Shown one piece after another: positions 1 to 64,000 of a stretch of DNA of 64,000 nt. The number at the start of each line of letters is the position of its first letter. Within the stretch, counting starts at the first letter, position 1. The position numbers and the translations under genes are program-made. A model generated the notes under the pieces. That model was not told where the DNA came from. It saw only the letters and a list, made by a program, of their open reading frames with translations, and made no database searches. The DNA is from Acidimicrobiia bacterium (GTDB lineage Bacteria; Actinomycetota; Acidimicrobiia; Spongiisociales; Spongiisociaceae): the NCBI GenBank assembly GCA_021296345.1, contig JAGWAN010000002.1:1-64000 (forward strand), read 5' to 3'.

Positions 1-78
1 AAGCGACACCTAGAAATCGGGTGCAATGCGCCCGCGCCGTGTATAGCCTTCTCTTCAGAGCGAACGACGGAGGCTACG

Positions 79-1068
79 ATGGCCGGTCTCACCGCAGATC
101 AGCTGGCCAGGGTCCACGAAGAGGGGTACCTGGTGGTCGAGGACGTCCTCTCCGCTGATGATCTGGCCGGGATCGAGGACGAGTACCGGAAGATCCTCGA
201 CCGGGCGACCGCCGACCTCGTGGCGGAGGGACGGATCCCGCCGCCTGAAGGTACGAGCTTCTCTGAGCGCTACATCGAGGCGATGCAGCACATCGACGAC
301 ATGTACGCTCTCTACCAGCACCTCGACATCTGCCTTCCGATGGTCGAAAGGCTTGACCACAGCCCCACGATGAACGCCGGATCGGCGGTGTTCCAACTCC
401 TCACCAACCCACGCCTGCTCGACCTCGCCGAATCGGTTGTCGGACCCGAGATCTACTCCAACCCGGTCCAGCACACCCGCATCAAGCCACCCGCCCGCCA
501 CCTGCCCGACACCGTGACCGACTCCAACATCGCCGTCACGATATGGCACCAGGACAACGGTGTCATCAACCCCGAGGCTGATGACACCGACATGCTCACC
601 GTCTGGATCGCCGTCACCGACGCCACCGTCGAGAACGGGTGCCTGATAGCGGAGCGTGGTAGCCACCGGGAGGACCTGACCATGCATTGCCCCGGAACCG
701 CCGCCTCCTCCACCACTTACATCCCCGAGGCGATCATCGACCGGGACCGGGTGGTTCCCCTGGAGGTCGGAGCGGGAGGGGCGGTGTTGCTCCACAAGCT
801 CACCGAGCACGCCTCGCTGGACAACCACAGCAAGGCCATCCGCTGGAGCTTCGACCTCCGCTACAAGCCGATCGGCCAACCCACCGGCCGCTCGGTCTTC
901 CCCGGCTTCATAGCCCGCAGCAAGGCCCACCCGGAACAAGTCCTCACCGACCCTGCCGAGTGGGCGAACCTCTGGTGGCAGGCCCGAGACCGCATCGTCA
1001 GCGGGGAGGTCCCATGGGAGTTCAACACCAGATGGGACGCCAACGCCCGCCTGCCGATCTGCGCCTGA
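79..1068 (+). CDS. Phytanoyl-CoA dioxygenase (PhyH) family protein
   Basis: Predicted Fe(II)/2-oxoglutarate oxygenase of 329 residues, normal for the PhyH family, probably cytosolic. The iron-binding HxD is visible as WHQD near residue 156, and the C-terminal part holds a His-rich stretch (LLHKLTEHASLDNHS) followed by an Arg-containing strand (IRWSFDLRY), as expected for the distal His and the 2-oxoglutarate-binding Arg. The ATG is preceded by GGAGG at good spacing. The substrate cannot be named; the family includes fatty-acid, natural-product and small-metabolite hydroxylases. A decayed second copy lies directly downstream on the same strand, so this is the surviving member of a tandem pair. 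Family assignment is firm, function open. Confidence 0.88.
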   Translation: MAGLTADQLARVHEEGYLVVEDVLSADDLAGIEDEYRKILDRATADLVAEGRIPPPEGTSFSERYIEAMQHIDDMYALYQHLDICLPMVERLDHSPTMNAGSAVFQLLTNPRLLDLAESVVGPEIYSNPVQHTRIKPPARHLPDTVTDSNIAVTIWHQDNGVINPEADDTDMLTVWIAVTDATVENGCLIAERGSHREDLTMHCPGTAASSTTYIPEAIIDRDRVVPLEVGAGGAVLLHKLTEHASLDNHSKAIRWSFDLRYKPIGQPTGRSVFPGFIARSKAHPEQVLTDPAEWANLWWQARDRIVSGEVPWEFNTRWDANARLPICA

Positions 1069-1158
1069 CTCGCTCCATCCGGTCCTACGCCACGGGTGCC
1101 GGGCGGTCAGCAGCCGGGTCTTTCTCAGAGTAGACCGGGAAGTGTGGCGGTGTAACGC

Positions 1159-1875
1159 GTTGCCGCCGACCTGGTCGAGCAGGGACGAATCCCCCCGCCG
1201 CGGGGCACAAGTTTCTCCGAGCGCTACGTCGAGGCGATGCAGCACATAGACGACATGTACACGCTATACCAGCACCTCGACAATCTGCCTGCCAATGGTC
1301 GAGGAACTCGACCACTCCCACACCATGAACGCAGGGCCGGAGGTGTTCCACCTCCTGACCAACCCGCGCCTGCTCGACATTCGTAGAGTCTGTCATCGGA
1401 GCCGAGATCTACTCCAACCCGGTCCAGCACACCCGCATCAAGCCGCCTGCCCACTGCCTGCCCGACGCTGTGACCGCCTCCAACATCGCCGCCAGGACAT
1501 GGCACCAGGACGCGGGCGTCATCAACCCGAGGCGGACGAGACGCACCTGCTGACCGTGTGGCTGGCAGTCACGGACGCCAACGTCGAGAACGGGTGCCTG
1601 ATCGTCTAGCGGGCCAGCCACCGCGAGGATCTCACCCCGCATTGTCCAGGAACCGCCGCCTTCGCCACCACCTACATCCCGGAGCGATCATCGACTAGGA
1701 GCGGGTAGTCCCGCTCGAGGTAGGGCGGGAGGCGTGGTCCTGCTCCACAAGCTGACCGAGCACGCTTCGCTGGACAACCACAGCGAGGCCATCCGCTGGA
1801 GCTTCGACCTCCGCTACCAACCGATCGGCCAACCCACCGGCCGGTCCGTCTTCCCCGGATTCGTCGCGGTCCGCA
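1159..1875 (+). pseudogene. Decayed tandem copy of the PhyH dioxygenase
   Basis: Nucleotide similarity to bases about 208-910 of the upstream gene is obvious almost throughout, for example the stretches around 1206-1260, 1411-1450 and 1736-1870. The copy lacks the first ~42 codons and the last ~50. It carries several 1-nt indels (an extra A near 1283, a missing C near 1531, another shift near 1685) and in-frame stops where the intact copy has sense codons (near 1608 and 1696). The WHQD iron motif is still readable around 1500. The 3' end runs into the end of the convergent DUF2231 gene, so that junction probably marks a deletion. No single frame can encode a working enzyme. Confidence 0.9.
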
Positions 1876-1883
1876 TTCGTAGC

Positions 1884-2369
1884 CTATTGGCCCAACAGCG
1901 GGTTGACCCCTCGAACGTTGATTCCGTGGTCGAAGACCAGGTCCCCTCCTGTGAGGCCGGACATCGCCAAGAGACCCGTCCCAACGGCAACGACCACCAG
2001 AAACGAAACGGATCCTCCGCAATCGGACCCTCTCCGACGGGAGATGGAACGCCAGATGGTCGCCGCGACGAAGAGAGCAGTAGCCGCAATGCTCCACCAC
2101 TGGTGAGTCTCGATAACCCCATGAAGGTCCGTCTCCTCGTAGGGAAAGTGAGAGACCACGCCGGAGACTGTGGCGGCGACGGCGCCGATCGTCCCGACCA
2201 CGAGAAGTAGCCAGGTGGTCTGAAGCATCCCTGATCCGGGCCTCAGCACCACGTAGGCGGTCAGAGCTGCCAGTAGCACCAGAAGAGCGATCGGAAAGTG
2301 GACCATGATGGAATGAAGGTCTTCAATCGTGTCGGCAATGAGCTTCCCCAAAGCGTTCTCCCAAGTCAT
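1884..2369 (-). CDS. DUF2231-type predicted membrane protein
   Basis: Small integral membrane protein of 161 residues with about four hydrophobic helices. The N-terminal HSIMVHFPIALLVL segment, with a His in front of the first helix, is typical of the DUF2231 family, and further His residues (THQWWS) flank the third helix. No function is established for the family; some members are suspected redox or haem-linked proteins. Its stop lies just past the end of the decayed PhyH copy, and the tRNA-Ser gene follows its start. Standalone gene, ATG start. Confidence 0.7.
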   Translation of the reverse strand: MTWENALGKLIADTIEDLHSIMVHFPIALLVLLAALTAYVVLRPGSGMLQTTWLLLVVGTIGAVAATVSGVVSHFPYEETDLHGVIETHQWWSIAATALFVAATIWRSISRRRGSDCGGSVSFLVVVAVGTGLLAMSGLTGGDLVFDHGINVRGVNPLLGQ

Positions 2370-2394
2370 CAGGGCGTATATGCAACGCGGTAGG

Positions 2395-2484
2395 CGGAGG
2401 GGGTGGGATTCGAACCCACGAGGAGGAGTAACCCCCTACGGCATTTCGAGTGCCGCGCACTAGGCCAGACTATGCGACCCCTCC
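2395..2484 (-). tRNA. tRNA-Ser (CGA)
   Basis: Class II tRNA with a long variable arm. The 7-bp acceptor stem is GGAGGGG/CCCCTCC with discriminator G, the T arm is GTGGG-TTCGAAT-CCCAC, and the anticodon stem CGGCA/TGCCG encloses loop CTCGAAA, giving anticodon CGA. CCA is not encoded. It sits at the start side of tadA and close to the second tRNA-Ser and serS. Confidence 0.97.
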
Positions 2485-2526
2485 GGGACGGCCTCGGATT
2501 GTACCCGGTTGCCGACGTTCGGCGCC

Positions 2527-3003
2527 TCAGCCTGCACCATCCGGGGACGGCGATCGTAGCCGTCCGAAGAAGCCGGCCAGCATGGTGGCGCACTCTTCCT
2601 CCAAGACCCCTGCCACCAGATCCATCCGATGGTTCAAGCGCCGGTCTTGGGGGATGTTGTAGAGACTCCAGGCCGCCCCTGCCTTGAGGTCGGGCGCTCC
2701 GTATACGATCCGCTCCAACCGGGCCGCCACCGCAGCCCCCGCACACATGGCGCAGGGCTCGAGCGTGACCACCAGCGTGTGCCCGTCCAACCGCCACTTA
2801 CCGGCACGGCGGGAGGCAGCCGACAGCACCAGCACTTCGGCGTGGGCGGTGGGATCCCGAAGTTCCTCGCGGCGGTTGTGGTCCATCGCCGCAGGCTGCC
2901 CATCCGGGTCGACCAACACCGCACCGACAGGCACGTCATTGTGGGCGGGGGCCCGACCGGCCTCGGCCAGAGCCGCCTCCATCCAAGGAATCCAGGAAGA
3001 CAT
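2527..3003 (-). CDS. tadA: tRNA-specific adenosine deaminase
   Basis: Cytidine-deaminase-fold enzyme that converts A34 to inosine in tRNA-Arg(ACG). The catalytic HAE motif (TAHAEVL) and the zinc-binding PCxxC (LEPCAMCAG) are present, as is the downstream DRRLNHRM region of TadA proteins. I chose the ATG giving MSSWIPWMEAAL, 158 residues, because the longer frame upstream runs into the SRP RNA gene and has no family similarity. It is 36 bp downstream of the SRP RNA on the same strand and may be cotranscribed with it. Confidence 0.93.
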   Translation of the reverse strand: MSSWIPWMEAALAEAGRAPAHNDVPVGAVLVDPDGQPAAMDHNRREELRDPTAHAEVLVLSAASRRAGKWRLDGHTLVVTLEPCAMCAGAAVAARLERIVYGAPDLKAGAAWSLYNIPQDRRLNHRMDLVAGVLEEECATMLAGFFGRLRSPSPDGAG

Positions 3004-3039
3004 ACACCAACCCCGGCGAAGCCGTGCGACGGACAGAAC

Positions 3040-3317
3040 AGAGCCGTGCAGCCCGCCGTCGAATGCGGATCCCGAGGCCCCGACCGGTCGCCGGCTCCAG
3101 CCCGGCACCCCCACGGCACCCGGAACCGCCCGCTTAGGGCTGCTTCCTCCCGGACCTGACCCGGTTCACGAAGGTTCCGCTGCGTAGGACCCGGCTTTCC
3201 GCACCACGTGCCGACCGAGAGCCTCGCCATCTCGACACCCTTCGGCGGGCATTCCGCCCCGCCTGTAGAGGGTTTCGGGCTACAGGACACCCCTAGCGTC
3301 CCGCGTAGCACGGCGTC
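3040..3317 (-). ncRNA. ffs: Signal recognition particle RNA, long form with Alu domain
   Basis: The invariant SRP S-domain core is present (GGTCAGGTCCGGGAGGAAGC, about 3132-3151 on the minus strand) inside a helix topped by the Ffh-binding loop. The gene is about 278 nt, not a short 4.5S form. Near its 5' end an Alu-like region reads GTGTCCTGTAGCCCGAAACC followed by CTCTACAGGCGGGGC, closely resembling the Alu domain of Bacillus scRNA. The ends pair as GCCGTGC (complement of 3308-3314) with GCACGGC (complement of 3043-3049), again matching the terminal helix of the Bacillus RNA, whose 3' part (TCGACnG...TGCACGG) is also conserved. Exact ends are approximate. Confidence 0.87.
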
Positions 3318-3364
3318 CGGCGAGTCTAGCCCTGGGTCCCCATGTTCTCGACACGCCGGACCTC

Positions 3365-3470
3365 CTAGAAGGGTGCTGAAAAGACGAGGACGGGTTGGCC
3401 CGTGATGCTCTGACCTGGGGTTGCGTTGTCGGGAACCGGGCCAACGGGACACTTTTCAGTACCCTCCTAG
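3365..3470. repeat. 106-bp element with 19-bp terminal inverted repeats, copy 1
   Basis: Ends are inverted repeats: CTAGAAGGGTGCTGAAAAG at the left and the complement of CTAGGAGGGTACTGAAAAG at the right, 17 of 19 matching. An inner inverted pair (GTTGGCCCG / CGGGCCAAC) makes the whole unit foldable. A second copy in inverse orientation lies between rnpA and rpmH. It holds no coding frame. The unit sits between the divergent SRP RNA and tRNA-Ser genes. It could be a MITE or a conserved structured RNA or DNA element. Confidence 0.8.
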
Positions 3471-3483
3471 AATCAGTCGGCTG

Positions 3484-3573
3484 GGAGGGATCGCATAGTC
3501 TGGCCTAGTGCGCACGCCTGGAAAGCGTGTTGGCGCGTACCGCGCCTCGTGGGTTCGAATCCCACTCCCTCCG
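3484..3573 (+). tRNA. tRNA-Ser (GGA)
   Basis: Class II tRNA. Acceptor stem GGAGGGA/TCCCTCC with discriminator G, T arm GTGGG-TTCGAAT-CCCAC, anticodon stem CACGC/GCGTG around loop CTGGAAA, giving anticodon GGA, and a long variable arm. CCA is not encoded. The D arm and T arm are nearly identical to those of the tRNA-Ser(CGA) 1 kb away. Confidence 0.97.
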
Positions 3574-3673
3574 CTCTGTATTCGCATATATGCCCTAGTA
3601 CACATCTTATGTTCTGTTATCGGTTCTACTAAACTATGCGTCGCGGTTTGTAGATCACGATGACGAGGATTGA

Positions 3674-4489
3674 GTGGTAGCCTACGCGACCATGGAGCCG
3701 ATCAAGTTTCCCCCCGTTGGCTACTACCTGGCACATGAGGTTGGGCAACTTGCCGGAGTCTCTGGTGGCCGTATCGGCCAGTGGGCGCGCTACGGATATA
3801 TCCGGTCGTCTCAGTCCGAGGGTCGACCGCGGGTGTACTCATACCAGGATGTGGCCGAGGCAATGGTGGTGCATAGCCTCATAAACGACGGTATGCCGAT
3901 GAGCAAGATCCGGGTGGCGGTCCAGAACCTTCGTGATGAGTTCGGAGCTTGGCCCTTACAGGACGCTCCCCTCTACACGGAATCGGATCGTCGGATCCTG
4001 CTGCAGGACTCGGGCCAACTGTACGAAGCTGATGCTACGAAGATGCCATGGCATGGGGTGATCTACCCGGTGGTGCAGGACCATCTCAAGCAGATCGCCC
4101 ACGATCTTCGTAGAGGTGGCTGGGCCGCTCGCGAGCATCCGGACCTCGAATACATCGAAGTTGACCCTGAGAGGCTTTCCGGTCGTCCTACTATCAAGGG
4201 CCGTCGAATACCAGCCCGTTTCGTCGCTGAGACAGCCCGAGCCGCGAGCGGTGCGGACCTGCTCCGAGAGGAATTCGACCTCGAACAAAATCAGATCGAC
4301 GACGCTGTACGATGGCTTGAATCCGTCGACTCGTATCTCGCAACCGCGGGCGTAAAGCCATCTCATTGGCCCAGTTGGGTCTCAAAGGGACGAAGGACGA
4401 GCCGCTCATACGCACATTGGCCGAACGTCGTATCCCATGGGTGTTACTTACCGCCGACGATGGACTCCCTCGTGTCTGTTGTGAGGTGA
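3674..4489 (+). CDS. MerR-type HTH plus DUF433 antitoxin-like protein, altered C-terminus
   Basis: The N-terminal third resembles a MerR winged helix (YYLAHEVGQLAGVSGGRIGQWARYGYI, then VYSYQDVAEAMVVHSLI). Residues ~155-222 form a DUF433 domain (GRPTIKGRRIPARFVAET). This pairing is typical of antitoxins placed before PIN-like toxins. Domain homology ends near residue 222 (WLESVDSYLATA), where related antitoxins stop; the remaining ~50 residues are low-similarity and read out of frame through the 3' half of a toxin gene. I infer a deletion joined the end of the antitoxin to the middle of the toxin. The upstream region is AT-leaning. Start GTG with GAGG ahead; an ATG six codons later is an alternative. 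Confidence 0.75.
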   Translation: MVAYATMEPIKFPPVGYYLAHEVGQLAGVSGGRIGQWARYGYIRSSQSEGRPRVYSYQDVAEAMVVHSLINDGMPMSKIRVAVQNLRDEFGAWPLQDAPLYTESDRRILLQDSGQLYEADATKMPWHGVIYPVVQDHLKQIAHDLRRGGWAAREHPDLEYIEVDPERLSGRPTIKGRRIPARFVAETARAASGADLLREEFDLEQNQIDDAVRWLESVDSYLATAGVKPSHWPSWVSKGRRTSRSYAHWPNVVSHGCYLPPTMDSLVSVVR

Positions 4490-4608
4490 TCAAGGAAACA
4501 AGGGCGACCGTGGCAACCATCCATCCGGCCCATCCTGCCTCGTACACCCAACTCCAGTGGCATCACGATGTCGCGCATCGCTGGGCACATGTTCTAGGCG
4601 AGCAGTAA
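4321..4608 (+). pseudogene. 5'-truncated PIN-like (Mut7-C/DUF5615-type) toxin remnant
   Basis: From residue ~14 this frame reads AISLAQLGLKGTKDEPLIR then PWVLLTADDG, which resembles the middle and C-terminal part of small PIN-like toxins of the Mut7-C/DUF5615 group. The N-terminal third, which should carry the first acidic catalytic motif (a FLDEN-like strand), is absent: the frame is closed by TGA at 4318 and overlaps the end of the antitoxin gene in another phase. The only start candidates are internal (TTG at 4366). Compare the intact locus at 45-46 kb, where the toxin starts six bases after the antitoxin stop. Likely inactive. Confidence 0.65.
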
Positions 4609-4834
4609 CAAGGAACGGTGCGACGGTACTCGCTGAAGGCGCATCGGCAGTGGACGCCGCGGAAACGCCGACGCCCATGATTGCAAGGTCGTCCCGAGCA
4701 ACGACGGCGGGGTGGGACTCAGTTTCGTCAAACGACGCCTCCGGTGCGTGGATCGCAGAGTCCGCAGTGCTGACCCGGCTGGTCCGGAGAAGGACATCGG
4801 GTTAGATGCGCGAGACCGCCGCCATGGGACGGGT

Positions 4835-5497
4835 CTACTTGGTGAGGATCGCGGCGTAGACGAATCCGAGGGGGCCCATTCGCCAGATCCGGTCGACCCG
4901 GAGGGGTGGGTCGGCGAACAACTGCTCCGGCGGGGGGAGCTTGTCGAGCGACCGGTGGAGGTACCGGTAGATCAGGGCGCCCGCCATCGGGACCACTACG
5001 GCCGAGCCGGCCCGATGGAGGGAAGCGGCCACCTTTCCTTTGGGCCTGGTGAGCCCCACCACGCCCGCCGATCCCCCTGGACGGAGCACCCGGGCGATCT
5101 CGCCCAGCGTGGTCCCGACCGAGTCCAGGTTCCGGAAGACGAACGCCGAGAACACCGCATCGAAAGAGTCCTCACAGAAGGGCAGGTGCTCCCCTCTGCC
5201 CACCACCCGGGCCGCGGTGGGGTTGAGGTCCAGCATCTGCGATACCGGATCGAGCGCGACCACCTGTCGGCTGCCGAAAAGGGGCACGGCCGCCCCGGTA
5301 CCGGCGCCGAGATCCAGCAATCTTCCCGGAGGCAGGCGCTCGATCACCGACCGGCGCCAGGCCCGGTCCCGCCCGGCTGCCAGCACCCGGTTGATCAGGT
5401 CGTAGCGCCGGGCGATCCTGGCGAAGATCGCATCCGTCGGACGCTCCACCGGCGCGCCCGGGCGCTCAGCCGATGCGGTCGAATCCGGCGTAGGCAC
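4835..5497 (-). CDS. UbiE/MenG-type C-methyltransferase
   Basis: Class I SAM-dependent methyltransferase of 220 residues. The SAM-binding motif LLDLGAGTGAAVPL is near residue 62 and the post-I acidic strand is VVALDPV. The N-terminus IFARIARRYDLINRVLAAGRD and the NLDSVGTTLGEIARVLRPGG block are characteristic of UbiE/MenG, which methylate demethylmenaquinone in the last step of menaquinone synthesis. The GTG start lies 32 bp inside the 3' end of serS, so the two are probably translationally coupled. Menaquinone as substrate is inferred from the phylum and family. Confidence 0.82.
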   Translation of the reverse strand: MPTPDSTASAERPGAPVERPTDAIFARIARRYDLINRVLAAGRDRAWRRSVIERLPPGRLLDLGAGTGAAVPLFGSRQVVALDPVSQMLDLNPTAARVVGRGEHLPFCEDSFDAVFSAFVFRNLDSVGTTLGEIARVLRPGGSAGVVGLTRPKGKVAASLHRAGSAVVVPMAGALIYRYLHRSLDKLPPPEQLFADPPLRVDRIWRMGPLGFVYAAILTK

Positions 5498-6743
5498 GCA
5501 GGGAGTCCGGCACCACCACGGATCCGTCCGCCTGCTGATGGTTCTCCATCAAGGCGATCAGCAGCCGGCCCACGGCTACCGCCGTCCCGTTCAGGGTATG
5601 CACCAACCGGTTACCCCGGTCCGTCCGGTACCGGATCCGCATCCGTCGGCTTTGGAAATCGGTGGTGTTGGAGCAGGATGTGATCTCCCGGTAGCGACCC
5701 TGAGAGGGGATCCAGGCCTCGATGTCGTACTTCTTCGCGGCCGACGCGCCGAGGTCCCCCGCCGCCACGTTCACGACCCGGTAAGGGATCTCGAGGCTCT
5801 GAACGATCTGCTCCTCGATCGCCAGCAGCATCTCGTGCTCGTCCCAGGAATGCCTTGGATGGCAGAAGGAGAACATCTCCACCTTGTCGAACTGGTGTAC
5901 CCGGAAGATGCCCGCCGTGTCCTTACCGTGCGCCCCCGCCTCCCGGCGAAAGCAGGTGGAGAAGCCGGCGTATCGGAGCGGCAGAGCGTCCTCCTCGAGC
6001 ACCTCGCCGGCGTGATAGGCAGCCAGGGACACCTCGGAAGTACCGACCAGGTAGAGGTTGTCGGACCGCAGTTCTTCGCCGACCGTCACGCCCACTTCGT
6101 AGACCTGCTGATCGTCATCCGGGAAGAATCCGGTACCGAACAGCGCCTCCTCGCGCACCAGCACGGGCGGAACCACGGGCGTGAATCCCCTGTCGCCCAG
6201 CATCTCGAGCACCATCCGCACCAGCGCAAACTCGACCATCACCGCCGGCCCGGTCAGGTACCCGAAGCGGCTGCCCGACACCTTGGCGGCCCGCTCGATG
6301 TCGATCATCCCCAGTCCCGCACCCAGTTCCCGGTGGTCCCTGACCGGGAAGTCGAAGTCCCGAACGGTTCCCCACCGCTTGATCTCGGCCGCGTCTTCTT
6401 CGTGCAAACCATCCGCGGCCGACGGATGGGCGGGATTGGGAACCCTGATCCAGAGATCATTGAACTGCGCGTCCAGTTCATCGGCCTCGGCCAGGGAGGC
6501 GCGGTAGCTCTTCGCCAGCTTCCCGGCCTTGGCGATAGCGTCTTGCCTGGCCTCGCCCTCCAAGCGGGAGATCCGTCGGCTAAGGCCCTTCTGGTCGGCG
6601 CGCATCGACTCGGCCGTCGCCCGGGTGCTCCGCCGGGCCTGGTCGATCTGCGCCATCGAGTCAACGTCGAGATCCAGGCCGCGGCGGGCCAGAGAAGCCT
6701 TGAGGGCGTCCGGCTGCTCGCGTAGCAGCGTTATGTCGATCAT
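5466..6743 (-). CDS. serS: Seryl-tRNA synthetase
   Basis: Class II aminoacyl-tRNA synthetase of 425 residues, normal length. The N-terminal ~110 residues are the coiled-coil tRNA-binding arm. Motif 2 (YAGFSTCFRREAGAHGKDTAGIFRVHQF) and motif 3 (LNGTAVAVGRLLIALMENHQ) are intact, as is the serine-site TSEVSLAAYHAGE segment. It charges the tRNA-Ser genes found 2-4 kb away and, in organisms with selenocysteine, tRNA-Sec. It overlaps the UbiE-type gene at its 3' end. ATG start. Confidence 0.97.
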   Translation of the reverse strand: MIDITLLREQPDALKASLARRGLDLDVDSMAQIDQARRSTRATAESMRADQKGLSRRISRLEGEARQDAIAKAGKLAKSYRASLAEADELDAQFNDLWIRVPNPAHPSAADGLHEEDAAEIKRWGTVRDFDFPVRDHRELGAGLGMIDIERAAKVSGSRFGYLTGPAVMVEFALVRMVLEMLGDRGFTPVVPPVLVREEALFGTGFFPDDDQQVYEVGVTVGEELRSDNLYLVGTSEVSLAAYHAGEVLEEDALPLRYAGFSTCFRREAGAHGKDTAGIFRVHQFDKVEMFSFCHPRHSWDEHEMLLAIEEQIVQSLEIPYRVVNVAAGDLGASAAKKYDIEAWIPSQGRYREITSCSNTTDFQSRRMRIRYRTDRGNRLVHTLNGTAVAVGRLLIALMENHQQADGSVVVPDSLRAYAGFDRIG

Positions 6744-6765
6744 CCCGTGATGATATCCCCGACCT

Positions 6766-6800
6766 GGTTGATAGTTGCTAGTTGGTAGTTAGTAGTACAT
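6766..6800. repeat. CTAG-rich degenerate spacer repeat
   Basis: AT-leaning run of short GTTGCTAGTTGGTAGTTAGT-like words between serS and the 3' end of the next gene. Similar patches occur at 32868, 44800, 50220 and 56300, each near a gene 3' end. Confidence 0.5.
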
Positions 6801-6874
6801 GGTGGACTATATGACCGCTGACCACTGTCTACCGACTGAGACCGGGTAACCGACCCTGGGCTCCAACGGGGCGG

Positions 6875-7897
6875 CTATCCGGGCGGGTTGATCCGGATGC
6901 GCGACTCCCACACGTTGTCCTCGGGATGCAGATCGTCCTCCACCACGGTCAGCTTGAAGGTCAGCAAGTACTCGGCTCCCGGCTCCACCAACTCGGTCCC
7001 GAACAGCACCGATCCGATCTCTCCGGGCGCCAGGTCCAGCCCGCGGCTGTCGACGGTGGTCAACGACTCCCCCGCCTCCGAGCGGATGCTGGCGTTGACG
7101 ATCAGACCCTTCTGGTCCACGTTGCCCCGGTTGCCTATCACCGTGCTGAACTGCAGGCGTTGCGTGGCCGGGAACAGGATCTCTCCCTCGTCGCCGAATC
7201 CGCCGGCCGGTAGCGGCTCGAACACCACTTGGAGGATGGTCACATCCCGGCGCACCCCCATATCGGTGCTGCTCCGGATGGTCCGCGCCAGCCTTTCCCC
7301 GTTCAACAGCGGCCTCTGGTCGACGATGAAGGAAACGGCCGGGATCTCGTTGACTATGCCCAACTCCTCCAGCATGCCGCTCGCCCGGGCCAGGAACCGC
7401 GCGTACACCAGATCGCCCACCCGAATACGGGCGATGGCGCCGCCCAGCTGGTCCACCGGCACCGAACCGGTCGGGTCATCGGTGACCGCTGTTACAGCCA
7501 CCCTGAAATCGTCCAGGCCCGCCGTCCAGGAAGCGAAGGCCAGATCGAGCATCTCCCGGGCCGCGAAGGCCGACTCGGGCGCCTCCACCGATTGGAACCT
7601 CTCCGCCTGGTCTGCCATTTCCCCCGACAGCCGGTCCATCAGCACATCGAAGTCGTCCCGGTTGATGGTCCGTAGCTCGTTGCTCACCAGCCGCCGGAAG
7701 CCGGCCGCTATCTGGTCCACCTCCTTGGTGGCGATGCGGGCAATGTCGAAGAAGGCCGTCTCCTGGCGGGCGACTACGCCCCGGCTGTTGACCAGGACCG
7801 CCCCCCCGATGAGGATCAGGAGCAGCAGCGCCATCCACCACCAGACCCTCCGGCGGCGCCGGCCGTAGCTGTTCGGCAGCCGATGCCGGCTGGTCAC
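6875..7897 (-). CDS. Membrane-anchored protein with C-terminal CARDB-like domain
   Basis: 340 residues. A basic N-terminus (YGRRRRRV) followed by one hydrophobic helix (VWWWMALLLLILIGGAVLV, residues ~18-38) predicts type II anchoring with the rest outside the cell. Residues ~40-190 look alpha-helical. Residues ~225-340 are beta-rich, with FSTVIGNRGNVDQKGLIVNA and LAPGEIGSVLFGTELVEPG, the style of CARDB/APHP adhesion-like domains. No catalytic motif is seen. It follows the molybdoenzyme gene by 21 bp on the same strand, so they are probably an operon. Function unknown. Confidence 0.7.
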   Translation of the reverse strand: MTSRHRLPNSYGRRRRRVWWWMALLLLILIGGAVLVNSRGVVARQETAFFDIARIATKEVDQIAAGFRRLVSNELRTINRDDFDVLMDRLSGEMADQAERFQSVEAPESAFAAREMLDLAFASWTAGLDDFRVAVTAVTDDPTGSVPVDQLGGAIARIRVGDLVYARFLARASGMLEELGIVNEIPAVSFIVDQRPLLNGERLARTIRSSTDMGVRRDVTILQVVFEPLPAGGFGDEGEILFPATQRLQFSTVIGNRGNVDQKGLIVNASIRSEAGESLTTVDSRGLDLAPGEIGSVLFGTELVEPGAEYLLTFKLTVVEDDLHPEDNVWESRIRINPPG

Positions 7898-7918
7898 GAT
7901 CCCGGCTTCGTCATCGGG

Positions 7919-8917
7919 TCAGGTGAGCGGGAACGGGGGTTGGAACCAGGCCGGAGCATCGGAAACCGTCACGGAGTCCACCCATTTGACCCACCAGAAG
8001 CCGCGCCGCCCCGGCGCCACGATCCGGGCCGGGTAACCGTGGCCCGCGCTCAGCGGTTCGCCACCCACCTCGAACGCCAGCCAGATACTGTCCACATCCC
8101 GAGCCGGGAAGCGGCGCTCGTACCCGGTAACCGAACGCACGCGGATGCTCACCCCATCCACCTTTCCGAGAAGCCGATCCAGCCGGACGCCCGTCCACTG
8201 CTGGGTCGAGTGCCATCCGCCGGTGCAGTCGAGGGTAGCTTCCACCGTCTCCATCGGTAAGGAGCTCAGATCATCCGGTCCGAGCACCCGGCCGGCTACC
8301 TCGGCCTGCAGCCGGTCGAGTCGCGGCACCTTGTCGGTGAACCACTGCGTCACGGGCATCCGGGCCGGGTTCCCGCTGCCCCGCTCGTGCGATCCGGTGA
8401 ACCTGCGCTCGGAGCCGGGCAAATCGAGCACGCCCATGGCGCTCTCCCATCCGGCCAGCGCCACCCCGGCCCCTGCGGCCAGGCCACCGGTTCTCAGCAG
8501 GTTCCGGCGGCTCAGGTCGGTGGTGCGGGGCCGGACGGGATGCCGGACGTAATGCCAACCCACCAGCATCACAGAAAGAACGGCAGCTCCTATATGGACT
8601 TGCATGGTCGCGAGCGGGCCGATCCGCGATGTCGTGCCCACCACCTGGAGCAGGCCGGAACCGATGGTCACCACCACGGCCACCACCAGAGCAACCGACC
8701 AGATCGCTCCCTTGCGGCGCCTCCGGAATCCGGTTCGAGCCACCCTCGACTTCCAAGGCACGAGCAGCAGGAAGGACAACCCGAGCACGCCGTGGGCGAC
8801 CGTCGCGGCCCGAGACCACTCCGTGCCGAATCCCTGGGCCAGGAGCCCCGAGGCAATCGCCCCTATCAGGAGACTGGCCAGGGCCAGATTGGTAAAGCGC
8901 TTCAGCGTCGCCTCCAA
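7919..8917 (-). CDS. Membrane molybdopterin-dependent oxidoreductase, sulfite-oxidase family
   Basis: 332 residues in two parts. Residues 1-125 contain about four membrane helices with His residues at helix ends (AHGVLG, MQVHIGAAV, GWHYVRHP), resembling a small cytochrome b561-like haem module. A Tat-like RRNLLRTGGLAAG follows. The C-terminal half is an oxidoreductase molybdopterin-binding domain; Cys231 in LDCTGGWHSTQQWTGVRL is the expected Mo-ligating cysteine, and GYPARIVAPGRRGFWWVKWV is the family's signature. The protein probably passes electrons between a periplasmic substrate and the membrane. The substrate is unknown. First gene of a two-gene operon. Confidence 0.83.
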   Translation of the reverse strand: MEATLKRFTNLALASLLIGAIASGLLAQGFGTEWSRAATVAHGVLGLSFLLLVPWKSRVARTGFRRRRKGAIWSVALVVAVVVTIGSGLLQVVGTTSRIGPLATMQVHIGAAVLSVMLVGWHYVRHPVRPRTTDLSRRNLLRTGGLAAGAGVALAGWESAMGVLDLPGSERRFTGSHERGSGNPARMPVTQWFTDKVPRLDRLQAEVAGRVLGPDDLSSLPMETVEATLDCTGGWHSTQQWTGVRLDRLLGKVDGVSIRVRSVTGYERRFPARDVDSIWLAFEVGGEPLSAGHGYPARIVAPGRRGFWWVKWVDSVTVSDAPAWFQPPFPLT

Positions 8918-9037
8918 GCCGGATCCGGGCCCAGCCTATGAAGGTGCCGGACGTAAAGGGGTTCACTCGGCGCCACTCGCTCCCGGGAGTCTTCAGGCGG
9001 GATACTCGTATCTCCGGGGTAAACTGCCCCGGATACG

Positions 9038-9122
9038 GGGCGAGTGGCGGAATTGGTAGACGCGCTGGGTTCAGGACCCAGTGGGCATTGCGCTCGTGGA
9101 GGTTCGAGTCCTCTCTCGCCCA
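9038..9122 (+). tRNA. tRNA-Leu (CAG)
   Basis: Acceptor stem GGGCGAG/CTCGCCC, anticodon stem CTGGG/CCCAG around loop TTCAGGA giving anticodon CAG, long class II variable arm, T loop GTTCGAGTC, discriminator A followed by CC but not A. A nuclease gene fragment starts within 70 bp downstream, as often seen where elements insert next to tRNA genes. Confidence 0.97.
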
Positions 9123-9283
9123 CCTTCAGGGGCATCGCCCCATCGAAGACCGGACACGATGCTGTTGAGCAATACGGCACTAAGGAGTAGGAGAAAGCGC
9201 ACGACCTGAATTCGCTGGTACATGCAGTCACGGCGGAGGCGTACGGACTGGCCGACAAGCGAGGGCGGCTGCCGGAGCGTATC

Positions 9284-9724
9284 GTGGTCAAGGCCGACTT
9301 CGACATGGACCATTCTGGTCGTCTTAAACTCATACAGTCCCGCAGAGTCCCCGGTCCAATCAATGTAGAGATGGTCCTGGCTCCCGAAGCAGTGCCCCCG
9401 GGACTTCGACTCATTGCAGACCACGCGGCGAACGACGCAATGAGAGGGCAGAACAAGACCACGCGGAAACGGGTGAACCACGCGATCCTTTATCGAAGGC
9501 AAGGCGGGTACTGCGCCGGCTGCGACCATCACTTCCAGCTGAGAAACCTGACCATTGATCATGTCGTCCCAAGCTCGAAAGGCGGAAGCAACGACATTGG
9601 CAATCTCCAGCTTCTGTGTCATGCCTGCAACCAGCTGAAGGCGGATGGCTCGCAGGTGCAATTGATGACTGAGTTGGAGGCCCGCGGACTCGTCAATCGG
9701 AGCCTCTACGGGGCGGAGGATTGA
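9284..9724 (+). CDS. HNH endonuclease, possibly 5'-truncated
   Basis: The C-terminal half is an HNH nuclease with two zinc-binding cysteine pairs (CAGC and CHAC) around LTIDHVVPSSKGGSNDIGNL. The frame stays open upstream to 9191 and that extra segment (LVHAVTAEAYGLADKRGR) reads like real protein, yet contains no ATG, GTG or good TTG start before the GTG used here. I suspect the 5' end was lost, so this may be a remnant of a longer nuclease or methyltransferase-linked protein. It lies immediately after tRNA-Leu and converges on cca. The 284 bp to cca hold nothing I can name. Confidence 0.65.
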   Translation: MVKADFDMDHSGRLKLIQSRRVPGPINVEMVLAPEAVPPGLRLIADHAANDAMRGQNKTTRKRVNHAILYRRQGGYCAGCDHHFQLRNLTIDHVVPSSKGGSNDIGNLQLLCHACNQLKADGSQVQLMTELEARGLVNRSLYGAED

Positions 9725-10008
9725 GCTAAGACACTCCTCGCGTCCTGCCGTCCCAGAGCTCCATGTTTCCTGCTGAGAGGGTCCGGTCGCTTTATGGGCA
9801 GGCCAAGCCACATCTCGAAGACAGTGCCATCGACTGTCCGCTCCGGCCCACCAACTGGTGCGGTAGGCAGTACCGGGCCGGGGCTACCTCCCGGCGGGGA
9901 TCTCCTCGAAGGGGGCTTCCATCTCGCTGACGACGATCGGGGTGCGGTCAACCAACGTTCCGATCGGAGATCGCCGGCAGCAACGGCCCTAGCCGGAGCT
10001 CGCGAGGG

Positions 10009-11433
10009 TTATGAGCCTTCCGAGGCAGCCTCGGGCGGGGGTTCTCCCGGGTCTGGCAATCCCTGTTCTACGGCCCACCGCCTCACGTCTCCGAAGGCCT
10101 CGGCCCGGTCGTAGGGACCCTGGTCGATCCGCTTCTCCAGCAGCATCTTCAGCACGGCTCCGACGGTCGGGCCGGGGCCGACGCCCAGGTATTCCATGAC
10201 ATCGAACCCGTCGATGGGTGGTCGGAGGGCATCCAGTTCCTCCCTGGCGCGGAGGGCCTCGATCCGCTCCTCCAGCTCGTCGATCTGCCGCTGGATCCGG
10301 CGGGCCCGGCGGTCGCTACGGGTGGTGACATCGCACCGCGCCAGCCGGTTGAGCCGGGGCAGCAGCTCGCCCGCGTCCCGCACGTAGCGGCGTACCGCCG
10401 AATCGGTCCAACCCATCTTGAAGGTGTGGGCCCGCATGTGGAGGAACACCAGCTCGGCCACGTCGTTGACCGTCCCGTTGGGGTAGCGCAGCTTTCGCAG
10501 GCGGCGGCGAGTCATCCGGGCGCCCACCACCTCATGGTGGTGGAAGGTCACCTTGGAACCCTCGAACCGGCGGGTGGCAGGCTTCCCGACATCGTGAAAC
10601 AGGGCGGCTAGACGCAGGACCAGGTCGGATTCCGTCTTGGCCATCACCGCCAGCGAGTGGGCCAACACGTCCTTGTGACGGTGGTCCGGATCCTCGGTCA
10701 TGGCCAGCGCGGGCACCTCGGGAACGAATTCGGCCGCCAGCCCGGACTCGACCATCGCCGACATGGCGGGCGCCGCACCACCGGCCACCACCAACTTGGA
10801 GAACTCGTCCCGGATCCGCTCCGCGCTGATCGTCCGGAGGCGCTCCCGCAGGCGTGCCACCGCCTCGAGTTCCGGCCGGTCGGGATAGAAGCCCAACTGC
10901 GCCATGAACCGGAACAGCCGGACCATCCGGAGAGGATCGTCCGAGAACGACACGTCGGGGCCGCTGGGTGTCCGCAGGGTCCGGGTGGCCAGGTCGGCCA
11001 CACCGTTGAACGGATCCACCAGAAACGGGGTATCGCGACCGAGCCGCAATGCGATGGCGTTGACAGTGAAATCCCGGCGCCCCAGGTCGGCCTCGATCGA
11101 ATCGCCGAAAGCGACCTCCGGGCGACGGCTATCCGGCCGGTAGGTCTCGGCGCGGAAGGTGGTTATCTCGCACCGCTCCCCATCCCGAAGCAGGCCGATC
11201 GTTCCGAACCGTTCGCCCATGGTGTAGAGCTGATCGGCCCAGTCCCTGAGTAGTGGCTTCATCTGGTCGGGCCGGGCGCTGGTGGCGAAGTCGAGATCGG
11301 CCGACTCCCGACCCAGCAAGGCATCGCGAACCGAGCCGCCCACCAGGTGGATCTCGTAGCCGGCCGCCGCGAAGAGATCGGCTAACTCCCGGCTGGTGCC
11401 GCTGTTGAGCCAGTTCAGGCGCTCGGGAACCAT
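10009..11433 (-). CDS. cca: CCA-adding tRNA nucleotidyltransferase
   Basis: 474 residues. The polymerase-beta-type catalytic core is at the N-terminus: LVGGSVRDALLGRESADLDFATSA contains the G-S/G motif and the metal-binding DxD. The neck domain follows, then an HD phosphohydrolase-like domain (LAALFHDVGKPATRR) near residue 285, the arrangement of actinobacterial class II enzymes. It adds or repairs the 3' CCA, needed here because the tRNAs in the window do not encode it. It is the second gene after the deacetylase, 7 bp apart. Mycobacterium has this gene at the equivalent place (annotated pcnA). Confidence 0.93.
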   Translation of the reverse strand: MVPERLNWLNSGTSRELADLFAAAGYEIHLVGGSVRDALLGRESADLDFATSARPDQMKPLLRDWADQLYTMGERFGTIGLLRDGERCEITTFRAETYRPDSRRPEVAFGDSIEADLGRRDFTVNAIALRLGRDTPFLVDPFNGVADLATRTLRTPSGPDVSFSDDPLRMVRLFRFMAQLGFYPDRPELEAVARLRERLRTISAERIRDEFSKLVVAGGAAPAMSAMVESGLAAEFVPEVPALAMTEDPDHRHKDVLAHSLAVMAKTESDLVLRLAALFHDVGKPATRRFEGSKVTFHHHEVVGARMTRRRLRKLRYPNGTVNDVAELVFLHMRAHTFKMGWTDSAVRRYVRDAGELLPRLNRLARCDVTTRSDRRARRIQRQIDELEERIEALRAREELDALRPPIDGFDVMEYLGVGPGPTVGAVLKMLLEKRIDQGPYDRAEAFGDVRRWAVEQGLPDPGEPPPEAASEGS

Positions 11434-11440
11434 GCTCGGA

Positions 11441-12457
11441 TCAGCCGAGGTCCCACACCTCGGCAGCTTCCGCCGTCACAGCATCCAGGGTTGCGAAGGC
11501 AAGCTCGGAGGAGCGGAAGCGGTACTCCTCATCGGGAACGACCGCGCCGGCCGCTCCCGCCAGGGTGGCGGTGACCGAAGCCGTGATGGCGTCCAGGTCG
11601 TACCCGCCCTCCAGGAAGCAGATGGTACGGCCCGGAGGGGTCAAATCGACCAGGGCGCGGGACATGAAGGCATAGTCGGACGGGAGCAGGCGCAGGCTCG
11701 CCAGGGGATCATCCGCGTGGGCGTCATAGCCTGCGCTGACCAGCAGCCAGTCCGGACCGAACTGCGAGATCACAGGCAGGATCAACTCATCGAAGGCCCG
11801 GCGGTAGAGGTCGCCGGCGGTTCCGGGCGGAAGGGGCAGGTCCAGGATGGTGGCCGCGCCCCGGTGGGCCGTCATATCGACTATGCGTCCGGTGCCCGGG
11901 TAGAAGGGATACTGGTGGGTCGAGATGTACAAGACCTTCTCTTCATGCTCGAACATCTCCTCGGTGCCGTTGCCGTGATGGACGTCCCAGTCCATGATCG
12001 CCACCTTGCAGCCCCGCTCCGCCAGCATGGCCGCCGTGACCGCTGCGCTGTTGAACAGGCAGAACCCCATCGCCGTGGAGGAGCGGGCGTGGTGGCCCGG
12101 CGGCCGGACCGTCAGAAACGCCAGGTCAGCGGTCCCGTCCTCCAGGCGGCGGACCGCCAGAGGACCCGCTCCTGCAGCCCGGACGGCGGCGTCCCACGAG
12201 GCCGGCACGGCGGCCGTGTCCGGATCCAGCCGAGCGCCTCCCGAGGCACAAACCTGCTGGATGTAATCGACATAGCCGGGGGCATGGACCAGCTCCAGCA
12301 ACCTCCGGTCAACCTCCGGGGCCAACTCCTCAACCAACTCCACCGGAGCGGCCCGCACCCCCTGGAGGGCCGCGTCCAGGCGGGCCGGGCGCTCGGGATG
12401 GCCCCGCCCGGCATCGTGCTGCTCGAAAACCGGATGGGAAACGGCCAGCACTCTCAT
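11441..12457 (-). CDS. Histone-deacetylase-family (AcuC-like) amidohydrolase
   Basis: Class II deacetylase of 338 residues. The zinc and catalytic motifs are intact: HPERPARL near the N-terminus, the FCLFNSAAVTA strand, IMDWDVHHGNGTEEMF with Asp and His zinc ligands, and LVSAGYDAHADDPL with the third Asp. Bacterial members deacetylate proteins such as acetyl-CoA synthetase, or polyamine- and acetoin-related small molecules. The frame opens 18 codons earlier, but the ATG giving MRVLAVSHPVFEQHDAG matches the family start. It is cotranscribed with cca. Three 35-bp repeats lie just before it. The native substrate is unknown. Confidence 0.9.
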   Translation of the reverse strand: MRVLAVSHPVFEQHDAGRGHPERPARLDAALQGVRAAPVELVEELAPEVDRRLLELVHAPGYVDYIQQVCASGGARLDPDTAAVPASWDAAVRAAGAGPLAVRRLEDGTADLAFLTVRPPGHHARSSTAMGFCLFNSAAVTAAMLAERGCKVAIMDWDVHHGNGTEEMFEHEEKVLYISTHQYPFYPGTGRIVDMTAHRGAATILDLPLPPGTAGDLYRRAFDELILPVISQFGPDWLLVSAGYDAHADDPLASLRLLPSDYAFMSRALVDLTPPGRTICFLEGGYDLDAITASVTATLAGAAGAVVPDEEYRFRSSELAFATLDAVTAEAAEVWDLG

Positions 12458-12482
12458 ATGCAGCCAGGCTACCCCGGTCGTC

Positions 12483-12587
12483 GCGAACCTCAGGATCAGA
12501 ACACCACACACGGCGCCACGAACCTCAGGATCAGAACGTCATACACGGCTCCACGAACCTGAGGATCAGGACACCGTATATGACGCC
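12483..12587. repeat. Three tandem 35-bp repeats
   Basis: Units at 12483, 12518 and 12553 share the core ACGAACCTCAGGATCAG followed by a variable CACAC/CATAC/CGTAT stretch. They abut without spacers, so this is not a CRISPR. They lie between the small-RNA-like element and the deacetylase start on the minus strand, hence in the deacetylase leader or promoter region. Confidence 0.85.
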
Positions 12588-12624
12588 CTCTGCCTCAAGA
12601 ACCTCCAGACGGCCCAAAGTCGGG

Positions 12625-12804
12625 AAAAACCGGTGCTCTGCACCGGGCCCCGCCCCCGCCACCACCCATCCTGCTGGAGCGTGGTCGGCCATGCCCGGCT
12701 GGCTGCCGGGTAATCGGCGGTTCTCTCCATGAAGCCTTGTTTGTTCCCCTGGGCCGGCCGTCCGATCGGTCTCGCCTCATCGGCCGGTGTGGGTGCTTGG
12801 CAAT
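12625..12804 (-). ncRNA. Candidate small RNA, copy A of an origin-flanking pair
   Basis: About 180 nt that match the plus-strand sequence at 33971-34155 nearly end to end, including ATTGCCAAGCACC, CCGGCCGATGAGG, GAGACCGATCGG and GGGCATGGCCGACCACGCTC. The 3' end is CCGGTGC-AGA-GCACCGG followed by TTTTT, a textbook intrinsic terminator. An internal hairpin CCCGGC...GCCGGG is kept in both copies while its loop differs. Reading frames are not conserved between copies. No Rfam family is recognised. The 259 bp from here to the pseudokinase gene (12836-13094) hold nothing else I can support. Confidence 0.65.
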
Positions 12805-12810
12805 AGGCAA

Positions 12811-12835
12811 CGTATATCAAACGTGTGACACGTTC
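12811..12835 (-). promoter_or_regulatory. Predicted promoter of small RNA copy A
   Basis: On the minus strand a TATACG -10 (12811-12816) lies 15 bp after TTGAAC. The same GAAC-TGTCA-...-TATACG arrangement with identical spacing precedes copy B. Confidence 0.5.
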
Positions 12836-13094
12836 AAGCCCTTTCCGCAAGAACGCGAAAAGGTCTTCTGGGTTCCTGGTGCGGCTCGGTGCGCGTTGGC
12901 CGGATCCCGGCGGGGCGCCGTCCTCGGCCCTTCCCGAACGGCCCGGTTGGTAGATTCCAGGTGGAAGGCCCGCAGCTCGAGAGGCGGCAGGGAATGAACG
13001 GCGCACCTCCCCGAAGAACGGCGTCGGGCGCTTCGCCTCGCCCGCATCGGTGCGCTGCCGTCCCCCCTCCCGTCCCCGGCCCTGATCGCTAGCC

Positions 13095-14426
13095 ATGCCC
13101 CCACCGATACCGGACCGCTACCGGCTGGAGGTGCGCCTCGGCCGGGACGAGGACATCGAGGAGTGGTTCGCCACCGATCTGGAGCTGGACCGCCCGGTCC
13201 TGATTCGAGTGATCGGTCCCGAGGCGACCAGGGCGCGGGGCCGAGCGTTCCTGGCTGCGGTCCAGCGCGCTTCTCGCGCCAGCCATACGCACGTGGCCGC
13301 GGTTTTCGCAGCCGACACGGTGCCCGGGTCCACCTATGCGGTCACCGAGTGGGTAGGCGGCACCACGCTGGCCGACCAATTAGGGGCCGGTGGCGGGCCA
13401 CCCATCGCCGAGTTGCTCAGCAACGCCGGCGGTCTCGCCGAGGGCCTTGCCGTGTTCCACACCGCGGGCGTGACCCACGGAGCCATCGACGCGGGGGCGG
13501 TCCTGTATTCGCGAGGGCAACCGGCCAAGCTGGGCGGCTTCGGTCGGGTACCACGGGGCTCCTCCCCCGAGGACGACGTGCGGGCGCTGGCCGGCACACT
13601 GGAGACCGCGCTCACCGGCATGCCTGCCGGTGCCATGGCTCCCTCGGAACTCATCCACTCGTTGTCCCCGAGCGTTGACGACATCCTTAGCTCCGCCCTC
13701 GCCAACCAGATCGATGCCCGGCAACTGGCCGACCGGCTGCGGGCAGTTCCCTATTCACCTCCCGTCTCGGTCCCGTTCCGGTTGTCCTGGCGCCGGCTGC
13801 TGCCGGCTGGCCTGCTCGCCCTGGCCGCTGGGGTGCTCGTGTGGGCCGGTAGCGCGGTGGACACCAGCCCGACTCCCCCTTTGGAGGTCTCTTCCCTCCC
13901 CCTGCCCACCCTGGCTTCCAGGCCGGATACCGATCCCGGGCCTACCCTGGCATCGTCGTCAGCGGACGACCCGACCGACCAAGCGGTGCTCGAAAACGAG
14001 CCGGTGGTCCTGCTACGGGTGCTCGACTTCGACCCCCTGGGGGACGGCCAGGAGCATCCCAACCGGCTGGGGTTACTGACCGACGGGGATCCCACCACCG
14101 AGTGGCGCACCGAAGGCTATTTCGACCCGTTACCCCTGCTGAAGGAGGGCGTGGGTCTTGCCTTCGAGGTGAGCGGATCGCCGGCACTCCTCGAGCTGAC
14201 GGGCCTGTCCGAGGGTACGGCCTTCCGTCTCATGTGGGCAGAGTCGCTTCTCGGAGTCGATGACGCGGGCTGGGAGGTCATCGCCGAGCAACAAGCCGGC
14301 GCCGCAACCCTCCGCCTACCGTTACCCGAACTTCGCAACGGGGTCTGGCTGCTCTGGCTGACCGACTTGCCACCCGAGGAAGCCGGCTACCGCGCCCGGC
14401 TGGCCGAAGTGAGCTTCAGCAGTTGA
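13095..14426 (+). CDS. MviN-type pseudokinase with extracellular beta domain, lacking the MurJ transporter part
   Basis: 443 residues. Residues 1-215 have a protein-kinase fold but no catalytic residues: the Gly loop is not recognisable, the Lys strand reads VLIRVI, the HRD region is HGAIDAG and DFG is GGFGR. One membrane helix follows (LLPAGLLALAAGVLVWAG, ~237-254), then a Pro/Ser-rich linker and an outer beta domain with a discoidin-like DGDPTTEWRTEGYF. This equals the C-terminal half of mycobacterial MviN (Rv3910), where it is fused to the lipid II flippase MurJ and recruits FhaA. No MurJ helices are encoded upstream. The sigma-factor gene overlaps its stop. Confidence 0.8.
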   Translation: MPPPIPDRYRLEVRLGRDEDIEEWFATDLELDRPVLIRVIGPEATRARGRAFLAAVQRASRASHTHVAAVFAADTVPGSTYAVTEWVGGTTLADQLGAGGGPPIAELLSNAGGLAEGLAVFHTAGVTHGAIDAGAVLYSRGQPAKLGGFGRVPRGSSPEDDVRALAGTLETALTGMPAGAMAPSELIHSLSPSVDDILSSALANQIDARQLADRLRAVPYSPPVSVPFRLSWRRLLPAGLLALAAGVLVWAGSAVDTSPTPPLEVSSLPLPTLASRPDTDPGPTLASSSADDPTDQAVLENEPVVLLRVLDFDPLGDGQEHPNRLGLLTDGDPTTEWRTEGYFDPLPLLKEGVGLAFEVSGSPALLELTGLSEGTAFRLMWAESLLGVDDAGWEVIAEQQAGAATLRLPLPELRNGVWLLWLTDLPPEEAGYRARLAEVSFSS

Positions 14427-15016
14427 GCAGGACCGACCGCTCCGCCCCCCGCGACGACTTCGTCCTCGTCCAGCGGTACCTGGCAGGAGACGGCAGGGCG
14501 TTCGATCAGCTGATGGCCGCTCACGAGGGTCGGGTGTTCGCCGTCTGCCTTCGAATCCTGCGGGACCGGGAGGAGGCTCTGGACGCAACCCAGGAGACCT
14601 TCATCACCGTGCTCCGCAAGGCCGGCTCGTTCGAAGGAAGATCGGCCTTCTCCACCTGGCTGTACCGGGTGGCCGTCAACACCTGTTACACGATGCTCCG
14701 GAAGAAGGGGCGGCGCCCGACCACGCCGCTGCCGGGAGCCCACGACCCGCCGGACCTGTCGGCAACCGATCGCATCCGTGCGGCCGAGCTCCGACCCATT
14801 CTCGAAGAGGCTCTGGCGAAGCTGCCGGAAGAGTTCGGGCCGGCAGTGCTGCTCAGCGATCTGGAGGGCCTACCCCTGCGGAGGGTGGCGGAGATCCTCG
14901 AGGTCCCGCTCGGTACCGTGAAATCCCGCGTGTTCCGGGGCCGGAAGCTGCTGGCCGAACATCTCGGGAACCTTATGGCCCCGTCCGGGTATCCCAAAGA
15001 GGACAAACATGAGTGA
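14423..15016 (+). CDS. ECF sigma factor, SigM-like
   Basis: 197 residues with sigma-70 region 2 (FDQLMAAHEGRVFAVCLRIL through AFSTWLYRVAVNTCYTMLRK) and region 4 (LEEALAKLPEEFGPAVLLSDLEGLPLRRVAEILEVPLGTVKSRVFRGR). Its place between the MviN-type gene and trxB is that of mycobacterial sigM, which answers oxidative and envelope stress. The TTG start overlaps the upstream stop as TTGA, so translation is probably coupled. The next gene, a predicted membrane anti-sigma factor, overlaps its 3' end by 8 bp. Confidence 0.9.
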   Translation: MSRTDRSAPRDDFVLVQRYLAGDGRAFDQLMAAHEGRVFAVCLRILRDREEALDATQETFITVLRKAGSFEGRSAFSTWLYRVAVNTCYTMLRKKGRRPTTPLPGAHDPPDLSATDRIRAAELRPILEEALAKLPEEFGPAVLLSDLEGLPLRRVAEILEVPLGTVKSRVFRGRKLLAEHLGNLMAPSGYPKEDKHE

Positions 15017-16034
15017 CGAGCGAATCCCCATCGACCAGTTGATGGACCTGGTGGAGGGCAGCCTTCCCGACGACGAGGCTGCCCGGCTCGAAGCCGCCCT
15101 CGATGACGACGCCCGCCGGGAACTGGCCGTACAGGCCGCCGTTACGACCGTACTGGGACAGCTCCCCGGTCCGGAACTCTCCGACGATGAGCGCCGGCGG
15201 CTACGGGCGGCCGTCCGAGCCGAGCTCCGCGTGGAGGAGGCGCCCCCCGAGCCGTCCGGGGGACGGCAGGAGCGGCGGTCCTGGCTGGCACGCGTGCTTC
15301 CGTCCGCAGCGGCAGCCGCGTCGGTGGTGGCCATGATCGCGGTCGCCATCAACCTGGTCGGAGGCGCCGATTCCGTACAGGAGGCCTCCCTGACGGATGC
15401 CGGCGCGGCCGCTACCGAACAGGCAGCCGACGTTGTGGAGGTGACTGCCGCGCCGGCGCCGGCTCCGGAGGATCCGGAGGACGCCGCAGACCCGGTCGCC
15501 CTGGCAGAGGAGGCGCCCGTGGACCGGGCTGCCGACGAGGCGATGGCAGGCGCGGGGATGGAAGCTGACGCCACCGCTGAACTCGCCGAAAGCGCGATGG
15601 CCGAAGCCGCTATGGCGGACGAGGCCTTGGCGGAAGCTCAGGAACCGGAGGCGATGGCCGCGGAGGAAGCCCAAGGTCTCGGGCCCGGCTACGTCGCGTT
15701 CGAGGTTGTGACCGACCGGCCCGAGGAGACCCGCCAGATGCTGGAGATGATGGAGGAGCTGGCCGTGATCAGCGAGATGGCGCCCGTGCCGGTCACAGAA
15801 CTCGCCGAACGGGCCGTGGAGGCGGAACTGGTCTGCTGGCAAGGAGCGGCGGAGCTGGCAGGGGCGAGCGGGGTGATCATCTGGATGGCCCCCGGGCTCG
15901 TGGACGGCGTAGCGGGCGAGGCTTACCTGGTCGCGCCGGGCCCGGACCACCAGCCGGGAACCGGAGTTCTGGCTCTGTTCGTCTACCCGGACTGCCGAGC
16001 CGTGGCACTCCGGGCGGTCACGAACCAGCCCTAG
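15009..16034 (+). CDS. Predicted membrane anti-sigma factor
   Basis: 341 residues. The N-terminal ~70 residues (ERIPIDQLMDLVEGSLPDDEAARLEAALDDD) resemble an anti-sigma domain but lack the HxxxCxxC zinc motif. A single helix (VLPSAAAAASVVAMIAVAINLV, ~98-119) anchors it, followed by a long Ala/Glu-rich outer linker and a ~100-residue C-terminal domain with VAFEVVTDRPEETRQML. By position and overlap it should hold the SigM-like factor inactive at the membrane, as RsmA does in mycobacteria. The sequence itself is divergent, so the assignment is mostly contextual. Confidence 0.72.
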   Translation: MSDERIPIDQLMDLVEGSLPDDEAARLEAALDDDARRELAVQAAVTTVLGQLPGPELSDDERRRLRAAVRAELRVEEAPPEPSGGRQERRSWLARVLPSAAAAASVVAMIAVAINLVGGADSVQEASLTDAGAAATEQAADVVEVTAAPAPAPEDPEDAADPVALAEEAPVDRAADEAMAGAGMEADATAELAESAMAEAAMADEALAEAQEPEAMAAEEAQGLGPGYVAFEVVTDRPEETRQMLEMMEELAVISEMAPVPVTELAERAVEAELVCWQGAAELAGASGVIIWMAPGLVDGVAGEAYLVAPGPDHQPGTGVLALFVYPDCRAVALRAVTNQP

Positions 16035-16137
16035 CTGGTAGTTGAACCATGATCCACTGGGCTACTCGCCGACTGCCACTGGCCAATGCCTGAACCGCTC
16101 GTCTAGCCGTGGTTGCACAGGGGCTAACCTGCCCCGT

Positions 16138-16443
16138 GTGAAAGAGAGCTACGCCGCTCGCTTTGCCGACCTGCTGGAAGGGATCGCCGCCAGAGTTCGT
16201 TCGCTGACAGTGGACCGGCTCGACCGTGGGATTATCCTGACCGCCTTTGGCATAGGGGCCGTGGTGCTCATCCTGGCAGCGCTCGTTCTGATCGGCGTTG
16301 CCCTCTTCCGTCTCCTGGCAATAGCCACCGGGGCCACCGGGGCCTACGCCGCTTTCGGTGGATTATTTCTGGCCGCCGGATGGCTGTCATGGCGGAAGGG
16401 ACGGCAAGTACCCGAGGAACCGCCACCCGGAGAGAGTGAATGA
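16138..16443 (+). CDS. Small two-helix membrane protein
   Basis: 101 residues from a GTG start ([15 protein letters not shown]). Two hydrophobic helices, about 31-55 ([20 protein letters not shown]) and 61-80, with short polar ends; holin-like or phage-shock-like in shape. A longer frame upstream starts at 16042 but its N-terminus looks unlike protein. Its stop overlaps the trxB ATG by 4 bp, so they are cotranscribed. Function unknown. Confidence 0.65.
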
Positions 16444-17393
16444 CCCAGAACCTGATCATCATCGGATCGGGCCCGGCCGGGCTCACCGCTGCCCTCTACT
16501 CGGCCCGGGCCGACCTGTCCCCGCTGGTCTTCGAAGGGATCGCGGCGGGAGGACAGCTGATGATCACCACCGACGTGGAGAACTATCCGGGATTCCCGGA
16601 CGGAATCATGGGTCCCGAGCTCATGGAACGCTTCCGCAAGCAGGCCGAGCGCTTCGGCGCCACCCTGATCACCTCCGACGTCACATCGGTCGACTTCTCC
16701 CGGCAGCCGTTCGAGCTCCGGGTGGGGTCGGATCGTCACTCGGCCCGGACGGTGATAATCGCCACGGGCGCCACCGCCCGCTTTCTCGGAGTACCAGGCG
16801 AGGAGGCGCTCATCGGTCGTGGCGTGTCCGCATGTGCCACCTGCGACGGATTCTTTTTCCGGGGCAAGGACCTGGTGGTGGTGGGCGGCGGTGACTCGGC
16901 GATGGAGGAGGCCCTGTTCCTCACCAAGTTCGCCTCGAGCGTGACCATCGTGCACCGTCGGGACCGGTTCCGGGCCTCCCGGATCATGGCCGGTCGCGCA
17001 CTGGCCCACGAGAAGATCGACGTCCTGTGGAATACCACCGTGGAGGAGATCCGGGGTGAGTCAACGGTGGCAGGCGTCATGCTGCGGGACGTCATCAGCG
17101 GGGACACCCGCGAGCACGCCACCGATGGAGTCTTCATCGCGATCGGACACGTTCCCAATACCGACCTGTTCCGAGACCAGATCGACCTCGACGCACAGGG
17201 TTACATCCGGCTGCCGGGCCGCAGCACCATGACGAACGTCGAGGGTGTGTTCGCCTCAGGTGATGTGGTGGACAAGGTCTACCGCCAAGCGGTGACGGCC
17301 GCCGGCACCGGCTGTGCGGCGGCGATCGACGCGGAGCGCTGGCTCGAGGCCCGGGAGCGAACTCCGCAGGGTTCGGAACCGTATCTGTGCTAG
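16440..17393 (+). CDS. trxB: Thioredoxin reductase
   Basis: 317 residues, NADPH-dependent flavoenzyme that reduces thioredoxin. The FAD motif [14 protein letters not shown] is at residue 9, the redox pair Cys132-Ala-Thr-Cys135 sits in ACATCDG, the NADPH motif is [13 protein letters not shown], and the C-terminal FAD strand is [15 protein letters not shown]. The ATG overlaps the preceding stop. A perfect 8-bp hairpin spans its own stop codon, and trxA follows 73 bp later. Confidence 0.96.
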
Positions 17394-17442
17394 TGCTAGC
17401 ACAGCCTAAATATGGTAACCCACCGTACATTTAGAACCATAT
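17385..17442 (+). promoter_or_regulatory. Hairpin and inverted repeat between trxB and trxA
   Basis: CTGTGCTA-GTGC-TAGCACAG (17385-17404) is a perfect 8-bp stem over the trxB stop, without a T run. It is followed by ATATGGT...ACCATAT (17410-17442) in an AT-leaning stretch before the trxA ribosome site. A partial terminator or an operator for separate trxA expression are both possible. Confidence 0.45.
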
Positions 17443-17466
17443 ATCCGAAGGAGGATCCAGGTCATC

Positions 17467-17838
17467 ATGGCTGATGTCGTAATACTTACCGACGCCGAGT
17501 TCGCGCAGGCCGTTTCCGGCAGCAAGCCGGTGCTGGTCGACTTCTGGGCGGAGTGGTGCGGTCCGTGCCGCCTGGTAGCGCCCCTACTGGCCGAGATCGC
17601 CGCCGACCACGGCGACCGGATAACCATCGCCAAGCTCAACATCGACGAGAACCAACAGACCCCTTTCCAGTATCAGGTGATGAGCATTCCCACCATGGTG
17701 GTCTTCCAGAACGGCGAGGAAAAGAAGCGGATCGTGGGCGCCCGGCCCAAGGCCGCCATCCTCTCGGAGCTCGGGGAGTGGGTCAACTCGGCGGGAAGAA
17801 ACGCCGGTAGATCTGCTCCAGTTGATCCAGGCCACTGA
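17467..17838 (+). CDS. trxA: Thioredoxin
   Basis: 123 residues with the active site WCGPC (Cys31, Cys34), DFWAEWCGPCRLVAPLL, and the cis-Pro loop SIPTMVVF. It is the partner of the adjacent reductase and reduces cytosolic disulfides. AAGGAGG lies 12 bases before the ATG. The last ~18 codons run past the usual thioredoxin end and overlap the 3' end of the convergent parB by 56 bp. Confidence 0.95.
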   Translation: MADVVILTDAEFAQAVSGSKPVLVDFWAEWCGPCRLVAPLLAEIAADHGDRITIAKLNIDENQQTPFQYQVMSIPTMVVFQNGEEKKRIVGARPKAAILSELGEWVNSAGRNAGRSAPVDPGH

Positions 17839-18652
17839 ATCTGAGAACGACCTGGCCGTCGAGCGCCCCGCCCTTGCGCTCCTTGTAGCGGATGTCCACG
17901 GAGGTGCCGAGCTGTTCGGCCAGGCGGTTCTCCAACTCGATGATCACCGCTGGACGGGGTTTGGCCGGGCGGCGCCGCTTGGCACTGTCCTGGATCATTC
18001 CCTTTCCGAGCCGCACCGCCTCCTCGAGTTGCCGGACCGACCATCTCTCGGCGACCGTCCGTTCGGCCAGGTGTTGGGCCAAGGCCTGATCCTCTAGTCC
18101 GAGCAGAGCCCGGGCGTGTCCCGCTGACAGGGCACGAGAGGCAACCAGGGCCTGGACCGCCGGAGCGAGCTTCAGGAGGCGGAGGGCGTTGGTGACAGCG
18201 GCCCGGCTCCGGCCCACCTTCTCCCCGATCTTCGCGTGGGTCATGCCGAACTCGTCCTCGAGTTGGTGGAAGGCCGCTGCTTCCTCCAGCGGGTTAAGGT
18301 CCTCACGTAGTAGGTTCTCGACCAGGGCTTCGGTAACCGTCCCCACCTCATCCGTTTCCCGGATCAGGGCGGGTAACTCGGTGAGGCCCGCCTCCTGAGC
18401 TGCGCGCCAGCGCCGCTCGCCCGCGATCAGCACGTAGCCGGGTCCCTCCGGCCGGACGACCACCGGCTGGAGAACGCCCAGCTGGCGGATCGAGTCGACC
18501 AGTGTCTCCAGCGCTGCCGCGTCGAACGCGCGTCGCGGCTGGTTCGGGTTGGCGCGGATCCGGCTGATGGCGATCCGTTGCAGGTTGCTACGCCTCGGCG
18601 GCGGAATCAGAGCTTCCAGGCCCTTGCCGAGACCTGATCGGCGGGTGGTCAT
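17783..18652 (-). CDS. parB: Chromosome partitioning protein ParB
   Basis: 289 residues. The CTP-binding N-domain shows GERRWRAAQEAGL and ENLLREDLNPLEEA, the HTH reads MTHAKIGEKVGRSRAAVTNALRLLKL, and the C-terminal ~50 residues form the dimer domain (VDIRYKERKGGALDGQVVLRF). ParB loads at parS and spreads as a CTP-dependent clamp to organise the origin. Its ATG overlaps the parA stop by 4 bp; the only parS I see lies just before parA, 0.84 kb away. Confidence 0.95.
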   Translation of the reverse strand: MTTRRSGLGKGLEALIPPPRRSNLQRIAISRIRANPNQPRRAFDAAALETLVDSIRQLGVLQPVVVRPEGPGYVLIAGERRWRAAQEAGLTELPALIRETDEVGTVTEALVENLLREDLNPLEEAAAFHQLEDEFGMTHAKIGEKVGRSRAAVTNALRLLKLAPAVQALVASRALSAGHARALLGLEDQALAQHLAERTVAERWSVRQLEEAVRLGKGMIQDSAKRRRPAKPRPAVIIELENRLAEQLGTSVDIRYKERKGGALDGQVVLRFSGLDQLEQIYRRFFPPS

Positions 18653-19470
18653 CGTGCTTGCTCCTGTTGTTGGTGTCTCTTGAGGAGCTCGATGGCGACA
18701 TAGCGGTAGGCGACCGCCCCCGGGCTCATCCGGTCGTAGAGTTCGATGGGCTCGCCGTAGGAAGGTGCTTCCGACAATCGGATCGAGCGCGGGATCACGG
18801 TGCGGAAGACTCGCTCGCCGAAGTAGTTACGGATCTGGATAGCAACATCGGTAGAGAGCTTGGTACGAGCATCAAACATAGTCAACAATACACCACCGAT
18901 GTGAAGTCCTGTATTAAGGCTCTCACGTACCAGATCGATGCTGTCCATAAGCTGACCGAGGCCCTCCAACGCGTAGAACTCGCATTGCACTGGAATAAGA
19001 AGCTCGTGGGCTGCGGCCAATGCGTTGATGGTCAACAGGCCCAGGCTCGGCGCGCAGTCGACCAGGATCGTGTCGTAATCGCCTGCAACAGGCTCGATAG
19101 CCGCTGCCAGACGGCGCTCCCGACTCAGCATCGACACCATCTCCAGCTCGGCGCCCGCCAAGTCGATGCTCGACGGCGCCAGCGCCAGATTCTCCACCGC
19201 GGTTGGCACCACGACCTCGCTGAGAACGCTATGGCCTATGAGGACGCTGTATATCGACCGGCCGCCATGGGCTATCCGGACCCCGACCCCCGTGGTGGCG
19301 TTGCCCTGAGGATCCAAGTCCAGGAGCAGGACACGGTGTCCTTCCAGCGCCAAGGTAGCGCCCAGATTGATCGCCGTGGTCGTCTTCCCGACACCGCCCT
19401 TTTGATTGGCGATCGCCACGACGAGGCCCCGCCGCGCACGTTCACTTGGAGTCACTGGCCCGTCGAGCAC
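18649..19470 (-). CDS. parA: Chromosome partitioning ATPase ParA
   Basis: 273 residues. The deviant Walker A motif KGGVGKTTTAINLG (residue ~22), Walker A' region ILVDCAPSLGLLT and the downstream PVQCEFYALEGL are those of ParA/Soj. It forms nucleoid-bound ATP dimers that move ParB-parS complexes after replication. It is the first gene of the parAB operon. Unlike in many actinobacteria, no rsmG precedes it: the next gene is khpB, 77 bp away. The GC in 18830-18960 looks slightly lower than its flanks. Confidence 0.96.
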   Translation of the reverse strand: MLDGPVTPSERARRGLVVAIANQKGGVGKTTTAINLGATLALEGHRVLLLDLDPQGNATTGVGVRIAHGGRSIYSVLIGHSVLSEVVVPTAVENLALAPSSIDLAGAELEMVSMLSRERRLAAAIEPVAGDYDTILVDCAPSLGLLTINALAAAHELLIPVQCEFYALEGLGQLMDSIDLVRESLNTGLHIGGVLLTMFDARTKLSTDVAIQIRNYFGERVFRTVIPRSIRLSEAPSYGEPIELYDRMSPGAVAYRYVAIELLKRHQQQEQAR

Positions 19471-19491
19471 GGCTCTATTCTAGGTGGTCAG

Positions 19492-19507
19492 TGTTTCACG
19501 TGAAACA
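19492..19507. promoter_or_regulatory. parS site
   Basis: Perfect 16-bp palindrome TGTTTCACGTGAAACA, identical to the canonical bacterial parS, 21 bp upstream of the parA start and about 3 kb from oriC. ParB bound here could also repress parAB. No second perfect site was noticed in the window. Confidence 0.97.
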
Positions 19508-19547
19508 TGAAGGTGCGGGGTTGAGAGTTACGGGCGCCTTCGAGCTC

Positions 19548-20441
19548 TCAGTCGAGGGAAATGACCACCGAACGCCGGGGCTCCTTGCCCTCGGAGTAGG
19601 AACGGACCCCGTCAATCCCCGCCACTGCGTCGTGGACAACCTTGCGGTCTACCGCGTTCATGGGCTCGAGCATGACCTCTCCCCCCTCGTCCAGCACCTG
19701 ATCGGCCAGTTGACCCGCATAGATCCCGAGCGCCTTCCTGCGCTTCTCCCCGTAGCCGGCGATGTCGAGTCGTAGCCGGCAACCACGCGCGGTCTTCCGC
19801 TGCACGATCGTCCTTGTCAGTTCGTGGACGGCGTGCATGATGGAAGCCTTCTGGCCTATGAGGGCCTGGGTCTGTTCGCCCGTAATGTCCGCACGTACGA
19901 TCTTGCCGTCGAATCCGGACTCGACGGAACCTTCCAGCCCGAACTCCTTGAGAAGGCCGTCCAAGAACTCCCGGACCACCTCGGCCTGCTGGGTGCCCAA
20001 GGCCTCACCATCCCTACCATCACCCGACACCGCTTTGACCTGCCCTTCTGCCCTTCGGCCTTGACGCGCCTGTTGTTTCCTACCGCGACCGGACCGTGAG
20101 CCCCTACCGGGCTTGCTACCTGCCTGCCGGGTCTTCGCCTGAGCGGCTCCTCCCCTGGTCTTCCTCCGGTCCTTCGGCGGGGTGCTCCCCCGCTGAGAAC
20201 CCGCGTTACGTGGTGCCTTCCTCTTTCTCTGCCGGCCACGACCGGACCGGCCCCCGCGTCCTTTCCTCTGTGGTTTGACGCGTACGACGGCATCCTGCCG
20301 CCCGATACCGAGGAACCCCGGTTTCGGTTCTTGTAGGACCTTGATCTCCGCCCTGTCGGCATCTTCGATACCCAGCTCCTCGAGAGCAGCCTGGACGGCC
20401 AGTTCAACGGATGCGCCTTTGACCTCGACCCACTCCACCAT
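19548..20441 (-). CDS. khpB: Jag/KhpB RNA-binding protein
   Basis: 297 residues in three parts: Jag-N domain (EVKGASVELAVQAALEELGI and PGFLGIG), a very basic Gly/Arg/Lys/Gln-rich linker of ~100 residues, then KH (IVRADITGEQTQALIGQKA) and R3H (MNAVDRKVVHDAV) domains. KhpB pairs with KhpA to bind RNA and affects cell elongation and division in other bacteria. The ATG giving MVEWVEVKG has GGAGGAGAAGG just upstream; the frame extends 30 codons more without support. It follows yidC by 4 bp. Confidence 0.92.
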   Translation of the reverse strand: MVEWVEVKGASVELAVQAALEELGIEDADRAEIKVLQEPKPGFLGIGRQDAVVRVKPQRKGRGGRSGRGRQRKRKAPRNAGSQRGSTPPKDRRKTRGGAAQAKTRQAGSKPGRGSRSGRGRKQQARQGRRAEGQVKAVSGDGRDGEALGTQQAEVVREFLDGLLKEFGLEGSVESGFDGKIVRADITGEQTQALIGQKASIMHAVHELTRTIVQRKTARGCRLRLDIAGYGEKRRKALGIYAGQLADQVLDEGGEVMLEPMNAVDRKVVHDAVAGIDGVRSYSEGKEPRRSVVISLD

Positions 20442-20445
20442 CGAT

Positions 20446-21300
20446 CTACCTTCTCCTCCGTCTGCGTTGTTTCTTGGATGAGCCCTGCGGGCGGGACGAC
20501 TTCTGACTGTTGTCGGGCTTGTTGCCGTCATCGGGCTCCTTGGTAGCCGTCTTCCCGCCGTCCGGGGTGCCGGGACGTCCGTCGATCTTGAAGATCAGCA
20601 GCTGCTGACCGGTCCGGAAGACGTTACTGGTGGCAAAGTAGAGGTTAAGTCCTGACGGCCAGATATACGAAATCACACCGAACATCAACGGTAATATCTT
20701 CGTCATCCGCTGAACAGCTTCCGCCTGCGGGTTGCTGACATTTGACTGTCTTGGAGGGCTCAACAACTTCTGTTGCATGAAACCGGTCAGTATCACGAAC
20801 CCCACCAGCAACAAGTACGGGACCGTATCCAAGGCGAAGAGCCCTTGCGTGCTCACCACCTCGGACGGGGCCAGGTCGAGATCCATCGTCAGGAAGCGCA
20901 ACGCGCCTTCCGACGCCGCCACCAGCAGGCTGGAGTCCGACGGCAGGCTATTCGCCGGATCCCGCAGCACCCGGAAGAGCGCGAACCAGACCGGCATCTG
21001 CACCAGCAGGGGAAGCACGCATCCGAACGGGCTGACGCCTCGCTCCCGATAGAGCGCCATGACCTTCTGGTTCATCGCCTCCTGGTCGCCCTTGAGCTCC
21101 CTGCGGATCCGCTCCATCTCCGGCTGGATCTCCTGCATCGCCCGTGTCGACCGGACCTGCTTGAGAGTGAGCGGGAATACCAACAGGTTGACAACGATGG
21201 TAAGGCCAATGATGGCAAAGCCATAGTTGGGAACGAGATCGTAGAAAAAGGAAAGGATATTGCCGAGAATCGCCAGCAGGCCGTTCCATACTTCGCTCAC
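20446..21300 (-). CDS. yidC: Membrane protein insertase YidC
   Basis: 284 residues of the Gram-positive type without the large periplasmic domain. Helix 1 is YGFAIIGLTIVVNLLVFPLTLKQ, followed by the cytosolic hairpin (VRSTRAMQEIQPEMERIRREL) and the GCVLPLLVQMPVWFALFRVL helix, then two more helices. The hydrophilic-groove Arg is not pinned down. The C-terminal tail of ~55 residues is highly charged and ends in a run of Arg, which may bind ribosomes. It inserts membrane proteins alone or with Sec. Start overlaps the yidD stop. Confidence 0.95.
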   Translation of the reverse strand: MSEVWNGLLAILGNILSFFYDLVPNYGFAIIGLTIVVNLLVFPLTLKQVRSTRAMQEIQPEMERIRRELKGDQEAMNQKVMALYRERGVSPFGCVLPLLVQMPVWFALFRVLRDPANSLPSDSSLLVAASEGALRFLTMDLDLAPSEVVSTQGLFALDTVPYLLLVGFVILTGFMQQKLLSPPRQSNVSNPQAEAVQRMTKILPLMFGVISYIWPSGLNLYFATSNVFRTGQQLLIFKIDGRPGTPDGGKTATKEPDDGNKPDNSQKSSRPQGSSKKQRRRRRR

Positions 21301-21548
21301 CGGCTGATCGCCTTTCTGTCAGGAACCGGGTCGTATCCTCCGGCCGACCAGGGATGGCATCTGCCAAGGCGCTTGATCCCGAACCAGGCACCCCGCCAGA
21401 ACCCGTGCTCGCCCAGCGCCTCGTAGGTGTAGCGGGAACAGGAGGGGAGGAACCGGCACGAACTCGGGATCATCGGCCCGATGGTGTGTTGCCATACGCG
21501 GATGAGGCCCTGACCAGCCACAGCCGGCAGCCTTGTCGCCGAACTCAT
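21297..21548 (-). CDS. yidD: Membrane protein insertion efficiency factor YidD
   Basis: 83 residues from ATG (MSSATRLPAVAGQGLIRVWQ). The family core PMIPSSCRFLPSCSRYTYEAL, with its conserved Cys residues, and the GIKRLGRCHPWSAGGYDPVP motif are complete. A much longer in-frame reading upstream is a shadow of rnpA. It lies between rnpA and yidC, overlapping yidC by 4 bp. Confidence 0.94.
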   Translation of the reverse strand: MSSATRLPAVAGQGLIRVWQHTIGPMIPSSCRFLPSCSRYTYEALGEHGFWRGAWFGIKRLGRCHPWSAGGYDPVPDRKAISR

Positions 21549-21562
21549 CGGCTTCGATGGCC

Positions 21563-21970
21563 TCACCTTGCCCCCGCTCCGGGGAGTGTGGACGAGATCG
21601 CGTCGCGTACCCATCCGCATAGCTCTTGGAAGGGCGCCGTGGCCACGACGGGCGTGGCTATGACTACATAGTCGGTCGCGTCCGCGAGCGTCACCTCGCG
21701 CAACGACGCCCGGAGGCGCCGCTTGGCCCGGTTGCGCACCACCGCGCCGCCGACCCGGCGGCCCACTACCAGGCCGACCCTCGGCAAACGGCCATCGCGC
21801 CGGTGGGAGACCACGGTGATGCCACCACGCCGGATCCGCCGGCCATGCCGGAGCACCTCGCTGAACTCCGCGGCGCCGCTGAGACGTCCGAACCGATCGA
21901 GGCGACCGGTCGAACACGCAGAGGACGACCCAGGGGATACGGTGGAAGCCGTACTCGGCGCGGTCGTCAT
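21563..21970 (-). CDS. rnpA: Ribonuclease P protein component
   Basis: 135 residues, a small basic protein that assists RNase P RNA in tRNA 5' maturation. The RNR motif reads VGGAVVRNRAKRRLRASLRE and the N-terminal RLSGAAEFSEVLRHGRR is typical. The first ~25 residues look like extra sequence, so the true start may be later (none of the alternatives is clearly better). Follows rpmH on the same strand, but 235 bp away with a repeat element between. Confidence 0.93.
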   Translation of the reverse strand: MTTAPSTASTVSPGSSSACSTGRLDRFGRLSGAAEFSEVLRHGRRIRRGGITVVSHRRDGRLPRVGLVVGRRVGGAVVRNRAKRRLRASLREVTLADATDYVVIATPVVATAPFQELCGWVRDAISSTLPGAGAR

Positions 21971-21989
21971 TCGTGCATCTTCTCCCTGC

Positions 21990-22096
21990 CTAGGAAGGTA
22001 CCGAAAAATGTCCCGTTGGCCCGATGGGTCGCAACGAAGCCCCGGGTCTACGCATCCTGGGCCAACTCATCCCCATCTTTTTCAGCACCTTTCTAC
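21990..22096. repeat. 106-bp inverted-repeat element, copy 2
   Basis: Matches the unit at 3365-3470 in inverse orientation, sharing GTGCTGAAAA, GTTGGCCC, CGGGCCAACGGGACA and TTTTCGGTACC/TTTTCAGTACC. Its own ends pair (CTAGGAAGGTACCGAAAAA against GTAGAAAGGTGCTGAAAAA) with about four mismatches. It sits in the rpmH-rnpA spacer, where the two genes are usually close together. Confidence 0.78.
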
Positions 22097-22205
22097 AGAC
22101 CTTCGTGGTCGGTGTGCTAACCCGTACCGGGCTATGCCCAAGGAATGTGTGACCCGAGCGGTCCCCCCGGCTGCCCACTCGCGTCGCGGCGGGTGGCCGA
22201 CCTGC

Positions 22206-22340
22206 TCAGGCGGAAAGCCGGTGGCGGCCCTTCTGGCGCCGTCTATTCAGAATGGCGCGACCCTGGCGCGTTCGGATGCGATGTCGGAACCCGTGCTTGC
22301 GCTTTCGGCGGCGGTTGTTCGGTTGGTAGGTGCGCTTCAT
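22206..22340 (-). CDS. rpmH: Ribosomal protein bL34
   Basis: 44 residues read from the minus strand: [20 protein letters not shown] then [18 protein letters not shown] and RHRLSA. Every hallmark of L34 is present. It is the gene nearest the origin on the left and is transcribed away from it, as in most bacteria. GGGACC lies before the ATG; the ribosome site is weak. Confidence 0.97.
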
Positions 22341-22909
22341 TCAGGGTCCCTTATCGGACAACCCGGGTACGGTGCCCGGTGCGTGGTTACGGCGTGCCCG
22401 GCCAGGGCCGGGGCTTGCCGACACTTCCTTGAGGTCCCGCAAGATTACGGGCAATCCGTCCGTTTTGCAAAGATGAGTGGGTTGCGGCGCCCGACCGGTA
22501 CGGCCGGGCACGCCGCGTGCCCCTCTCGTTGCAAGAGCGCGAAATTATTCGGGCGAGAGCGGCAAAAACTCTGGAGGGTGATCTCCCCTCGGTCGCCCGT
22601 GCATCCGCTTACCCGTGTGACAAGGAGTTATGCACGCTGACATACGCTAATCGCGCCTTTCCCTGGAGGGATTTTCACGCGTGCAGCACCGGCTCCGGCG
22701 ACGTAGGATGACTTCCTGCCGGGCTCGCCTGATCCCACATCCCCGGGGATCTTTCCATACGCAGCGACCGGAGCCCGGCCACCAGACCAAAGTGGAGTAC
22801 TACCGGGCGCGGGATGGAGTGGCGTGGCCAGTCTACGTCTTGTTATCCACACCTGTGGACAGGCTTGTGGGTAACTGCACCCTGGACGTCTCGCCGGGAG
22901 GAGGATTGC
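22341..22909. other. Putative oriC, rpmH-dnaA intergenic region
   Basis: 569 bp without a gene between divergent rpmH and dnaA. Next to dnaA are a perfect DnaA box TTATCCACA (22843-22851) and two inverse near-boxes, TGTGGACAG (22854-22862) and TGTGGGTAA (22866-22874). A weaker TTATGCACG is at 22628. The middle includes an AT-leaning stretch around 22540-22580 that could serve as the unwinding site. The dnaA-dnaN gap (24287-24581) has only a weak CTATCCACA at 24500, so this spacer is the better oriC candidate, though mycobacteria use the other. Confidence 0.65.
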
Positions 22910-24286
22910 TTGTCTAAACCTGAACGCGCGCATGATGATCCCGACTTCTCATCCGCCTTACGAACCAGGGTTGGACCGGAGGGTTGGAAGAAGTGGTTCG
23001 CCGCCGTACGCCACGAAGTCGTCGACGAGACCCTCTACCTGGTAGCGCCATCCGATTTCCACATCCGATGGCTCCGTAACAACTACCAGACCACGATCGA
23101 CGAGGTGGCGGCCTCCACCTTCGGCCCGCAGACCGTGATCGAGTACCTCGTGACGGATCGGCCCGACCTCACCGAAGTACCGTCCCCGGCACCCGATCAG
23201 CTCGGCGGCCGCGTACCCGAGGAAGCACCGCGCGCCCGCCGCAGCCAGGCACCGGTTCATCCCCCCAAGTTCCTCAGCAAGTACGTCTTCGACACATTCG
23301 TAGCCGGCCAGTCCAACCAACTCGCCCTGGCAGCAGCCAAACGGGTCTCCGAAGGCCCCGGTCAGAACTACAACCCACTGTTCATCTACGGTGGGGCGGG
23401 CCTCGGCAAGACCCACCTCCTCCACGCCATCGGCCACTACATCCGGTCCAACCGGCCCACCGCGACCGTCCGTTACATGACCTCCGAGAACTTCTTCAAC
23501 GAGTTCGTGGACGGCATCCGTAACAAGAGGATGGACTCCTTCAAGGATCGCTACCGGACCATCGACGTACTCCTACTCGACGACATCCAGTTCTTCGAGG
23601 GCAAGGAGCAGGTACTCGAGGAGGTTTTCCACACCTTCAACACCCTCCACGAGCGCGACCACCAGATGGTCCTGTCCTGCGACCGCCCTCCCAAGGATCT
23701 CGGTATCGAGGACCGGCTCCGGTCCCGTTTCCAATGGGGCCTGCTTACCGACATCGGTCCACCCGATCTCGAAACCCGCCTTGCGATCCTGCGTCGCAAC
23801 GCCACGGAGTACGCCTCGCCCCCCGTACCCGACGAGGTGCTCGAGTTCATCGCCCGCCATATCACGGACAACATCCGGGAACTCGAAGGGGCGCTTACCC
23901 GAGTTACTGCCTGCGCCGCCCTCACCGACCAACAAATCACCGTGGACCTAGCCCGCTCGGAACTCCGCGGTCTGATACCCGACCCGGCGACCACCCCACC
24001 GACCGGGCCGGAGATCATTGAAGTCACGGCCACTACCTACGGCCATGCCCTCGCCGACCTCCAAGGCCCCAGCCGCGTACAACCCCTCGCCACCCATCGG
24101 CAGGTGGCGATGTACCTCTGCCGGGAACTCACCGACCTGTCGCTTCCCAAGATCGGCAAGGTCCTCGGCGGCCGCGACCACACCACGATCATGCATGGCA
24201 TCAACAAGATCAAGAAACTTCTCGCCAAGGATCCGGAGCTGGCCCGGCAGGTCTCGCACCTGTCCGGAATCCTGTGGAAAAGATGA
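22910..24286 (+). CDS. dnaA: Chromosomal replication initiator DnaA
   Basis: 458 residues from a TTG with GGAGGAGG seven bases ahead; the open frame upstream to 22814 covers DnaA boxes and is not coding. Domain I (WKKWFAAVRHEV), a short linker, AAA+ domain III with Walker A GGAGLGKTH and Walker B VLLLDDIQF, and DNA-binding domain IV with the signature GGRDHTTIMHGINKI are all in place. It melts oriC and recruits the replicative helicase. The upstream box cluster suggests autoregulation. Confidence 0.97.
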   Translation: MSKPERAHDDPDFSSALRTRVGPEGWKKWFAAVRHEVVDETLYLVAPSDFHIRWLRNNYQTTIDEVAASTFGPQTVIEYLVTDRPDLTEVPSPAPDQLGGRVPEEAPRARRSQAPVHPPKFLSKYVFDTFVAGQSNQLALAAAKRVSEGPGQNYNPLFIYGGAGLGKTHLLHAIGHYIRSNRPTATVRYMTSENFFNEFVDGIRNKRMDSFKDRYRTIDVLLLDDIQFFEGKEQVLEEVFHTFNTLHERDHQMVLSCDRPPKDLGIEDRLRSRFQWGLLTDIGPPDLETRLAILRRNATEYASPPVPDEVLEFIARHITDNIRELEGALTRVTACAALTDQQITVDLARSELRGLIPDPATTPPTGPEIIEVTATTYGHALADLQGPSRVQPLATHRQVAMYLCRELTDLSLPKIGKVLGGRDHTTIMHGINKIKKLLAKDPELARQVSHLSGILWKR

Positions 24287-24581
24287 GGGTCTTCCCCAAC
24301 CCGTCGCTCTTCCCGAGCGAGCCTGGGTATAAGGTCGCCAATATTCCCCCGACCACCTGACCTGCCGGCCCGACCATGAGCAGTCACCCGTCAATGGCAC
24401 GAAGGTCACCAGGCCGGCCAACTGACCTGGGACATCAGCGGTCGTGGTCGGCCCACACGCCAGCTTGTCAGACCACAATGGAGTGGCTTGGGCGGATATC
24501 TATCCACATTCCACAGGGCCTACTACCACTACCGGTAGAGAAACCAAGAAACTAGTAGACGAGAGCAGGGAGGATCTAGCA

Positions 24582-25667
24582 GTGCATATCCGAGCTGATC
24601 GGGATGATCTGGCCGAGGCGTTCGGTCGCGCGAACCGGGGTGCAGGAGTCAAGACGGCCCTGCCCACCCTCCAGGGAGTTCGTTGCCAAGCTGAAGACGG
24701 ACAACTGGAAATCACCGGAAGCGATACCGAGGTCACGATCCGGACCTCCGCAAAGGTCGAAGTCATCGAGGCAGGCGCCTTTCTGGTCCCAGGCCGCGTG
24801 ATGACCGATGCCATACGGAGAATGCCCGAGGGAGCGGTGTCCATCCGGTCCGAGGAGGGGGCGATCGAGTTGTCCGGCAACGGGCCGACCTTCACGATCA
24901 GGCTGCTCTCGCTGGAGGACTACCCCAAGCTGCCTGAGCCCGACCTGACCGGAGCGATCGAGTTGGACGGGAACCTGTTGGTGGAGGCGCTTTCGCAGGT
25001 GCTCGTGGCCGCCTCCAACGATGCCTCCCGGCCGATCCTCACCGGTGTTCTGATGGAGAACTACGAGGAGGGTTTGCGGCTGGTGGCAACCGACAGCTAC
25101 CGCCTGGCGATCCGGAACCTTCCGGGGCTGGAAGTGGGGGATGCGGCGCTGATCCCGGCACGAGGCCTCAAGGAGTTGGCGCGAACAGTGGCCGCCGAGC
25201 AGGTTCGGGTCGCGATCCGCGAACGGGATGTCGTGTTCGCCTCCGACCGAGGTTCGCTGAGCATCCGTCTGATCGAGGGCACTTTCCCCAACTACCGGCA
25301 ATTGCTTCCCGACGATTACCCGGCCGCGGTGGAGCTTGACAAGGACCGGATGCTGGAGGCGGTGAGCCGCGCCTCGGTGGTGGCGGATGAACATATCCCG
25401 GTGCGGTTGAACATAACCCCGGACGGGGTGGAGATGTCGGTGAGTCGGAACGACCTCGGTGGGGAGGTCGAGATGCTCGAAGCCACTGTGAGTGGTGAGC
25501 TGGACGAGATGAACATTGCCTTCAATTCCAGGTATCTCCACGACGGGATCACTGCCGTACCGGGCCCGCGCATCCGCATGGAGGTGAAGGACAGCAACCG
25601 CCCCAGCATCATCAGGGCGGACGGGAGCCAGACCTTCCGCTACCTGTTGATGCCCGTGCGCGTCTGA
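24582..25667 (+). CDS. dnaN: DNA polymerase III sliding clamp
   Basis: 361 residues in three clamp domains, from a GTG (VHIRADRDDLAEAFGRANRG) preceded by AGGGAGG. The family blocks RPILTGVLMENYEEGLRLVATDSYRLA and the C-terminal FRYLLMPVRV are clear. The frame opens 46 codons earlier in the intergenic region, which I reject. It holds the polymerase on DNA and is the second gene after the origin; it is followed by recF in 30 bp. Confidence 0.96.
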   Translation: MHIRADRDDLAEAFGRANRGAGVKTALPTLQGVRCQAEDGQLEITGSDTEVTIRTSAKVEVIEAGAFLVPGRVMTDAIRRMPEGAVSIRSEEGAIELSGNGPTFTIRLLSLEDYPKLPEPDLTGAIELDGNLLVEALSQVLVAASNDASRPILTGVLMENYEEGLRLVATDSYRLAIRNLPGLEVGDAALIPARGLKELARTVAAEQVRVAIRERDVVFASDRGSLSIRLIEGTFPNYRQLLPDDYPAAVELDKDRMLEAVSRASVVADEHIPVRLNITPDGVEMSVSRNDLGGEVEMLEATVSGELDEMNIAFNSRYLHDGITAVPGPRIRMEVKDSNRPSIIRADGSQTFRYLLMPVRV

Positions 25668-25697
25668 GGGCGCCGCGGCTCGACGAGGCGCCCCGGG

Positions 25698-26792
25698 GTG
25701 AAGCTGGCCTGGCTGGAGGTGTCCGACTTCCGTAGCTACCGGCGGATGCGGTGGGCGCCGGATCCGAGGGTCAATGTGGTGGTGGGCCGTAATGCGTCCG
25801 GTAAGACCAACCTTCTGGAAGCAGTGGGCTACCTCGCTTCCCTCCGATCCTTCCGAGGGATTCCGGACGCCGCTCTGGTCCGGACGGGCGCAGAACAGTC
25901 AGTTCTCCGTGGGGAGGTGGTAACCCCGGACAGAACCACCCGGATAGAGGTGGAACTACAGCGGGCCGGGCGTCGCCGGGCACAGGTCAACGGAACGCGG
26001 TTGGCTCGCCTGGCGGACCTCGTGGGGGAGGTGCGCATGATCACCTTCCTTCCGGACGATCTCGACCTGATCAAGCGGGGTCCCGCTCGCCGACGAGGCC
26101 TGCTCGACTCGGTGGCCGTCCAGCTGTGGCCGGGCGCCTACCGCGACCAACTGGAATACGAGCGAGCTCTGCGGCAGCGGAATATGTTGCTCAAGCAGAT
26201 GGGTCGCCGGATCGATCCGATCACGCTGGAGGTCTGGGACGAGCGGCTGGGCCGGGCCGGCGCGCGGGTGATGGCTCGCCGCCGCGCCGTGGTGGATGCC
26301 ATCGAGGAGCGATCGGGATCCGCTTACCGGGCACTGGCGGGCGATGCCACGAGGGTGCGGATCGACTACCGGTCAGGGTGGGGCGCCGCGTGCGCTTCGG
26401 ATCGGCCAGGATGGGAGGCGGCCCTCAGGGAGGCTTTCAGGGAGGCCCGGCCCGCCGATCTCGAACGGCGGGTTTCGACGGTGGGACTCCATCGGGACGA
26501 TGTGGGGTTGCTTCTCGACGACCGCGACTCACGGGTCCAGGCCAGCCAGGGCGAGCAGCGCACCCTCGTCCTAGCGCTCCGCCTGGCATCCCACCGGGCG
26601 GTGGAGCAGTCGGTGGGCCAACCCCCGCTGCTCCTGCTGGATGACATCTTCTCGGAACTCGACCACGAACGCTCGGCGGCGCTGGCCCGATCGTTGCCTG
26701 TCGCCCAGACCTTCATCTCGACAGCTCGGGATGAGGAGGTTCCCCTGCCTGCCGGGCGCCGCTGGCGCCTGGAGGAGGGGAACCTGGGATGA
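25698..26792 (+). CDS. recF: DNA repair ATPase RecF
   Basis: 364 residues, SMC-like ABC ATPase. Walker A is GRNASGKTN at residue ~33, the ABC signature is SQGEQRTLVLALRLA, and Walker B is PLLLLDDIFSELD, followed by FISTARDEE. It loads RecA at gaps with RecO and RecR. GTG start. The stop overlaps the next gene by 4 bp. Confidence 0.96.
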   Translation: MKLAWLEVSDFRSYRRMRWAPDPRVNVVVGRNASGKTNLLEAVGYLASLRSFRGIPDAALVRTGAEQSVLRGEVVTPDRTTRIEVELQRAGRRRAQVNGTRLARLADLVGEVRMITFLPDDLDLIKRGPARRRGLLDSVAVQLWPGAYRDQLEYERALRQRNMLLKQMGRRIDPITLEVWDERLGRAGARVMARRRAVVDAIEERSGSAYRALAGDATRVRIDYRSGWGAACASDRPGWEAALREAFREARPADLERRVSTVGLHRDDVGLLLDDRDSRVQASQGEQRTLVLALRLASHRAVEQSVGQPPLLLLDDIFSELDHERSAALARSLPVAQTFISTARDEEVPLPAGRRWRLEEGNLG

Positions 26793-27232
26793 CCGAACGT
26801 TGGTCGCCCGACCAGGTGGAGGAGGCATTGGCATCCTTCGACGGAACCGAGTCCCGAGCGCTGCGCATGCTCTGGGAAATCCATGAGCTGGAGCGTGGCC
26901 ATCAGAGGCGGGCAGCGAAGAAGGCCGGCGAGATGGTGTCCTTCGGAGACATGATCCAGTCCATCATGGCCCGCCTCGGGGTGGCGGATCTGGATCGGAT
27001 CCGAGAGCTCGAGGAGCGCTGGGAGGAGGTGGCGGGCCCGCAATGGGGTTCCAACTCGGTCCCGGTGGTGGTATCTAACGGGGAACTGTTGGTAGAAGCC
27101 TCGGACCCGCGGCTGGTCCGCATGCTCCGGCACGACGCCGATCGGCTGGTGGTGCGTATCGCGGAGCGCTTCGGGAGGTCCTTCGTGACCTCGGTGCGGG
27201 TGGTCGGACCACCCTGGCGAAGGGGGTGGTGA
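26789..27232 (+). CDS. DUF721 (DciA-like) protein
   Basis: 147 residues, cognate of mycobacterial Rv0004 at the same place. The C-terminal half (LEERWEEVAGPQWGSNSVPVVVSNGELLVEASDPRLVRMLR) is the DUF721 fold. DciA proteins of this family load or activate the replicative helicase in bacteria lacking DnaC or DnaI; that role is likely here but not shown. ATG overlapping recF. Confidence 0.85.
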   Translation: MTERWSPDQVEEALASFDGTESRALRMLWEIHELERGHQRRAAKKAGEMVSFGDMIQSIMARLGVADLDRIRELEERWEEVAGPQWGSNSVPVVVSNGELLVEASDPRLVRMLRHDADRLVVRIAERFGRSFVTSVRVVGPPWRRGW

Positions 27233-27257
27233 GGAGTGAGCCCGCCCATGGGAGTTA

Positions 27258-27334
27258 GTTTGTACAAACCCGCAGGTCAACCCCTGTTTCTTAGTGGCGT
27301 GAAGGTTGGCTTTAGATCCAGGTTCGGGTACAAT
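27258..27334 (+). promoter_or_regulatory. Palindrome and promoter upstream of gyrB
   Basis: A 12-bp palindrome GTTTGTACAAAC (27258-27269) precedes a good sigma-70 promoter: TTGGCT (27306-27311), 17-bp spacer, TACAAT (27329-27334). It would start a transcript about 60 bases before the gyrB GTG. Confidence 0.65.
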
Positions 27335-27399
27335 CGGGTGCGCGTGGACGAGCCCCACCGGCGGGCTTCCACCGCCCTCCGCACGACCAAGGACTGCAT

Positions 27400-29307
27400 G
27401 TGACCCTGGACCGACCCTCGAGCTACGGCGCGAGCGATATCAAGGTGTTGCCGGGTCTTGAGGCGGTCCGCCGCCGCCCCGGCATGTACATCGGCACGAC
27501 CGGCCCCAGGGGCCTTCACCACCTGGTCTGGGAGGTGGTGGACAACTCGGTCGACGAAGCCATGGCCGGCTGGGCCACCACCATCGACGTGGTGCTGGAA
27601 GCGGACGGAAGCTGTCGTGTGTCCGACGACGGTCGCGGGATTCCGGTGGCGCAGCATGCCCAGACCCGGAAGTCCGCCCTCACGACGGTGCTCACCACCC
27701 TCCACGCCGGAGGCAAGTTCGAGGAGGGCGCCTACACCGTATCCGGTGGCCTCCATGGGGTGGGCATATCGGTGGTGAATGCTCTCGCCGGCCGGTTCGT
27801 GGCCGAAGTGGAGCGGGACGGCTTCCGATGGTCGCAAACATTCGTGCGCGGCAAGCAAACCGGACCGCTGGTCAAAGGCCGCCCGTCCGCCGAGACCGGC
27901 ACCACCATCACCTTCTGGCCCGATCCCGAAGTCTTCACCGACACGCTGGAGTTCAAGTACTCCACGGTGGCGCAGCGGCTCCGGGAACTGGCCTTCCTCA
28001 ACAAGGGGCTCAAGGTGAGCCTGGTGGACAAGCGGAACGGCGCCCGCTCGGACAACTTCTGTTACAAGGGCGGCCTGCGGGACTTCATCCTCCACCTGAA
28101 CAGCCGCCGCGACGCCCTGCATGGGCGGATCCTCTACTTGGAGGACGAGGCGCCTGAGGCGGAGCTACAGGTCGCTCTCCAGTGGACCAACTCGTTCAAC
28201 GAGAACCTGATCAGCTTTGCCAACAACATCAACACGCACGAGGGCGGAACACACGAGGAAGGCTTCCGCACCGCTCTCACGAAAGCCGTCAACGAGTTCG
28301 CCCGCTCCAAGAACCTGCTCAAGGACAAGGATCGCAACCTGACCGGCGAGGACGTGCGGGAAGGCCTGACCGCGGTGGTCTCCGTGAAGGTGCGCAACCC
28401 GCAGTTCGAGGGGCAGACCAAGACCAAGCTCGGAAATACCGAGATACGCAGCTACGTACAGAAGTCGCTCAACCGGATGCTCCCGGAGTGGTTGGAGCGG
28501 TACTCGCCGGACGCCCGGCGGATCGTGGACAAGGCTCGCCAGGCGCAGCACGCCCGTGAGGCGGCCCGCAAGGCCCGTGATGTGATAAGACGCAAGTCGT
28601 TGCTCGCCTCCTCACGGCTGCCCGGCAAGCTGGTGGACTGCTCGTCCGGCGATCCTGAAATCGCCGAGCTGTTCATCGTGGAGGGGGACTCGGCGGCCGG
28701 TCCGGCGAAGAACGGGCGGGACTCCAAGTTCCAGGCGGTGCTTCCCATCAGAGGCAAGATCCTGAACGTGGAGAAGGCTCGGCTGGCCAAAGCCCTCCAC
28801 AACAAGGAGATACAGGCCCTGATCACCGCGATCGGCACCAACATCGGGGAGGACTTCGAGATCGGCAAGGCGCGGTACCACAAGGTCATCCTCCTGACGG
28901 ACGCGGACGTGGACGGCGCCCACATCCGGACCCTCTTGATGACCTTCTTCTTCCGCCACATGCGACCCCTCATCGAAGCGGGCTACGTGTACATCGCCGT
29001 GCCGCCCCTGTACCGGGTCAAGGTCGGGCGGCGGGTCAGGTACCTGGCCGACGATGCCGCGCTGTCGGCCTTCAAGGAGTCCCATCCGAAGGCCCGGCCC
29101 ACGCGGTTCAAGGGGCTCGGGGAGATGAACGACTCCGAGTTGGGAGAGACTGCCCTCCATCCCAATACCCGGACGCTGGTCCAAGTGGACATGCAGGATG
29201 CGGCGGGGGCCGACCACGTCTTCTCGACCCTGATGGGCGGTGACGTAGCCGCTCGCAAGGAGTTCATCCAGCAGAACGCCGGCGATGTCCGGTTCCTGGA
29301 TATCTGA
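27400..29307 (+). CDS. gyrB: DNA gyrase subunit B
   Basis: 635 residues. GHKL ATPase with EVVDNSVDEAMAGW and GRGIP and the GGKFEEGAYTVSGGLHGVGISVVNAL lid; transducer domain; TOPRIM with EGDSAAGPAKNGRDSKFQAV and TDADVDGAHIRTLL; C-terminal RFKGLGEMN. With GyrA it introduces negative supercoils. EGDSAAGPAK differs slightly from the usual EGDSAGGSAK. GTG start behind a clear promoter. gyrA begins 17 bp after its stop. Confidence 0.97.
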   Translation: MTLDRPSSYGASDIKVLPGLEAVRRRPGMYIGTTGPRGLHHLVWEVVDNSVDEAMAGWATTIDVVLEADGSCRVSDDGRGIPVAQHAQTRKSALTTVLTTLHAGGKFEEGAYTVSGGLHGVGISVVNALAGRFVAEVERDGFRWSQTFVRGKQTGPLVKGRPSAETGTTITFWPDPEVFTDTLEFKYSTVAQRLRELAFLNKGLKVSLVDKRNGARSDNFCYKGGLRDFILHLNSRRDALHGRILYLEDEAPEAELQVALQWTNSFNENLISFANNINTHEGGTHEEGFRTALTKAVNEFARSKNLLKDKDRNLTGEDVREGLTAVVSVKVRNPQFEGQTKTKLGNTEIRSYVQKSLNRMLPEWLERYSPDARRIVDKARQAQHAREAARKARDVIRRKSLLASSRLPGKLVDCSSGDPEIAELFIVEGDSAAGPAKNGRDSKFQAVLPIRGKILNVEKARLAKALHNKEIQALITAIGTNIGEDFEIGKARYHKVILLTDADVDGAHIRTLLMTFFFRHMRPLIEAGYVYIAVPPLYRVKVGRRVRYLADDAALSAFKESHPKARPTRFKGLGEMNDSELGETALHPNTRTLVQVDMQDAAGADHVFSTLMGGDVAARKEFIQQNAGDVRFLDI

Positions 29308-29323
29308 GCGGGAGGAAGGTACC

Positions 29324-31780
29324 GTGCCCGAACTCGAGACGGGAGGCGCCGCCCCCCTCCTAGCGGTCGACATAAACGACGAGATGGCCAAGTCCTTCGT
29401 GGACTACGCCATGTCCGTGATCGTGTCACGGGCGCTCCCGGACGTGCGTGACGGGCTCAAGCCGGTGCAGAGGCGGATCATCTACGCCATGGACGACATG
29501 GGGGTGGGGTCGCGGAGTTCCCACCGGAAGTCGGCCACGGTGGTGGGGGAGGTGATCGGCAAATACCACCCGCACTCCAACGACGCCATCTATGACGCCC
29601 TCGTCAGGATGGGTCAGTCCTTCTCCCTCCGGTATCCCCTGATCCATCCGCAGGGCAACTTCGGCACGACCGACGATCCGCCGGCGGCGATGCGCTACAC
29701 GGAGTGCAGGCTGGCTCCGCTGGCCGCGGTGCTGCTCGACGGTATCGACGAGGACACGGTGGACTTCGCCGACAACTTCGACGGGTCCGAGCAGGAACCG
29801 GTCGTGCTGCCGGCCCGCTTCCCCAACCTGCTGGTGAACGGCTCGCAGGGGATCGCAGTGGGCATGGCCACCAACATCCCGCCCCACAACCTGGGGGAGA
29901 TCATCGACGCCTGCCTGTTCGGACTGGAGAACCCGGATGCAGGTCCCGAGGAATACCTGTCGATCGTCAAGGGACCCGACTTCCCGACGGGAGGCTACGT
30001 GATCGGGACCAAGGGCGTGAAGGACGCGCTGGTGTCGGGGCGGGGCTCGGTCCGGATGCGCGCGGTCACCGATGTCGAGCAGATCCGCAAGAACCGCACG
30101 GCCATCGTGGTGACCGAGTTGCCCTACCAGGGGAGCCAGGATCGGGTCATGGCGCGGATAGCCACCCTCGTCCAGCAGAAGACGCTGGAGGGTATTTCCG
30201 ACCTGCGCAACGAGTCCTCCGCCCGCGTGGGCGTGCGCCTGGTTATCGAGCTCAAGAAGGACGTCAACCCCAAGGTGGTGCTGAACAACCTGTTCAAGCA
30301 CACCAACCTGGAGGAGAACTTCCACGTCAACGCGGTGGCCCTGGTGGACGGGGTGCCGCGCACGCTCAACATCGCCGAGATGGTCCAGTACTTCCTCGAT
30401 CACCAGATGGAGGTGATCGAGCGCCGCACCCGCTTCCGCCTGAAGCGGGCGCAGGCCCGCGCCCACATCCTGGAGGGGCTGATCGTGGCGGTTGACAACA
30501 TCGACGAGGTGATCGCGGTGATCCGGGGGAGCGAGGACACCCCCTCGGCCCGGGTCGCTCTCATGGACCGCTTCCCGCTCTCGGAGATACAGGCCCGAGC
30601 CATCTTGGACATGGCCTTGCGCCGCCTCACCTCGCTGGAGACCGTCAAGCTACGGAAGGAACACGCCGAGCTGCAGCGGCTGATCACCGAGTTGTCCGGC
30701 ATCTTGGCCGATCCGGTCCGCCGCCGGGGGATCATCTCCGACGAGCTCCAGGCCACGCGCAAGGCTCACGGAAACCCTCGCCGCACCCAGGTCATGCCGG
30801 CCGAGACCGAGCTGTCCCTGGAGGATCTGATCGCGGATGACGAGCTCCTCGTCACCGTTTCCGAGAAGGGCTACGTGAAGTCGGTAATGGCCGGGAGCTA
30901 CCGGTCGCAGGGACGAGGTGGCAGGGGGGTCAAGGCTGCTGCCCTCCGGGGGGGCGACTACCTAACCCATGTGATACATACGACAGCGCTTGCCTACCTG
31001 TTGTTCTTCACGAACCGAGGTCGGGTTTACCGCATCCGGGCGCACCAGATCCCTCGCAAGGCGCGGACCGCGAAGGGAGTACTTGCTCAAGGGGTACTGC
31101 CCCTCGAGCCGGACGAACGCATCAAAGCGCTTGTCGATACCCGTGACTACGAGTCCTTCAAATATATGGTCATGATCACAAGGAAGGGCCAGGTCAAGCG
31201 GACCGCCTTCCGCCAGTACGACAGCCGGAATACGAGGCTCGTGGCTATCAGCCTGGTTGGCGACGACGAGGTGGTTGCTGTCCGGTCGACGGATGGGAAC
31301 AGCGACATCCTCCTCTTCACGCGCCAAGGCCTCGGAATCCGCTTCTCCGAGGACGACATCCGCCCGATGGGTCGATCCACGCGCGGCGTCAAAGGCATCA
31401 AGCTCGACGAGGGCGACGAGGTCGTTGGCGGTACGGTGACTCTTGACGGAGACGATGTTCTGCTGCTGACGTCGAGTGGCCTCGGCAAGCGGGCGCGGGT
31501 CGCCTTGTTCAGACCTCAGAAGAGGGGCGGCCGGGGCCTGAAAGCCATCAATCTGACCCGGGTGCCGGGGGAATTGGTCGGGGCACAGGCAGTTACGGAA
31601 GGGAGCGAGGCCTTCGTGGTTTCATCGGAGGGCGTCGCGATCAGGATGAGGACGGACGACATAAGCCGCCAGGGTCGCTACGCGAGCGGGGTGAAGGTAA
31701 TGGACCTATCCGAGGGGGCCAGGGTCAGTTCGTTCGCTCCCGTTCCTATGGACACGGGCCTCTCTACCGGGGCGAAGTGA
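29324..31780 (+). CDS. gyrA: DNA gyrase subunit A
   Basis: 818 residues. The catalytic Tyr lies in [12 protein letters not shown], the quinolone region reads [17 protein letters not shown], and the C-terminal beta-pinwheel contains a GyrA box ([11 protein letters not shown]), which marks gyrase rather than topoisomerase IV. GTG start chosen for its GGGAGGAAGG ribosome site; the frame extends 13 codons into gyrB. The stop overlaps the next gene by 4 bp. Confidence 0.97.
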
Positions 31781-32235
31781 CGGAAGCGAGGTTGGGGGCT
31801 TGGTCCGCCCCGCCCACCACGCAACGCCGGGTTCGCCGGATTCTCCGCAAGTTCGATCCTTGGACGGTCATGAAGGTGTCCGCTGTCCTGTCCGCGCTGG
31901 CAGCACTCGGCTTGGTCCTGCTGTCGGTGATGTTCTGGGCGGTGATTTCCAGGCTCGGCCTGGTCTCCGCCTTCGACGAGGCCGCCGCCCGGGTGGCGCT
32001 GATCGACCCCGACGAGTCGCTCTTCAAGGCGGGCGGGGAGTACCTGCGCGGCATGATCCTGCTGGCGGCCAGCTGGATGGCGGGAACCACCGCCACCCTG
32101 ACGGTGGGAGCGGTGCTGTACAACCTGTTGGCGGATCTGGTCGGGGGAATCGAGTTCACGGTGCTGGAGGAGGTGCCGGTGGATACCTCCGCCCGGCACG
32201 AGGCCGGGGGACGATCACGCCCGGGAGGGATGTGA
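31777..32235 (+). CDS. DUF3566 transmembrane protein, first copy
   Basis: 152 residues with two membrane helices (VSAVLSALAALGLVLLSVMFWAVI and an internal MILLAASWMAGTTATLTVGAVL). The motif RVRRILRKFDPWTVMKVS and the ending VLYNLLADLVGGIEFTVLEE are DUF3566, the family next to gyrA in actinobacteria (Rv0007). GTG start overlaps gyrA; the stop shares a base with the next ATG. Function unknown, suspected envelope role. Confidence 0.88.
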   Translation: MTEARLGAWSAPPTTQRRVRRILRKFDPWTVMKVSAVLSALAALGLVLLSVMFWAVISRLGLVSAFDEAAARVALIDPDESLFKAGGEYLRGMILLAASWMAGTTATLTVGAVLYNLLADLVGGIEFTVLEEVPVDTSARHEAGGRSRPGGM

Positions 32236-32699
32236 TGGCGACCGCGACCGTACGGCGGGTGCGGCGGGTGATCCGCAAGTTCGACCCGTGGACGGTGTTC
32301 AAGGTGTCGCTTCTTTTTCATGTGGTGTTCGCAGCCGCCACTCTGATCGGCCTGCTCCTCATGTGGTCCCTGGTTGAGAGGGCCGGAATCCCCGCCTCGC
32401 TCGACCAGTTCCTGATCACTATCAGCCTGGTTGACGATCGCTCGGTCTTCTTCGACAACGGAAGCCGGTTCATCCGGGTGGCGATCTTCTTCTCGGTGGT
32501 GTTCGGGGCGGCGATGATCCTGCTGTCCACGCTGGCGGCGGTGATCTACAACCTGACTTCCGACGTGGTGGGCGGTGTGGAGGTGGTCATGCTGGAGGAG
32601 ACCCTGCAGGTGCCGGCGCCCGCTATACCCGGCCCTCCGGATCCCGGCCCCGATACGTCACCCGAGGACTCCGCCGAGATGCCCACCCTGGCCAACTGA
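32235..32699 (+). CDS. DUF3566 transmembrane protein, second copy
   Basis: 154 residues, clear paralogue of the preceding protein: RVRRVIRKFDPWTVFKVSLLF against RVRRILRKFDPWTVMKVSAV, and VIYNLTSDVVGGVEVVMLEE against VLYNLLADLVGGIEFTVLEE. It has two helices with a ~45-residue outer loop between them and a Pro-rich C-terminus. Tandem duplication of this gene is not usual in the model actinobacteria I know. GGGAGGG lies before the ATG. Confidence 0.88.
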   Translation: MATATVRRVRRVIRKFDPWTVFKVSLLFHVVFAAATLIGLLLMWSLVERAGIPASLDQFLITISLVDDRSVFFDNGSRFIRVAIFFSVVFGAAMILLSTLAAVIYNLTSDVVGGVEVVMLEETLQVPAPAIPGPPDPGPDTSPEDSAEMPTLAN

Positions 32700-32867
32700 C
32701 CGCTGCGGGTACGGCTCCTTCAGCGGGCCGTTCGCCACGGCAGCACCCGACGAGTCACTAGGCCAGACTCAGGACCGGCGGGCCGCCATTCGCTAGTGAA
32801 GCTCATGTTGTCTCCATGACCTCCGCCAGGAACGGTAGCGCGGGTCCGTATCCATATGGGAGGGTCC

Positions 32868-32938
32868 GGTGTTCTAGTTGCTAGTTCTTATCAGCGATCA
32901 ACGACTAGCGACTACGGACTACCGACTAATGATCTAGG
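32868..32938. repeat. CTAG-rich degenerate spacer repeat
   Basis: Runs of TAGTTGCTAGTT and ACGACTAGCGACTACGGACT between two convergent gene ends. Part of the same loose family as the patches at 6766, 44800, 50220 and 56300. Confidence 0.5.
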
Positions 32939-33680
32939 CGGCGACGAACCGGGCCACCTGCATGCCGGCTTCCCGGGCCAGCCGCACGAAGGCCCCGTCC
33001 GGATCGCCGGGTCCGCCTGCGCCCCGTGGGTAGGCGCCGCGCGCGGCGGCCAGGATGGCCGATCCGAAGCACACCGCATCGAGGAATCGCCCCTCGTCCG
33101 AAACGCCGTGGACCAGGGACCCGCCGCCCTCGGCGCCATGGAACTCGAGGTCGACCCGGACCGCCTTCCATGGCGAGTCGGTGGGGGCCGGGCAGCAGGC
33201 CACATCCGGCCAGGGAAGGGGGTTCTCCCCCCAGCCGGCCCACAGGGACCCGACCGGCTCGGGAAAGGTCACCGCCCGCCCGGCCCGGAGCGGACGGCCC
33301 GCCACGGTCCACGCCAGGCGAGCCTTGAGCGGCTCCGCCGACGGGGGAAGCATCGAGATGGCCAGAGCGGCGGCCAGACCCGCCCCGCTCGCGGCTCCGC
33401 TGACGATGGTGGCATCCGGGGCAGGGGTAAAGCGGACGGGTAGGTCGGCGCCAACCACTACGGGAAGGCCCAGAGCGCATGCCTCCTCCACCAGCGGGCG
33501 GGAGGCGGCGTCAACCGTGTCGACGGCGAGCACGTCCCAGCCCTCGACGGAGCCCGGCGGCCCGTCGGCGTCCGGGCCAGTTGGCAACCGGCCGACTTCG
33601 ACGCCGGGGGCGGCCTGGAGCACCCGGATCACCCGGTTGCTCCGATCGCCTTCTGAATGGAGAGCGATTCGATGGGTCAC
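32934..33680 (-). CDS. Conserved-looking hypothetical protein
   Basis: 248 residues from a GTG (THRIALHSEGDRSNRVIRVL). It starts like a Rossmann-type or response-regulator-like alpha/beta fold: the segment WDVLAVDTVDAASRPLVEEACALGLPVVVGADL reads as beta-alpha-beta, and a Gly/Ala-rich helix (VSGAASGAGLAAALAISMLP) follows. No cofactor motif can be confirmed. Its start overlaps the stop of a 46-codon gene, so the two form a small operon converging on the gyrase operon. I do not recognise the family. Confidence 0.6.
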   Translation of the reverse strand: MTHRIALHSEGDRSNRVIRVLQAAPGVEVGRLPTGPDADGPPGSVEGWDVLAVDTVDAASRPLVEEACALGLPVVVGADLPVRFTPAPDATIVSGAASGAGLAAALAISMLPPSAEPLKARLAWTVAGRPLRAGRAVTFPEPVGSLWAGWGENPLPWPDVACCPAPTDSPWKAVRVDLEFHGAEGGGSLVHGVSDEGRFLDAVCFGSAILAAARGAYPRGAGGPGDPDGAFVRLAREAGMQVARFVAA

Positions 33681-33817
33681 TGATGGCGCACGATCGGATG
33701 CCAGGTACCGGGTGTGGTGGGGGGCTTCGTGTAGGCCGAGGCGCGCAACCTCCAGGAGGTGATCGCCGCGGCGGCTGTCGCCAGCAGGGCCACTGCCAGG
33801 AGCGTCCGGAACTTCAT
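33677..33817 (-). CDS. Small single-helix membrane protein
   Basis: 46 residues: MKFRTLLAVALLATAAAAIT then SWRLRASAYTKPPTTPGTW and HPIVRHQ. A positively charged start and one helix predict a membrane anchor. Its TGA overlaps the next GTG (GTGA), which supports real translation. Actinobacteria often carry a tiny DLW-39 protein near gyrA with the same build, but the DLW ending is missing here. Ribosome site weak. Confidence 0.55.
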   Translation of the reverse strand: MKFRTLLAVALLATAAAAITSWRLRASAYTKPPTTPGTWHPIVRHQ

Positions 33818-33939
33818 GGCAGGAGAGTCTACGAGTCGCGGTTTCCAATGTTGCCGGCTGCCGACCGGGATGGCGGCTCCGTTGAGAGAGTTCTCTCCAC
33901 GGGACCGGCGGCCGGCTCACGGGATCGGACGAAAGGATA

Positions 33940-33964
33940 GAACATGTCATACCCTCGCTATACG
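33940..33964 (+). promoter_or_regulatory. Predicted promoter of small RNA copy B
   Basis: TATACG (33959-33964) preceded at 15 bp by AGAAC, with TGTCATA between; the arrangement and spacing match the region before copy A. Confidence 0.5.
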
Positions 33965-33970
33965 TTGCGT

Positions 33971-34155
33971 ATTGCCAAGCACCACCACCGGCCGATGAGG
34001 TGAGACCGATCGGAACGGCCGGTCCGAGGGAACATGACAGCTCAATGGAGCGAACAGCCGATTCCCGGCAACCGGCCGGGCATGGCCGACCACGCTCCGA
34101 ACCACGGTGGCGGCGGCGGGGGAGGGGGCCCGGTGCGGAGCGCCGGGTTGGCGCG
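33971..34155 (+). ncRNA. Candidate small RNA, copy B of an origin-flanking pair
   Basis: About 185 nt closely matching the minus-strand element at 12625-12804. Shared blocks include ATTGCCAAGCACC, CACCGGCCGATGAGG, GACCGATCGG, and GGCATGGCCGACCACGCTCC, with a conserved G-rich GGCGG stretch before the 3' hairpin CCCGGTGC-GGA-GCGCCGGG. The terminal T run is weaker than in copy A. The AlkD-like gene starts ~100 bp downstream, so a leader role cannot be excluded, but the genes after the two copies are unrelated. Confidence 0.62.
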
Positions 34156-34256
34156 ATTTTCGCGTTCTTTCTGATGGGGGTGCTGGAACCGAGTCCCATC
34201 ATCGTGAGCCGGCAGCGCGTCTGGCACAATCTCGCGGTCTGGCACAATCCCTTCGT

Positions 34257-34979
34257 GTGGACGCATCTCTGAGGGCCGATCTCGTCGCCCGCCTTGCCGG
34301 GGCAGGAGATCCCGACCGGGCGGAGGGCCAGCAGCGGTACATGAAATCGGAGCTTCCGTTTCACGGGGTACGGGTACCCGAGGTGCGACGCCTGGCCGGG
34401 GCGGTCATCAGAGACCATCCTCTCACGGACCCTGACGCCTGGGAGGGGACCGTCCTCGGAATATGGCGGGCGGCCACCCATCGGGAGCAGCGCTACGGAG
34501 CTATCGAATTGGCCTACGCCCGGCCCTACCGTGGGTGGCTGCGGCCCGACCGCCTGGCGATGGTGGAGGAGATGGTCGTCACGGGCGCCTGGTGGGACTA
34601 CGTGGATCAGCTGGCCGGCAAGCACATGGGCCACCTGCTCGCCACGTACCCGGGGGACGTCCGCCCGGTGCTGCTCTCCTGGGCGGAGGACGACGACATC
34701 TGGCGGCGCCGGACCGCGATCCTGGCCCAGCTCCGGTTCAAGGACCGCACCGACCCGGGCCTGCTGTTCGCCGTGATCGAACCTTCCATCGCCCGCAAGG
34801 AGTTCTTCCTGCGCAAGGCGATCGGGTGGGCGCTGCGGGAATACTCCAAGACCCGCCCGGAGGCGGTGACCCGTTACGTGGAGGCCAACCGCGGCCGGCT
34901 CTCCCCGCTCAGCAGGCGAGAGGCCATGAAGGCGCTGGCATCGAGGCGGCGTACCTCCGAGGGTTCACCGTCCCACTAA
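34257..34979 (+). CDS. AlkD-like DNA alkylation repair protein
   Basis: 240 residues, all-helical HEAT-like repeat protein. Family landmarks include the N-terminal QRYMKSELPFHGVRVPEVRRL, WWDYVDQLAGKHMGHLL and RRRTAILAQLRFKDRTD, then EFFLRKAIGWALREYSKTRP. AlkD-type glycosylases remove bulky alkylated bases without base flipping. A GTG start follows a tandem TCTGGCACAAT by only ~9 bases, suggesting a leaderless mRNA. The 3' end overlaps the convergent metalloprotease gene by 4 bp. Confidence 0.85.
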   Translation: MDASLRADLVARLAGAGDPDRAEGQQRYMKSELPFHGVRVPEVRRLAGAVIRDHPLTDPDAWEGTVLGIWRAATHREQRYGAIELAYARPYRGWLRPDRLAMVEEMVVTGAWWDYVDQLAGKHMGHLLATYPGDVRPVLLSWAEDDDIWRRRTAILAQLRFKDRTDPGLLFAVIEPSIARKEFFLRKAIGWALREYSKTRPEAVTRYVEANRGRLSPLSRREAMKALASRRRTSEGSPSH

Positions 34980-35905
34980 GACGGGTCGAAGCCGACCGTA
35001 AGACCCTCGTAGATGGGGTCGTAATAGCCGCCGCCGTCCAGGTAGTCGGGGTTCCATGTCTTGGATCCGGACGCGTCCCTCCGGTAGATGAAAGGTGATC
35101 GATGCAGCCGCTCCCGGTGGAAGCGGCCATCGCGACCGGAGGGGATGTCGGTTCCGCTCCCGTACTGGAGGAGGCCTTCGTCGCCGTAGGCCTCGTGTTG
35201 GGGGTCGCTATCGCGGTACTCGTGGCTGGCGTTGATCAGCTTGTGCCCGAGTTCATGGGCGACGGTCTTCCAGGACTGAGGTCTCCCCAGGTTGGTGAGG
35301 GTGATGACACCTCGCAGGTGGCGCGGGATCGTGTCCCGGTGCGTGTAGGCGGGGAAGGACAGGGCGTTGGTGGCAATGGTCTTCAACTGCCAGGTGCGTT
35401 CGTCGATCCGGTCATGGAAAGAGATGAAGACGTCCTCGAGGACCACGAGATGTATCCGGCGATCGTGGTCCGGTCCGTTGCCGATCACGCTCTCCAACGC
35501 CGCCAGAGCGGTGGAGGACAGCCTGGATGGCCGCTTCTGGCTTTCCTTGTACAGGTTGGCGTAGCGACCACGGGGCAGTTCTGAGCCCGGCGCCTCGGCA
35601 TGGAAGACGAGCAGCTCCGGGTCTACAAGCCCGGTCCGGACCGAGACGACGGCCAACTGGAGACCGACCAACGCGAAGATCCGTCGGGCCTCGAGCACGC
35701 CATCGATCACTGTTTCGAGTTCCACTCTCTGCCGGTGGGCCGGTTCCAGGTTCGACGGATGGAAGATGCCTATGTCGACGGTGGCCTGGCCGTCTTCCAG
35801 GTCGGCGTTCAAGGACTCCAAGTCGATCGGAACCGGGATCCCCCACCCGGATCGGTCCTCCGCGCTGTGCCCAGTCTGTGTAAGTTGGCCGCCATGAACG
35901 GACAT
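34976..35905 (-). CDS. Predicted zinc metalloprotease, HExxH type
   Basis: 309 residues from the ATG with GAGGA eight bases ahead; earlier in-frame starts exist. The motif VAHELGHKLINASHEYRDSD gives HExxH plus a further His, a zincin site. The upstream part is alpha/beta (VDIGIFHPSNLEPAHRQ, RRIHLVVLEDVFISFHDR). The C-terminus is Gly/Tyr/Asp-rich. No signal peptide or membrane helix is visible, so the location is unclear. I do not recognise a named family. Standalone, convergent with the AlkD-like gene. Confidence 0.65.
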   Translation of the reverse strand: MSVHGGQLTQTGHSAEDRSGWGIPVPIDLESLNADLEDGQATVDIGIFHPSNLEPAHRQRVELETVIDGVLEARRIFALVGLQLAVVSVRTGLVDPELLVFHAEAPGSELPRGRYANLYKESQKRPSRLSSTALAALESVIGNGPDHDRRIHLVVLEDVFISFHDRIDERTWQLKTIATNALSFPAYTHRDTIPRHLRGVITLTNLGRPQSWKTVAHELGHKLINASHEYRDSDPQHEAYGDEGLLQYGSGTDIPSGRDGRFHRERLHRSPFIYRRDASGSKTWNPDYLDGGGYYDPIYEGLTVGFDPS

Positions 35906-36042
35906 GGGTGTCCTCATTCCTGTACGCGGGAGCTTTGGCGCCATCCTACGTCGGGCCACGCTCCCGTACCGCTCGGGCGGTCTCCCGACTGCCCGCCGGG
36001 AGCTGACGGGTTACGCGAATCCGCCCGCGAGGGGTGGGACGG

Positions 36043-38112
36043 ATGACCACAGCGACCGCTGCGGGAGCTCGTAGGCCGTCGCTCGATGCCGCCGCCACCG
36101 GCGCGAACCTGCTCGACATAGAGAACTTGGCGGTCCGCTTCGACCTGGCCACCGAGACGATCCGCGCGGTTAGCGGCGTGAGCCTGACGGTCGCTCCCAG
36201 CGAGACCTTCGCCCTGGTCGGGGAGTCCGGTTCCGGGAAAAGCGTATCCATGCTCTCCGTCATGGGCCTGTTGCCCTCACCTCCCGCCACCGTGTCAGGG
36301 TCCATCCGGCTCGAGGGTCGCGAGGTCATCGGTATGCCGGCGAGGGAGTTGCGGCAATTCCGCGGCCGGGACGTGGCGATGGTCTTCCAGGAGCCGATGT
36401 CCTCGCTGAATCCTGTCCATCGGGTTGGTCGGCAGATCGGCGAGAGCCTCCGTATACATCGGGGCTTCACGAAGGCCGAGGCCCGGCGACGAGCGATCGA
36501 GCTCCTCGACCGGGTCGGCATACCGTCCGCTTCGGCGCGGGTCGACGACTATCCGCACGAGTTCTCGGGAGGTATGCGCCAGCGCGCCATGATCGCCATG
36601 GCCCTTGCGTGCGAGCCCAAGTTGCTCATCGCCGACGAACCGACCACGGCCCTTGACGTGACCGTCCAGGCCCAGATCGTCGATCTGGTGCGCGAGGTCC
36701 AGGACGAGTACCGGCTTGCGGTCGTGTGGATCACCCATGACCTCGGCGTCGTGGCCGAGATAGCCGATCGGGTGGCGGTCATGTACGCAGGTCGCATAGC
36801 CGAGATCGGTCCGGCCCACGAGATCTACCGGGCGACCCGCCATCCCTACACGTCCGGACTGCTCCGCTCGATCCCGCGGCTGGACCGGCCCGTCACCACC
36901 CGCCTAGCGGAGATTCCGGGTTCGCCCCTCCGCGTGGCCGAACAGCTGCGAGCATGCCCGTTCGACGCCAGGTGTCCCCTCGTGGGGGAGGGGTGCGGTG
37001 AGGCGCTTCCCGAGTTGGAGGAGGTGGGCCCCGACCGGCACGGCTCGGCTTGCATACACCATCACCAGATGGGCACCGACTCCGACCTGTGGTCGGAAGG
37101 ATCGGTGACGGGGGAGCACGCGATTTCGGGGCAGGACGGGGATGTGGTCGTCTCCGTCAGGGGGCTCAGGGTGCACTTCCCGGTGGTCCGGGGACTCGGC
37201 CGGTCCCGTTCGAGCGCTATACGGGCCGTGGATGGGGTCGACCTCGACGTGCGCCGCGGGCAGACCATTGGTGTGGTCGGGGAGAGCGGTTGCGGCAAGA
37301 CCACGCTCGGCCGGGCTCTCGTAGCGCTTGTCCGGCCCACCGCGGGCACGATCGACATCAACGGAGACCCGATCGACCATCGGAGCGGGAGGCATCGGAG
37401 AGTGGTGCAGATGATCTTCCAGGATCCGTTCTCCGCCATGAACCCGGGTATGCGGGTGGGGGATGTGATCGCCGAGCCCTTGCGTATCCATCGGCTCGGG
37501 ACCGCGGACGAGATGCGGGAACGGGTTTCCGAACTGCTCGCCCAGGTAGGGCTCCCATCCGACGCCGGCCGGAGGCACCCGCACGAGTTCAGCGGCGGGC
37601 AGCGGCAGCGGATCGCCGTTGCCCGCGCCCTGGCCGCCGATCCCGAGGTGATTATCTGCGACGAACCGGTCTCTTCCTTGGACGTCTCGGTCCAGGCCCA
37701 AGTCGTGAATCTACTGGCAGATGTACAGGCGGCAACGGGCATGGCCCTTGTCTTCATCGCCCATGACCTGGCGGTGGTGCGCCACGTCTCCCACGAGGTG
37801 GCCGTCATGTATCTGGGGGAGATAGTGGAGCGGGCGCCCCGCGACCGGATCTACAAGGCCCCCCTACACCCGTACACCAAGGCGCTGCTCGCCGCAGTGC
37901 CGTTTCCGGAGCCGGGCGTGAGGTCGACCCGGAGCGCCAAGCTGGAAGGGGACCTGCCCAGCCCGGCGGATCCCCCATCCGGTTGTCGCTTCCATACCCG
38001 CTGCCCGGTAGCGGTGGAGGGCCTGTGCTCGACCGTCAAACCCGAACTGCTAGAAGTGGCTCCCGGACGATGGGTCTCGTGCCACCTGGCCGTTGCGCCT
38101 GGTCGATCCTGA
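36043..38112 (+). CDS. Dipeptide/oligopeptide ABC importer, fused double ATPase (DppD-DppF)
   Basis: 689 residues with two complete ATPase modules. Module 1: Walker A GESGSGKSV, signature FSGGMRQRAMIAMAL, Walker B LLIADEPTTALDV. Module 2: GESGCGKTT, FSGGQRQRIAVARAL, VIICDEPVSSLDV. Each is followed by an oligo-HPY tail with Cys-rich CPFDARCP and CRFHTRCP. This fuses what are usually separate DppD and DppF proteins. The binding protein and two permeases follow on the same strand. The ATG is preceded by AGGGGTGGG. Confidence 0.93.
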   Translation: MTTATAAGARRPSLDAAATGANLLDIENLAVRFDLATETIRAVSGVSLTVAPSETFALVGESGSGKSVSMLSVMGLLPSPPATVSGSIRLEGREVIGMPARELRQFRGRDVAMVFQEPMSSLNPVHRVGRQIGESLRIHRGFTKAEARRRAIELLDRVGIPSASARVDDYPHEFSGGMRQRAMIAMALACEPKLLIADEPTTALDVTVQAQIVDLVREVQDEYRLAVVWITHDLGVVAEIADRVAVMYAGRIAEIGPAHEIYRATRHPYTSGLLRSIPRLDRPVTTRLAEIPGSPLRVAEQLRACPFDARCPLVGEGCGEALPELEEVGPDRHGSACIHHHQMGTDSDLWSEGSVTGEHAISGQDGDVVVSVRGLRVHFPVVRGLGRSRSSAIRAVDGVDLDVRRGQTIGVVGESGCGKTTLGRALVALVRPTAGTIDINGDPIDHRSGRHRRVVQMIFQDPFSAMNPGMRVGDVIAEPLRIHRLGTADEMRERVSELLAQVGLPSDAGRRHPHEFSGGQRQRIAVARALAADPEVIICDEPVSSLDVSVQAQVVNLLADVQAATGMALVFIAHDLAVVRHVSHEVAVMYLGEIVERAPRDRIYKAPLHPYTKALLAAVPFPEPGVRSTRSAKLEGDLPSPADPPSGCRFHTRCPVAVEGLCSTVKPELLEVAPGRWVSCHLAVAPGRS

Positions 38113-38229
38113 TCCCCGGCAGCCTCAGCATCCCCTGCCCACCGGCCCAGGCCAATTGAAGGCTTTCGGCCCTGCCGACTTTTGGCCCATACAGTATGAT
38201 GCAATTCCTCGGGATAGGGAGGCGGATCC

Positions 38230-40242
38230 ATGTCATTGGTACACCCCGTAGTTCATCGGCGCAGACGATCAAGCCGGAAGTGGAGGCTCGTCGCGCTGGT
38301 GGCGGCCCTTTCGCTGGTCGCCTTTGCGTGCGGTGACGGCGGCGAGGACACGTCGGCAGAAGAAGTGACCGCCGCGCAGGCACAGGCTGCAGCCGCCCAG
38401 TCCGACGCTGCCGCCGCCCAGTCCGAGGCGGTGTCGGCTCAGGCGGAGGCCGAAGCGGCGGCGGATGCACTCGCCCAGGCTCAAGCCGATCTGGAAGCCG
38501 CCCAGGCTGCGGCCGCCGCAGCTATGGAGGGGGACGAGGTCTCCCAGTCGGCGCTGGCAGACGCGCAGGCTGCCCTCGAGGAAGCCGAGCAAAGGGCCAC
38601 GGAGTCGGCCGAGGCTTCCCAGGAGGCGCTGGCCGCCGCGGAGTCCGCTCTCACAGAGGCCGAGCAGATGCTCGACGAGGCGATGATGGAGCAGGAGGCC
38701 GCCATGGGTCCCGTCAGAGTACGGGCGGCCGTCACCGGTGACGAGGCGTCCCTCAACCCGTACACCTACATCAGCGGCTTTCCGGGCTGGAACCTGCTCA
38801 TGCTCCAGTACGACTCGCTCATGCAGCTCGACGCCGACGGCATCCCGCAGCCATGGCTGGCGTCCAGCATCTCGGTCAACGAGGACCTGACGGAGTATTC
38901 CGTGACCCTGGTCGAGGGCGTCACTTGGCACGACGGGGAGCCCTTAACAGCCGACGATGTGGCCTTCAGCGTCAACTACTACATCAACAACGTCGAGGCG
39001 AGCCGGTTCGCCCGGGACCTCAGGGGCGTAGAGGACCTCGTTGTGACGGACGACCACAACGCGACCTTCGTTCTAGCCGGCCCGAACGCCGGCTTCGAAC
39101 TGGGCGCGCTCGCCGACGTTCCCATCATCCCGCGCCACATTTGGGAGGGAGTCGAACTCCCGTCCGAGCACGATTTCGGCGATACCAACATCGGGACCGG
39201 TCCGTACAAGCTGGTCAAGTACGTGGAGGGACAGAGTTACCGCTTCCAGGCCAATCCCGACTACTTCCGGGGAGCGCCTGCGGTTGACGAGCTGGTAGTG
39301 ATCGTCTTCGCCGACGACGCCGGCGCCCAGGCGGCGATCCGCGCCTATGCGGTGGACGTGATCTTCGAGCGGATTCCGCCCGAGCAGATCGATCTGCTCG
39401 ACGCCGAGGATTCGCTGGACGTCATCCTCGGGCCCGAGTTCACTACCCAGATGATCAATTACGACGCCTCGAAGCGCCCCTTCGACGACGTGGCGGTCCG
39501 GCAAGCCATCAACCTGGCCATGAACCGCCAGGACATCGTCGATACGGTCTTCCTGGGGGCGGCCACGATCGGCAGCCCGGGCTGGATCCATCCGGGCCAT
39601 CCGTCCTACAACGCGGATATCGGCACGGTCTACGACCCGGCAGCCGCCAATGCGCTGCTCGACGCGGGCGGTTACCTCGACAGCGATGGTGACGGCGTCA
39701 GGGAGTACGACGGGCAGCCGATGTCGTTCGAGATCATCACCAACGCCTCCGATTCGCTCCGGCTGCGGATAGCCGAGTTGACGGTGGAGATGCTGGCCGC
39801 GATCGGGATCGAGACGTCGGTTGCGGCGGTCGAGACCGCAACCTGGGAACAGGCTGTCTGGCCGGGATTCGACGTGAACAACGGGCGCAACTACGACATC
39901 GCGATGTGGGGCTGGTCGGCGCCCGTGCAGGCGGACCCGTTGCGCCTCCCGCAGCTGGTCGCCAGCGTGCCGGCCGGTGGGTTCCTGAACCTGACCGGTT
40001 ACGTCAACGCCGAGATGGACACCCTCTCCGCGGTGCTCGGCACAGAGCCCGACCCGGCGGAACGCAACGGGATCCTGGGCCGCATGCAGGAGATAATCGC
40101 CGAGGATCTGCCCTTCGTGCTTCTCCTCTATCCCGACGGCGCCTACGTCTACGACTCGACCGTCTACTCGGACTGGGAGTTCATCGCCGGGCAAGGCATC
40201 GTCAGCAAGCTGTCGTTGCTGCCACCATCCGCGCGCCCCTAG
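38230..40242 (+). CDS. ABC importer solute-binding lipoprotein (SBP_bac_5) with coiled-coil insert
   Basis: 670 residues. A basic N-terminus, a helix and the lipobox LVAFAC (Cys ~36) predict a lipoprotein. Residues ~45-155 form an Ala/Glu/Gln-rich heptad-like coiled coil (AQAQAAAAQSDAAAAQSEAV) uncommon in this family. The SBP domain starts near residue 160 and shows TVLVEGVTWHDGEPLTADDV-like and NIGTGPYKLVKYVEGQSYRF blocks. It should deliver peptides or similar solutes to the DppBC-like permeases downstream. The coiled coil may space the domain from the membrane or drive oligomerisation. Confidence 0.92.
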   Translation: MSLVHPVVHRRRRSSRKWRLVALVAALSLVAFACGDGGEDTSAEEVTAAQAQAAAAQSDAAAAQSEAVSAQAEAEAAADALAQAQADLEAAQAAAAAAMEGDEVSQSALADAQAALEEAEQRATESAEASQEALAAAESALTEAEQMLDEAMMEQEAAMGPVRVRAAVTGDEASLNPYTYISGFPGWNLLMLQYDSLMQLDADGIPQPWLASSISVNEDLTEYSVTLVEGVTWHDGEPLTADDVAFSVNYYINNVEASRFARDLRGVEDLVVTDDHNATFVLAGPNAGFELGALADVPIIPRHIWEGVELPSEHDFGDTNIGTGPYKLVKYVEGQSYRFQANPDYFRGAPAVDELVVIVFADDAGAQAAIRAYAVDVIFERIPPEQIDLLDAEDSLDVILGPEFTTQMINYDASKRPFDDVAVRQAINLAMNRQDIVDTVFLGAATIGSPGWIHPGHPSYNADIGTVYDPAAANALLDAGGYLDSDGDGVREYDGQPMSFEIITNASDSLRLRIAELTVEMLAAIGIETSVAAVETATWEQAVWPGFDVNNGRNYDIAMWGWSAPVQADPLRLPQLVASVPAGGFLNLTGYVNAEMDTLSAVLGTEPDPAERNGILGRMQEIIAEDLPFVLLLYPDGAYVYDSTVYSDWEFIAGQGIVSKLSLLPPSARP

Positions 40243-40276
40243 GCGCGCGACTCCGCGTAGTGGGGGTGAGTTGACG

Positions 40277-40378
40277 GGTTGAGACGGCGTATCGACGTCC
40301 GTCGGCTCACCCTCTGTCCGCAGCGGATCTGAGGCGGGTTCCGGTTGAGACGGCGTATCGACGTCCGTCGGCTCACCC
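40277..40378 (+). repeat. Perfect 36-bp direct repeat around the dppB start
   Basis: Copies at 40277-40312 and 40343-40378 are identical and 66 bp apart. The second contains the TTG start and first codons of the permease; the first would read the same 11 codons from a TTG and then reach a TGA in frame. It looks like a partial tandem duplication of the gene start. Confidence 0.93.
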
Positions 40379-41319
40379 AGTACGGGGTGGTCGTCGTGGT
40401 GGCGGTGACCCTCAACTTTCTGCTGCCCAGGCTCATGCCCGGCAACCCGCTGGTACTCATCGCGGGGGTGGACGTCGGGCTGCTGAGTCCTGAGGATCGA
40501 GCGGAGATCGTGGCCCGCGTGGGCTTGGACGCGCCCCTCTGGAAACAGTACCTCCGTTACTGGGGAGACATAGTCACGGGCGACTTCGGGTACTCGTTCC
40601 GGGCGAAACGGCCCATCGTCGACATGATCTGGTCTCGCCTCCCGTGGACCTTGCTGATCACGGGGTTGTCGCTGATCGTGTCGGCGGTGGTGGGGGTGAT
40701 CCTGGGTGCGATCTCAGCGTGGCGGAGGCGCACGAAGACCGACCTGGGCATGCTCACGGGGATGATCTCGATCGAGTCCCTGCCGTCCTTCTGGCTGGGC
40801 ATGGTGCTCATTTCGATCTTCGCCGTCCAGTGGGGCCTCCTGCCGTCGTTCGGCGCGGTGACCCAGGCGTCCGATCTTGTCGGGTGGGCTCACGCGTGGG
40901 ACATAATCAGCCATGCCATCCTGCCGGTGATCACCCTGTCGATCCTGGCGACGCCCGGCGTGTACATGACGATGCGGTACTCGATGCTGGAAACGCTGGG
41001 GGAGGACTACATCCGCACCGCGCGGGCCAAGGGCGCCGGCGAACGGCGGGTGCTGTTCGGGCACGTCGCCCGGAACACCATCGCCCCGGTGGTCACCGTG
41101 CTCGCCATCCGGCTCGGATTTGCCTTCGGCGGTACGGTGATAGTCGAGACGGTGTTCACCTACCCCGGACTGGGACGGCTCGTGTTCGAAGCGGTGTCAG
41201 GGCGGGACTATCCCGTGATGCAAGCAGCCTTCCTGGTGTTCACGGCGGCGGTGCTGGCGGCGAACCTGGTGGCCGACCTGCTTTATCCGCTGATCGATCC
41301 GAGGACCAGGACCTCGTGA
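40345..41319 (+). CDS. ABC importer permease, DppB type
   Basis: 324 residues with about six membrane helices. N-terminal helix YGVVVVVAVTLNFLLPRLMPGNP, the GDFGYSF segment, and the EAA loop ARAKGAGERRVLFGHVARN are typical of DppB/OppB. TTG start inside a repeated 36-bp sequence; no alternative ATG is close. The stop overlaps the next permease by 4 bp. Confidence 0.92.
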   Translation: MRRRIDVRRLTQYGVVVVVAVTLNFLLPRLMPGNPLVLIAGVDVGLLSPEDRAEIVARVGLDAPLWKQYLRYWGDIVTGDFGYSFRAKRPIVDMIWSRLPWTLLITGLSLIVSAVVGVILGAISAWRRRTKTDLGMLTGMISIESLPSFWLGMVLISIFAVQWGLLPSFGAVTQASDLVGWAHAWDIISHAILPVITLSILATPGVYMTMRYSMLETLGEDYIRTARAKGAGERRVLFGHVARNTIAPVVTVLAIRLGFAFGGTVIVETVFTYPGLGRLVFEAVSGRDYPVMQAAFLVFTAAVLAANLVADLLYPLIDPRTRTS

Positions 41320-42182
41320 CGGTTGCCGACCGCGGTGAGCGGGCTGCGAGGCGCGCCGCACGGCGGCAATCCCGTATCCCCACCTTGTTCGGGCTGACTG
41401 GTGGACTCATCGTGGGGGTCCTCATCTGTGGAGCGGTGTTCGCCCCCTGGCTGGCGCCCTACGACCCGACCGTGCGCGTGGCGACGCCCTTCCTGCCTCC
41501 CAGCGCGGACCACCTGCTCGGCACGAACGACATAGGCCAGGACCTACTCTCGGAAATGATCTTCGGAGCACGCGTATCGCTTGCGGTCGGACTGGTCGCC
41601 GCCACCGTCGCCCTCCTGATCGGGACCACGGTGGGGGTCGTGGCGGGCTATTACCCGAAGCGTCTGGGCTCGGCCATGATGCGGGGCGTCGACGTGATCC
41701 TGATCCTGCCGTTCCTGCCCCTGTTGATCGTGCTGGCCGCCTATCTCGGACGGAGCCTTCTCAACACGATCGTGGTGATCGGGGTGCTCATCTGGGCCGA
41801 GCCTGCCCGGATCATCCGTTCGCAGGTCCTGTCTCTGCGGTCGCGGGAATACGTGCTGGCGGCCCGTTCGATGGGGGCGCCGGACCGCTGGACGATCCTA
41901 CGGCATATCGTTCCCCGGACGGGGCTGCTGGCCACGGGATCCTTCGTGCGGGCGGTCTCGAATGCGATCCTGCTGGAGGCCGCCCTCAGCTTCCTCGGTC
42001 TCGGGGATCCCATCCAGAAGAGCTGGGGCTCGACACTGTTCTGGGCACAATCCCGGGGCGCCTTCCTGACCCCGGCTTGGAAGTGGTGGGTGATGCCCCC
42101 TGGCCTGCTCATCATGCTGGCCTCGCTCGGGTTCGCCCTGATCGCCTTCTCCCTGGAAGAACGGATCAACCCGCGGTTGTAA
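41316..42182 (+). CDS. ABC importer permease, DppC type
   Basis: 288 residues from a GTG. The N-terminal helix (GGLIVGVLICGAVFAPWLAPYDP) is followed by HLLGTNDIGQDLLSEMIFGARVSL, the DppC hallmark, and the EAA loop YVLAARSMGAPDRWTILRHIVPR. Pairs with the DppB-type protein to form the channel. About 100 bp separate it from a secreted-protein gene. Confidence 0.92.
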   Translation: MTVADRGERAARRAARRQSRIPTLFGLTGGLIVGVLICGAVFAPWLAPYDPTVRVATPFLPPSADHLLGTNDIGQDLLSEMIFGARVSLAVGLVAATVALLIGTTVGVVAGYYPKRLGSAMMRGVDVILILPFLPLLIVLAAYLGRSLLNTIVVIGVLIWAEPARIIRSQVLSLRSREYVLAARSMGAPDRWTILRHIVPRTGLLATGSFVRAVSNAILLEAALSFLGLGDPIQKSWGSTLFWAQSRGAFLTPAWKWWVMPPGLLIMLASLGFALIAFSLEERINPRL

Positions 42183-42282
42183 CGGCCAGTGGTTCCCTGG
42201 CTACCATCGAAGCCGGGTTTTCGAGGTGTCCGGTCGGCACGAGGCACCCATCCGGCAGTTGTCCGAAACAAGGGGGTTCGAG

Positions 42283-44787
42283 ATGGAACCAGTACTGGTT
42301 GGTAGGCCCGGAGCGCACCGGCTGGGGCGGGTGTTCATCGTCCTCACCCTCATAGCGGGCGTGCTTGCCCTGCCGGGGTCGGGAACCGTGTTGGGGCAGG
42401 AGTCGGCGGGCTGCGAGGTGACAGACCTCGGGACGCTGGGCGACGACGCGTTGGAGGCGGTCGGGCGCTGGACGACCGAGGACTGCGATTCACGCTTCCG
42501 CGCCGGCAGCGACGCCCACACCTACAGGTTCCGGGTGGCGACGGCAGTACGGGTCAGGGTCGACCTGACGTCGACGGGCGCGGACCCCTATCTCTACCTG
42601 CTCGCGGAGGACGGCACCCGCATCGCTGACAATGACGACGGCGGCGCCGAGCTGGACGCCCGCGTCGAGAGAGACCTGCTGCCCGGCGTGTACCTGATAG
42701 AGGCAACGACGGCCGGGGGCCGGAGCCGGGGAGCTGCGGACTTCGCCATCTCCGTGAGCCAGGTCGCCGGTTGCGAGCCGGTGCACCTCGGCACGCTGGA
42801 ACCGGGCACCGATCTGACCGCATCGGGATCCTGGACGCTCGACACGTGCGGGTCGCGCTTCGTGGTCGAGCATCCCGCTCGTGGATACACGTTCAGCCTC
42901 GAGGAGGCCGGTCGCGTGCGCATCGACCTGACATCGGAGGACGGTGATCCTGTCATGTCGTTGGTGTCGGTCTCGGGCGGCATCATCTCCGCCAACGACG
43001 ATGGTGGGGAGCGTCGCGATGCCCGCATCGTCAAATACCTGCAGGCAGGCGTCTACTTCATCGAGGCAACCACCTACCTGGAACGCGACTACCAACCCCT
43101 CCGAGCTGACTTCGACCTCACGGTCCACTTGGTGGACGAGGAGGCCGAGCAGAACAGGTCCCGGCTGAAGATCGAGAAAGTGCGGGTGCCCGCGGAGGTT
43201 GTCGCGGGCGATCCGTTCCCCGTCCACTACCGGGTCGGGAACGCGGGGAAAGACCTCGCCGCCGGCGGCTTTGCCCTGATGTACGTGGTCGGTCCCGGTG
43301 TATTCGAGCTCCGCGGCCCGATCGCGGACGGATGGCAGGCCGGGGTGGCGTACCACTCCGGGTCCGAGGCGGCGAATGTGACCAGCGCCCTGAGCGACGA
43401 TGTGGCTCCGTTCGAGGTCAGCCTCGAACGATCCGGCCCCTCGTGGCTGTTCGTGGCGGTGGTCACCTACGGCGCCGACGGTAACGAGATCGGGTTTCAC
43501 GGCCTGTGGCAGAACTTGAGTGTCCTGAGCGCCCCGACGTTCGAACCCGTGGTCGTAGACGTAGACGGCGCCAGGTACACGGTGGTCGCCGAAGCCGGCA
43601 GCGACGGGAAGGTCACGACAGAAGTGAGCTCTACCACCGACCCGGACGAAGAGGTTGATCCGCAGGTCCGGCTGAGAGCGATCTACGCGGCGGGTGTGCT
43701 GACCCAGCTATTGGACGGCTTGTTCGAGCGGCCGGGCATCGAAGCGCTTTCGGAGGAGGCTCACCCGGCCCCGGTCACCGTGGCGAACCTGTCGACTGCC
43801 ACGCTGCTCGAGACGTTCGCACAGAGATACGCCTCCGTTGTCGGCGCGTCCGGAATGATCGATTCCCTGGCAGCCGGAGAGGCGCTCAACCCGATCGCTA
43901 TCGAGGAGTCGGTGTTGCAGATGGCCGATACGGCATCTGCCGAGTTCGCGTGGATGGCGTCGGCCTGGCGCTCGCTCCTGGGGCGGATCGAGAACGGCGC
44001 GAAGCTGTCGTTCGAGGACGGGCTCGAGGTCCATTCCCAGGTCGCCTATGCCGAGAGCGTCGTCGCCGCGGCGGTGACGGCCGGAGAGATCGTCACCGCG
44101 GCGCGGGCCGCCGAGGAGGGGTGGAGCGATCCCGGCGTCCAGGAGATGATGGCAGAGGCGCGCTGTAACCCCGGCACGAATGCCCTACGCGACGCGCTCG
44201 ATGCAGCTGACATCACCGACATCGACGGGTTGCTCGCTCTCGACGCCGAGATGCGGGTGCTCCGGCCCATCCACGGGGTGTCCGTCGACAGCGCGTTGTG
44301 CGCGGCGGCGGAGGCCCGCGCAACGAACCTCCGTTTCCTGCAACGCCTGTCGATCAATCACAGTCCCGAACTTCGAAGGATGCTGGGTCTCGAGACGTCT
44401 CCGGAGCCGGTATCGAGCCCCGATCCTCACCAACTGCGCATCATCGCCCGGATGGGTGAGGACGGCCGCTTGGAGCACGGCGTCGAGTTCGCGGGAGGCG
44501 AGCAGGTCCTGCCGCCGGAGCGCTTCCTGAGCGAAGACGTACCCGCCGGTAGATGGCAGGTGAGCGGCGAAGTCGAAGTGGACGGAGACCCGATCGGGAG
44601 GATCCGGGCGCGTCGCTTTGCCGATGGCCGGACCGAACTGGGATTCGTCGGCGCCGATGGCGAAGCGATCATCCCCGGCATTCGCTACCTGCCGGCCACC
44701 CTCCCGGTGGGAGTCTGGTTCCGCAGCAGCGAGATCGAGGTACCCGTGGCGGCGTCGATGGTCCCCACCCCCTCTGCCGGAGAGTAG
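42283..44787 (+). CDS. Large secreted protein with two PPC-like domains
   Basis: 834 residues. A signal peptide (VFIVLTLIAGVLALPGSGTVLGQE) predicts export. Residues ~40-160 and ~165-290 are two related PPC/pre-peptidase-like beta domains, each starting LGTL, with AHTYRFRV or ARGYTFSL, NDDGG and LPGVYLIEATT or LQAGVYFIEATT. A CARDB-like domain (VPAEVVAGDPFPVHYRVGNAG) follows, then ~350 residues of mixed helix and a beta-rich end. No protease motif was found. It lies just after the Dpp importer on the same strand and could be part of the same uptake system. Function unknown. Confidence 0.75.
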   Translation: MEPVLVGRPGAHRLGRVFIVLTLIAGVLALPGSGTVLGQESAGCEVTDLGTLGDDALEAVGRWTTEDCDSRFRAGSDAHTYRFRVATAVRVRVDLTSTGADPYLYLLAEDGTRIADNDDGGAELDARVERDLLPGVYLIEATTAGGRSRGAADFAISVSQVAGCEPVHLGTLEPGTDLTASGSWTLDTCGSRFVVEHPARGYTFSLEEAGRVRIDLTSEDGDPVMSLVSVSGGIISANDDGGERRDARIVKYLQAGVYFIEATTYLERDYQPLRADFDLTVHLVDEEAEQNRSRLKIEKVRVPAEVVAGDPFPVHYRVGNAGKDLAAGGFALMYVVGPGVFELRGPIADGWQAGVAYHSGSEAANVTSALSDDVAPFEVSLERSGPSWLFVAVVTYGADGNEIGFHGLWQNLSVLSAPTFEPVVVDVDGARYTVVAEAGSDGKVTTEVSSTTDPDEEVDPQVRLRAIYAAGVLTQLLDGLFERPGIEALSEEAHPAPVTVANLSTATLLETFAQRYASVVGASGMIDSLAAGEALNPIAIEESVLQMADTASAEFAWMASAWRSLLGRIENGAKLSFEDGLEVHSQVAYAESVVAAAVTAGEIVTAARAAEEGWSDPGVQEMMAEARCNPGTNALRDALDAADITDIDGLLALDAEMRVLRPIHGVSVDSALCAAAEARATNLRFLQRLSINHSPELRRMLGLETSPEPVSSPDPHQLRIIARMGEDGRLEHGVEFAGGEQVLPPERFLSEDVPAGRWQVSGEVEVDGDPIGRIRARRFADGRTELGFVGADGEAIIPGIRYLPATLPVGVWFRSSEIEVPVAASMVPTPSAGE

Positions 44788-44799
44788 TGGGCAGTGGGC

Positions 44800-44836
44800 A
44801 AACTAACGTTTGCTAGTGGTTGCTAGCTCTGGCCAT
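44800..44836. repeat. CTAG-rich degenerate spacer repeat
   Basis: ACTAACGTTTGCTAGTGGTT and GCTAGC-like words just after the secreted-protein gene. Confidence 0.45.
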
Positions 44837-45044
44837 TGGTTGGTGGTAAGCACACTGGCGACCGGCTCGGTCGAGAGCGAGCGCGAACCCTGGCGTTGAT
44901 GGGCGGGGTGGACTCGGAACTGGTTCGCGCCGGCCTGAGGGCAACTACGAGTAGGTACCCCTGCCCAGTTGCCGCCGATTTGATGTCTTCAATCTGATGG
45001 CGGGGAGGGGTAGGCTCACCCGCGTCAAGGAGGAACGAGAAACG

Positions 45045-45722
45045 ATGGTCTCTCTGCTGGAGCGCCCCACCTACAGCCTCGCCGAGGCAGCAAGGCTTCT
45101 CCGAGTATCGCCTTCACGGCTCCGTTGGTGGCTGGAGGGCGCAGTTCGAGGCGAGAAACGGTATCCACCTGTCCTCCGTAGTGAGCCCACCGGCAACTCG
45201 CAGGTCTCGTGGGGGGAGTTCATCGAGGCGGCATACCTGCGGGAGTACCGTGCTCACCTGCCATTGCAAAGGCTTCGTCCGTTGAGGGAAGCCCTGAGCC
45301 AGGAGTTCAAGACACGGTTTCCCTTCGCAGTCTCCAAGCCCCTGATCGGCAGCCCCGATCTCGTATCCGACATGCAAGTGAAACTCGGGATACCTGAAGA
45401 GCTGTGGATGGTCGTAGGTTCCGGGCAACTGATGCTGAGCGAAGCGGCACAGACCTTCTGCCTCCGTGTGGAGTTCGATCCGGCCACGGACGAAGCCATG
45501 CGCTACATAGTGATGAAGGCGCCGGAACCCGTATATGTGAACCCGCGCCTGTCGTTCGGCATCCCGACCGTGAGGGGAGTTCGTACCGAAGTCATAGCCG
45601 AACTGTCTCTTGCCGGCGAACCGCGCTCAGCGATCATCGATATCTACAGGGCCTACGGAGTCACCGGAGAGGACGTCAACACGGCAGTCGACTTCGAGAC
45701 GCAGTTTCTCAGAGCTGCGTGA
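45045..45722 (+). CDS. MerR-type HTH plus DUF433 antitoxin
   Basis: 225 residues. The N-terminal HTH (YSLAEAARLLRVSPSRLRWWLEG) resembles MerR; the C-terminal DUF433-like part has LSFGIPTVRGVRTEVIAELSLAGEP and ends DFETQFLRAA. The ATG chosen has AAGGAGG ahead at 45027. It lies six bases before a PIN-like gene on the same strand. In such modules the antitoxin neutralises the nuclease and represses its own promoter. It shares architecture, not close sequence, with the broken locus at 3.7 kb. Confidence 0.8.
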   Translation: MVSLLERPTYSLAEAARLLRVSPSRLRWWLEGAVRGEKRYPPVLRSEPTGNSQVSWGEFIEAAYLREYRAHLPLQRLRPLREALSQEFKTRFPFAVSKPLIGSPDLVSDMQVKLGIPEELWMVVGSGQLMLSEAAQTFCLRVEFDPATDEAMRYIVMKAPEPVYVNPRLSFGIPTVRGVRTEVIAELSLAGEPRSAIIDIYRAYGVTGEDVNTAVDFETQFLRAA

Positions 45723-45727
45723 ATTGA

Positions 45728-46150
45728 GTGGGCCTACCCCAAAGGGTGCGGCGAGACGGGCCCATCCGGTTCTTCTTCGACGAGAGTGCCCTTGGCATCG
45801 GCCAAGTCATGGCCACTGCCCGCAGTGACTGCGTATTTCCGACGCACCCGCGGTCGCCGATTAGGGCAGGCACAGACGACGCGGACTGGATTCCGGAAGC
45901 CTCTTCACGAGGGTGGATCGTCGTCGGGCGTGACAAGAAGATTCGCACGAGGCCGGCGGAGTGGGCGGTCCTAGCCCAGTATCCGCTTCGCATGCTCGTA
46001 CTGACTACGGTCGGAAACCTCGACGTGTGGGGGCAGTTGCGGGTGCTTGTGGCGTGTTGGGATCGGATCGAAGAACTGTCGACGGCACCGGCACCATGGA
46101 TGTATGCCGTGACGAAGAACGGGCTTCGAGAGATGGAGTACCCGCGATAA
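45728..46150 (+). CDS. PIN-like toxin (VapC45/PIN_like type)
   Basis: 140 residues. The N-terminal IRFFFDESALGIGQ carries the first acidic pair of PIN-like nucleases, followed by DDADWIPEASSRGWIVVGRDKKIRTRP with further Asp residues and the WAVLAQYPLRMLVLTT strand. Probably an RNase acting on tRNA or mRNA, held in check by the upstream DUF433 protein. GTG start. It is complete, unlike the relic at 4.3 kb. Confidence 0.75.
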   Translation: MGLPQRVRRDGPIRFFFDESALGIGQVMATARSDCVFPTHPRSPIRAGTDDADWIPEASSRGWIVVGRDKKIRTRPAEWAVLAQYPLRMLVLTTVGNLDVWGQLRVLVACWDRIEELSTAPAPWMYAVTKNGLREMEYPR

Positions 46151-46387
46151 GGCTGTACGAGCGAGTAGCCCCGATAATTCATGGTTGGGGTTTGAAAGGG
46201 TGACGGAGCGGGCGCTTCGGGTCGCCTGACCTGGGGGTATGTTCATGTGACGCCCGTCTTCATCCGGGCGTGGCACTCACCGCCCGCTTGAGGGTCAGCC
46301 GCTCCGCGATGATGAGGTTGAAGCAGCTGGATGCATATCGGTGTGCTGGCACACGAATAATCGGAGCTAGCGGCACGTGGTCCATTG

Positions 46388-46954
46388 CTAGAAATCGATG
46401 CCGCGTATTGCTCGGATGCCTTGGTCGTAGGCGTGCTTGACGGGGCGCATCTCGGTAGCGGTGTCGGCTATTTCGATCAGCGGCGCCGGAGCATCCCTGC
46501 CAGTGACTACCACGTTCACGCCGGAGGGTCGGTTGGTGAGCGCTTCGACCACATCCTCGACCTCTATCCAGCCCCAGTTGATGGGGTAGGTGATCTCGTC
46601 GAGGACCACGAGGCGGTGCTTCCCTTCCTCTATACGCAGCTTGGCGAGGCGCCAGACATCACGGTTCAGTTCGGCGGACCGGTCGAGGTCTTCGCTGTCC
46701 CATGAGAACCCGTCGCCTCCGACGTCCCAGTCGACTCCCAAACGCCGACCCATCTTCTCCTCGCCCACCTTCCAATCGCCCGACTTGATGAACTGGACCA
46801 CGGCGACCTTCCATCCGCGCGCCACCGATCGCATGACCATGCCCATGGCGGCGGTGCTCTTCCCCTTACCGTCCCCGGTGTTGACGATCAATACGGAGCG
46901 GGCCCGGCGGGTGTCCGGGCGGCGAGGGTCGTCGGCGAGTGGTTCGCTGGTCAT
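46388..46954 (-). CDS. cobO: Cob(I)alamin adenosyltransferase, CobA/CobO type
   Basis: 188 residues. P-loop NTGDGKGKSTAAMGMVMRS at residue ~26, then VAVVQFIKSGDW, VVLDEITYPINWGW and VVVTGRDAPAPLIEIAD, all typical of CobA/BtuR. It transfers adenosyl from ATP to cob(I)alamin, making the coenzyme form used by mutases such as the one at 57 kb. Last gene of the B12 operon; its ATG overlaps the ATPase stop by 4 bp. Confidence 0.95.
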   Translation of the reverse strand: MTSEPLADDPRRPDTRRARSVLIVNTGDGKGKSTAAMGMVMRSVARGWKVAVVQFIKSGDWKVGEEKMGRRLGVDWDVGGDGFSWDSEDLDRSAELNRDVWRLAKLRIEEGKHRLVVLDEITYPINWGWIEVEDVVEALTNRPSGVNVVVTGRDAPAPLIEIADTATEMRPVKHAYDQGIRAIRGIDF

Positions 46955-47727
46955 CGAGTACCGGTCCTCATGGGGACCACGGCGAGTCCCCCGTTGACGT
47001 TCACTACTTCCACGCTAGCCCGGTAGATGGCCCGGATATGTTCCGGGGTGAGCACCTGCGCCGGAGCCCCGTCCGCGACGACCCGACCCCCCGCCAGCAG
47101 GATCAGGCGGTCCGGGAACTGTCCGGCCAGAGTGAGGTCATGCATGGCCGTGATGATGGTCATCGGTCGGCGGCTGCGCAGGTGGGCGATCAGCTCCAGG
47201 GCCTTCTGGCCCTGGCCGATATCCAGCGCGCCGGTCGGTTCGTCCAGGAGCAGGATGTCGGCCTGCTGGCAGATGGCACGGGCCAGGGCGACGCGCCGCC
47301 GCTCGCCACCGCTCAGCTCCGAGAGCATGCGCCTCGCCAGGCGCTCGAGGTCGAGCATCTCCATGGCCAGCCGCGCCTGCGCCAGATCGGCCGCGCCCTC
47401 TGACCCGAGATAGGGGAGATGCGGGGTACGTCCCAGCAATACGTACTCGATCACCGTCATTCCCCCGGGCATGGCCGGTTCCTGCGGCACCAGTGCCACC
47501 GACCGGGCCCGATCGCGGCGGCGGAGCGAGCCGTTGTCCGCACCATGGAACCGGATGGCGCCCCGGTGGGGGAGGAGCCCGGCAATCGCCCTCAGCAGGG
47601 TCGACTTCCCTGCGCCGTTCGGCCCTATCAGGCCCAACCATTCCCCTTCTTCCACCGTGAGTCCCACGTCCCGCAGCACCGGCTGTCCGGACTGGTAGGC
47701 GATGGAGAGTGCCTCCACGGAGATCAT
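46951..47727 (-). CDS. btuD: Cobalamin ABC importer ATPase
   Basis: 258 residues. Walker A GPNGAGKSTLLRAIAG, signature LSGGERRRVALARAI, Walker B ILLLDEPTGALD and the H-loop MHDLTLAGQ are complete. The family also includes haem and siderophore importers, but the cobalamin riboswitch and cobO set the substrate. It overlaps the genes on both sides by 4 bp. Confidence 0.9.
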   Translation of the reverse strand: MISVEALSIAYQSGQPVLRDVGLTVEEGEWLGLIGPNGAGKSTLLRAIAGLLPHRGAIRFHGADNGSLRRRDRARSVALVPQEPAMPGGMTVIEYVLLGRTPHLPYLGSEGAADLAQARLAMEMLDLERLARRMLSELSGGERRRVALARAICQQADILLLDEPTGALDIGQGQKALELIAHLRSRRPMTIITAMHDLTLAGQFPDRLILLAGGRVVADGAPAQVLTPEHIRAIYRASVEVVNVNGGLAVVPMRTGTR

Positions 47728-48764
47728 GTGACGTACCGCCGGCTGGTGCGGAGCACCATCATAAAGAAGGGGGCTCCGATGAAGGCGGTGATCACCCCGA
47801 TGGGAAGCTCCAGCGGGCTCAGCACCGTTCTGGCGGCCATGTCGGCCAGGATGAGGAACGCTCCGCCGGTCACGGCGGAGATCGGGATCAAGGACCGGTA
47901 GCTCGTTCCCACCAGCAACCGCACGGTGTGGGGAACCACGAGGCCGACGAACGCGATCAGGCCGCTGACCGCGACCGCCGCGGCGGTGGCGAGCGTGGCC
48001 AGTACGACCACGGTGGTACGCACCCGGGCAGAGGAGACGCCGAGGCTCTCGGCCTCCGCATCGCCTACGCTCAGCACGTCGAGCAACCGCCGGTGCAGCA
48101 TCAGCCCGGCGCCGCACACCAGCGCGTACGGGACCATTACGAGAACCTCCTGCCAGCCGGTGGTGGCCAGCCGTCCGAGGATCCAGGAGTAGACCTGGCG
48201 GATGGTTTCGGAGTTCCGCTGCAGTACGAAGGTCTGGAGGGCGGTGAAGAAAGCGGCCACCGCCACACCGGCGAGGATGAGCGACACCGCGCTCCGCCCG
48301 CCCACGGAGCGCCCGACAGCATAGGTCAGCCCCGCCGCGGCCAGAGCGCCGGCAAATGCCGCCAGTGGGAGGAGCCGGGAGTCGGCGGAGGGCCACAGGA
48401 CGATGACGGCGGTGGCGCCGAGGCCTCCGCCGGCCGCAACTCCCAGGAGGTAGGGATCGGCCAGGGGATTGCGGAAAACCCCCTGGTAGGAGGCCCCGGC
48501 CAGAGAAAGGAGGCTTCCCACCAACCCACCCAGGACCACCCGGGGAAGCCGGATGTCCCAGATGATCGCCCGCTGGGTGCCGGACAATTCCGCTCCGCCG
48601 CCGGCCAGTTCGCCGATGACCTGGCCGGGAGTCAGCCCGGCAGGGCCGACGGTGATACCGGCCACAGCCGAGGCGAGCAACACCGCACAGGCGAACAGGA
48701 ACCAGCCCCACCGCAGCCGGGTGGGATCGTGTAGCCGGAGTGATGCGGCCGGCAAGCTGCTCAA
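47724..48764 (-). CDS. btuC: Cobalamin ABC importer permease (FecCD family)
   Basis: 346 residues with about nine or ten membrane helices. FecCD hallmarks: LPRVVLGGLVGSLLSLAGASYQGVFRNPLADPYLLG and GLIAFVGLVVPHTVRLLVG. I chose a TTG that overlaps the btuF stop as TTGA; the frame extends further but reads antisense to btuF's last codons. Forms the channel with the ATPase and receives B12 from the lipoprotein. Confidence 0.88.
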   Translation of the reverse strand: MSSLPAASLRLHDPTRLRWGWFLFACAVLLASAVAGITVGPAGLTPGQVIGELAGGGAELSGTQRAIIWDIRLPRVVLGGLVGSLLSLAGASYQGVFRNPLADPYLLGVAAGGGLGATAVIVLWPSADSRLLPLAAFAGALAAAGLTYAVGRSVGGRSAVSLILAGVAVAAFFTALQTFVLQRNSETIRQVYSWILGRLATTGWQEVLVMVPYALVCGAGLMLHRRLLDVLSVGDAEAESLGVSSARVRTTVVVLATLATAAAVAVSGLIAFVGLVVPHTVRLLVGTSYRSLIPISAVTGGAFLILADMAARTVLSPLELPIGVITAFIGAPFFMMVLRTSRRYVT

Positions 48765-49816
48765 CCGCTCTCGAACATGGTGGCCAGCGTCTCCCCGATC
48801 AGGCGGACGAACTCGATCAGGCGGGGACCCCACCGGCTGCTGATGTCGTCATCCACCTCGATAAGCAGCCCGTTCTCAACGGCTGTGAGGCCGCTCCATC
48901 CGGGGCGTCCGGCCATGCTCTCGGCAGTGGTGCCGCACCAGACAGCGCACCCGAAGAAGATGATGTCCGGATCCGATTCCAGGATGTACTCGACCGACAA
49001 CTGCGGGTAGCCCCAGCCCTCGGTGTCGGCCGGGTCAGCGATGTTCTCGAGGCCGAACAGGGAGTAGACCTGGCCGATGAACGTGGCCGAGGTAGCCGTA
49101 TAGAAGGTGTCGTCCACCTCGTGGTAATAGGTGACGCCCTCAGCGCCGTTCTCGAACCCGGTGATCGCCTGGTCGACCTCCGCCCGCACCGCCGCCGCCA
49201 GTTCCGCCGCCAGTTCCGCGGCAGCGCTGGTTTGTCCGGTAGCCATGCCCAACTCGGCCATCTGCGAGAAGGCCGTGGCGATGTCGGGTGCGGCTGGATG
49301 CAGGATCACCGGAATACCGAGAGCGCTGAGCCCGGAGACCAGCTCGCCGGGATCGAATGCGATCACCACCAGGTCCGCGTTGTAGGAGGCGATGGCCTCC
49401 AGGTTGGGGTTGAAGCCGTCCAGGTCCGTGACCGGGGCTTCCTCCGGATAGTCCGAAGTCCAGTCCACCGCAATGATCTGGTCACCGGCGCCGATGGCGA
49501 AAAGCGTCTCGGTGGCGGTAGGGGACAGGGAAACGATCGCCTCCGGACGCGTCGCTATCTCGGCGCCCGCGACCGTCACCGGGAAGCCCGACTCCGGCGC
49601 CACCGCCGGCGGCGGAGTTGTCGTGGTCGAGTCCGCCGTCGTGGGCGGGCTGGTGGCCGGAACCGCGATGGTGGTGGGGGCCACGGTGGTAGTGGTGGCC
49701 ACGCCCGTGGTGGTCGTCGTGCCCAGGGTCGTGCTCGCCCGGGTGGTTGCCGTTTCCTGCCCGCCGCACGCCGCGGCGAGCAGCAGGATTGCGACTAGGA
49801 GCTGTGTCCGCCGCAT
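48761..49816 (-). CDS. btuF: Cobalamin-binding lipoprotein
   Basis: 351 residues from the ATG giving MRRTQLLVAILLLAAACGG; Cys18 is the lipidation site. A ~50-residue Thr/Pro linker follows, then a class III periplasmic-binding domain (EAIVSLSPTATETLFAIGAGDQIIAVD, FNPNLEAIASYNADLVVIA). The ATG directly follows a hairpin and T run, placing initiation under riboswitch control. First gene of the operon. Confidence 0.9.
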   Translation of the reverse strand: MRRTQLLVAILLLAAACGGQETATTRASTTLGTTTTTGVATTTTVAPTTIAVPATSPPTTADSTTTTPPPAVAPESGFPVTVAGAEIATRPEAIVSLSPTATETLFAIGAGDQIIAVDWTSDYPEEAPVTDLDGFNPNLEAIASYNADLVVIAFDPGELVSGLSALGIPVILHPAAPDIATAFSQMAELGMATGQTSAAAELAAELAAAVRAEVDQAITGFENGAEGVTYYHEVDDTFYTATSATFIGQVYSLFGLENIADPADTEGWGYPQLSVEYILESDPDIIFFGCAVWCGTTAESMAGRPGWSGLTAVENGLLIEVDDDISSRWGPRLIEFVRLIGETLATMFESG

Positions 49817-49818
49817 AG

Positions 49819-49845
49819 AAAAACATCCTCCTTGATCGGAGGATG
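49819..49845 (-). terminator. Riboswitch expression platform: terminator hairpin at the btuF start
   Basis: On the minus strand CATCCTCC-GATCAA-GGAGGATG is a perfect 8-bp stem followed by TTTTTCT and, two bases later, the btuF ATG. The hairpin also contains the AAGGAGG ribosome site. It can stop transcription and mask initiation, the expected off-state when cobalamin is bound. Confidence 0.85.
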
Positions 49846-49920
49846 AAGAGAGATCGTCCGGGTTCTCGTTACCGAGCCCCTGCACGACCAACCCTTCCTC
49901 CGAGAGCTGATTCGTGACCA

Positions 49921-50100
49921 TGGGGTCAGGCGGCCTGGCTCATCCTCCCTATACGTAGAGAGGCATGACAGTTGCGGGACAGCGCCGGGCTTCAACCGGA
50001 CTTCGCTGTTCCCCATGGCGCCCGGTTGTCTCTCCGGGCCGCTGCGGACTATAGCCGGGTTGGCGGCTGGTGGGAGTTGCCCGCTTTCCTGGACACTTCG
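49921..50100 (-). promoter_or_regulatory. Cobalamin riboswitch
   Basis: Minus-strand leader of btuFCD-cobO. The B12 box GCTGTCCCGCAACTGT is present with AAGCCCGGC before it, and the closing GAGCCAGGCCGCCTGACC matches the family 3' core. GGGGAACAGCGAAGTCCGGTTG forms the preceding helix. The 5' limit is approximate. Confidence 0.92.
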
Positions 50101-50219
50101 CGATGGGACATCAGGCGCGAACTCCACCGGGGTCTCGTTTCGTAGTCGGCGGGCGGTTGGTACCCATGGCGAAGCGGACTCGCACAGTGTTGACAAGATC
50201 GGGAACTACGAAATCGCAG

Positions 50220-50275
50220 GCTAATTATCGATGAACGACTATCGACTACCGGCTGGAAACTACTCAATTAGGCAG
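50220..50275. repeat. CTAG/CGACTA-type degenerate spacer repeat
   Basis: AATTATCGATGAACGACTAT and GACTACCGGCTGGAAACTAC words between the riboswitch leader and the end of the oxidoreductase gene; related in style to the patch at 32868. Confidence 0.4.
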
Positions 50276-50327
50276 AGAGGGTCGACTTCAGCCGGATCGC
50301 TACGCCGGATGCCCTACCGGTAGCGGC

Positions 50328-51422
50328 TCATAGTGAGTCGAGAGAGACGAGATCCCCATCTTGCTCCACGCTCCGGTGCACTGCTACGGCGATCTTGGTG
50401 ACTTCAAGACCGTCCTTCCCCGACGGGTAGGCGCCATTCAATGACTCCAAGTCGGCGACTCCGCGCTCGAGCATCGTCACGTTGGTGACGAAACTCTCGA
50501 TGGAGTCGATGGCATATCCCGAATACCGCGAGACGCCGGCCTCGGTGCTCTCCTTGAAGAGTCCCAGGTTGGGAGTCAGCATCGAAGCGGGCGCACCGGG
50601 AATGCTGCTCACAAGACCGCGCGCTCCACGATCCTGACTGTCGACCGTCATCCATCCGTCGGATCCGACCACCTTGATCCCCTGGTTGACGATCGCCTCG
50701 TTGCCGGCGGGTATATGCCAAGCGGAATCGACCGTGAAGCTGACGCCACCGGGAAAAGTGATCTTCGCTTGGATCGAATCGTACGTGTCGAGCCCGAGCG
50801 ATTTCAGCCGCTGGGCAATGCCGGTGGCAGAAACAGCTAGAGCGTCCTGGCCGACCAGCCAGCGAATGAGGTCGAAGTAGTGAACGCCGACGAACCATGC
50901 CGGTGACGAGTTGGATGCCCACGACGGGAGCCAGTCCATTGGAACTTCGATGCGGTCTTCCATCCAGGCATATCCGTACTGGATGTCACCGATGCCCCCG
51001 GACTCCACGATCCGCTTGAGTTCAGCGTGATACACGTCATGGCGTTTCATGAAATCCACCTGGAGCAGCACGCCGGACTCGTCGGCGGCCGCGACCATCT
51101 CCCTGCACCCATCGACATCCGTGTCCATCGGCTTCTCCACGAGCACATGAATGCCCCGCTCGAGACATGCCACGACCATTTCTCGATGGAGGTGGTCGGG
51201 GGTGGCGATGGTCACGGCGTCCGGCGATGCCACGTCGAGCAAGTCGTTGAAGTCGGCGAAGACCTCGATGCCGTACTCAGCCGCTCGAGCTTTGCGCAGC
51301 TCACTGTTGATGTCCGCGAGACCCACGTACTCGATGTCTCCGAGCCTGGCTCGCTGAGTCAGCGCCCGAATGTGCATCTCGCCGAAGATGCCCCCACCGA
51401 TCGTCCCGACTCGGCGCACCAT
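50328..51422 (-). CDS. Gfo/Idh/MocA-family oxidoreductase
   Basis: 364 residues. NAD(P)-binding VGTIGGGIFGEMHIRAL at the N-terminus, the family VTIATPDHLHREMVVACLERGIHVLVEKPM with the catalytic-type EKP, and a C-terminal alpha/beta domain with WFVGVHYFDLIRWLVG holding the likely catalytic His. Members oxidise or reduce sugars, inositols and related polyols. It is divergent from the Liv-type importer; no substrate can be assigned. GTG or ATG start; ATG used. Confidence 0.9.
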   Translation of the reverse strand: MVRRVGTIGGGIFGEMHIRALTQRARLGDIEYVGLADINSELRKARAAEYGIEVFADFNDLLDVASPDAVTIATPDHLHREMVVACLERGIHVLVEKPMDTDVDGCREMVAAADESGVLLQVDFMKRHDVYHAELKRIVESGGIGDIQYGYAWMEDRIEVPMDWLPSWASNSSPAWFVGVHYFDLIRWLVGQDALAVSATGIAQRLKSLGLDTYDSIQAKITFPGGVSFTVDSAWHIPAGNEAIVNQGIKVVGSDGWMTVDSQDRGARGLVSSIPGAPASMLTPNLGLFKESTEAGVSRYSGYAIDSIESFVTNVTMLERGVADLESLNGAYPSGKDGLEVTKIAVAVHRSVEQDGDLVSLDSL

Positions 51423-51574
51423 CCGATTCCCCTCCCCAGCCGATGCTGCAACTCCGTGGATAACCCGCTTCCAGTGTCTGTTATCGTCACCCGAGCTGCT
51501 GACCGGGGTCCGTGGTGGGCGGATTCTCCCGGCAGTTTACCCAAAGACCTGATGGCTCCCGAGGAAGGGCACGT

Positions 51575-52885
51575 ATGACCAGAATCAGACTCCTGGTGCT
51601 CGCTCTCGCCCTGGCGCTGGTCGCGGCTGCATGCGGCGACGGTGACAGCGAAGAGACGACCGCGACGACGGCAGCGCCGGCGACCACCGCAACAACGGCG
51701 GCACAGACAACCACGACGGCGGCACCGACCACGACGGCGGCGGCGCAGACCACGACCACTACCGAGACCATGGAAGAGACCGTGGCCGGCCTTGCTCCGG
51801 GGAACTACCAGTTCGGTTTCACGGCTGTTACCTCGGGCGCGGTCGCCTTCGCGGGTGTTCCCCATGTTCAGGGTCTCCGGCTCGCCGAGCGAGAAATCAA
51901 CGAGAGCGGGTTCCTCGGCGACGGCGTGACCATAGAGTTCCTCGTTGAGGACGCCGGGGGAGACCAGGCGGCCGCCATCGCCATCAACGACGCGTACATC
52001 GCCAACGACGACGTCCTCGCTCTGGTCTGCTGTGCCCTGTCGAGTGTTGCCGGAGCGATCCAGCCGAACATCGTGGAAGCCGGCCTGGCCTGGGTGGATC
52101 ACGCTGCGATCGCCCCGACGATCACGGATCCCGACAATGCGTTCAGGTCATTCCCGCTGTCTCAGCCGAGCACGGCCGCAATCGCGGAGGCCGCTGTGGC
52201 CGCTTTCGCTCCTGAGAACGCAGCCGTAGTTGTCACAGCAGACAATGACGGGCTCGTGAGCGACCGGGATGCGACCCTCGGAGTACTCGATAGTTCCGGC
52301 ATCGAAGTCCTGGGCGTTATCGACACGTTCGCTGATGACACCGATATGAGCGGTCCCGCGACCGAAGTGATCTCATTGGGCGCCGACGTCATCTTCCTGG
52401 CTCAGCTGGGCAATACCGAGGTCCTTATGGTGCAGGAACTCCGTGATCGTGGTTACGCCGGTCCGATCATCGGGAACCTCGCGATAGCGACGGGGGAGAC
52501 GTGGGAACAGGCCGGGGAGCCCCTTCTGGGTACGGTCCTACCGATCGCCTTCTTCGCCGGGAAGGACGTTCCGATGGTGCAAGACTTCGCAGCCAAGTAC
52601 GAAGCCGAGTACGACACCACACCTGACATCTTCGCGGCGCAGGGTTGGCAGGTCGCTTGGTTCATGGCGCAAGCGCTGAAGAATGGGGGCGAAGGTACTC
52701 GAGAGGCCGTGTTGGAAGGTGTCCGACAGATCGAATCCATGGAGACCGTCTTTGGCACGCTCACATGGGATGCCCGCGGCGAAGCCGCCATTGACGCGTG
52801 GACGTTCGTGCAATGGAGTCCTGACGGCGAACTCGTCATCTGGGACGGCTCAGCGGAGGGATTGCTCCCGAACATCAATCAGTAG
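51575..52885 (+). CDS. Branched-chain-amino-acid-type ABC importer binding lipoprotein (LivJ-like)
   Basis: 436 residues from the ATG behind GAGGAAGGG. Signal and lipobox LALVAAACGDG, then a ~45-residue Thr/Ala linker, then a Periplasmic_binding_6 domain (TAVTSGAVAFAGVPHVQGLRLAEREINESGFLGDGV, ALVCCALSSVAGAIQPNIVEAG). The family binds amino acids, amides, short acids and aromatic compounds. First gene of a five-protein importer. A strong hairpin follows the stop. Confidence 0.92.
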   Translation: MTRIRLLVLALALALVAAACGDGDSEETTATTAAPATTATTAAQTTTTAAPTTTAAAQTTTTTETMEETVAGLAPGNYQFGFTAVTSGAVAFAGVPHVQGLRLAEREINESGFLGDGVTIEFLVEDAGGDQAAAIAINDAYIANDDVLALVCCALSSVAGAIQPNIVEAGLAWVDHAAIAPTITDPDNAFRSFPLSQPSTAAIAEAAVAAFAPENAAVVVTADNDGLVSDRDATLGVLDSSGIEVLGVIDTFADDTDMSGPATEVISLGADVIFLAQLGNTEVLMVQELRDRGYAGPIIGNLAIATGETWEQAGEPLLGTVLPIAFFAGKDVPMVQDFAAKYEAEYDTTPDIFAAQGWQVAWFMAQALKNGGEGTREAVLEGVRQIESMETVFGTLTWDARGEAAIDAWTFVQWSPDGELVIWDGSAEGLLPNINQ

Positions 52886-52917
52886 GAGCCTCCGGCAACG
52901 GGTGCTGCTAGACCTAA

Positions 52918-52956
52918 GGATCTGGTGCCGCCGCACATTCAGGCGGCACCAGATCC
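52918..52956 (+). promoter_or_regulatory. Intercistronic hairpin between the binding-protein and permease genes
   Basis: GGATCTGGTGCCGCC and GGCGGCACCAGATCC form a perfect 15-bp stem with a 9-base loop. No T run follows, so it is more likely an mRNA-stabilising or attenuating structure that favours the binding-protein message. Confidence 0.8.
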
Positions 52957-52984
52957 GGCTTGAGTCAGGAGTGGTTTCCGCGCG

Positions 52985-53875
52985 ATGACGCTATTCCTGC
53001 AACAGACGATCAATGGTCTGGCTGTAGGTTCCTCCTATGCCATTTTCTCCATGGGCTTCGGCTTGGTCTTCGCCACAATGGGAATACTCAATGTCGCTCA
53101 CGGGACCTACGCGACATGGGGGGCAATCCTGGCGCTCGCCGCGTTCGACAGCCTGGGGGTCGGCCTCGTGCCGTCGATCGCAATCGGGATGGCAGGCGGC
53201 GGCCTGATCGGCGTGCTGGTGGATCAACTGGGATTCGAGCCGATCCGGCGGCGGGGAGGCGGCTTGCTCGGCCCCATCATCACCAGTATCGGCTTCTGGA
53301 TCATCCTCGGCCAACTCGCGATCATCGCTACCGGCGCCCGGATCAAGACCTTTCCGCGAGAAGCACTTCCACGCGGCTTCGTCAGGGTCGCTGATCTGGT
53401 GATCCCGTATCACCAGATCATCACCTTCGTCGTTGCCCTTGTGCTTCTCCTGATCCTCTACTTGTTCATCATGAGGACCAACGCCGGGGCGCAAATGCGA
53501 GCGGTTGGCTGGGATCCCGACTCCGCCAAGATCTCTGGTGTAAATCCGCGACGTGTGGTGATCGTCATTTCCTTCATCGCCGCCGGGACTGCCGCGATTG
53601 CAGGGATTCTGAGCTCGATATCTACGAACAACGTGAGCTTCACAGTGGGCGAAGGACTCCTTCTCAAGGGATTCGCAGCGGTGATCATCGGTGGATTCGG
53701 GGATCTGAGAGGTGCATACATCGGTGGAATCCTCATCGGACTGGCCGAGGTTCTCGGAGCCCAGTACATCAGTAACTCGTTTCGCGACTTCATCACTTTC
53801 GGGCTGCTCGTCATCGTCCTCCTGGTTCGACCAAAGGGCCTGATGGGCGACCGCATCGTAGGCCTCAGGGCCTGA
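52985..53875 (+). CDS. Branched-chain-amino-acid-type ABC permease (LivH)
   Basis: 296 residues with about eight membrane helices. Start region FLQQTINGLAVGSSYAIFSMGFGLVFATMGILNVAHG and the ending GLLVIVLLVRPKGLMGDRIVG are the LivH family's. The stop shares bases with the next ATG (TGATG), so the two are coupled. Confidence 0.92.
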   Translation: MTLFLQQTINGLAVGSSYAIFSMGFGLVFATMGILNVAHGTYATWGAILALAAFDSLGVGLVPSIAIGMAGGGLIGVLVDQLGFEPIRRRGGGLLGPIITSIGFWIILGQLAIIATGARIKTFPREALPRGFVRVADLVIPYHQIITFVVALVLLLILYLFIMRTNAGAQMRAVGWDPDSAKISGVNPRRVVIVISFIAAGTAAIAGILSSISTNNVSFTVGEGLLLKGFAAVIIGGFGDLRGAYIGGILIGLAEVLGAQYISNSFRDFITFGLLVIVLLVRPKGLMGDRIVGLRA

Positions 53876-55662
53876 TGGCGTTCCTGGGCCAGTACGCGTC
53901 CACGGTCGAGTTCTCTGTCGCCTTCGCGCTCTTCGCCATCGCCACCTACGCAGCGCTCCGAGGCGGGATCCTCAGCCTCGCCGGCACGCCGATGGCGGCT
54001 GTCACGGGATTCGTGAGCCTCGTTCTCGTGGAGGACCACAACCTCCCTATCGAAGTGGTACTCGTCGTGGGAGTTGTGGTCGGCCTTCTGTCGGGCCTCC
54101 TGGTCAGCATCCCCCTGGCGAGGCTTGAGAGCCACTGGGTGGCGTTGGCAACGATCGCTCTCGTGTTGATGGCGCGGGTGGTCGTGCTGAATCTCGACTC
54201 CGTCACGGGCGGCGTGGACGGCGCGCCGATTACCCGGCTGGTCGAGCCATGGCATCTGATCACCGCCCTGGGCGCGGTGATGTGGGTGATGGCTCGTCAC
54301 AGCAGGTCGCGGCTCGGACTTGCCGCCGAAGCCATTCGCAGCCACCCTGACGTAGCCGCATCGCTCGCAATCGATGTTCACGGCACACGGCGATCCTTGT
54401 GGATGTTGAGTGGCGCAATCGCAGGATTGGCAGGGGTCGTCTACGCAAGTCTGGTGCAATTCCTGTCGCCCGACACGTTCTACGTGAACATCGCCTTTGT
54501 GATGCTCGCCGCGGTGGTGTTGGGAGGGAACCGCCACTGGTTCGGGGGGATTGTCGGAGCATTCGTCTTCACCATCCTTCCTGAAATCCTCCGTCGGTTC
54601 CTCACCCAGGGCGAGACCATCGTGAACGGTGTGCTCTTGATCCTCATCATGATCTACCTCCCGCGCGGCCTGGTCGATCCCACGCGCAAGGTACGAAGAG
54701 AGCTCAAGAGTCAGGCGACCAACATCCACTCGAATCATGGCGAGTCGTCAGCGGACGGAGGGCAAGAAGGAGAGTCCGAGCTGTGGAGTGTCAACCTGAC
54801 AGGTCGCACGGCGCCCGAAGCCGATCCGACGCAGGATCGGCCCATTGCCCTGAGCGTCGAGGGCCTACGCAAGACATACGGCGGTTTGGTGGCGATCAGC
54901 GATCTCACCTTTACCGTTCCGGAAGGGTCCGTGTTCGGGATCGTAGGGCCGAACGGGGCCGGGAAATCGACTTTGCTCGCAGCAATGGGCGGGGGAGACG
55001 AACCGGATCGCGGAAACATCCGGATTCTCGGACAGGACATGACGGGATGGAAGCAAACTGACATCGCTCGCCAAGGCGTGGCACGTACCTACCAGACTGT
55101 GCAGCTGTTCGAGGATCTGACGGTGCTGGAAAACATCATCGTCGGCTTCGATCGCGAACGCGTGACCAACTTCTGGGATCCTGTGTTCATGACGCCTCGC
55201 GACCGGCGCGAACGCACGGACCTGGCCGAGCGAGCGAGAGCCTTGATGGATCTGGTCGGTGTGATCGGCCAACCCGACCAGTATGCCGCCACCTTGTCCT
55301 ACGCTAACCAACGCAGGGTCGAAATCGCTCGAGCTCTGGCGATGGAGCCATCCGTCCTGCTGTTGGATGAGCCGACGGCGGGCATGCACAAGCTCGGTTC
55401 ACAGGCGATCGGCGAGCTCATGCTCAGCCTGACGGACCGCGGCCTCACGGTGATAGTCATCGAGCACAACCTCGAGCTCGTGCTCAACTACTGCGAACGA
55501 GCAATCGTGATGGACTTTGGCAAGTTGTTGGCGCAGGGTACGCCGGCCGCCTGTCTGTCCGACCCCACGGTGATCGAGGCTTACTTCGGAAGGAAGGCTG
55601 ATGCTGTGCGTATCGAATCTCTCGTCAAGCTACGGCAACATAAGGGCAGTCAACAACGTTGA
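53875..55662 (+). CDS. Fused permease-ATPase of a branched-chain-amino-acid-type importer (LivM-LivG)
   Basis: 595 residues. Residues 1-~270 are a LivM-type permease (LESHWVALATIALVLMARVVVLN; LSGAIAGLAGVVYASLVQFLSPDTFYVNIAFVMLAAVVLGG). After a ~50-residue hydrophilic linker an ATPase begins near 322: Walker A GPNGAGKSTLLAAMGG, signature-like LSYANQRRVEIARAL, Walker B VLLLDEPTAGM. Such permease-ATPase fusions are known in actinobacterial importers. Its 3' end overlaps LivF by 62 bp. Confidence 0.92.
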   Translation: MAFLGQYASTVEFSVAFALFAIATYAALRGGILSLAGTPMAAVTGFVSLVLVEDHNLPIEVVLVVGVVVGLLSGLLVSIPLARLESHWVALATIALVLMARVVVLNLDSVTGGVDGAPITRLVEPWHLITALGAVMWVMARHSRSRLGLAAEAIRSHPDVAASLAIDVHGTRRSLWMLSGAIAGLAGVVYASLVQFLSPDTFYVNIAFVMLAAVVLGGNRHWFGGIVGAFVFTILPEILRRFLTQGETIVNGVLLILIMIYLPRGLVDPTRKVRRELKSQATNIHSNHGESSADGGQEGESELWSVNLTGRTAPEADPTQDRPIALSVEGLRKTYGGLVAISDLTFTVPEGSVFGIVGPNGAGKSTLLAAMGGGDEPDRGNIRILGQDMTGWKQTDIARQGVARTYQTVQLFEDLTVLENIIVGFDRERVTNFWDPVFMTPRDRRERTDLAERARALMDLVGVIGQPDQYAATLSYANQRRVEIARALAMEPSVLLLDEPTAGMHKLGSQAIGELMLSLTDRGLTVIVIEHNLELVLNYCERAIVMDFGKLLAQGTPAACLSDPTVIEAYFGRKADAVRIESLVKLRQHKGSQQR

Positions 55663-56299
55663 CCTGCTAGTTAACCGAGGGGCGATGGTATCCCTCATCG
55701 GCTCGAACGGGTCGGGCAAGTCCACGACGCTGAAGACGATCGCCGGCATGCATAGTCCGGATAGTGGGACAGTGAAGTTCGGCGATCGTGACATCACCGG
55801 CTGGCCGACTCACCGACTCGCCCATCATGGACTCGCGTTCCTGATGGAACGACCGACCTCCGTGGTTGCGCCACTCACCGTGGAGGAAAACCTGGCACTG
55901 GGTTCCGCCGCGAGACGTTCCAACGTCCCGGAGATGCTCACCCGAGTCTTCGAACTGTTCCCACGCCTGAAGGAACGGCGCGGGCAGTATGCGGGGACTC
56001 TCAGCGGCGGCGAACAGCAGATGGTCGCTATCGGGCGGGTCTTGATGACAGACCCGGAGTTGCTGCTCATAGACAGTCCGACGATCGGGCTCGCTCCGGC
56101 CATTGTGGACGAGGTCTATGCCTCGATAACCCGGCTGCACGCCGAGGGACTTTCGATCCTCTTCATCGAACAGAACGCCGAACTCGCACTGGCTCTCTCG
56201 GACCACACCTACTTGCTCCACAGAGGATCGATCGCAATCGAGGGTCCGTCGGCGACGCTGCGGAACTCGCAGGAGATGGTCGACGCGTACCTGGCATAG
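55601..56299 (+). CDS. Branched-chain-amino-acid-type ABC ATPase (LivF), altered Walker B
   Basis: 232 residues. Walker A GSNGSGKSTTLKTIAG and signature LSGGEQQMVAIGRVL are intact, but Walker B reads LLLIDSPTIGLAP: the catalytic Glu after the Asp is Ser. Other LivF features (LFIEQNAELALALSD) are kept. If correct, this site would hydrolyse ATP poorly, making the pair with LivG asymmetric. The ATG lies 62 bp inside the upstream gene; later starts would cut the first beta strand. Confidence 0.88.
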   Translation: MLCVSNLSSSYGNIRAVNNVDLLVNRGAMVSLIGSNGSGKSTTLKTIAGMHSPDSGTVKFGDRDITGWPTHRLAHHGLAFLMERPTSVVAPLTVEENLALGSAARRSNVPEMLTRVFELFPRLKERRGQYAGTLSGGEQQMVAIGRVLMTDPELLLIDSPTIGLAPAIVDEVYASITRLHAEGLSILFIEQNAELALALSDHTYLLHRGSIAIEGPSATLRNSQEMVDAYLA

Positions 56300-56345
56300 C
56301 GCTAGGCGGTAGTGTTAGCAACTAGTAACGATAACTAGCAATTAG
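56300..56345. repeat. CTAG-rich degenerate spacer repeat
   Basis: AGTGTTAGCAACTAGTAACG and ATAACTAGCAATTAGC between two convergent gene ends. Confidence 0.45.
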
Positions 56346-57312
56346 CTTCGCGGTCGGTGTCCTCGATCCGGAACGAGTCGAAGATCTGCTTGGCGGCACT
56401 CCACGGATCAGTAGCGCCCGCCATCACAGCCTCCGAGTACTGAGCGATTGCCGGTCCGGAAACCTGCACCACCAGCCTCTCGATCATTCGGGAGATCTCC
56501 GCTTCCGCCCGAGCCCGGCGCCTGGCTCGCAGCGCGCCCAAGCCGGCCATGCTCTCGTTGTGTGACCGGATAGCGTCGACCAACTCATCGACTCCCTCAC
56601 CGGTCTTGGCCACGGTGAGCAGCACCGGTGGCCGCCAGTCGTGGCCGGGGCCCATCGACACCATGTTCTCCAACGTTCTCGCTGCCTTGATCGCTCCGGG
56701 GTGGTCAGCCTTGTTCACGACGAAGACGTCCCCGACCTCCATGAGGCCTGCCTTCTCCGCCTGGATGTCATCGCCGAAGCCCGGTGCGATGACAACGACC
56801 ACGGTATCGGTCCGATCGATCACTTCTACCTCGGATTGGCCGACTCCGACCGTCTCGAAGAGGATCGGTCCGTAGCCCTCTGCGTCGAGAAGGACAGCCA
56901 CCATCTCGGCCGACGCGTTCAACCCTCCGAGACGGCCACGCGTGGACATCGAACGGATGAAAACACCTGGGTCGCCGGTGTGAGATCCCATCCGGACACG
57001 ATCCCCGAGGAGAGAACCACCGGAGTAGGGACTGGACGGGTCTGTGGCGACAACGGCCACCCGGCGCCCGTCCCGCCGGTAGGCGCCGAGCAACTTGTCG
57101 GTGAGCGTGCTCTTGCCCGATCCGGGCGGGCCGGTGATCCCGATTCGGAGCGCGCCGGTGGCGTGGGCGTAGGCGCGCTCAAGCAGCTGACCTACTGAAT
57201 CGGGCTCACGCTCGCAGCGGCTGATCGCCCGTGCGAGCGCTCGTCGATCCCCTCCGAAAAGGGTCGCGCCGGCTGCCGTGTCCGGGTTCGAGATCGACTG
57301 ATTGCCTTCCAC
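56335..57312 (-). CDS. meaB: MeaB/ArgK-type G3E GTPase, chaperone of B12-dependent mutase
   Basis: 325 residues. P-loop GITGPPGSGKSTLTDKLL, switch ATDPSSPYSGGSLLGDRVRM, FIRSMSTRGRLGGL, ETVGVGQSEVEV and NKAD are all intact. MeaB proteins gate loading of adenosylcobalamin and protect methylmalonyl-CoA-type mutases. It is divergent from the mutase gene with only 23 bp between starts, so their promoters must overlap coding sequence. Confidence 0.94.
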   Translation of the reverse strand: MEGNQSISNPDTAAGATLFGGDRRALARAISRCEREPDSVGQLLERAYAHATGALRIGITGPPGSGKSTLTDKLLGAYRRDGRRVAVVATDPSSPYSGGSLLGDRVRMGSHTGDPGVFIRSMSTRGRLGGLNASAEMVAVLLDAEGYGPILFETVGVGQSEVEVIDRTDTVVVVIAPGFGDDIQAEKAGLMEVGDVFVVNKADHPGAIKAARTLENMVSMGPGHDWRPPVLLTVAKTGEGVDELVDAIRSHNESMAGLGALRARRRARAEAEISRMIERLVVQVSGPAIAQYSEAVMAGATDPWSAAKQIFDSFRIEDTDREANC

Positions 57313-57335
57313 ATCGCGGATTATGCTCCCAAGAA

Positions 57336-58952
57336 GTGAGGAACAAAAGCCCAGAGGACAAGTCTCCCCACCCGCCGCCGGAATTCCCGACCGTCACCCA
57401 GTCCGGTATACCACTCGAGTCATGGTACGGACCAGAAGCGCTCGAGGAGATCGAGCCTGCGGCCGACATCGGTGCGCCCGGCCGGTTCCCATTCACCAGA
57501 GGGATCCGGCCGCATATGTACCGCGAGGGGCTGTGGGTGATGGGCCAGTACTCCGGCTACGCGACCCCCCGGGAGACGAACGCTCGGATCAAGTCGCTCT
57601 TAGCCCAAGGTCAGAAGGGCTTCTCCATCGCTCTCGACCTGCCGACACAGAATGGCCTCGATTCCGACGATCCGTTGGCCATGGGCGAAGTCGGCAAAGT
57701 CGGGGTACCGATCGACTCCCTGGCCGACATGGAAGAGTTGCTCGACGGGATACCGCTCCATCAACTCCATCAGATCCGTACGACTGCGAACTCGATCGGT
57801 CCGATCGCTGCATCGCTCATCATCGCCGCGTCGGAGAGCCTGGGGGGCGCACCCGACGACTTCCGAGTGATGTTCCAAAACGACGTATTGAAGGAGTATG
57901 TGGCACGGGGCACGCAGATCTTCCCACCCCGGCGCGGCCTGGAATTCTCGGTCGACCTCGTCGAATACTGCGCGAGACATCTCCCCCACTGGGAACCCAT
58001 CGAATTCTGTGGGTATCACATTCGCGATTCGGGCGCCAATGCCATCCAGGAGGTGGCCATTGCCTCCGCCAACGGCATCGAATACATCGAAGCTGCCCTC
58101 AAGAGGGGGCTCTTGGTGGACGACTTCGCCCCCAATCTCTTCATGTTCCTCTCCGCCGACCTCGATATCTTTGAAGAGGTGGCGAAGTATCGAGCGACTC
58201 GCCGGATGTGGGCTCATCTCATGCGCGATCGCTACGGAGCTACAGACCCGAATAGCCACGCTCTCAACATCTTCGTGTACACGCTTGGCGGGTCTCTAAC
58301 GGCGCAGGAGCCTCTGAACAACGTCTCACGGGTGGCGTTCGAGGCCCTCGCCGCGGTATTGGGAGGTGTCCAGACGCTGGCCACATCCTCGTACGACGAG
58401 GGAATCGGCCTGCCATCGGCGGAAGCAGCCCATCTGTCTCTCCGCGCCCAGCAGATCATCGCCTTGGAGACAGGCGTCCCGCGTACCGCCGATCCCTTGG
58501 GCGGATCGTATTTCGTCGAATGGCTGACCGACCAACTCCACAGCAAGATCCTCGAATACATGAGCCGGATCGCCGATCAGGGCGGAGCGATCGCGGCCCT
58601 GGAAAGTGGCTGGATCGGGGCGGAGATCGAGCGAGAGGCCTATGCGCTCCAACGCGGCATCGACGATGGCACGCGGCCGCGTATCGGCGTGAACCGTTTC
58701 GCTGATGGCGTTCCCACACCCACCGCCGGCTTTGCGATCGCAAATGATGGCGAGGATGAGCAGGTCGAGAACCTGCGGAGGCTTCGAGCCGATCGCAACA
58801 AAGCGGACGTAGACGCCTCGCTCGCCGAGGTCAGGGACGCCGCGGCCACAGGCCGCAACTCCATGCAGCCGATTCTCCAAGCCGTCAAGTCCTATGCGAC
58901 CGTCGGCGAAATCACCTCCGTACTGCGGGACGAGTGGGGAACCTACCGATGA
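57336..58952 (+). CDS. Methylmalonyl-CoA-mutase-like catalytic subunit without B12 domain
   Basis: 538 residues, the TIM-barrel substrate domain only; the C-terminal cobalamin domain must be on another protein not seen here. The residue that separates mutases is Tyr (VMGQYSGYAT), as in methylmalonyl-CoA mutase Tyr89; Phe or Ile would suggest isobutyryl- or 2-hydroxyisobutyryl-CoA. The Arg of YVARGTQIFPP and the His of GYHIRDSGANA also match methylmalonyl-type enzymes. But the RPHMYREGLWVMGQ stretch differs from the usual YATMYAFRPWTIRQ. GTG start; frames further upstream are antisense to meaB. Confidence 0.88.
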   Translation: MRNKSPEDKSPHPPPEFPTVTQSGIPLESWYGPEALEEIEPAADIGAPGRFPFTRGIRPHMYREGLWVMGQYSGYATPRETNARIKSLLAQGQKGFSIALDLPTQNGLDSDDPLAMGEVGKVGVPIDSLADMEELLDGIPLHQLHQIRTTANSIGPIAASLIIAASESLGGAPDDFRVMFQNDVLKEYVARGTQIFPPRRGLEFSVDLVEYCARHLPHWEPIEFCGYHIRDSGANAIQEVAIASANGIEYIEAALKRGLLVDDFAPNLFMFLSADLDIFEEVAKYRATRRMWAHLMRDRYGATDPNSHALNIFVYTLGGSLTAQEPLNNVSRVAFEALAAVLGGVQTLATSSYDEGIGLPSAEAAHLSLRAQQIIALETGVPRTADPLGGSYFVEWLTDQLHSKILEYMSRIADQGGAIAALESGWIGAEIEREAYALQRGIDDGTRPRIGVNRFADGVPTPTAGFAIANDGEDEQVENLRRLRADRNKADVDASLAEVRDAAATGRNSMQPILQAVKSYATVGEITSVLRDEWGTYR

Positions 58953-60490
58953 CATCTACGGTGGCTGATCTCGGCGCCCTGCTGGACCGGTCATTTCGAC
59001 AGCACGCGTCACGAGTCGCCGTAGAAGACGGAGACCGAGCGGAAACGTTCTCCCAGCTTGCCGACCGGTCTGACCGCCTCGCGTCGGCTCTTCTCGAACT
59101 GAATCCCACGGGGAGACCGGTCGCCATTCTCGCCTCCAATCGCATGGAGTACATCGAAGCCGACATTGCCCTGGTGAAGGCGGGCCATCCCAAAGTCCCG
59201 ATCAACATGCGCTTGAGCCAGTCCGAACGCCTGCATGTGGTGAGCGACTCCGGGGCCGCAATGCTGATCACTGAGGCTACATCGACCGACTCTGCCCTGA
59301 GCTTGGTCGACGAGGCTGAAGCACTCGATACCGTCGTGTCCGTCGGCGGTGGCGGAACCCACGACTACGAAGATGTTCTCGGAGCTGCAAACCGGCCCCC
59401 CTCCCGCCCGTGGCGACCGGATGACCCGAGCGTGATCCTCTACACCTCCGGTACGACCGGCCGTCCAAAGGGCGCAACAGCCACCTTTCGAAGTCGGATG
59501 GCTGCAACCTGGAACATGTTGCTCGATGAGTTGATCGACGTCGCGCCTGGAGACGGCATGCTGCACGCAGGGTCGCTGTCACACGGCAGTGGCTCGAAGG
59601 TGATTGCGTATGCCCTCAGCGGAGCGCGCAACATCGTGGCGCCGTCATTCGATCCCGGCCGCTTCCTGGATGAAGCTCTGCGTCGGCGGGCAACCGCCAC
59701 GTTCGTCGTGCCCACAATGATCACGATGCTCACCGAGGAAGCCGAGGCACGGGAAAGATCGGCACTCAGCCTGCGACACGTCTCGTACGGAGGCTCCCCG
59801 ATCGCGCCGAGCACAATCAGGAGAGCCGTCGACGTCTTCGGCCCGGTATTCGTGCAGGTCTACGGGACGGCGGAGGCGCCGCATCCGCTCACCGTGCTCC
59901 CCCGCTCCGATCACGTCGATGCGTCCGGTCGACGTCTCGCGTCAGCGGGCAAACCGGCGCGATCGGTCGAGCTCCGACTTGTCTCGACAGGTGCTCTCGA
60001 CCCACGGGTGGGCGAGATCCAGGCTCGAGCGGAGAGCGTGATGATCGGATACTGGAATGACGAAGAGTCGACTCGAGAGGCATTTGTCGACGGGTTCTAC
60101 CGGACCGGAGATATCGGGTACTTGGACGATGAGGGTTACCTGACAATCGTCGACCGGCTGAAGGACATGGTCATCAGCGGAGGGTTGAACGTATACCCGG
60201 CGGAAGTCGAGGCGGCGATCGCCAACCACACCGGCGTTCTCGAATCAGCCGTGATCGGAGTGCCCGACGAGCGATGGGGTGAACGCGTCGTCGCGTATGT
60301 GGTTGCCAAGCCCGGGCACACCGTGAGCCCCGAGGAGGTCACTGCGGAGGTGGCCGGCAGGCTGGCCGGCTACAAGAAGCCGCGAAACGTGTGGATCGTG
60401 GAGGAGCTGGCGAAGGGCTCGACCGGCAAGATTCTCAAGTCGGCGCTCAGAAGTCAACACTGGGATCAACAATCCCGCCAGGTGAACTGA
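58949..60490 (+). CDS. AMP-dependent acyl-CoA synthetase/ligase
   Basis: 513 residues, ANL superfamily. AMP motif YTSGTTGRPKGATATF, A5-like VQVYGTAEAPHPLT, YRTGDIGYLDDEGYLTIVDRLKDMVISGGLNVYP, and the catalytic Lys in KGSTGKILKSAL are intact. It activates a carboxylic acid as its CoA thioester, presumably feeding the adjacent mutase or lyase. The ATG overlaps the mutase stop. Substrate unknown. Confidence 0.92.
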   Translation: MTSTVADLGALLDRSFRQHASRVAVEDGDRAETFSQLADRSDRLASALLELNPTGRPVAILASNRMEYIEADIALVKAGHPKVPINMRLSQSERLHVVSDSGAAMLITEATSTDSALSLVDEAEALDTVVSVGGGGTHDYEDVLGAANRPPSRPWRPDDPSVILYTSGTTGRPKGATATFRSRMAATWNMLLDELIDVAPGDGMLHAGSLSHGSGSKVIAYALSGARNIVAPSFDPGRFLDEALRRRATATFVVPTMITMLTEEAEARERSALSLRHVSYGGSPIAPSTIRRAVDVFGPVFVQVYGTAEAPHPLTVLPRSDHVDASGRRLASAGKPARSVELRLVSTGALDPRVGEIQARAESVMIGYWNDEESTREAFVDGFYRTGDIGYLDDEGYLTIVDRLKDMVISGGLNVYPAEVEAAIANHTGVLESAVIGVPDERWGERVVAYVVAKPGHTVSPEEVTAEVAGRLAGYKKPRNVWIVEELAKGSTGKILKSALRSQHWDQQSRQVN

Positions 60491-60521
60491 GATACCCGTG
60501 CCGATCCAGGAGGAGATCTGA

Positions 60522-61274
60522 ATGCCAGGGCTGGCCGCTGCGAGTGGAGACCGGATCAACATCCAGGGGTTCGACCTGACCGAGGAGTTGATCGGCGGCA
60601 CCAGCTTCGCTGCGATGCTCCACCTCCTCACGATCGGAACGATGCCCGAGCGATCGATCGAATCGATGATCGACGCCATGTTGGTGACCCTCGCGGAGCA
60701 CGGCCTCACTCCGTCCGCCATCACGGCGCGTCTCACCTATCACGGTGCGCCTGACAGCCTCCAGGGTGCGGTGGCCGCCGGTCTCCTCGGGGCCGGTCCT
60801 GCGTTCCTCGGCACGACAGAGCAGGCTGCCGAAATGCTGGCGCGGTTGGTACGCGACTCCACAACTGAGACGCGAGAGCAACTCGTGGCAGAAAGCGTGG
60901 CCACCTGGCTGAGGGATGGGGTGGTGATCCCCGGCTTTGGCCACCCGATCCATCGAGACGGCGACAAGCGGGTTGCAGCACTCAGACGTGTCCAAGTCGA
61001 TCAAGATCTCCCGGAAGAGCATTTCCTCACCGCGGTCCTGGTGGAAAATGCTCTGAGCGATGCCAAGGGCAAGACCGTACCGATGAATGCCGCCGGAGCG
61101 ATCGGCGCCATCGTGTCCGACATGGGACTGCCTCCGCGGTTCGCCCGGGGCCTTTCGATCGTCGCTCGCTCGGCGGGCCTCCTCGCACACGTCATCGAGG
61201 AAGCAGAGCATCCCATCGCCCACCGGATCTGGGAGGACACCCGCTCGAGATCGTCTCACGAGACCCGACCTTGA
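60522..61274 (+). CDS. Citrate-synthase-superfamily protein, citryl-CoA-lyase-like
   Basis: 250 residues, shorter than citrate synthase. Conserved GGTSFAAMLHLLTIGTMP, VVIPGFGHPIHRDGDKR (with the active-site His) and the C-terminal FARGLSIVARSAGLLAHVIEE are those of stand-alone citryl-CoA lyase and related short proteins. Such enzymes cleave citryl-CoA-like thioesters to acetyl-CoA and a keto acid, or run in reverse. GGAGGAG precedes the ATG. The reaction here is inferred. Confidence 0.82.
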   Translation: MPGLAAASGDRINIQGFDLTEELIGGTSFAAMLHLLTIGTMPERSIESMIDAMLVTLAEHGLTPSAITARLTYHGAPDSLQGAVAAGLLGAGPAFLGTTEQAAEMLARLVRDSTTETREQLVAESVATWLRDGVVIPGFGHPIHRDGDKRVAALRRVQVDQDLPEEHFLTAVLVENALSDAKGKTVPMNAAGAIGAIVSDMGLPPRFARGLSIVARSAGLLAHVIEEAEHPIAHRIWEDTRSRSSHETRP

Positions 61275-61392
61275 TTCGGCAAACCCGACATTCCGACCTG
61301 GGGAGCCCTTAACATCCGATATCGTCTACTGACGAACCAAACGCCCGCAGAAGGTCCATTCCATTGATGACGGCAATTGACTCGAGAGTCGC

Positions 61393-62325
61393 ATGACGTC
61401 TGCCATAGCACGGCGAGAGTGGAGCGTTCCTGTCGGACGCCGGATCGACGGCGCACCATGGCACATCCGATTCGTCGAGCTCCGTGGTGCCGCCCCGGGA
61501 CCGGCGACGGCGATCGTCGCAGGGCTGTACGGCGACAAACCGCTCGGGTCGATCGCGGTGCACGATCTGGAACTACAACTGATGCAGGAGCAACTGAAGG
61601 GCACGGTTCTCCTGGCCCCAGCCGTGAACCTCCCCGCCCTTCAGGTAGGCACCCGAGTCTCGCCCGACCACCTGTACTTGAACCGGCGCTTCCCAGGGAC
61701 ACCGAGCGGCTTTCTCACCGACCAGGTGGCTCACGCCGTCGCAAACGTCGTCTACGAGCATTCGGAGTGCGTCATCGACCTGCACTCAGGGACGCCCAAC
61801 ATGGCGCTGTGGTATTCCTATGATGCCGGGGATCTCGAGCTCACGTCCTCGTTCGGCTACCTTCCGGTGGTCGTTGACTTCCGGCCGGGAGGCCAGGTCA
61901 GCGCGACAGCCGTCGAGCGCGGGCTCTCAGGCTTCCTCCCCGAGTTCGGTGGGGCGAGCCTGCCCTCCCCGGCCGCCGGCGTCGAGGGCAGCCTGAACAC
62001 GTTGCGCTATCGGGGCCATCTCGGCGGTAGTCCCACCGGCCCACCGCGATTGCCCGTCATCCGCGAACGGCCGCTGTTCCTCGCTTCCACGAGTGGTGTC
62101 CTCCAAGCCAGCGTGTCGACCGATTCGGTCGGCAGTGAGATCCCCGCGGGCCGTCTGGGATGGATCACCAGCCCCGCTACCGGGGAGGTGTGGGAGGAGT
62201 TCGAGATCGACCGGCCCGGCATCCTCTTGATGGCGGTGACCACGCCGACGATCGTCAACCCTGGCGATTTCGCTTTCATGGTCGGGTTCCCCCATGACGA
62301 GGTCGAAGTCCCCGGAGCGTCATGA
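61393..62325 (+). CDS. AspA/AstE-family (M14-like) protein with altered zinc site
   Basis: 310 residues with the succinylglutamate desuccinylase/aspartoacylase fold: LYLNRRFPGTPSG, CVIDLHSGTPN with the third zinc ligand, FLPEFGG with a plausible catalytic Glu. The first metal motif, normally G-x-HGDE, reads GLYGDKPLG, so both the His and the Glu ligands are replaced. Either the metal is bound differently or the protein is inactive or uses another chemistry. It is downstream of the lyase-like gene and overlaps the next frame. Confidence 0.8.
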   Translation: MTSAIARREWSVPVGRRIDGAPWHIRFVELRGAAPGPATAIVAGLYGDKPLGSIAVHDLELQLMQEQLKGTVLLAPAVNLPALQVGTRVSPDHLYLNRRFPGTPSGFLTDQVAHAVANVVYEHSECVIDLHSGTPNMALWYSYDAGDLELTSSFGYLPVVVDFRPGGQVSATAVERGLSGFLPEFGGASLPSPAAGVEGSLNTLRYRGHLGGSPTGPPRLPVIRERPLFLASTSGVLQASVSTDSVGSEIPAGRLGWITSPATGEVWEEFEIDRPGILLMAVTTPTIVNPGDFAFMVGFPHDEVEVPGAS

Positions 62326-63882
62326 CGCCAAGGTCGGAGAAGCAGATGACGACCGGCCGGCTGCCCGGCGCCGAGGCGTGGCTCCACCACTCACAAGACC
62401 AGGGAGCGGAGTCATAGCCGAGCGATACGACGTGATCATCGTTGGCGCCGGTGTAGCCGGACTTTCCGCATCGCTCGCGTCGATCGAGCGAATCGTGGAG
62501 CGCGGCGCCGACGACGCGCGGATTGCGGTGCTCGAACGCGCCTCGCGCCTTGATCGGGGCGGCAACACCCGGTACAGCACCGCCACCTTCCGGATGAAGG
62601 ATGTCCACACGATCAACGACGATTTCATCGACAGGCTCCGCGCCAAGACGGACGCCACGGAGGAGTACATCCAAGTGCTCGCCCGGCAGGCGCCGGAAGC
62701 GGTCCTGTGGGCCGAGGGTCACGGACTCGAGTTCGCTCCGGGGCCACGGGTCTTCCTCACGTCGAGCGATACCCGGATCCAACCAGAAGGCGCCGGAGCG
62801 GCCATCGTCCGGCATTCTTCTCGCGGGTGGAGGACGCTTCCCGGGGCCGGTTCTTCGGACCGGACAACGACAGGGCACTCGCCGTCGAAGTCCTCTACGA
62901 GACGACCGCCGTCCGCCTCGTGCTTGACGAGGAAGGCGCCGTAGCCGGTATCGAGGCACGCGACCGGGCAGGGATGCTCTCGCGCCTGGACGCGCCGGCG
63001 GTGGTCCTTGCCAGTGGCGGCTTCGAGGGGGACTCCGAGATGATGGCTCGCTACATCGGCTTCGATCTCCCCACGGTCTCACGGGGAGGCGCCCACAACC
63101 GTGGAGAAGGAATCCAGATGGCGCTCGACGTCGGAGCGAGACCCATCGGGCAGTGGAACCAGTTCCACCCGCTTCCTGCCGACCCGCGCACAGCAGGAGC
63201 AGCGTCCGGGCTGATGACCTTCGCCGCCGTCATGGAAACTGTGCCCTACAGCCTCATGGTCAATAATTCAGGGGACCGTTTCATGGACGAGGGTGCCACA
63301 TCCATGGATTACCTCTACGACCTGGTCGGACGCGCCGTCCAACGACAACCGAGCCAAACCGGATACGCCGTCTTCGACTCGAAGGCCATGACGTTGCCGC
63401 ACTACCGAAAGGCAGTCTTGCGAGACAAGGTCTTCGAGCCCTATCAGGCGGATACGGTCGAGGGGTTGGCGACGCTGATAGGAGTCGATGGCGAGGCGTT
63501 GACTGCCACGGTCGCTTCCTACAACGCCGCTGTCCCTCAAGACGACGCACAGTTCGACGCGATGAGGCTCGATGGGCTGTCGACGGATCGCCTGACTCCG
63601 CCGAAGTCGAATTGGGCACGCTCGCTCGACACCCCGCCCTTCTACTGCTACCCGGTGACCTGTTCGAACGTGTTCACCATGGGAGGCATCGGCACCGATC
63701 ACACGGCCCGCGTCGTCGACATGGACGGAATCCCTATTCCCGGCCTCTACGCTGCCGGTGAGATGACGGGCATCTACCGCGACAAGTATGTGGGCGCGAC
63801 CGCGGTCCTCCGCGGACTCGTCTTCGGTCGTTTGGCCGGCTACAACGCCGTGGATCATTCCTTCAATCAGGCCAGACCTTGA
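62294..63882 (+). pseudogene. FAD-dependent fumarate-reductase/tricarballylate-dehydrogenase-like protein, frameshifted
   Basis: Two adjoining frames give one protein of the succinate dehydrogenase/fumarate reductase flavoprotein family. The first holds the FAD motif YDVIIVGAGVAGLSASLAS and LDRGGNTRYSTATFRM; the second continues FFSRVEDASRGRFFGPD through NNSGDRFMDEG to YVGATAVLRGLVFGRLAGYNA. The frames join near 62811, where restoring one G in GTCCGGCATTC would fuse them. The start could instead be a GTG at 62378. The C-terminal GERF/DKY details resemble TcuA-type dehydrogenases. One lost base could be real or a read error. Confidence 0.85.
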
Positions 63883-64000
63883 CGACGACCTCGGACGACT
63901 CGAGCGGCGTCCCAAGTGAGGGAGAACTCGATGCCCTGTTCGAGGAGGTGAAGAACTGGGGACGCTGGGGCTGGGATGACGAGAAAGGAACGCTGAACCA
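63879..64000 (+). CDS. Cyclase-family (kynurenine-formamidase-like) protein, cut by window end
   Basis: Only the first 40 codons are inside the window: TTTSDDSSGVPSEGELDALF then EEVKNWGRWGWDDEKGTLN. The NWGRWG-DDE-GTLN pattern is the usual opening of cyclase-family metal-dependent hydrolases. A TTG start overlaps the preceding stop as TTGA. Identification rests on this short piece. Confidence 0.65.
   Translation, partial: MTTTSDDSSGVPSEGELDALFEEVKNWGRWGWDDEKGTLN

Follow-up and report, generated by a model that had tools for sequence, protein, structure and literature searches.

The 64,000-nucleotide stretch of DNA analysed in this study (hereafter the window), derived from an Acidimicrobiia genome (G000), encodes a free-standing protein related to the C-terminal half of MviN from mycobacteria and composed of a pseudokinase domain, a transmembrane (TM) helix and an extracytoplasmic beta domain. 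The stand-alone state of this module is confirmed as real, widespread and conserved, and the regulator has apparently survived its first flippase partner. The explanation which we favour, and consider reasonably probable, is that the module is a stand-alone scaffold of the ActPs3 type, that the ancestral murJ was lost from the adjacent slot and a MurJ of other descent took over, and that the regulator was kept and acts in trans.

The module gene and its locus

The locus is composed of the following features:
10009..11433, minus strand: pcnA/CCA-adding-type gene flanking the locus (neighbour conserved across the order, the class and the phylum)
11441..12511, minus strand: histone-deacetylase-like (HDAC) gene flanking the slot (neighbour conserved across the order and the class)
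12512..13094, no strand: intergenic slot, the position of murJ in other orders of the class, with no murJ remnant (synteny; HMM scan and genus alignment)
13095..14426, plus strand: stand-alone MviN-type module, pseudokinase - TM - CBM32/discoidin-like domain (ORF, profile-profile match, structure)
13095..13757, plus strand: cytoplasmic pseudokinase domain, aa 1-221 (motif counts over the 21 rows of alignment A1; Foldseek)
13788..13853, plus strand: single transmembrane helix, aa 232-253 (helix in the model; hydrophobic sequence stretch)
14007..14420, plus strand: extracytoplasmic beta domain, aa 305-442, with a predicted CBM32/discoidin-like fold (domain model, Foldseek, VIA-align)
14423..15016, plus strand: sigM-like ECF sigma factor gene (NCBIfam SigM is the best match, below its cut-off)
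15009..16034, plus strand: rsmA-like anti-sigma factor gene (NCBIfam antisigma, 5.7e-6, below its cut-off)

The names of the two flanking genes are presumed from their sequences.

The module ORF encodes 443 aa and begins with its own ATG at position 13095, as proposed in an earlier note on this DNA. The stop-to-stop frame around it comprises only 446 aa, so that an in-frame upstream extension or fusion is impossible; the frame is the same in close relatives, which also rules out the loss of a fusion through a frame error. The interval given in that note (12836-14426) needs a small correction, as its first 259 bp belong to the intergenic slot. An HMM scan of eight such slots found no MurJ remnant at 12512-13094 (the best listed fragment scored -0.5 bits, and none was listed from the window). 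When aligned within the genus, the slot contains many indels and no long frame common to the members, and it was therefore read as non-coding. The start of the sigM-like gene overlaps the module stop (TTGA), as is the case in most loci of the order that were read, and sigM and the rsmA-like gene share 8 bases. Upstream of the locus (12484-12610) there are short, imperfect repeats of the type CCTCAGGATCAGAACACC, whose copy number varies among members of the genus.

Domain architecture

The Pfam kinase match to the module protein is weak (8.2e-6). An AlphaFold model, built with 21 relatives (mean pLDDT 82.9), assigns aa 1-221 to a kinase fold, aa 232-253 to a single helix and aa 305-442 to a beta domain. 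In a Foldseek search with this model, ranks 2-10 were occupied by the kinase-homology domain of Rv3910 (MviN), behind PknE, and VIA-align gave Z 23.6 against PknB and Z 22.1 against 3otv. The VIA-align list for the whole model was filled by kinase-domain chains, and the beta domain was therefore modelled separately (35 rows; pLDDT 94.7). Its best Foldseek matches were CBM32 modules (best E 7.8e-6; 63 chains at E <=0.001, many of them CBM32), and VIA-align gave Z values of up to 13.8 (13.5 against 4a42). The domain is predicted to form a galactose-binding-like beta sandwich of the CBM32/discoidin fold. The family match, the 446-aa frame and the absence of MurJ upstream bear out the original identification of the MviN pseudokinase-TM-beta region without MurJ.

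The module resembles the C-terminal half of MviN/Rv3910 of Mycobacterium tuberculosis (Mtb; PDB 3OTV, 3OUK, 3OUN, 3UQC; ActPs3) in its order of pseudokinase, TM helix and carbohydrate-binding-type domain, in its short activation segment and hinge Trp, and in the position of its gene directly 5' of sigM. Unlike in Mtb, (i) it is a separate protein, with no MurJ domain in the same polypeptide, (ii) MurJ is encoded elsewhere and is apparently of another lineage, and (iii) the tail lacks Thr (T947 in the Mtb pathway) and FhaA was not detected in this genome. The kinase fold is shared with PknB-type PASTA kinases (VIA-align Z given above), but the module has neither catalytic motifs nor PASTA repeats, and the genome has a PknB-like PASTA kinase of its own, identified by reading as a 708-aa ORF (locus L067) with a kinase domain and repeated C-terminal domains.

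The dead kinase and its active-looking relatives

In the window protein, the beta3 Lys is replaced by Arg38, HRD by HGA and DFG by GFG, the activation loop is deleted, and the hinge carries Trp86. The beta3 Lys (replaced by Arg), the Asp of HRD, the Asn that follows and the Asp of DFG are all missing from the 21 rows of an alignment of module relatives (A1). The activation-loop segment comprises 14 residues in the window protein, 13 in fused MviN and 19 in L211, compared with 40-43 in 16 of 18 murJ-linked rows. The hinge Trp is present in 21/21 A1 rows and in the fused L216, and absent from all other murJ-linked rows; in our reading of the alignment, it is the probable equivalent of W789 of Mtb, while the site matching Mtb F724 appears to be Glu in the window protein. 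The relevant part of PMC12599244 describes the deletion of the activation loop in ActPs3/MviN pseudokinases, and the occupation of the ATP pocket of the Mtb domain by the bulky aromatics F724 and W789.

A1 and the alignment of murJ-linked kinases (A2) match in hhalign with E 1.8e-58 across 414 columns, and therefore represent one family. The murJ-linked kinases of other Actinomycetota have in common with the module this whole-length profile match, the position before sigM, the TM helix and an FDPxGD/CBM32-like domain. Unlike the module, they adjoin murJ, and in 14 of 18 aligned cases Lys, HRD, Asn and DFG are all intact (the remaining ones, including fused MviN, do not retain the full set); judging by these motifs, the 14 look catalytically active. 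HRD and DFG are also retained in 6/6 class modules located apart from MurJ, one of which was read only in part. Since most murJ-linked homologues are motif-intact, the pseudokinase of MviN would seem to be a degenerate offshoot of a receptor-kinase family whose members are mostly active. When losses of the active kinase were counted on the module tree, at least two changes were required, with weak deep forks, and independent loss is unsupported; a single origin of the dead kinase is conceivable, because the short loop and the hinge Trp are common to fused MviN. We tentatively propose that the MviN pseudokinase may be the degenerate end of a phylum-wide murJ - kinase - sigM family of mostly active-looking receptor kinases, that the family was freed in this order by flippase replacement, and that its founding job may have been wall sensing and not attachment to MurJ, the flippase link being one use.

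Gene order, distribution and selection

Most loci of the class outside the order have the arrangement pcnA - HDAC - murJ - kinase - sigM - trxB - trxA - parB - parA, and the gene order of other phylum loci is much the same. The loci of the order itself (pcnA-HDAC-kinase-sigM-trxB-trxA-parB-parA) represent the class array minus murJ. The loci read outside the order show that separate, adjoining murJ and kinase genes are the rule in the phylum, and that fusion is a mycobacterial-type exception; MurJ and the module form a single 1360-aa frame in one phylum genome (G234). The earlier note had implied fusion as the normal state, which these loci and PMC10166564 contradict. The split, adjoining form has indeed been published: the legend to S6 Fig of PMC10166564 places a 'protein kinase family protein' (gene 6) often 3' of mviN genes without the extension, and gene 6 presumably corresponds to the murJ-linked loci described here.

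The order was surveyed in 99 genomes, G000 included, with E 1e-35 or better taken as a good module match. The module was found in 80 genomes, one had a contig-edge fragment and 18 lacked it, among them all 14 genomes of family f8; outside f8 it is kept in 80 of 85 genomes, one of the other five being the fragment. MurJ (at E 1e-30) was found in 86/99 genomes, and both genes in 69. In four of these (G011, G030, G051 and G085) MurJ and the module are located on one contig, approximately 107 to 658 kb apart, and in the remainder on different contigs. A fused or nearby MurJ, which the earlier note had named in its fused form as the sign of a local deletion, was sought in these relatives and found for 0/80 modules (the largest frame, 680 aa, is too short for a fusion). 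The split form is widespread in the order and does not reflect a local deletion in a single strain. Of the 119 genomes sampled from the class, 19 outside the order contained the C-terminal module, which lay on the same strand as MurJ and within a few kb of it in 12 and apart from it in six; in one, MurJ was not found. All 26 sampled genomes of family f12 lacked the module.

The module is under purifying selection, with a mean dN/dS of 0.18 for the kinase domain, 0.15 for the TM and beta domain and 0.55 for the linker (trxB, 0.125). One of the 80 order-level modules (G080) contains an internal TGA.

MurJ is encoded elsewhere

The search for a separate murJ, suggested together with the original observation, was successful: the genome contains one convincing MurJ, encoded on another contig (G000:C18) and truncated by the contig end, whose neighbours match those of G004. 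The absence of MurJ from the genome is thereby ruled out, and lipid II flipping has not been lost, since there is a separate murJ gene. Two further matches to PF03023 (C58 and C56) were rejected as additional MurJs, being weaker and covering only part of the model; they resemble MATE-type transporters. The murJ neighbours are conserved in the order, with a PHP-domain gene directly upstream, followed by aspartate-kinase-like and semialdehyde-dehydrogenase-like genes (L072 11095-14957, L071 6034-9548), which is a cell-wall precursor context.

In a quick tree of 100 rows, the MurJ proteins of the order were placed apart from both class copies. In a second quick tree (73 rows, five of them non-actinobacterial outgroup rows), they were united in a single clade (100) on a stem of 1.85, and this clade fell outside an Actinomycetota clade of 44 rows (99) containing all class rows used, i.e. 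linked, relocated and 'B' copies. Such placement does not by itself indicate a foreign phylum, since 11 of the 29 rows from elsewhere in the phylum fall outside the 44-row clade too. Constraining order and class MurJ together was rejected in the 73-row set (dlnL 78, AU p 5.7e-5); the same constraint in the earlier 100-row set (four rows ignored) did not reach rejection, at 46 log units and p 0.067. As a control, a tree was built from up to five genes adjoining the module at these loci; in it, the order formed one clade near the class with a stem of 0.20, its exact position being unsettled. Four MurJs of the order gave medians of 98-132 bits against five non-actinobacterial MurJs and 75-91 bits against class-linked ones. 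The site aligned to D25 of Thermosipho africanus MurJ is polar in 30/30 readable rows of the order (31 in total), E/D in 5/5 outgroup rows and hydrophobic in 16/17 class-linked rows. Since the MurJ of the order stands off class MurJ while the genes adjacent to the module diverge ordinarily, MurJ was probably replaced and not moved; replacement is the better reading of these sequences, though not proven. The earlier note had offered two possibilities, that murJ had moved or that the regulator was kept after losing its partner. The second comes nearer, if it is amended to say that a substitute probably took the partner's place.

No donor of this MurJ was found; tblastn of a plasmid collection gave distant matches only (best 106 bits). 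Outside the order, the MurJ closest to it (219-240 bits) is L239 from G112, a member of family f12 (genomes of ~1.1 Mb), represented by one long-branched row. Many class genomes contain a second, divergent MurJ paralogue ('B'), which is never beside the module in the loci read (L181-L189, L191, L193, L195, L197, L199); the trees do not support the MurJ of the order being this copy. A very divergent MurJ-like protein is common to G077:C84 (L224) and G111:C35 (L182), which belong to different orders, and forms a long joint branch; L224 lacks MurJ arginines 18 and 24.

Candidate partners of the module

FhaA_N was detected neither in this genome nor in any of its close relatives (0/9 in G000-G008), where a diverged, sub-threshold copy is possible. 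In the class sample, 86 of the 119 genomes contain it, including most of the order beyond this genus; it is present in G009, G010, G013 and G014, and not in G011 and G012. The search for an FhaA homologue, also proposed earlier, thus gave a negative result for this genome and a positive one for most of the order beyond the genus. In this genome, the expected fhaA position is occupied by serA, upstream of fhaB, a PP2C-like phosphatase gene (pstP), rodA, a PBP gene (pbpA) and pknB, all of these names being presumed from sequence. The tail of the window protein (aa 215-233) contains no Thr, which is present there in 13 of the 21 A1 rows.

In class loci with murJ elsewhere, the module stays by sigM in 6/6 cases (L177, L276-L280). 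In G009, no match to sigM or rsmA was found in the ~360 bp between the module and trxB (L074 9643-10005), and the module is kept. The module can thus persist in genomes that lack a murJ beside it, a detectable FhaA or an adjoining sigM.

Alternative explanations

That the class murJ relocated and then changed fast, without any replacement, is in our opinion unlikely. Relocation does occur in the class, since in G099, G125 and G161 the class MurJ is encoded at a distance from a module that still lies by sigM, and in these genomes and G103 the displaced MurJ groups with class or phylum MurJ. The 100-row test, which leaves common descent unrejected, agrees with such a history. Moreover, the long stem of the order's MurJ makes long-branch effects possible, and the module's own tree also sets the order off the class rows (stem 0.97), so that rapid evolution of the two genes has to be taken seriously as an alternative. 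Relocation is nevertheless opposed by the rejection of a common grouping once outgroups were included, by the D25-aligned site, at which the order resembles the outgroups and not class-linked MurJ, and by the relocated class MurJs, which display no such divergence. The true partner might instead be SigM/RsmA, the module acting as a sensor in the membrane whose signal goes to the sigma factor and not to the flippase. This is possible, if rather doubtful: the start-stop overlap and the proximity to sigM in the six class loci with murJ elsewhere argue for it, whereas the G009 locus and the mycobacterial data, which in the relevant parts of PMC12599244 and PMC10166564 link the pseudokinase domain to PknB, FhaA and MurJ, argue against it.

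That the module still controls MurJ in trans in just the mycobacterial manner, via phospho-Thr and FhaA, is very unlikely, even though PknB-, PstP-, RodA- and PbpA-like genes are present and FhaA_N occurs in most of the order beyond this genus; the failure to detect FhaA_N in G000-G008, the Thr-free tail of the window protein and the patchy occurrence of Thr there among the A1 rows, and the apparently different lineage of MurJ speak against it. We give hardly any credence to a decaying leftover or an assembly artefact. The single internal TGA and the absence of the module from f8 would fit decay, but the low dN/dS of the folded domains, the retention of the module in nearly all genomes outside f8 and of the start-stop overlap in most loci read do not, and the neighbours that the MurJ contig shares with G004 argue against an artefact.

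Under replacement of the flippase, the reading that we prefer, the module would be a membrane-anchored scaffold of the MviN (ActPs3-type) pseudokinase family. Its CBM32-like domain would read a cell-wall sugar outside the membrane, and its dead kinase domain may dock a partner inside. In the ancestral arrangement, the gene would have had murJ on one side and sigM on the other. No later than the base of the order, the class murJ would have disappeared from the slot, its task of flipping lipid II passing to a MurJ with another ancestry and another locus. The regulator would have stayed at the old locus, where it would now act in trans on the PknB/elongation machinery.

Within the collection of papers searched, we found none naming both 'Acidimicrobiia' and 'MurJ'. 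In mycobacteria, how, and in which direction, the MviN pseudokinase and FhaA affect peptidoglycan synthesis is disputed, according to part of PMC11898655. An order that keeps the pseudokinase after an apparent replacement of MurJ, with one genus in which FhaA was not detected, offers a case in which these functions have been separated by evolution, and the mostly active-looking murJ-linked receptor kinases provide a testable ancestor for the dead domain. The regulator that is welded to an essential cell-wall flippase in tuberculosis bacteria stands alone in this little-studied order.
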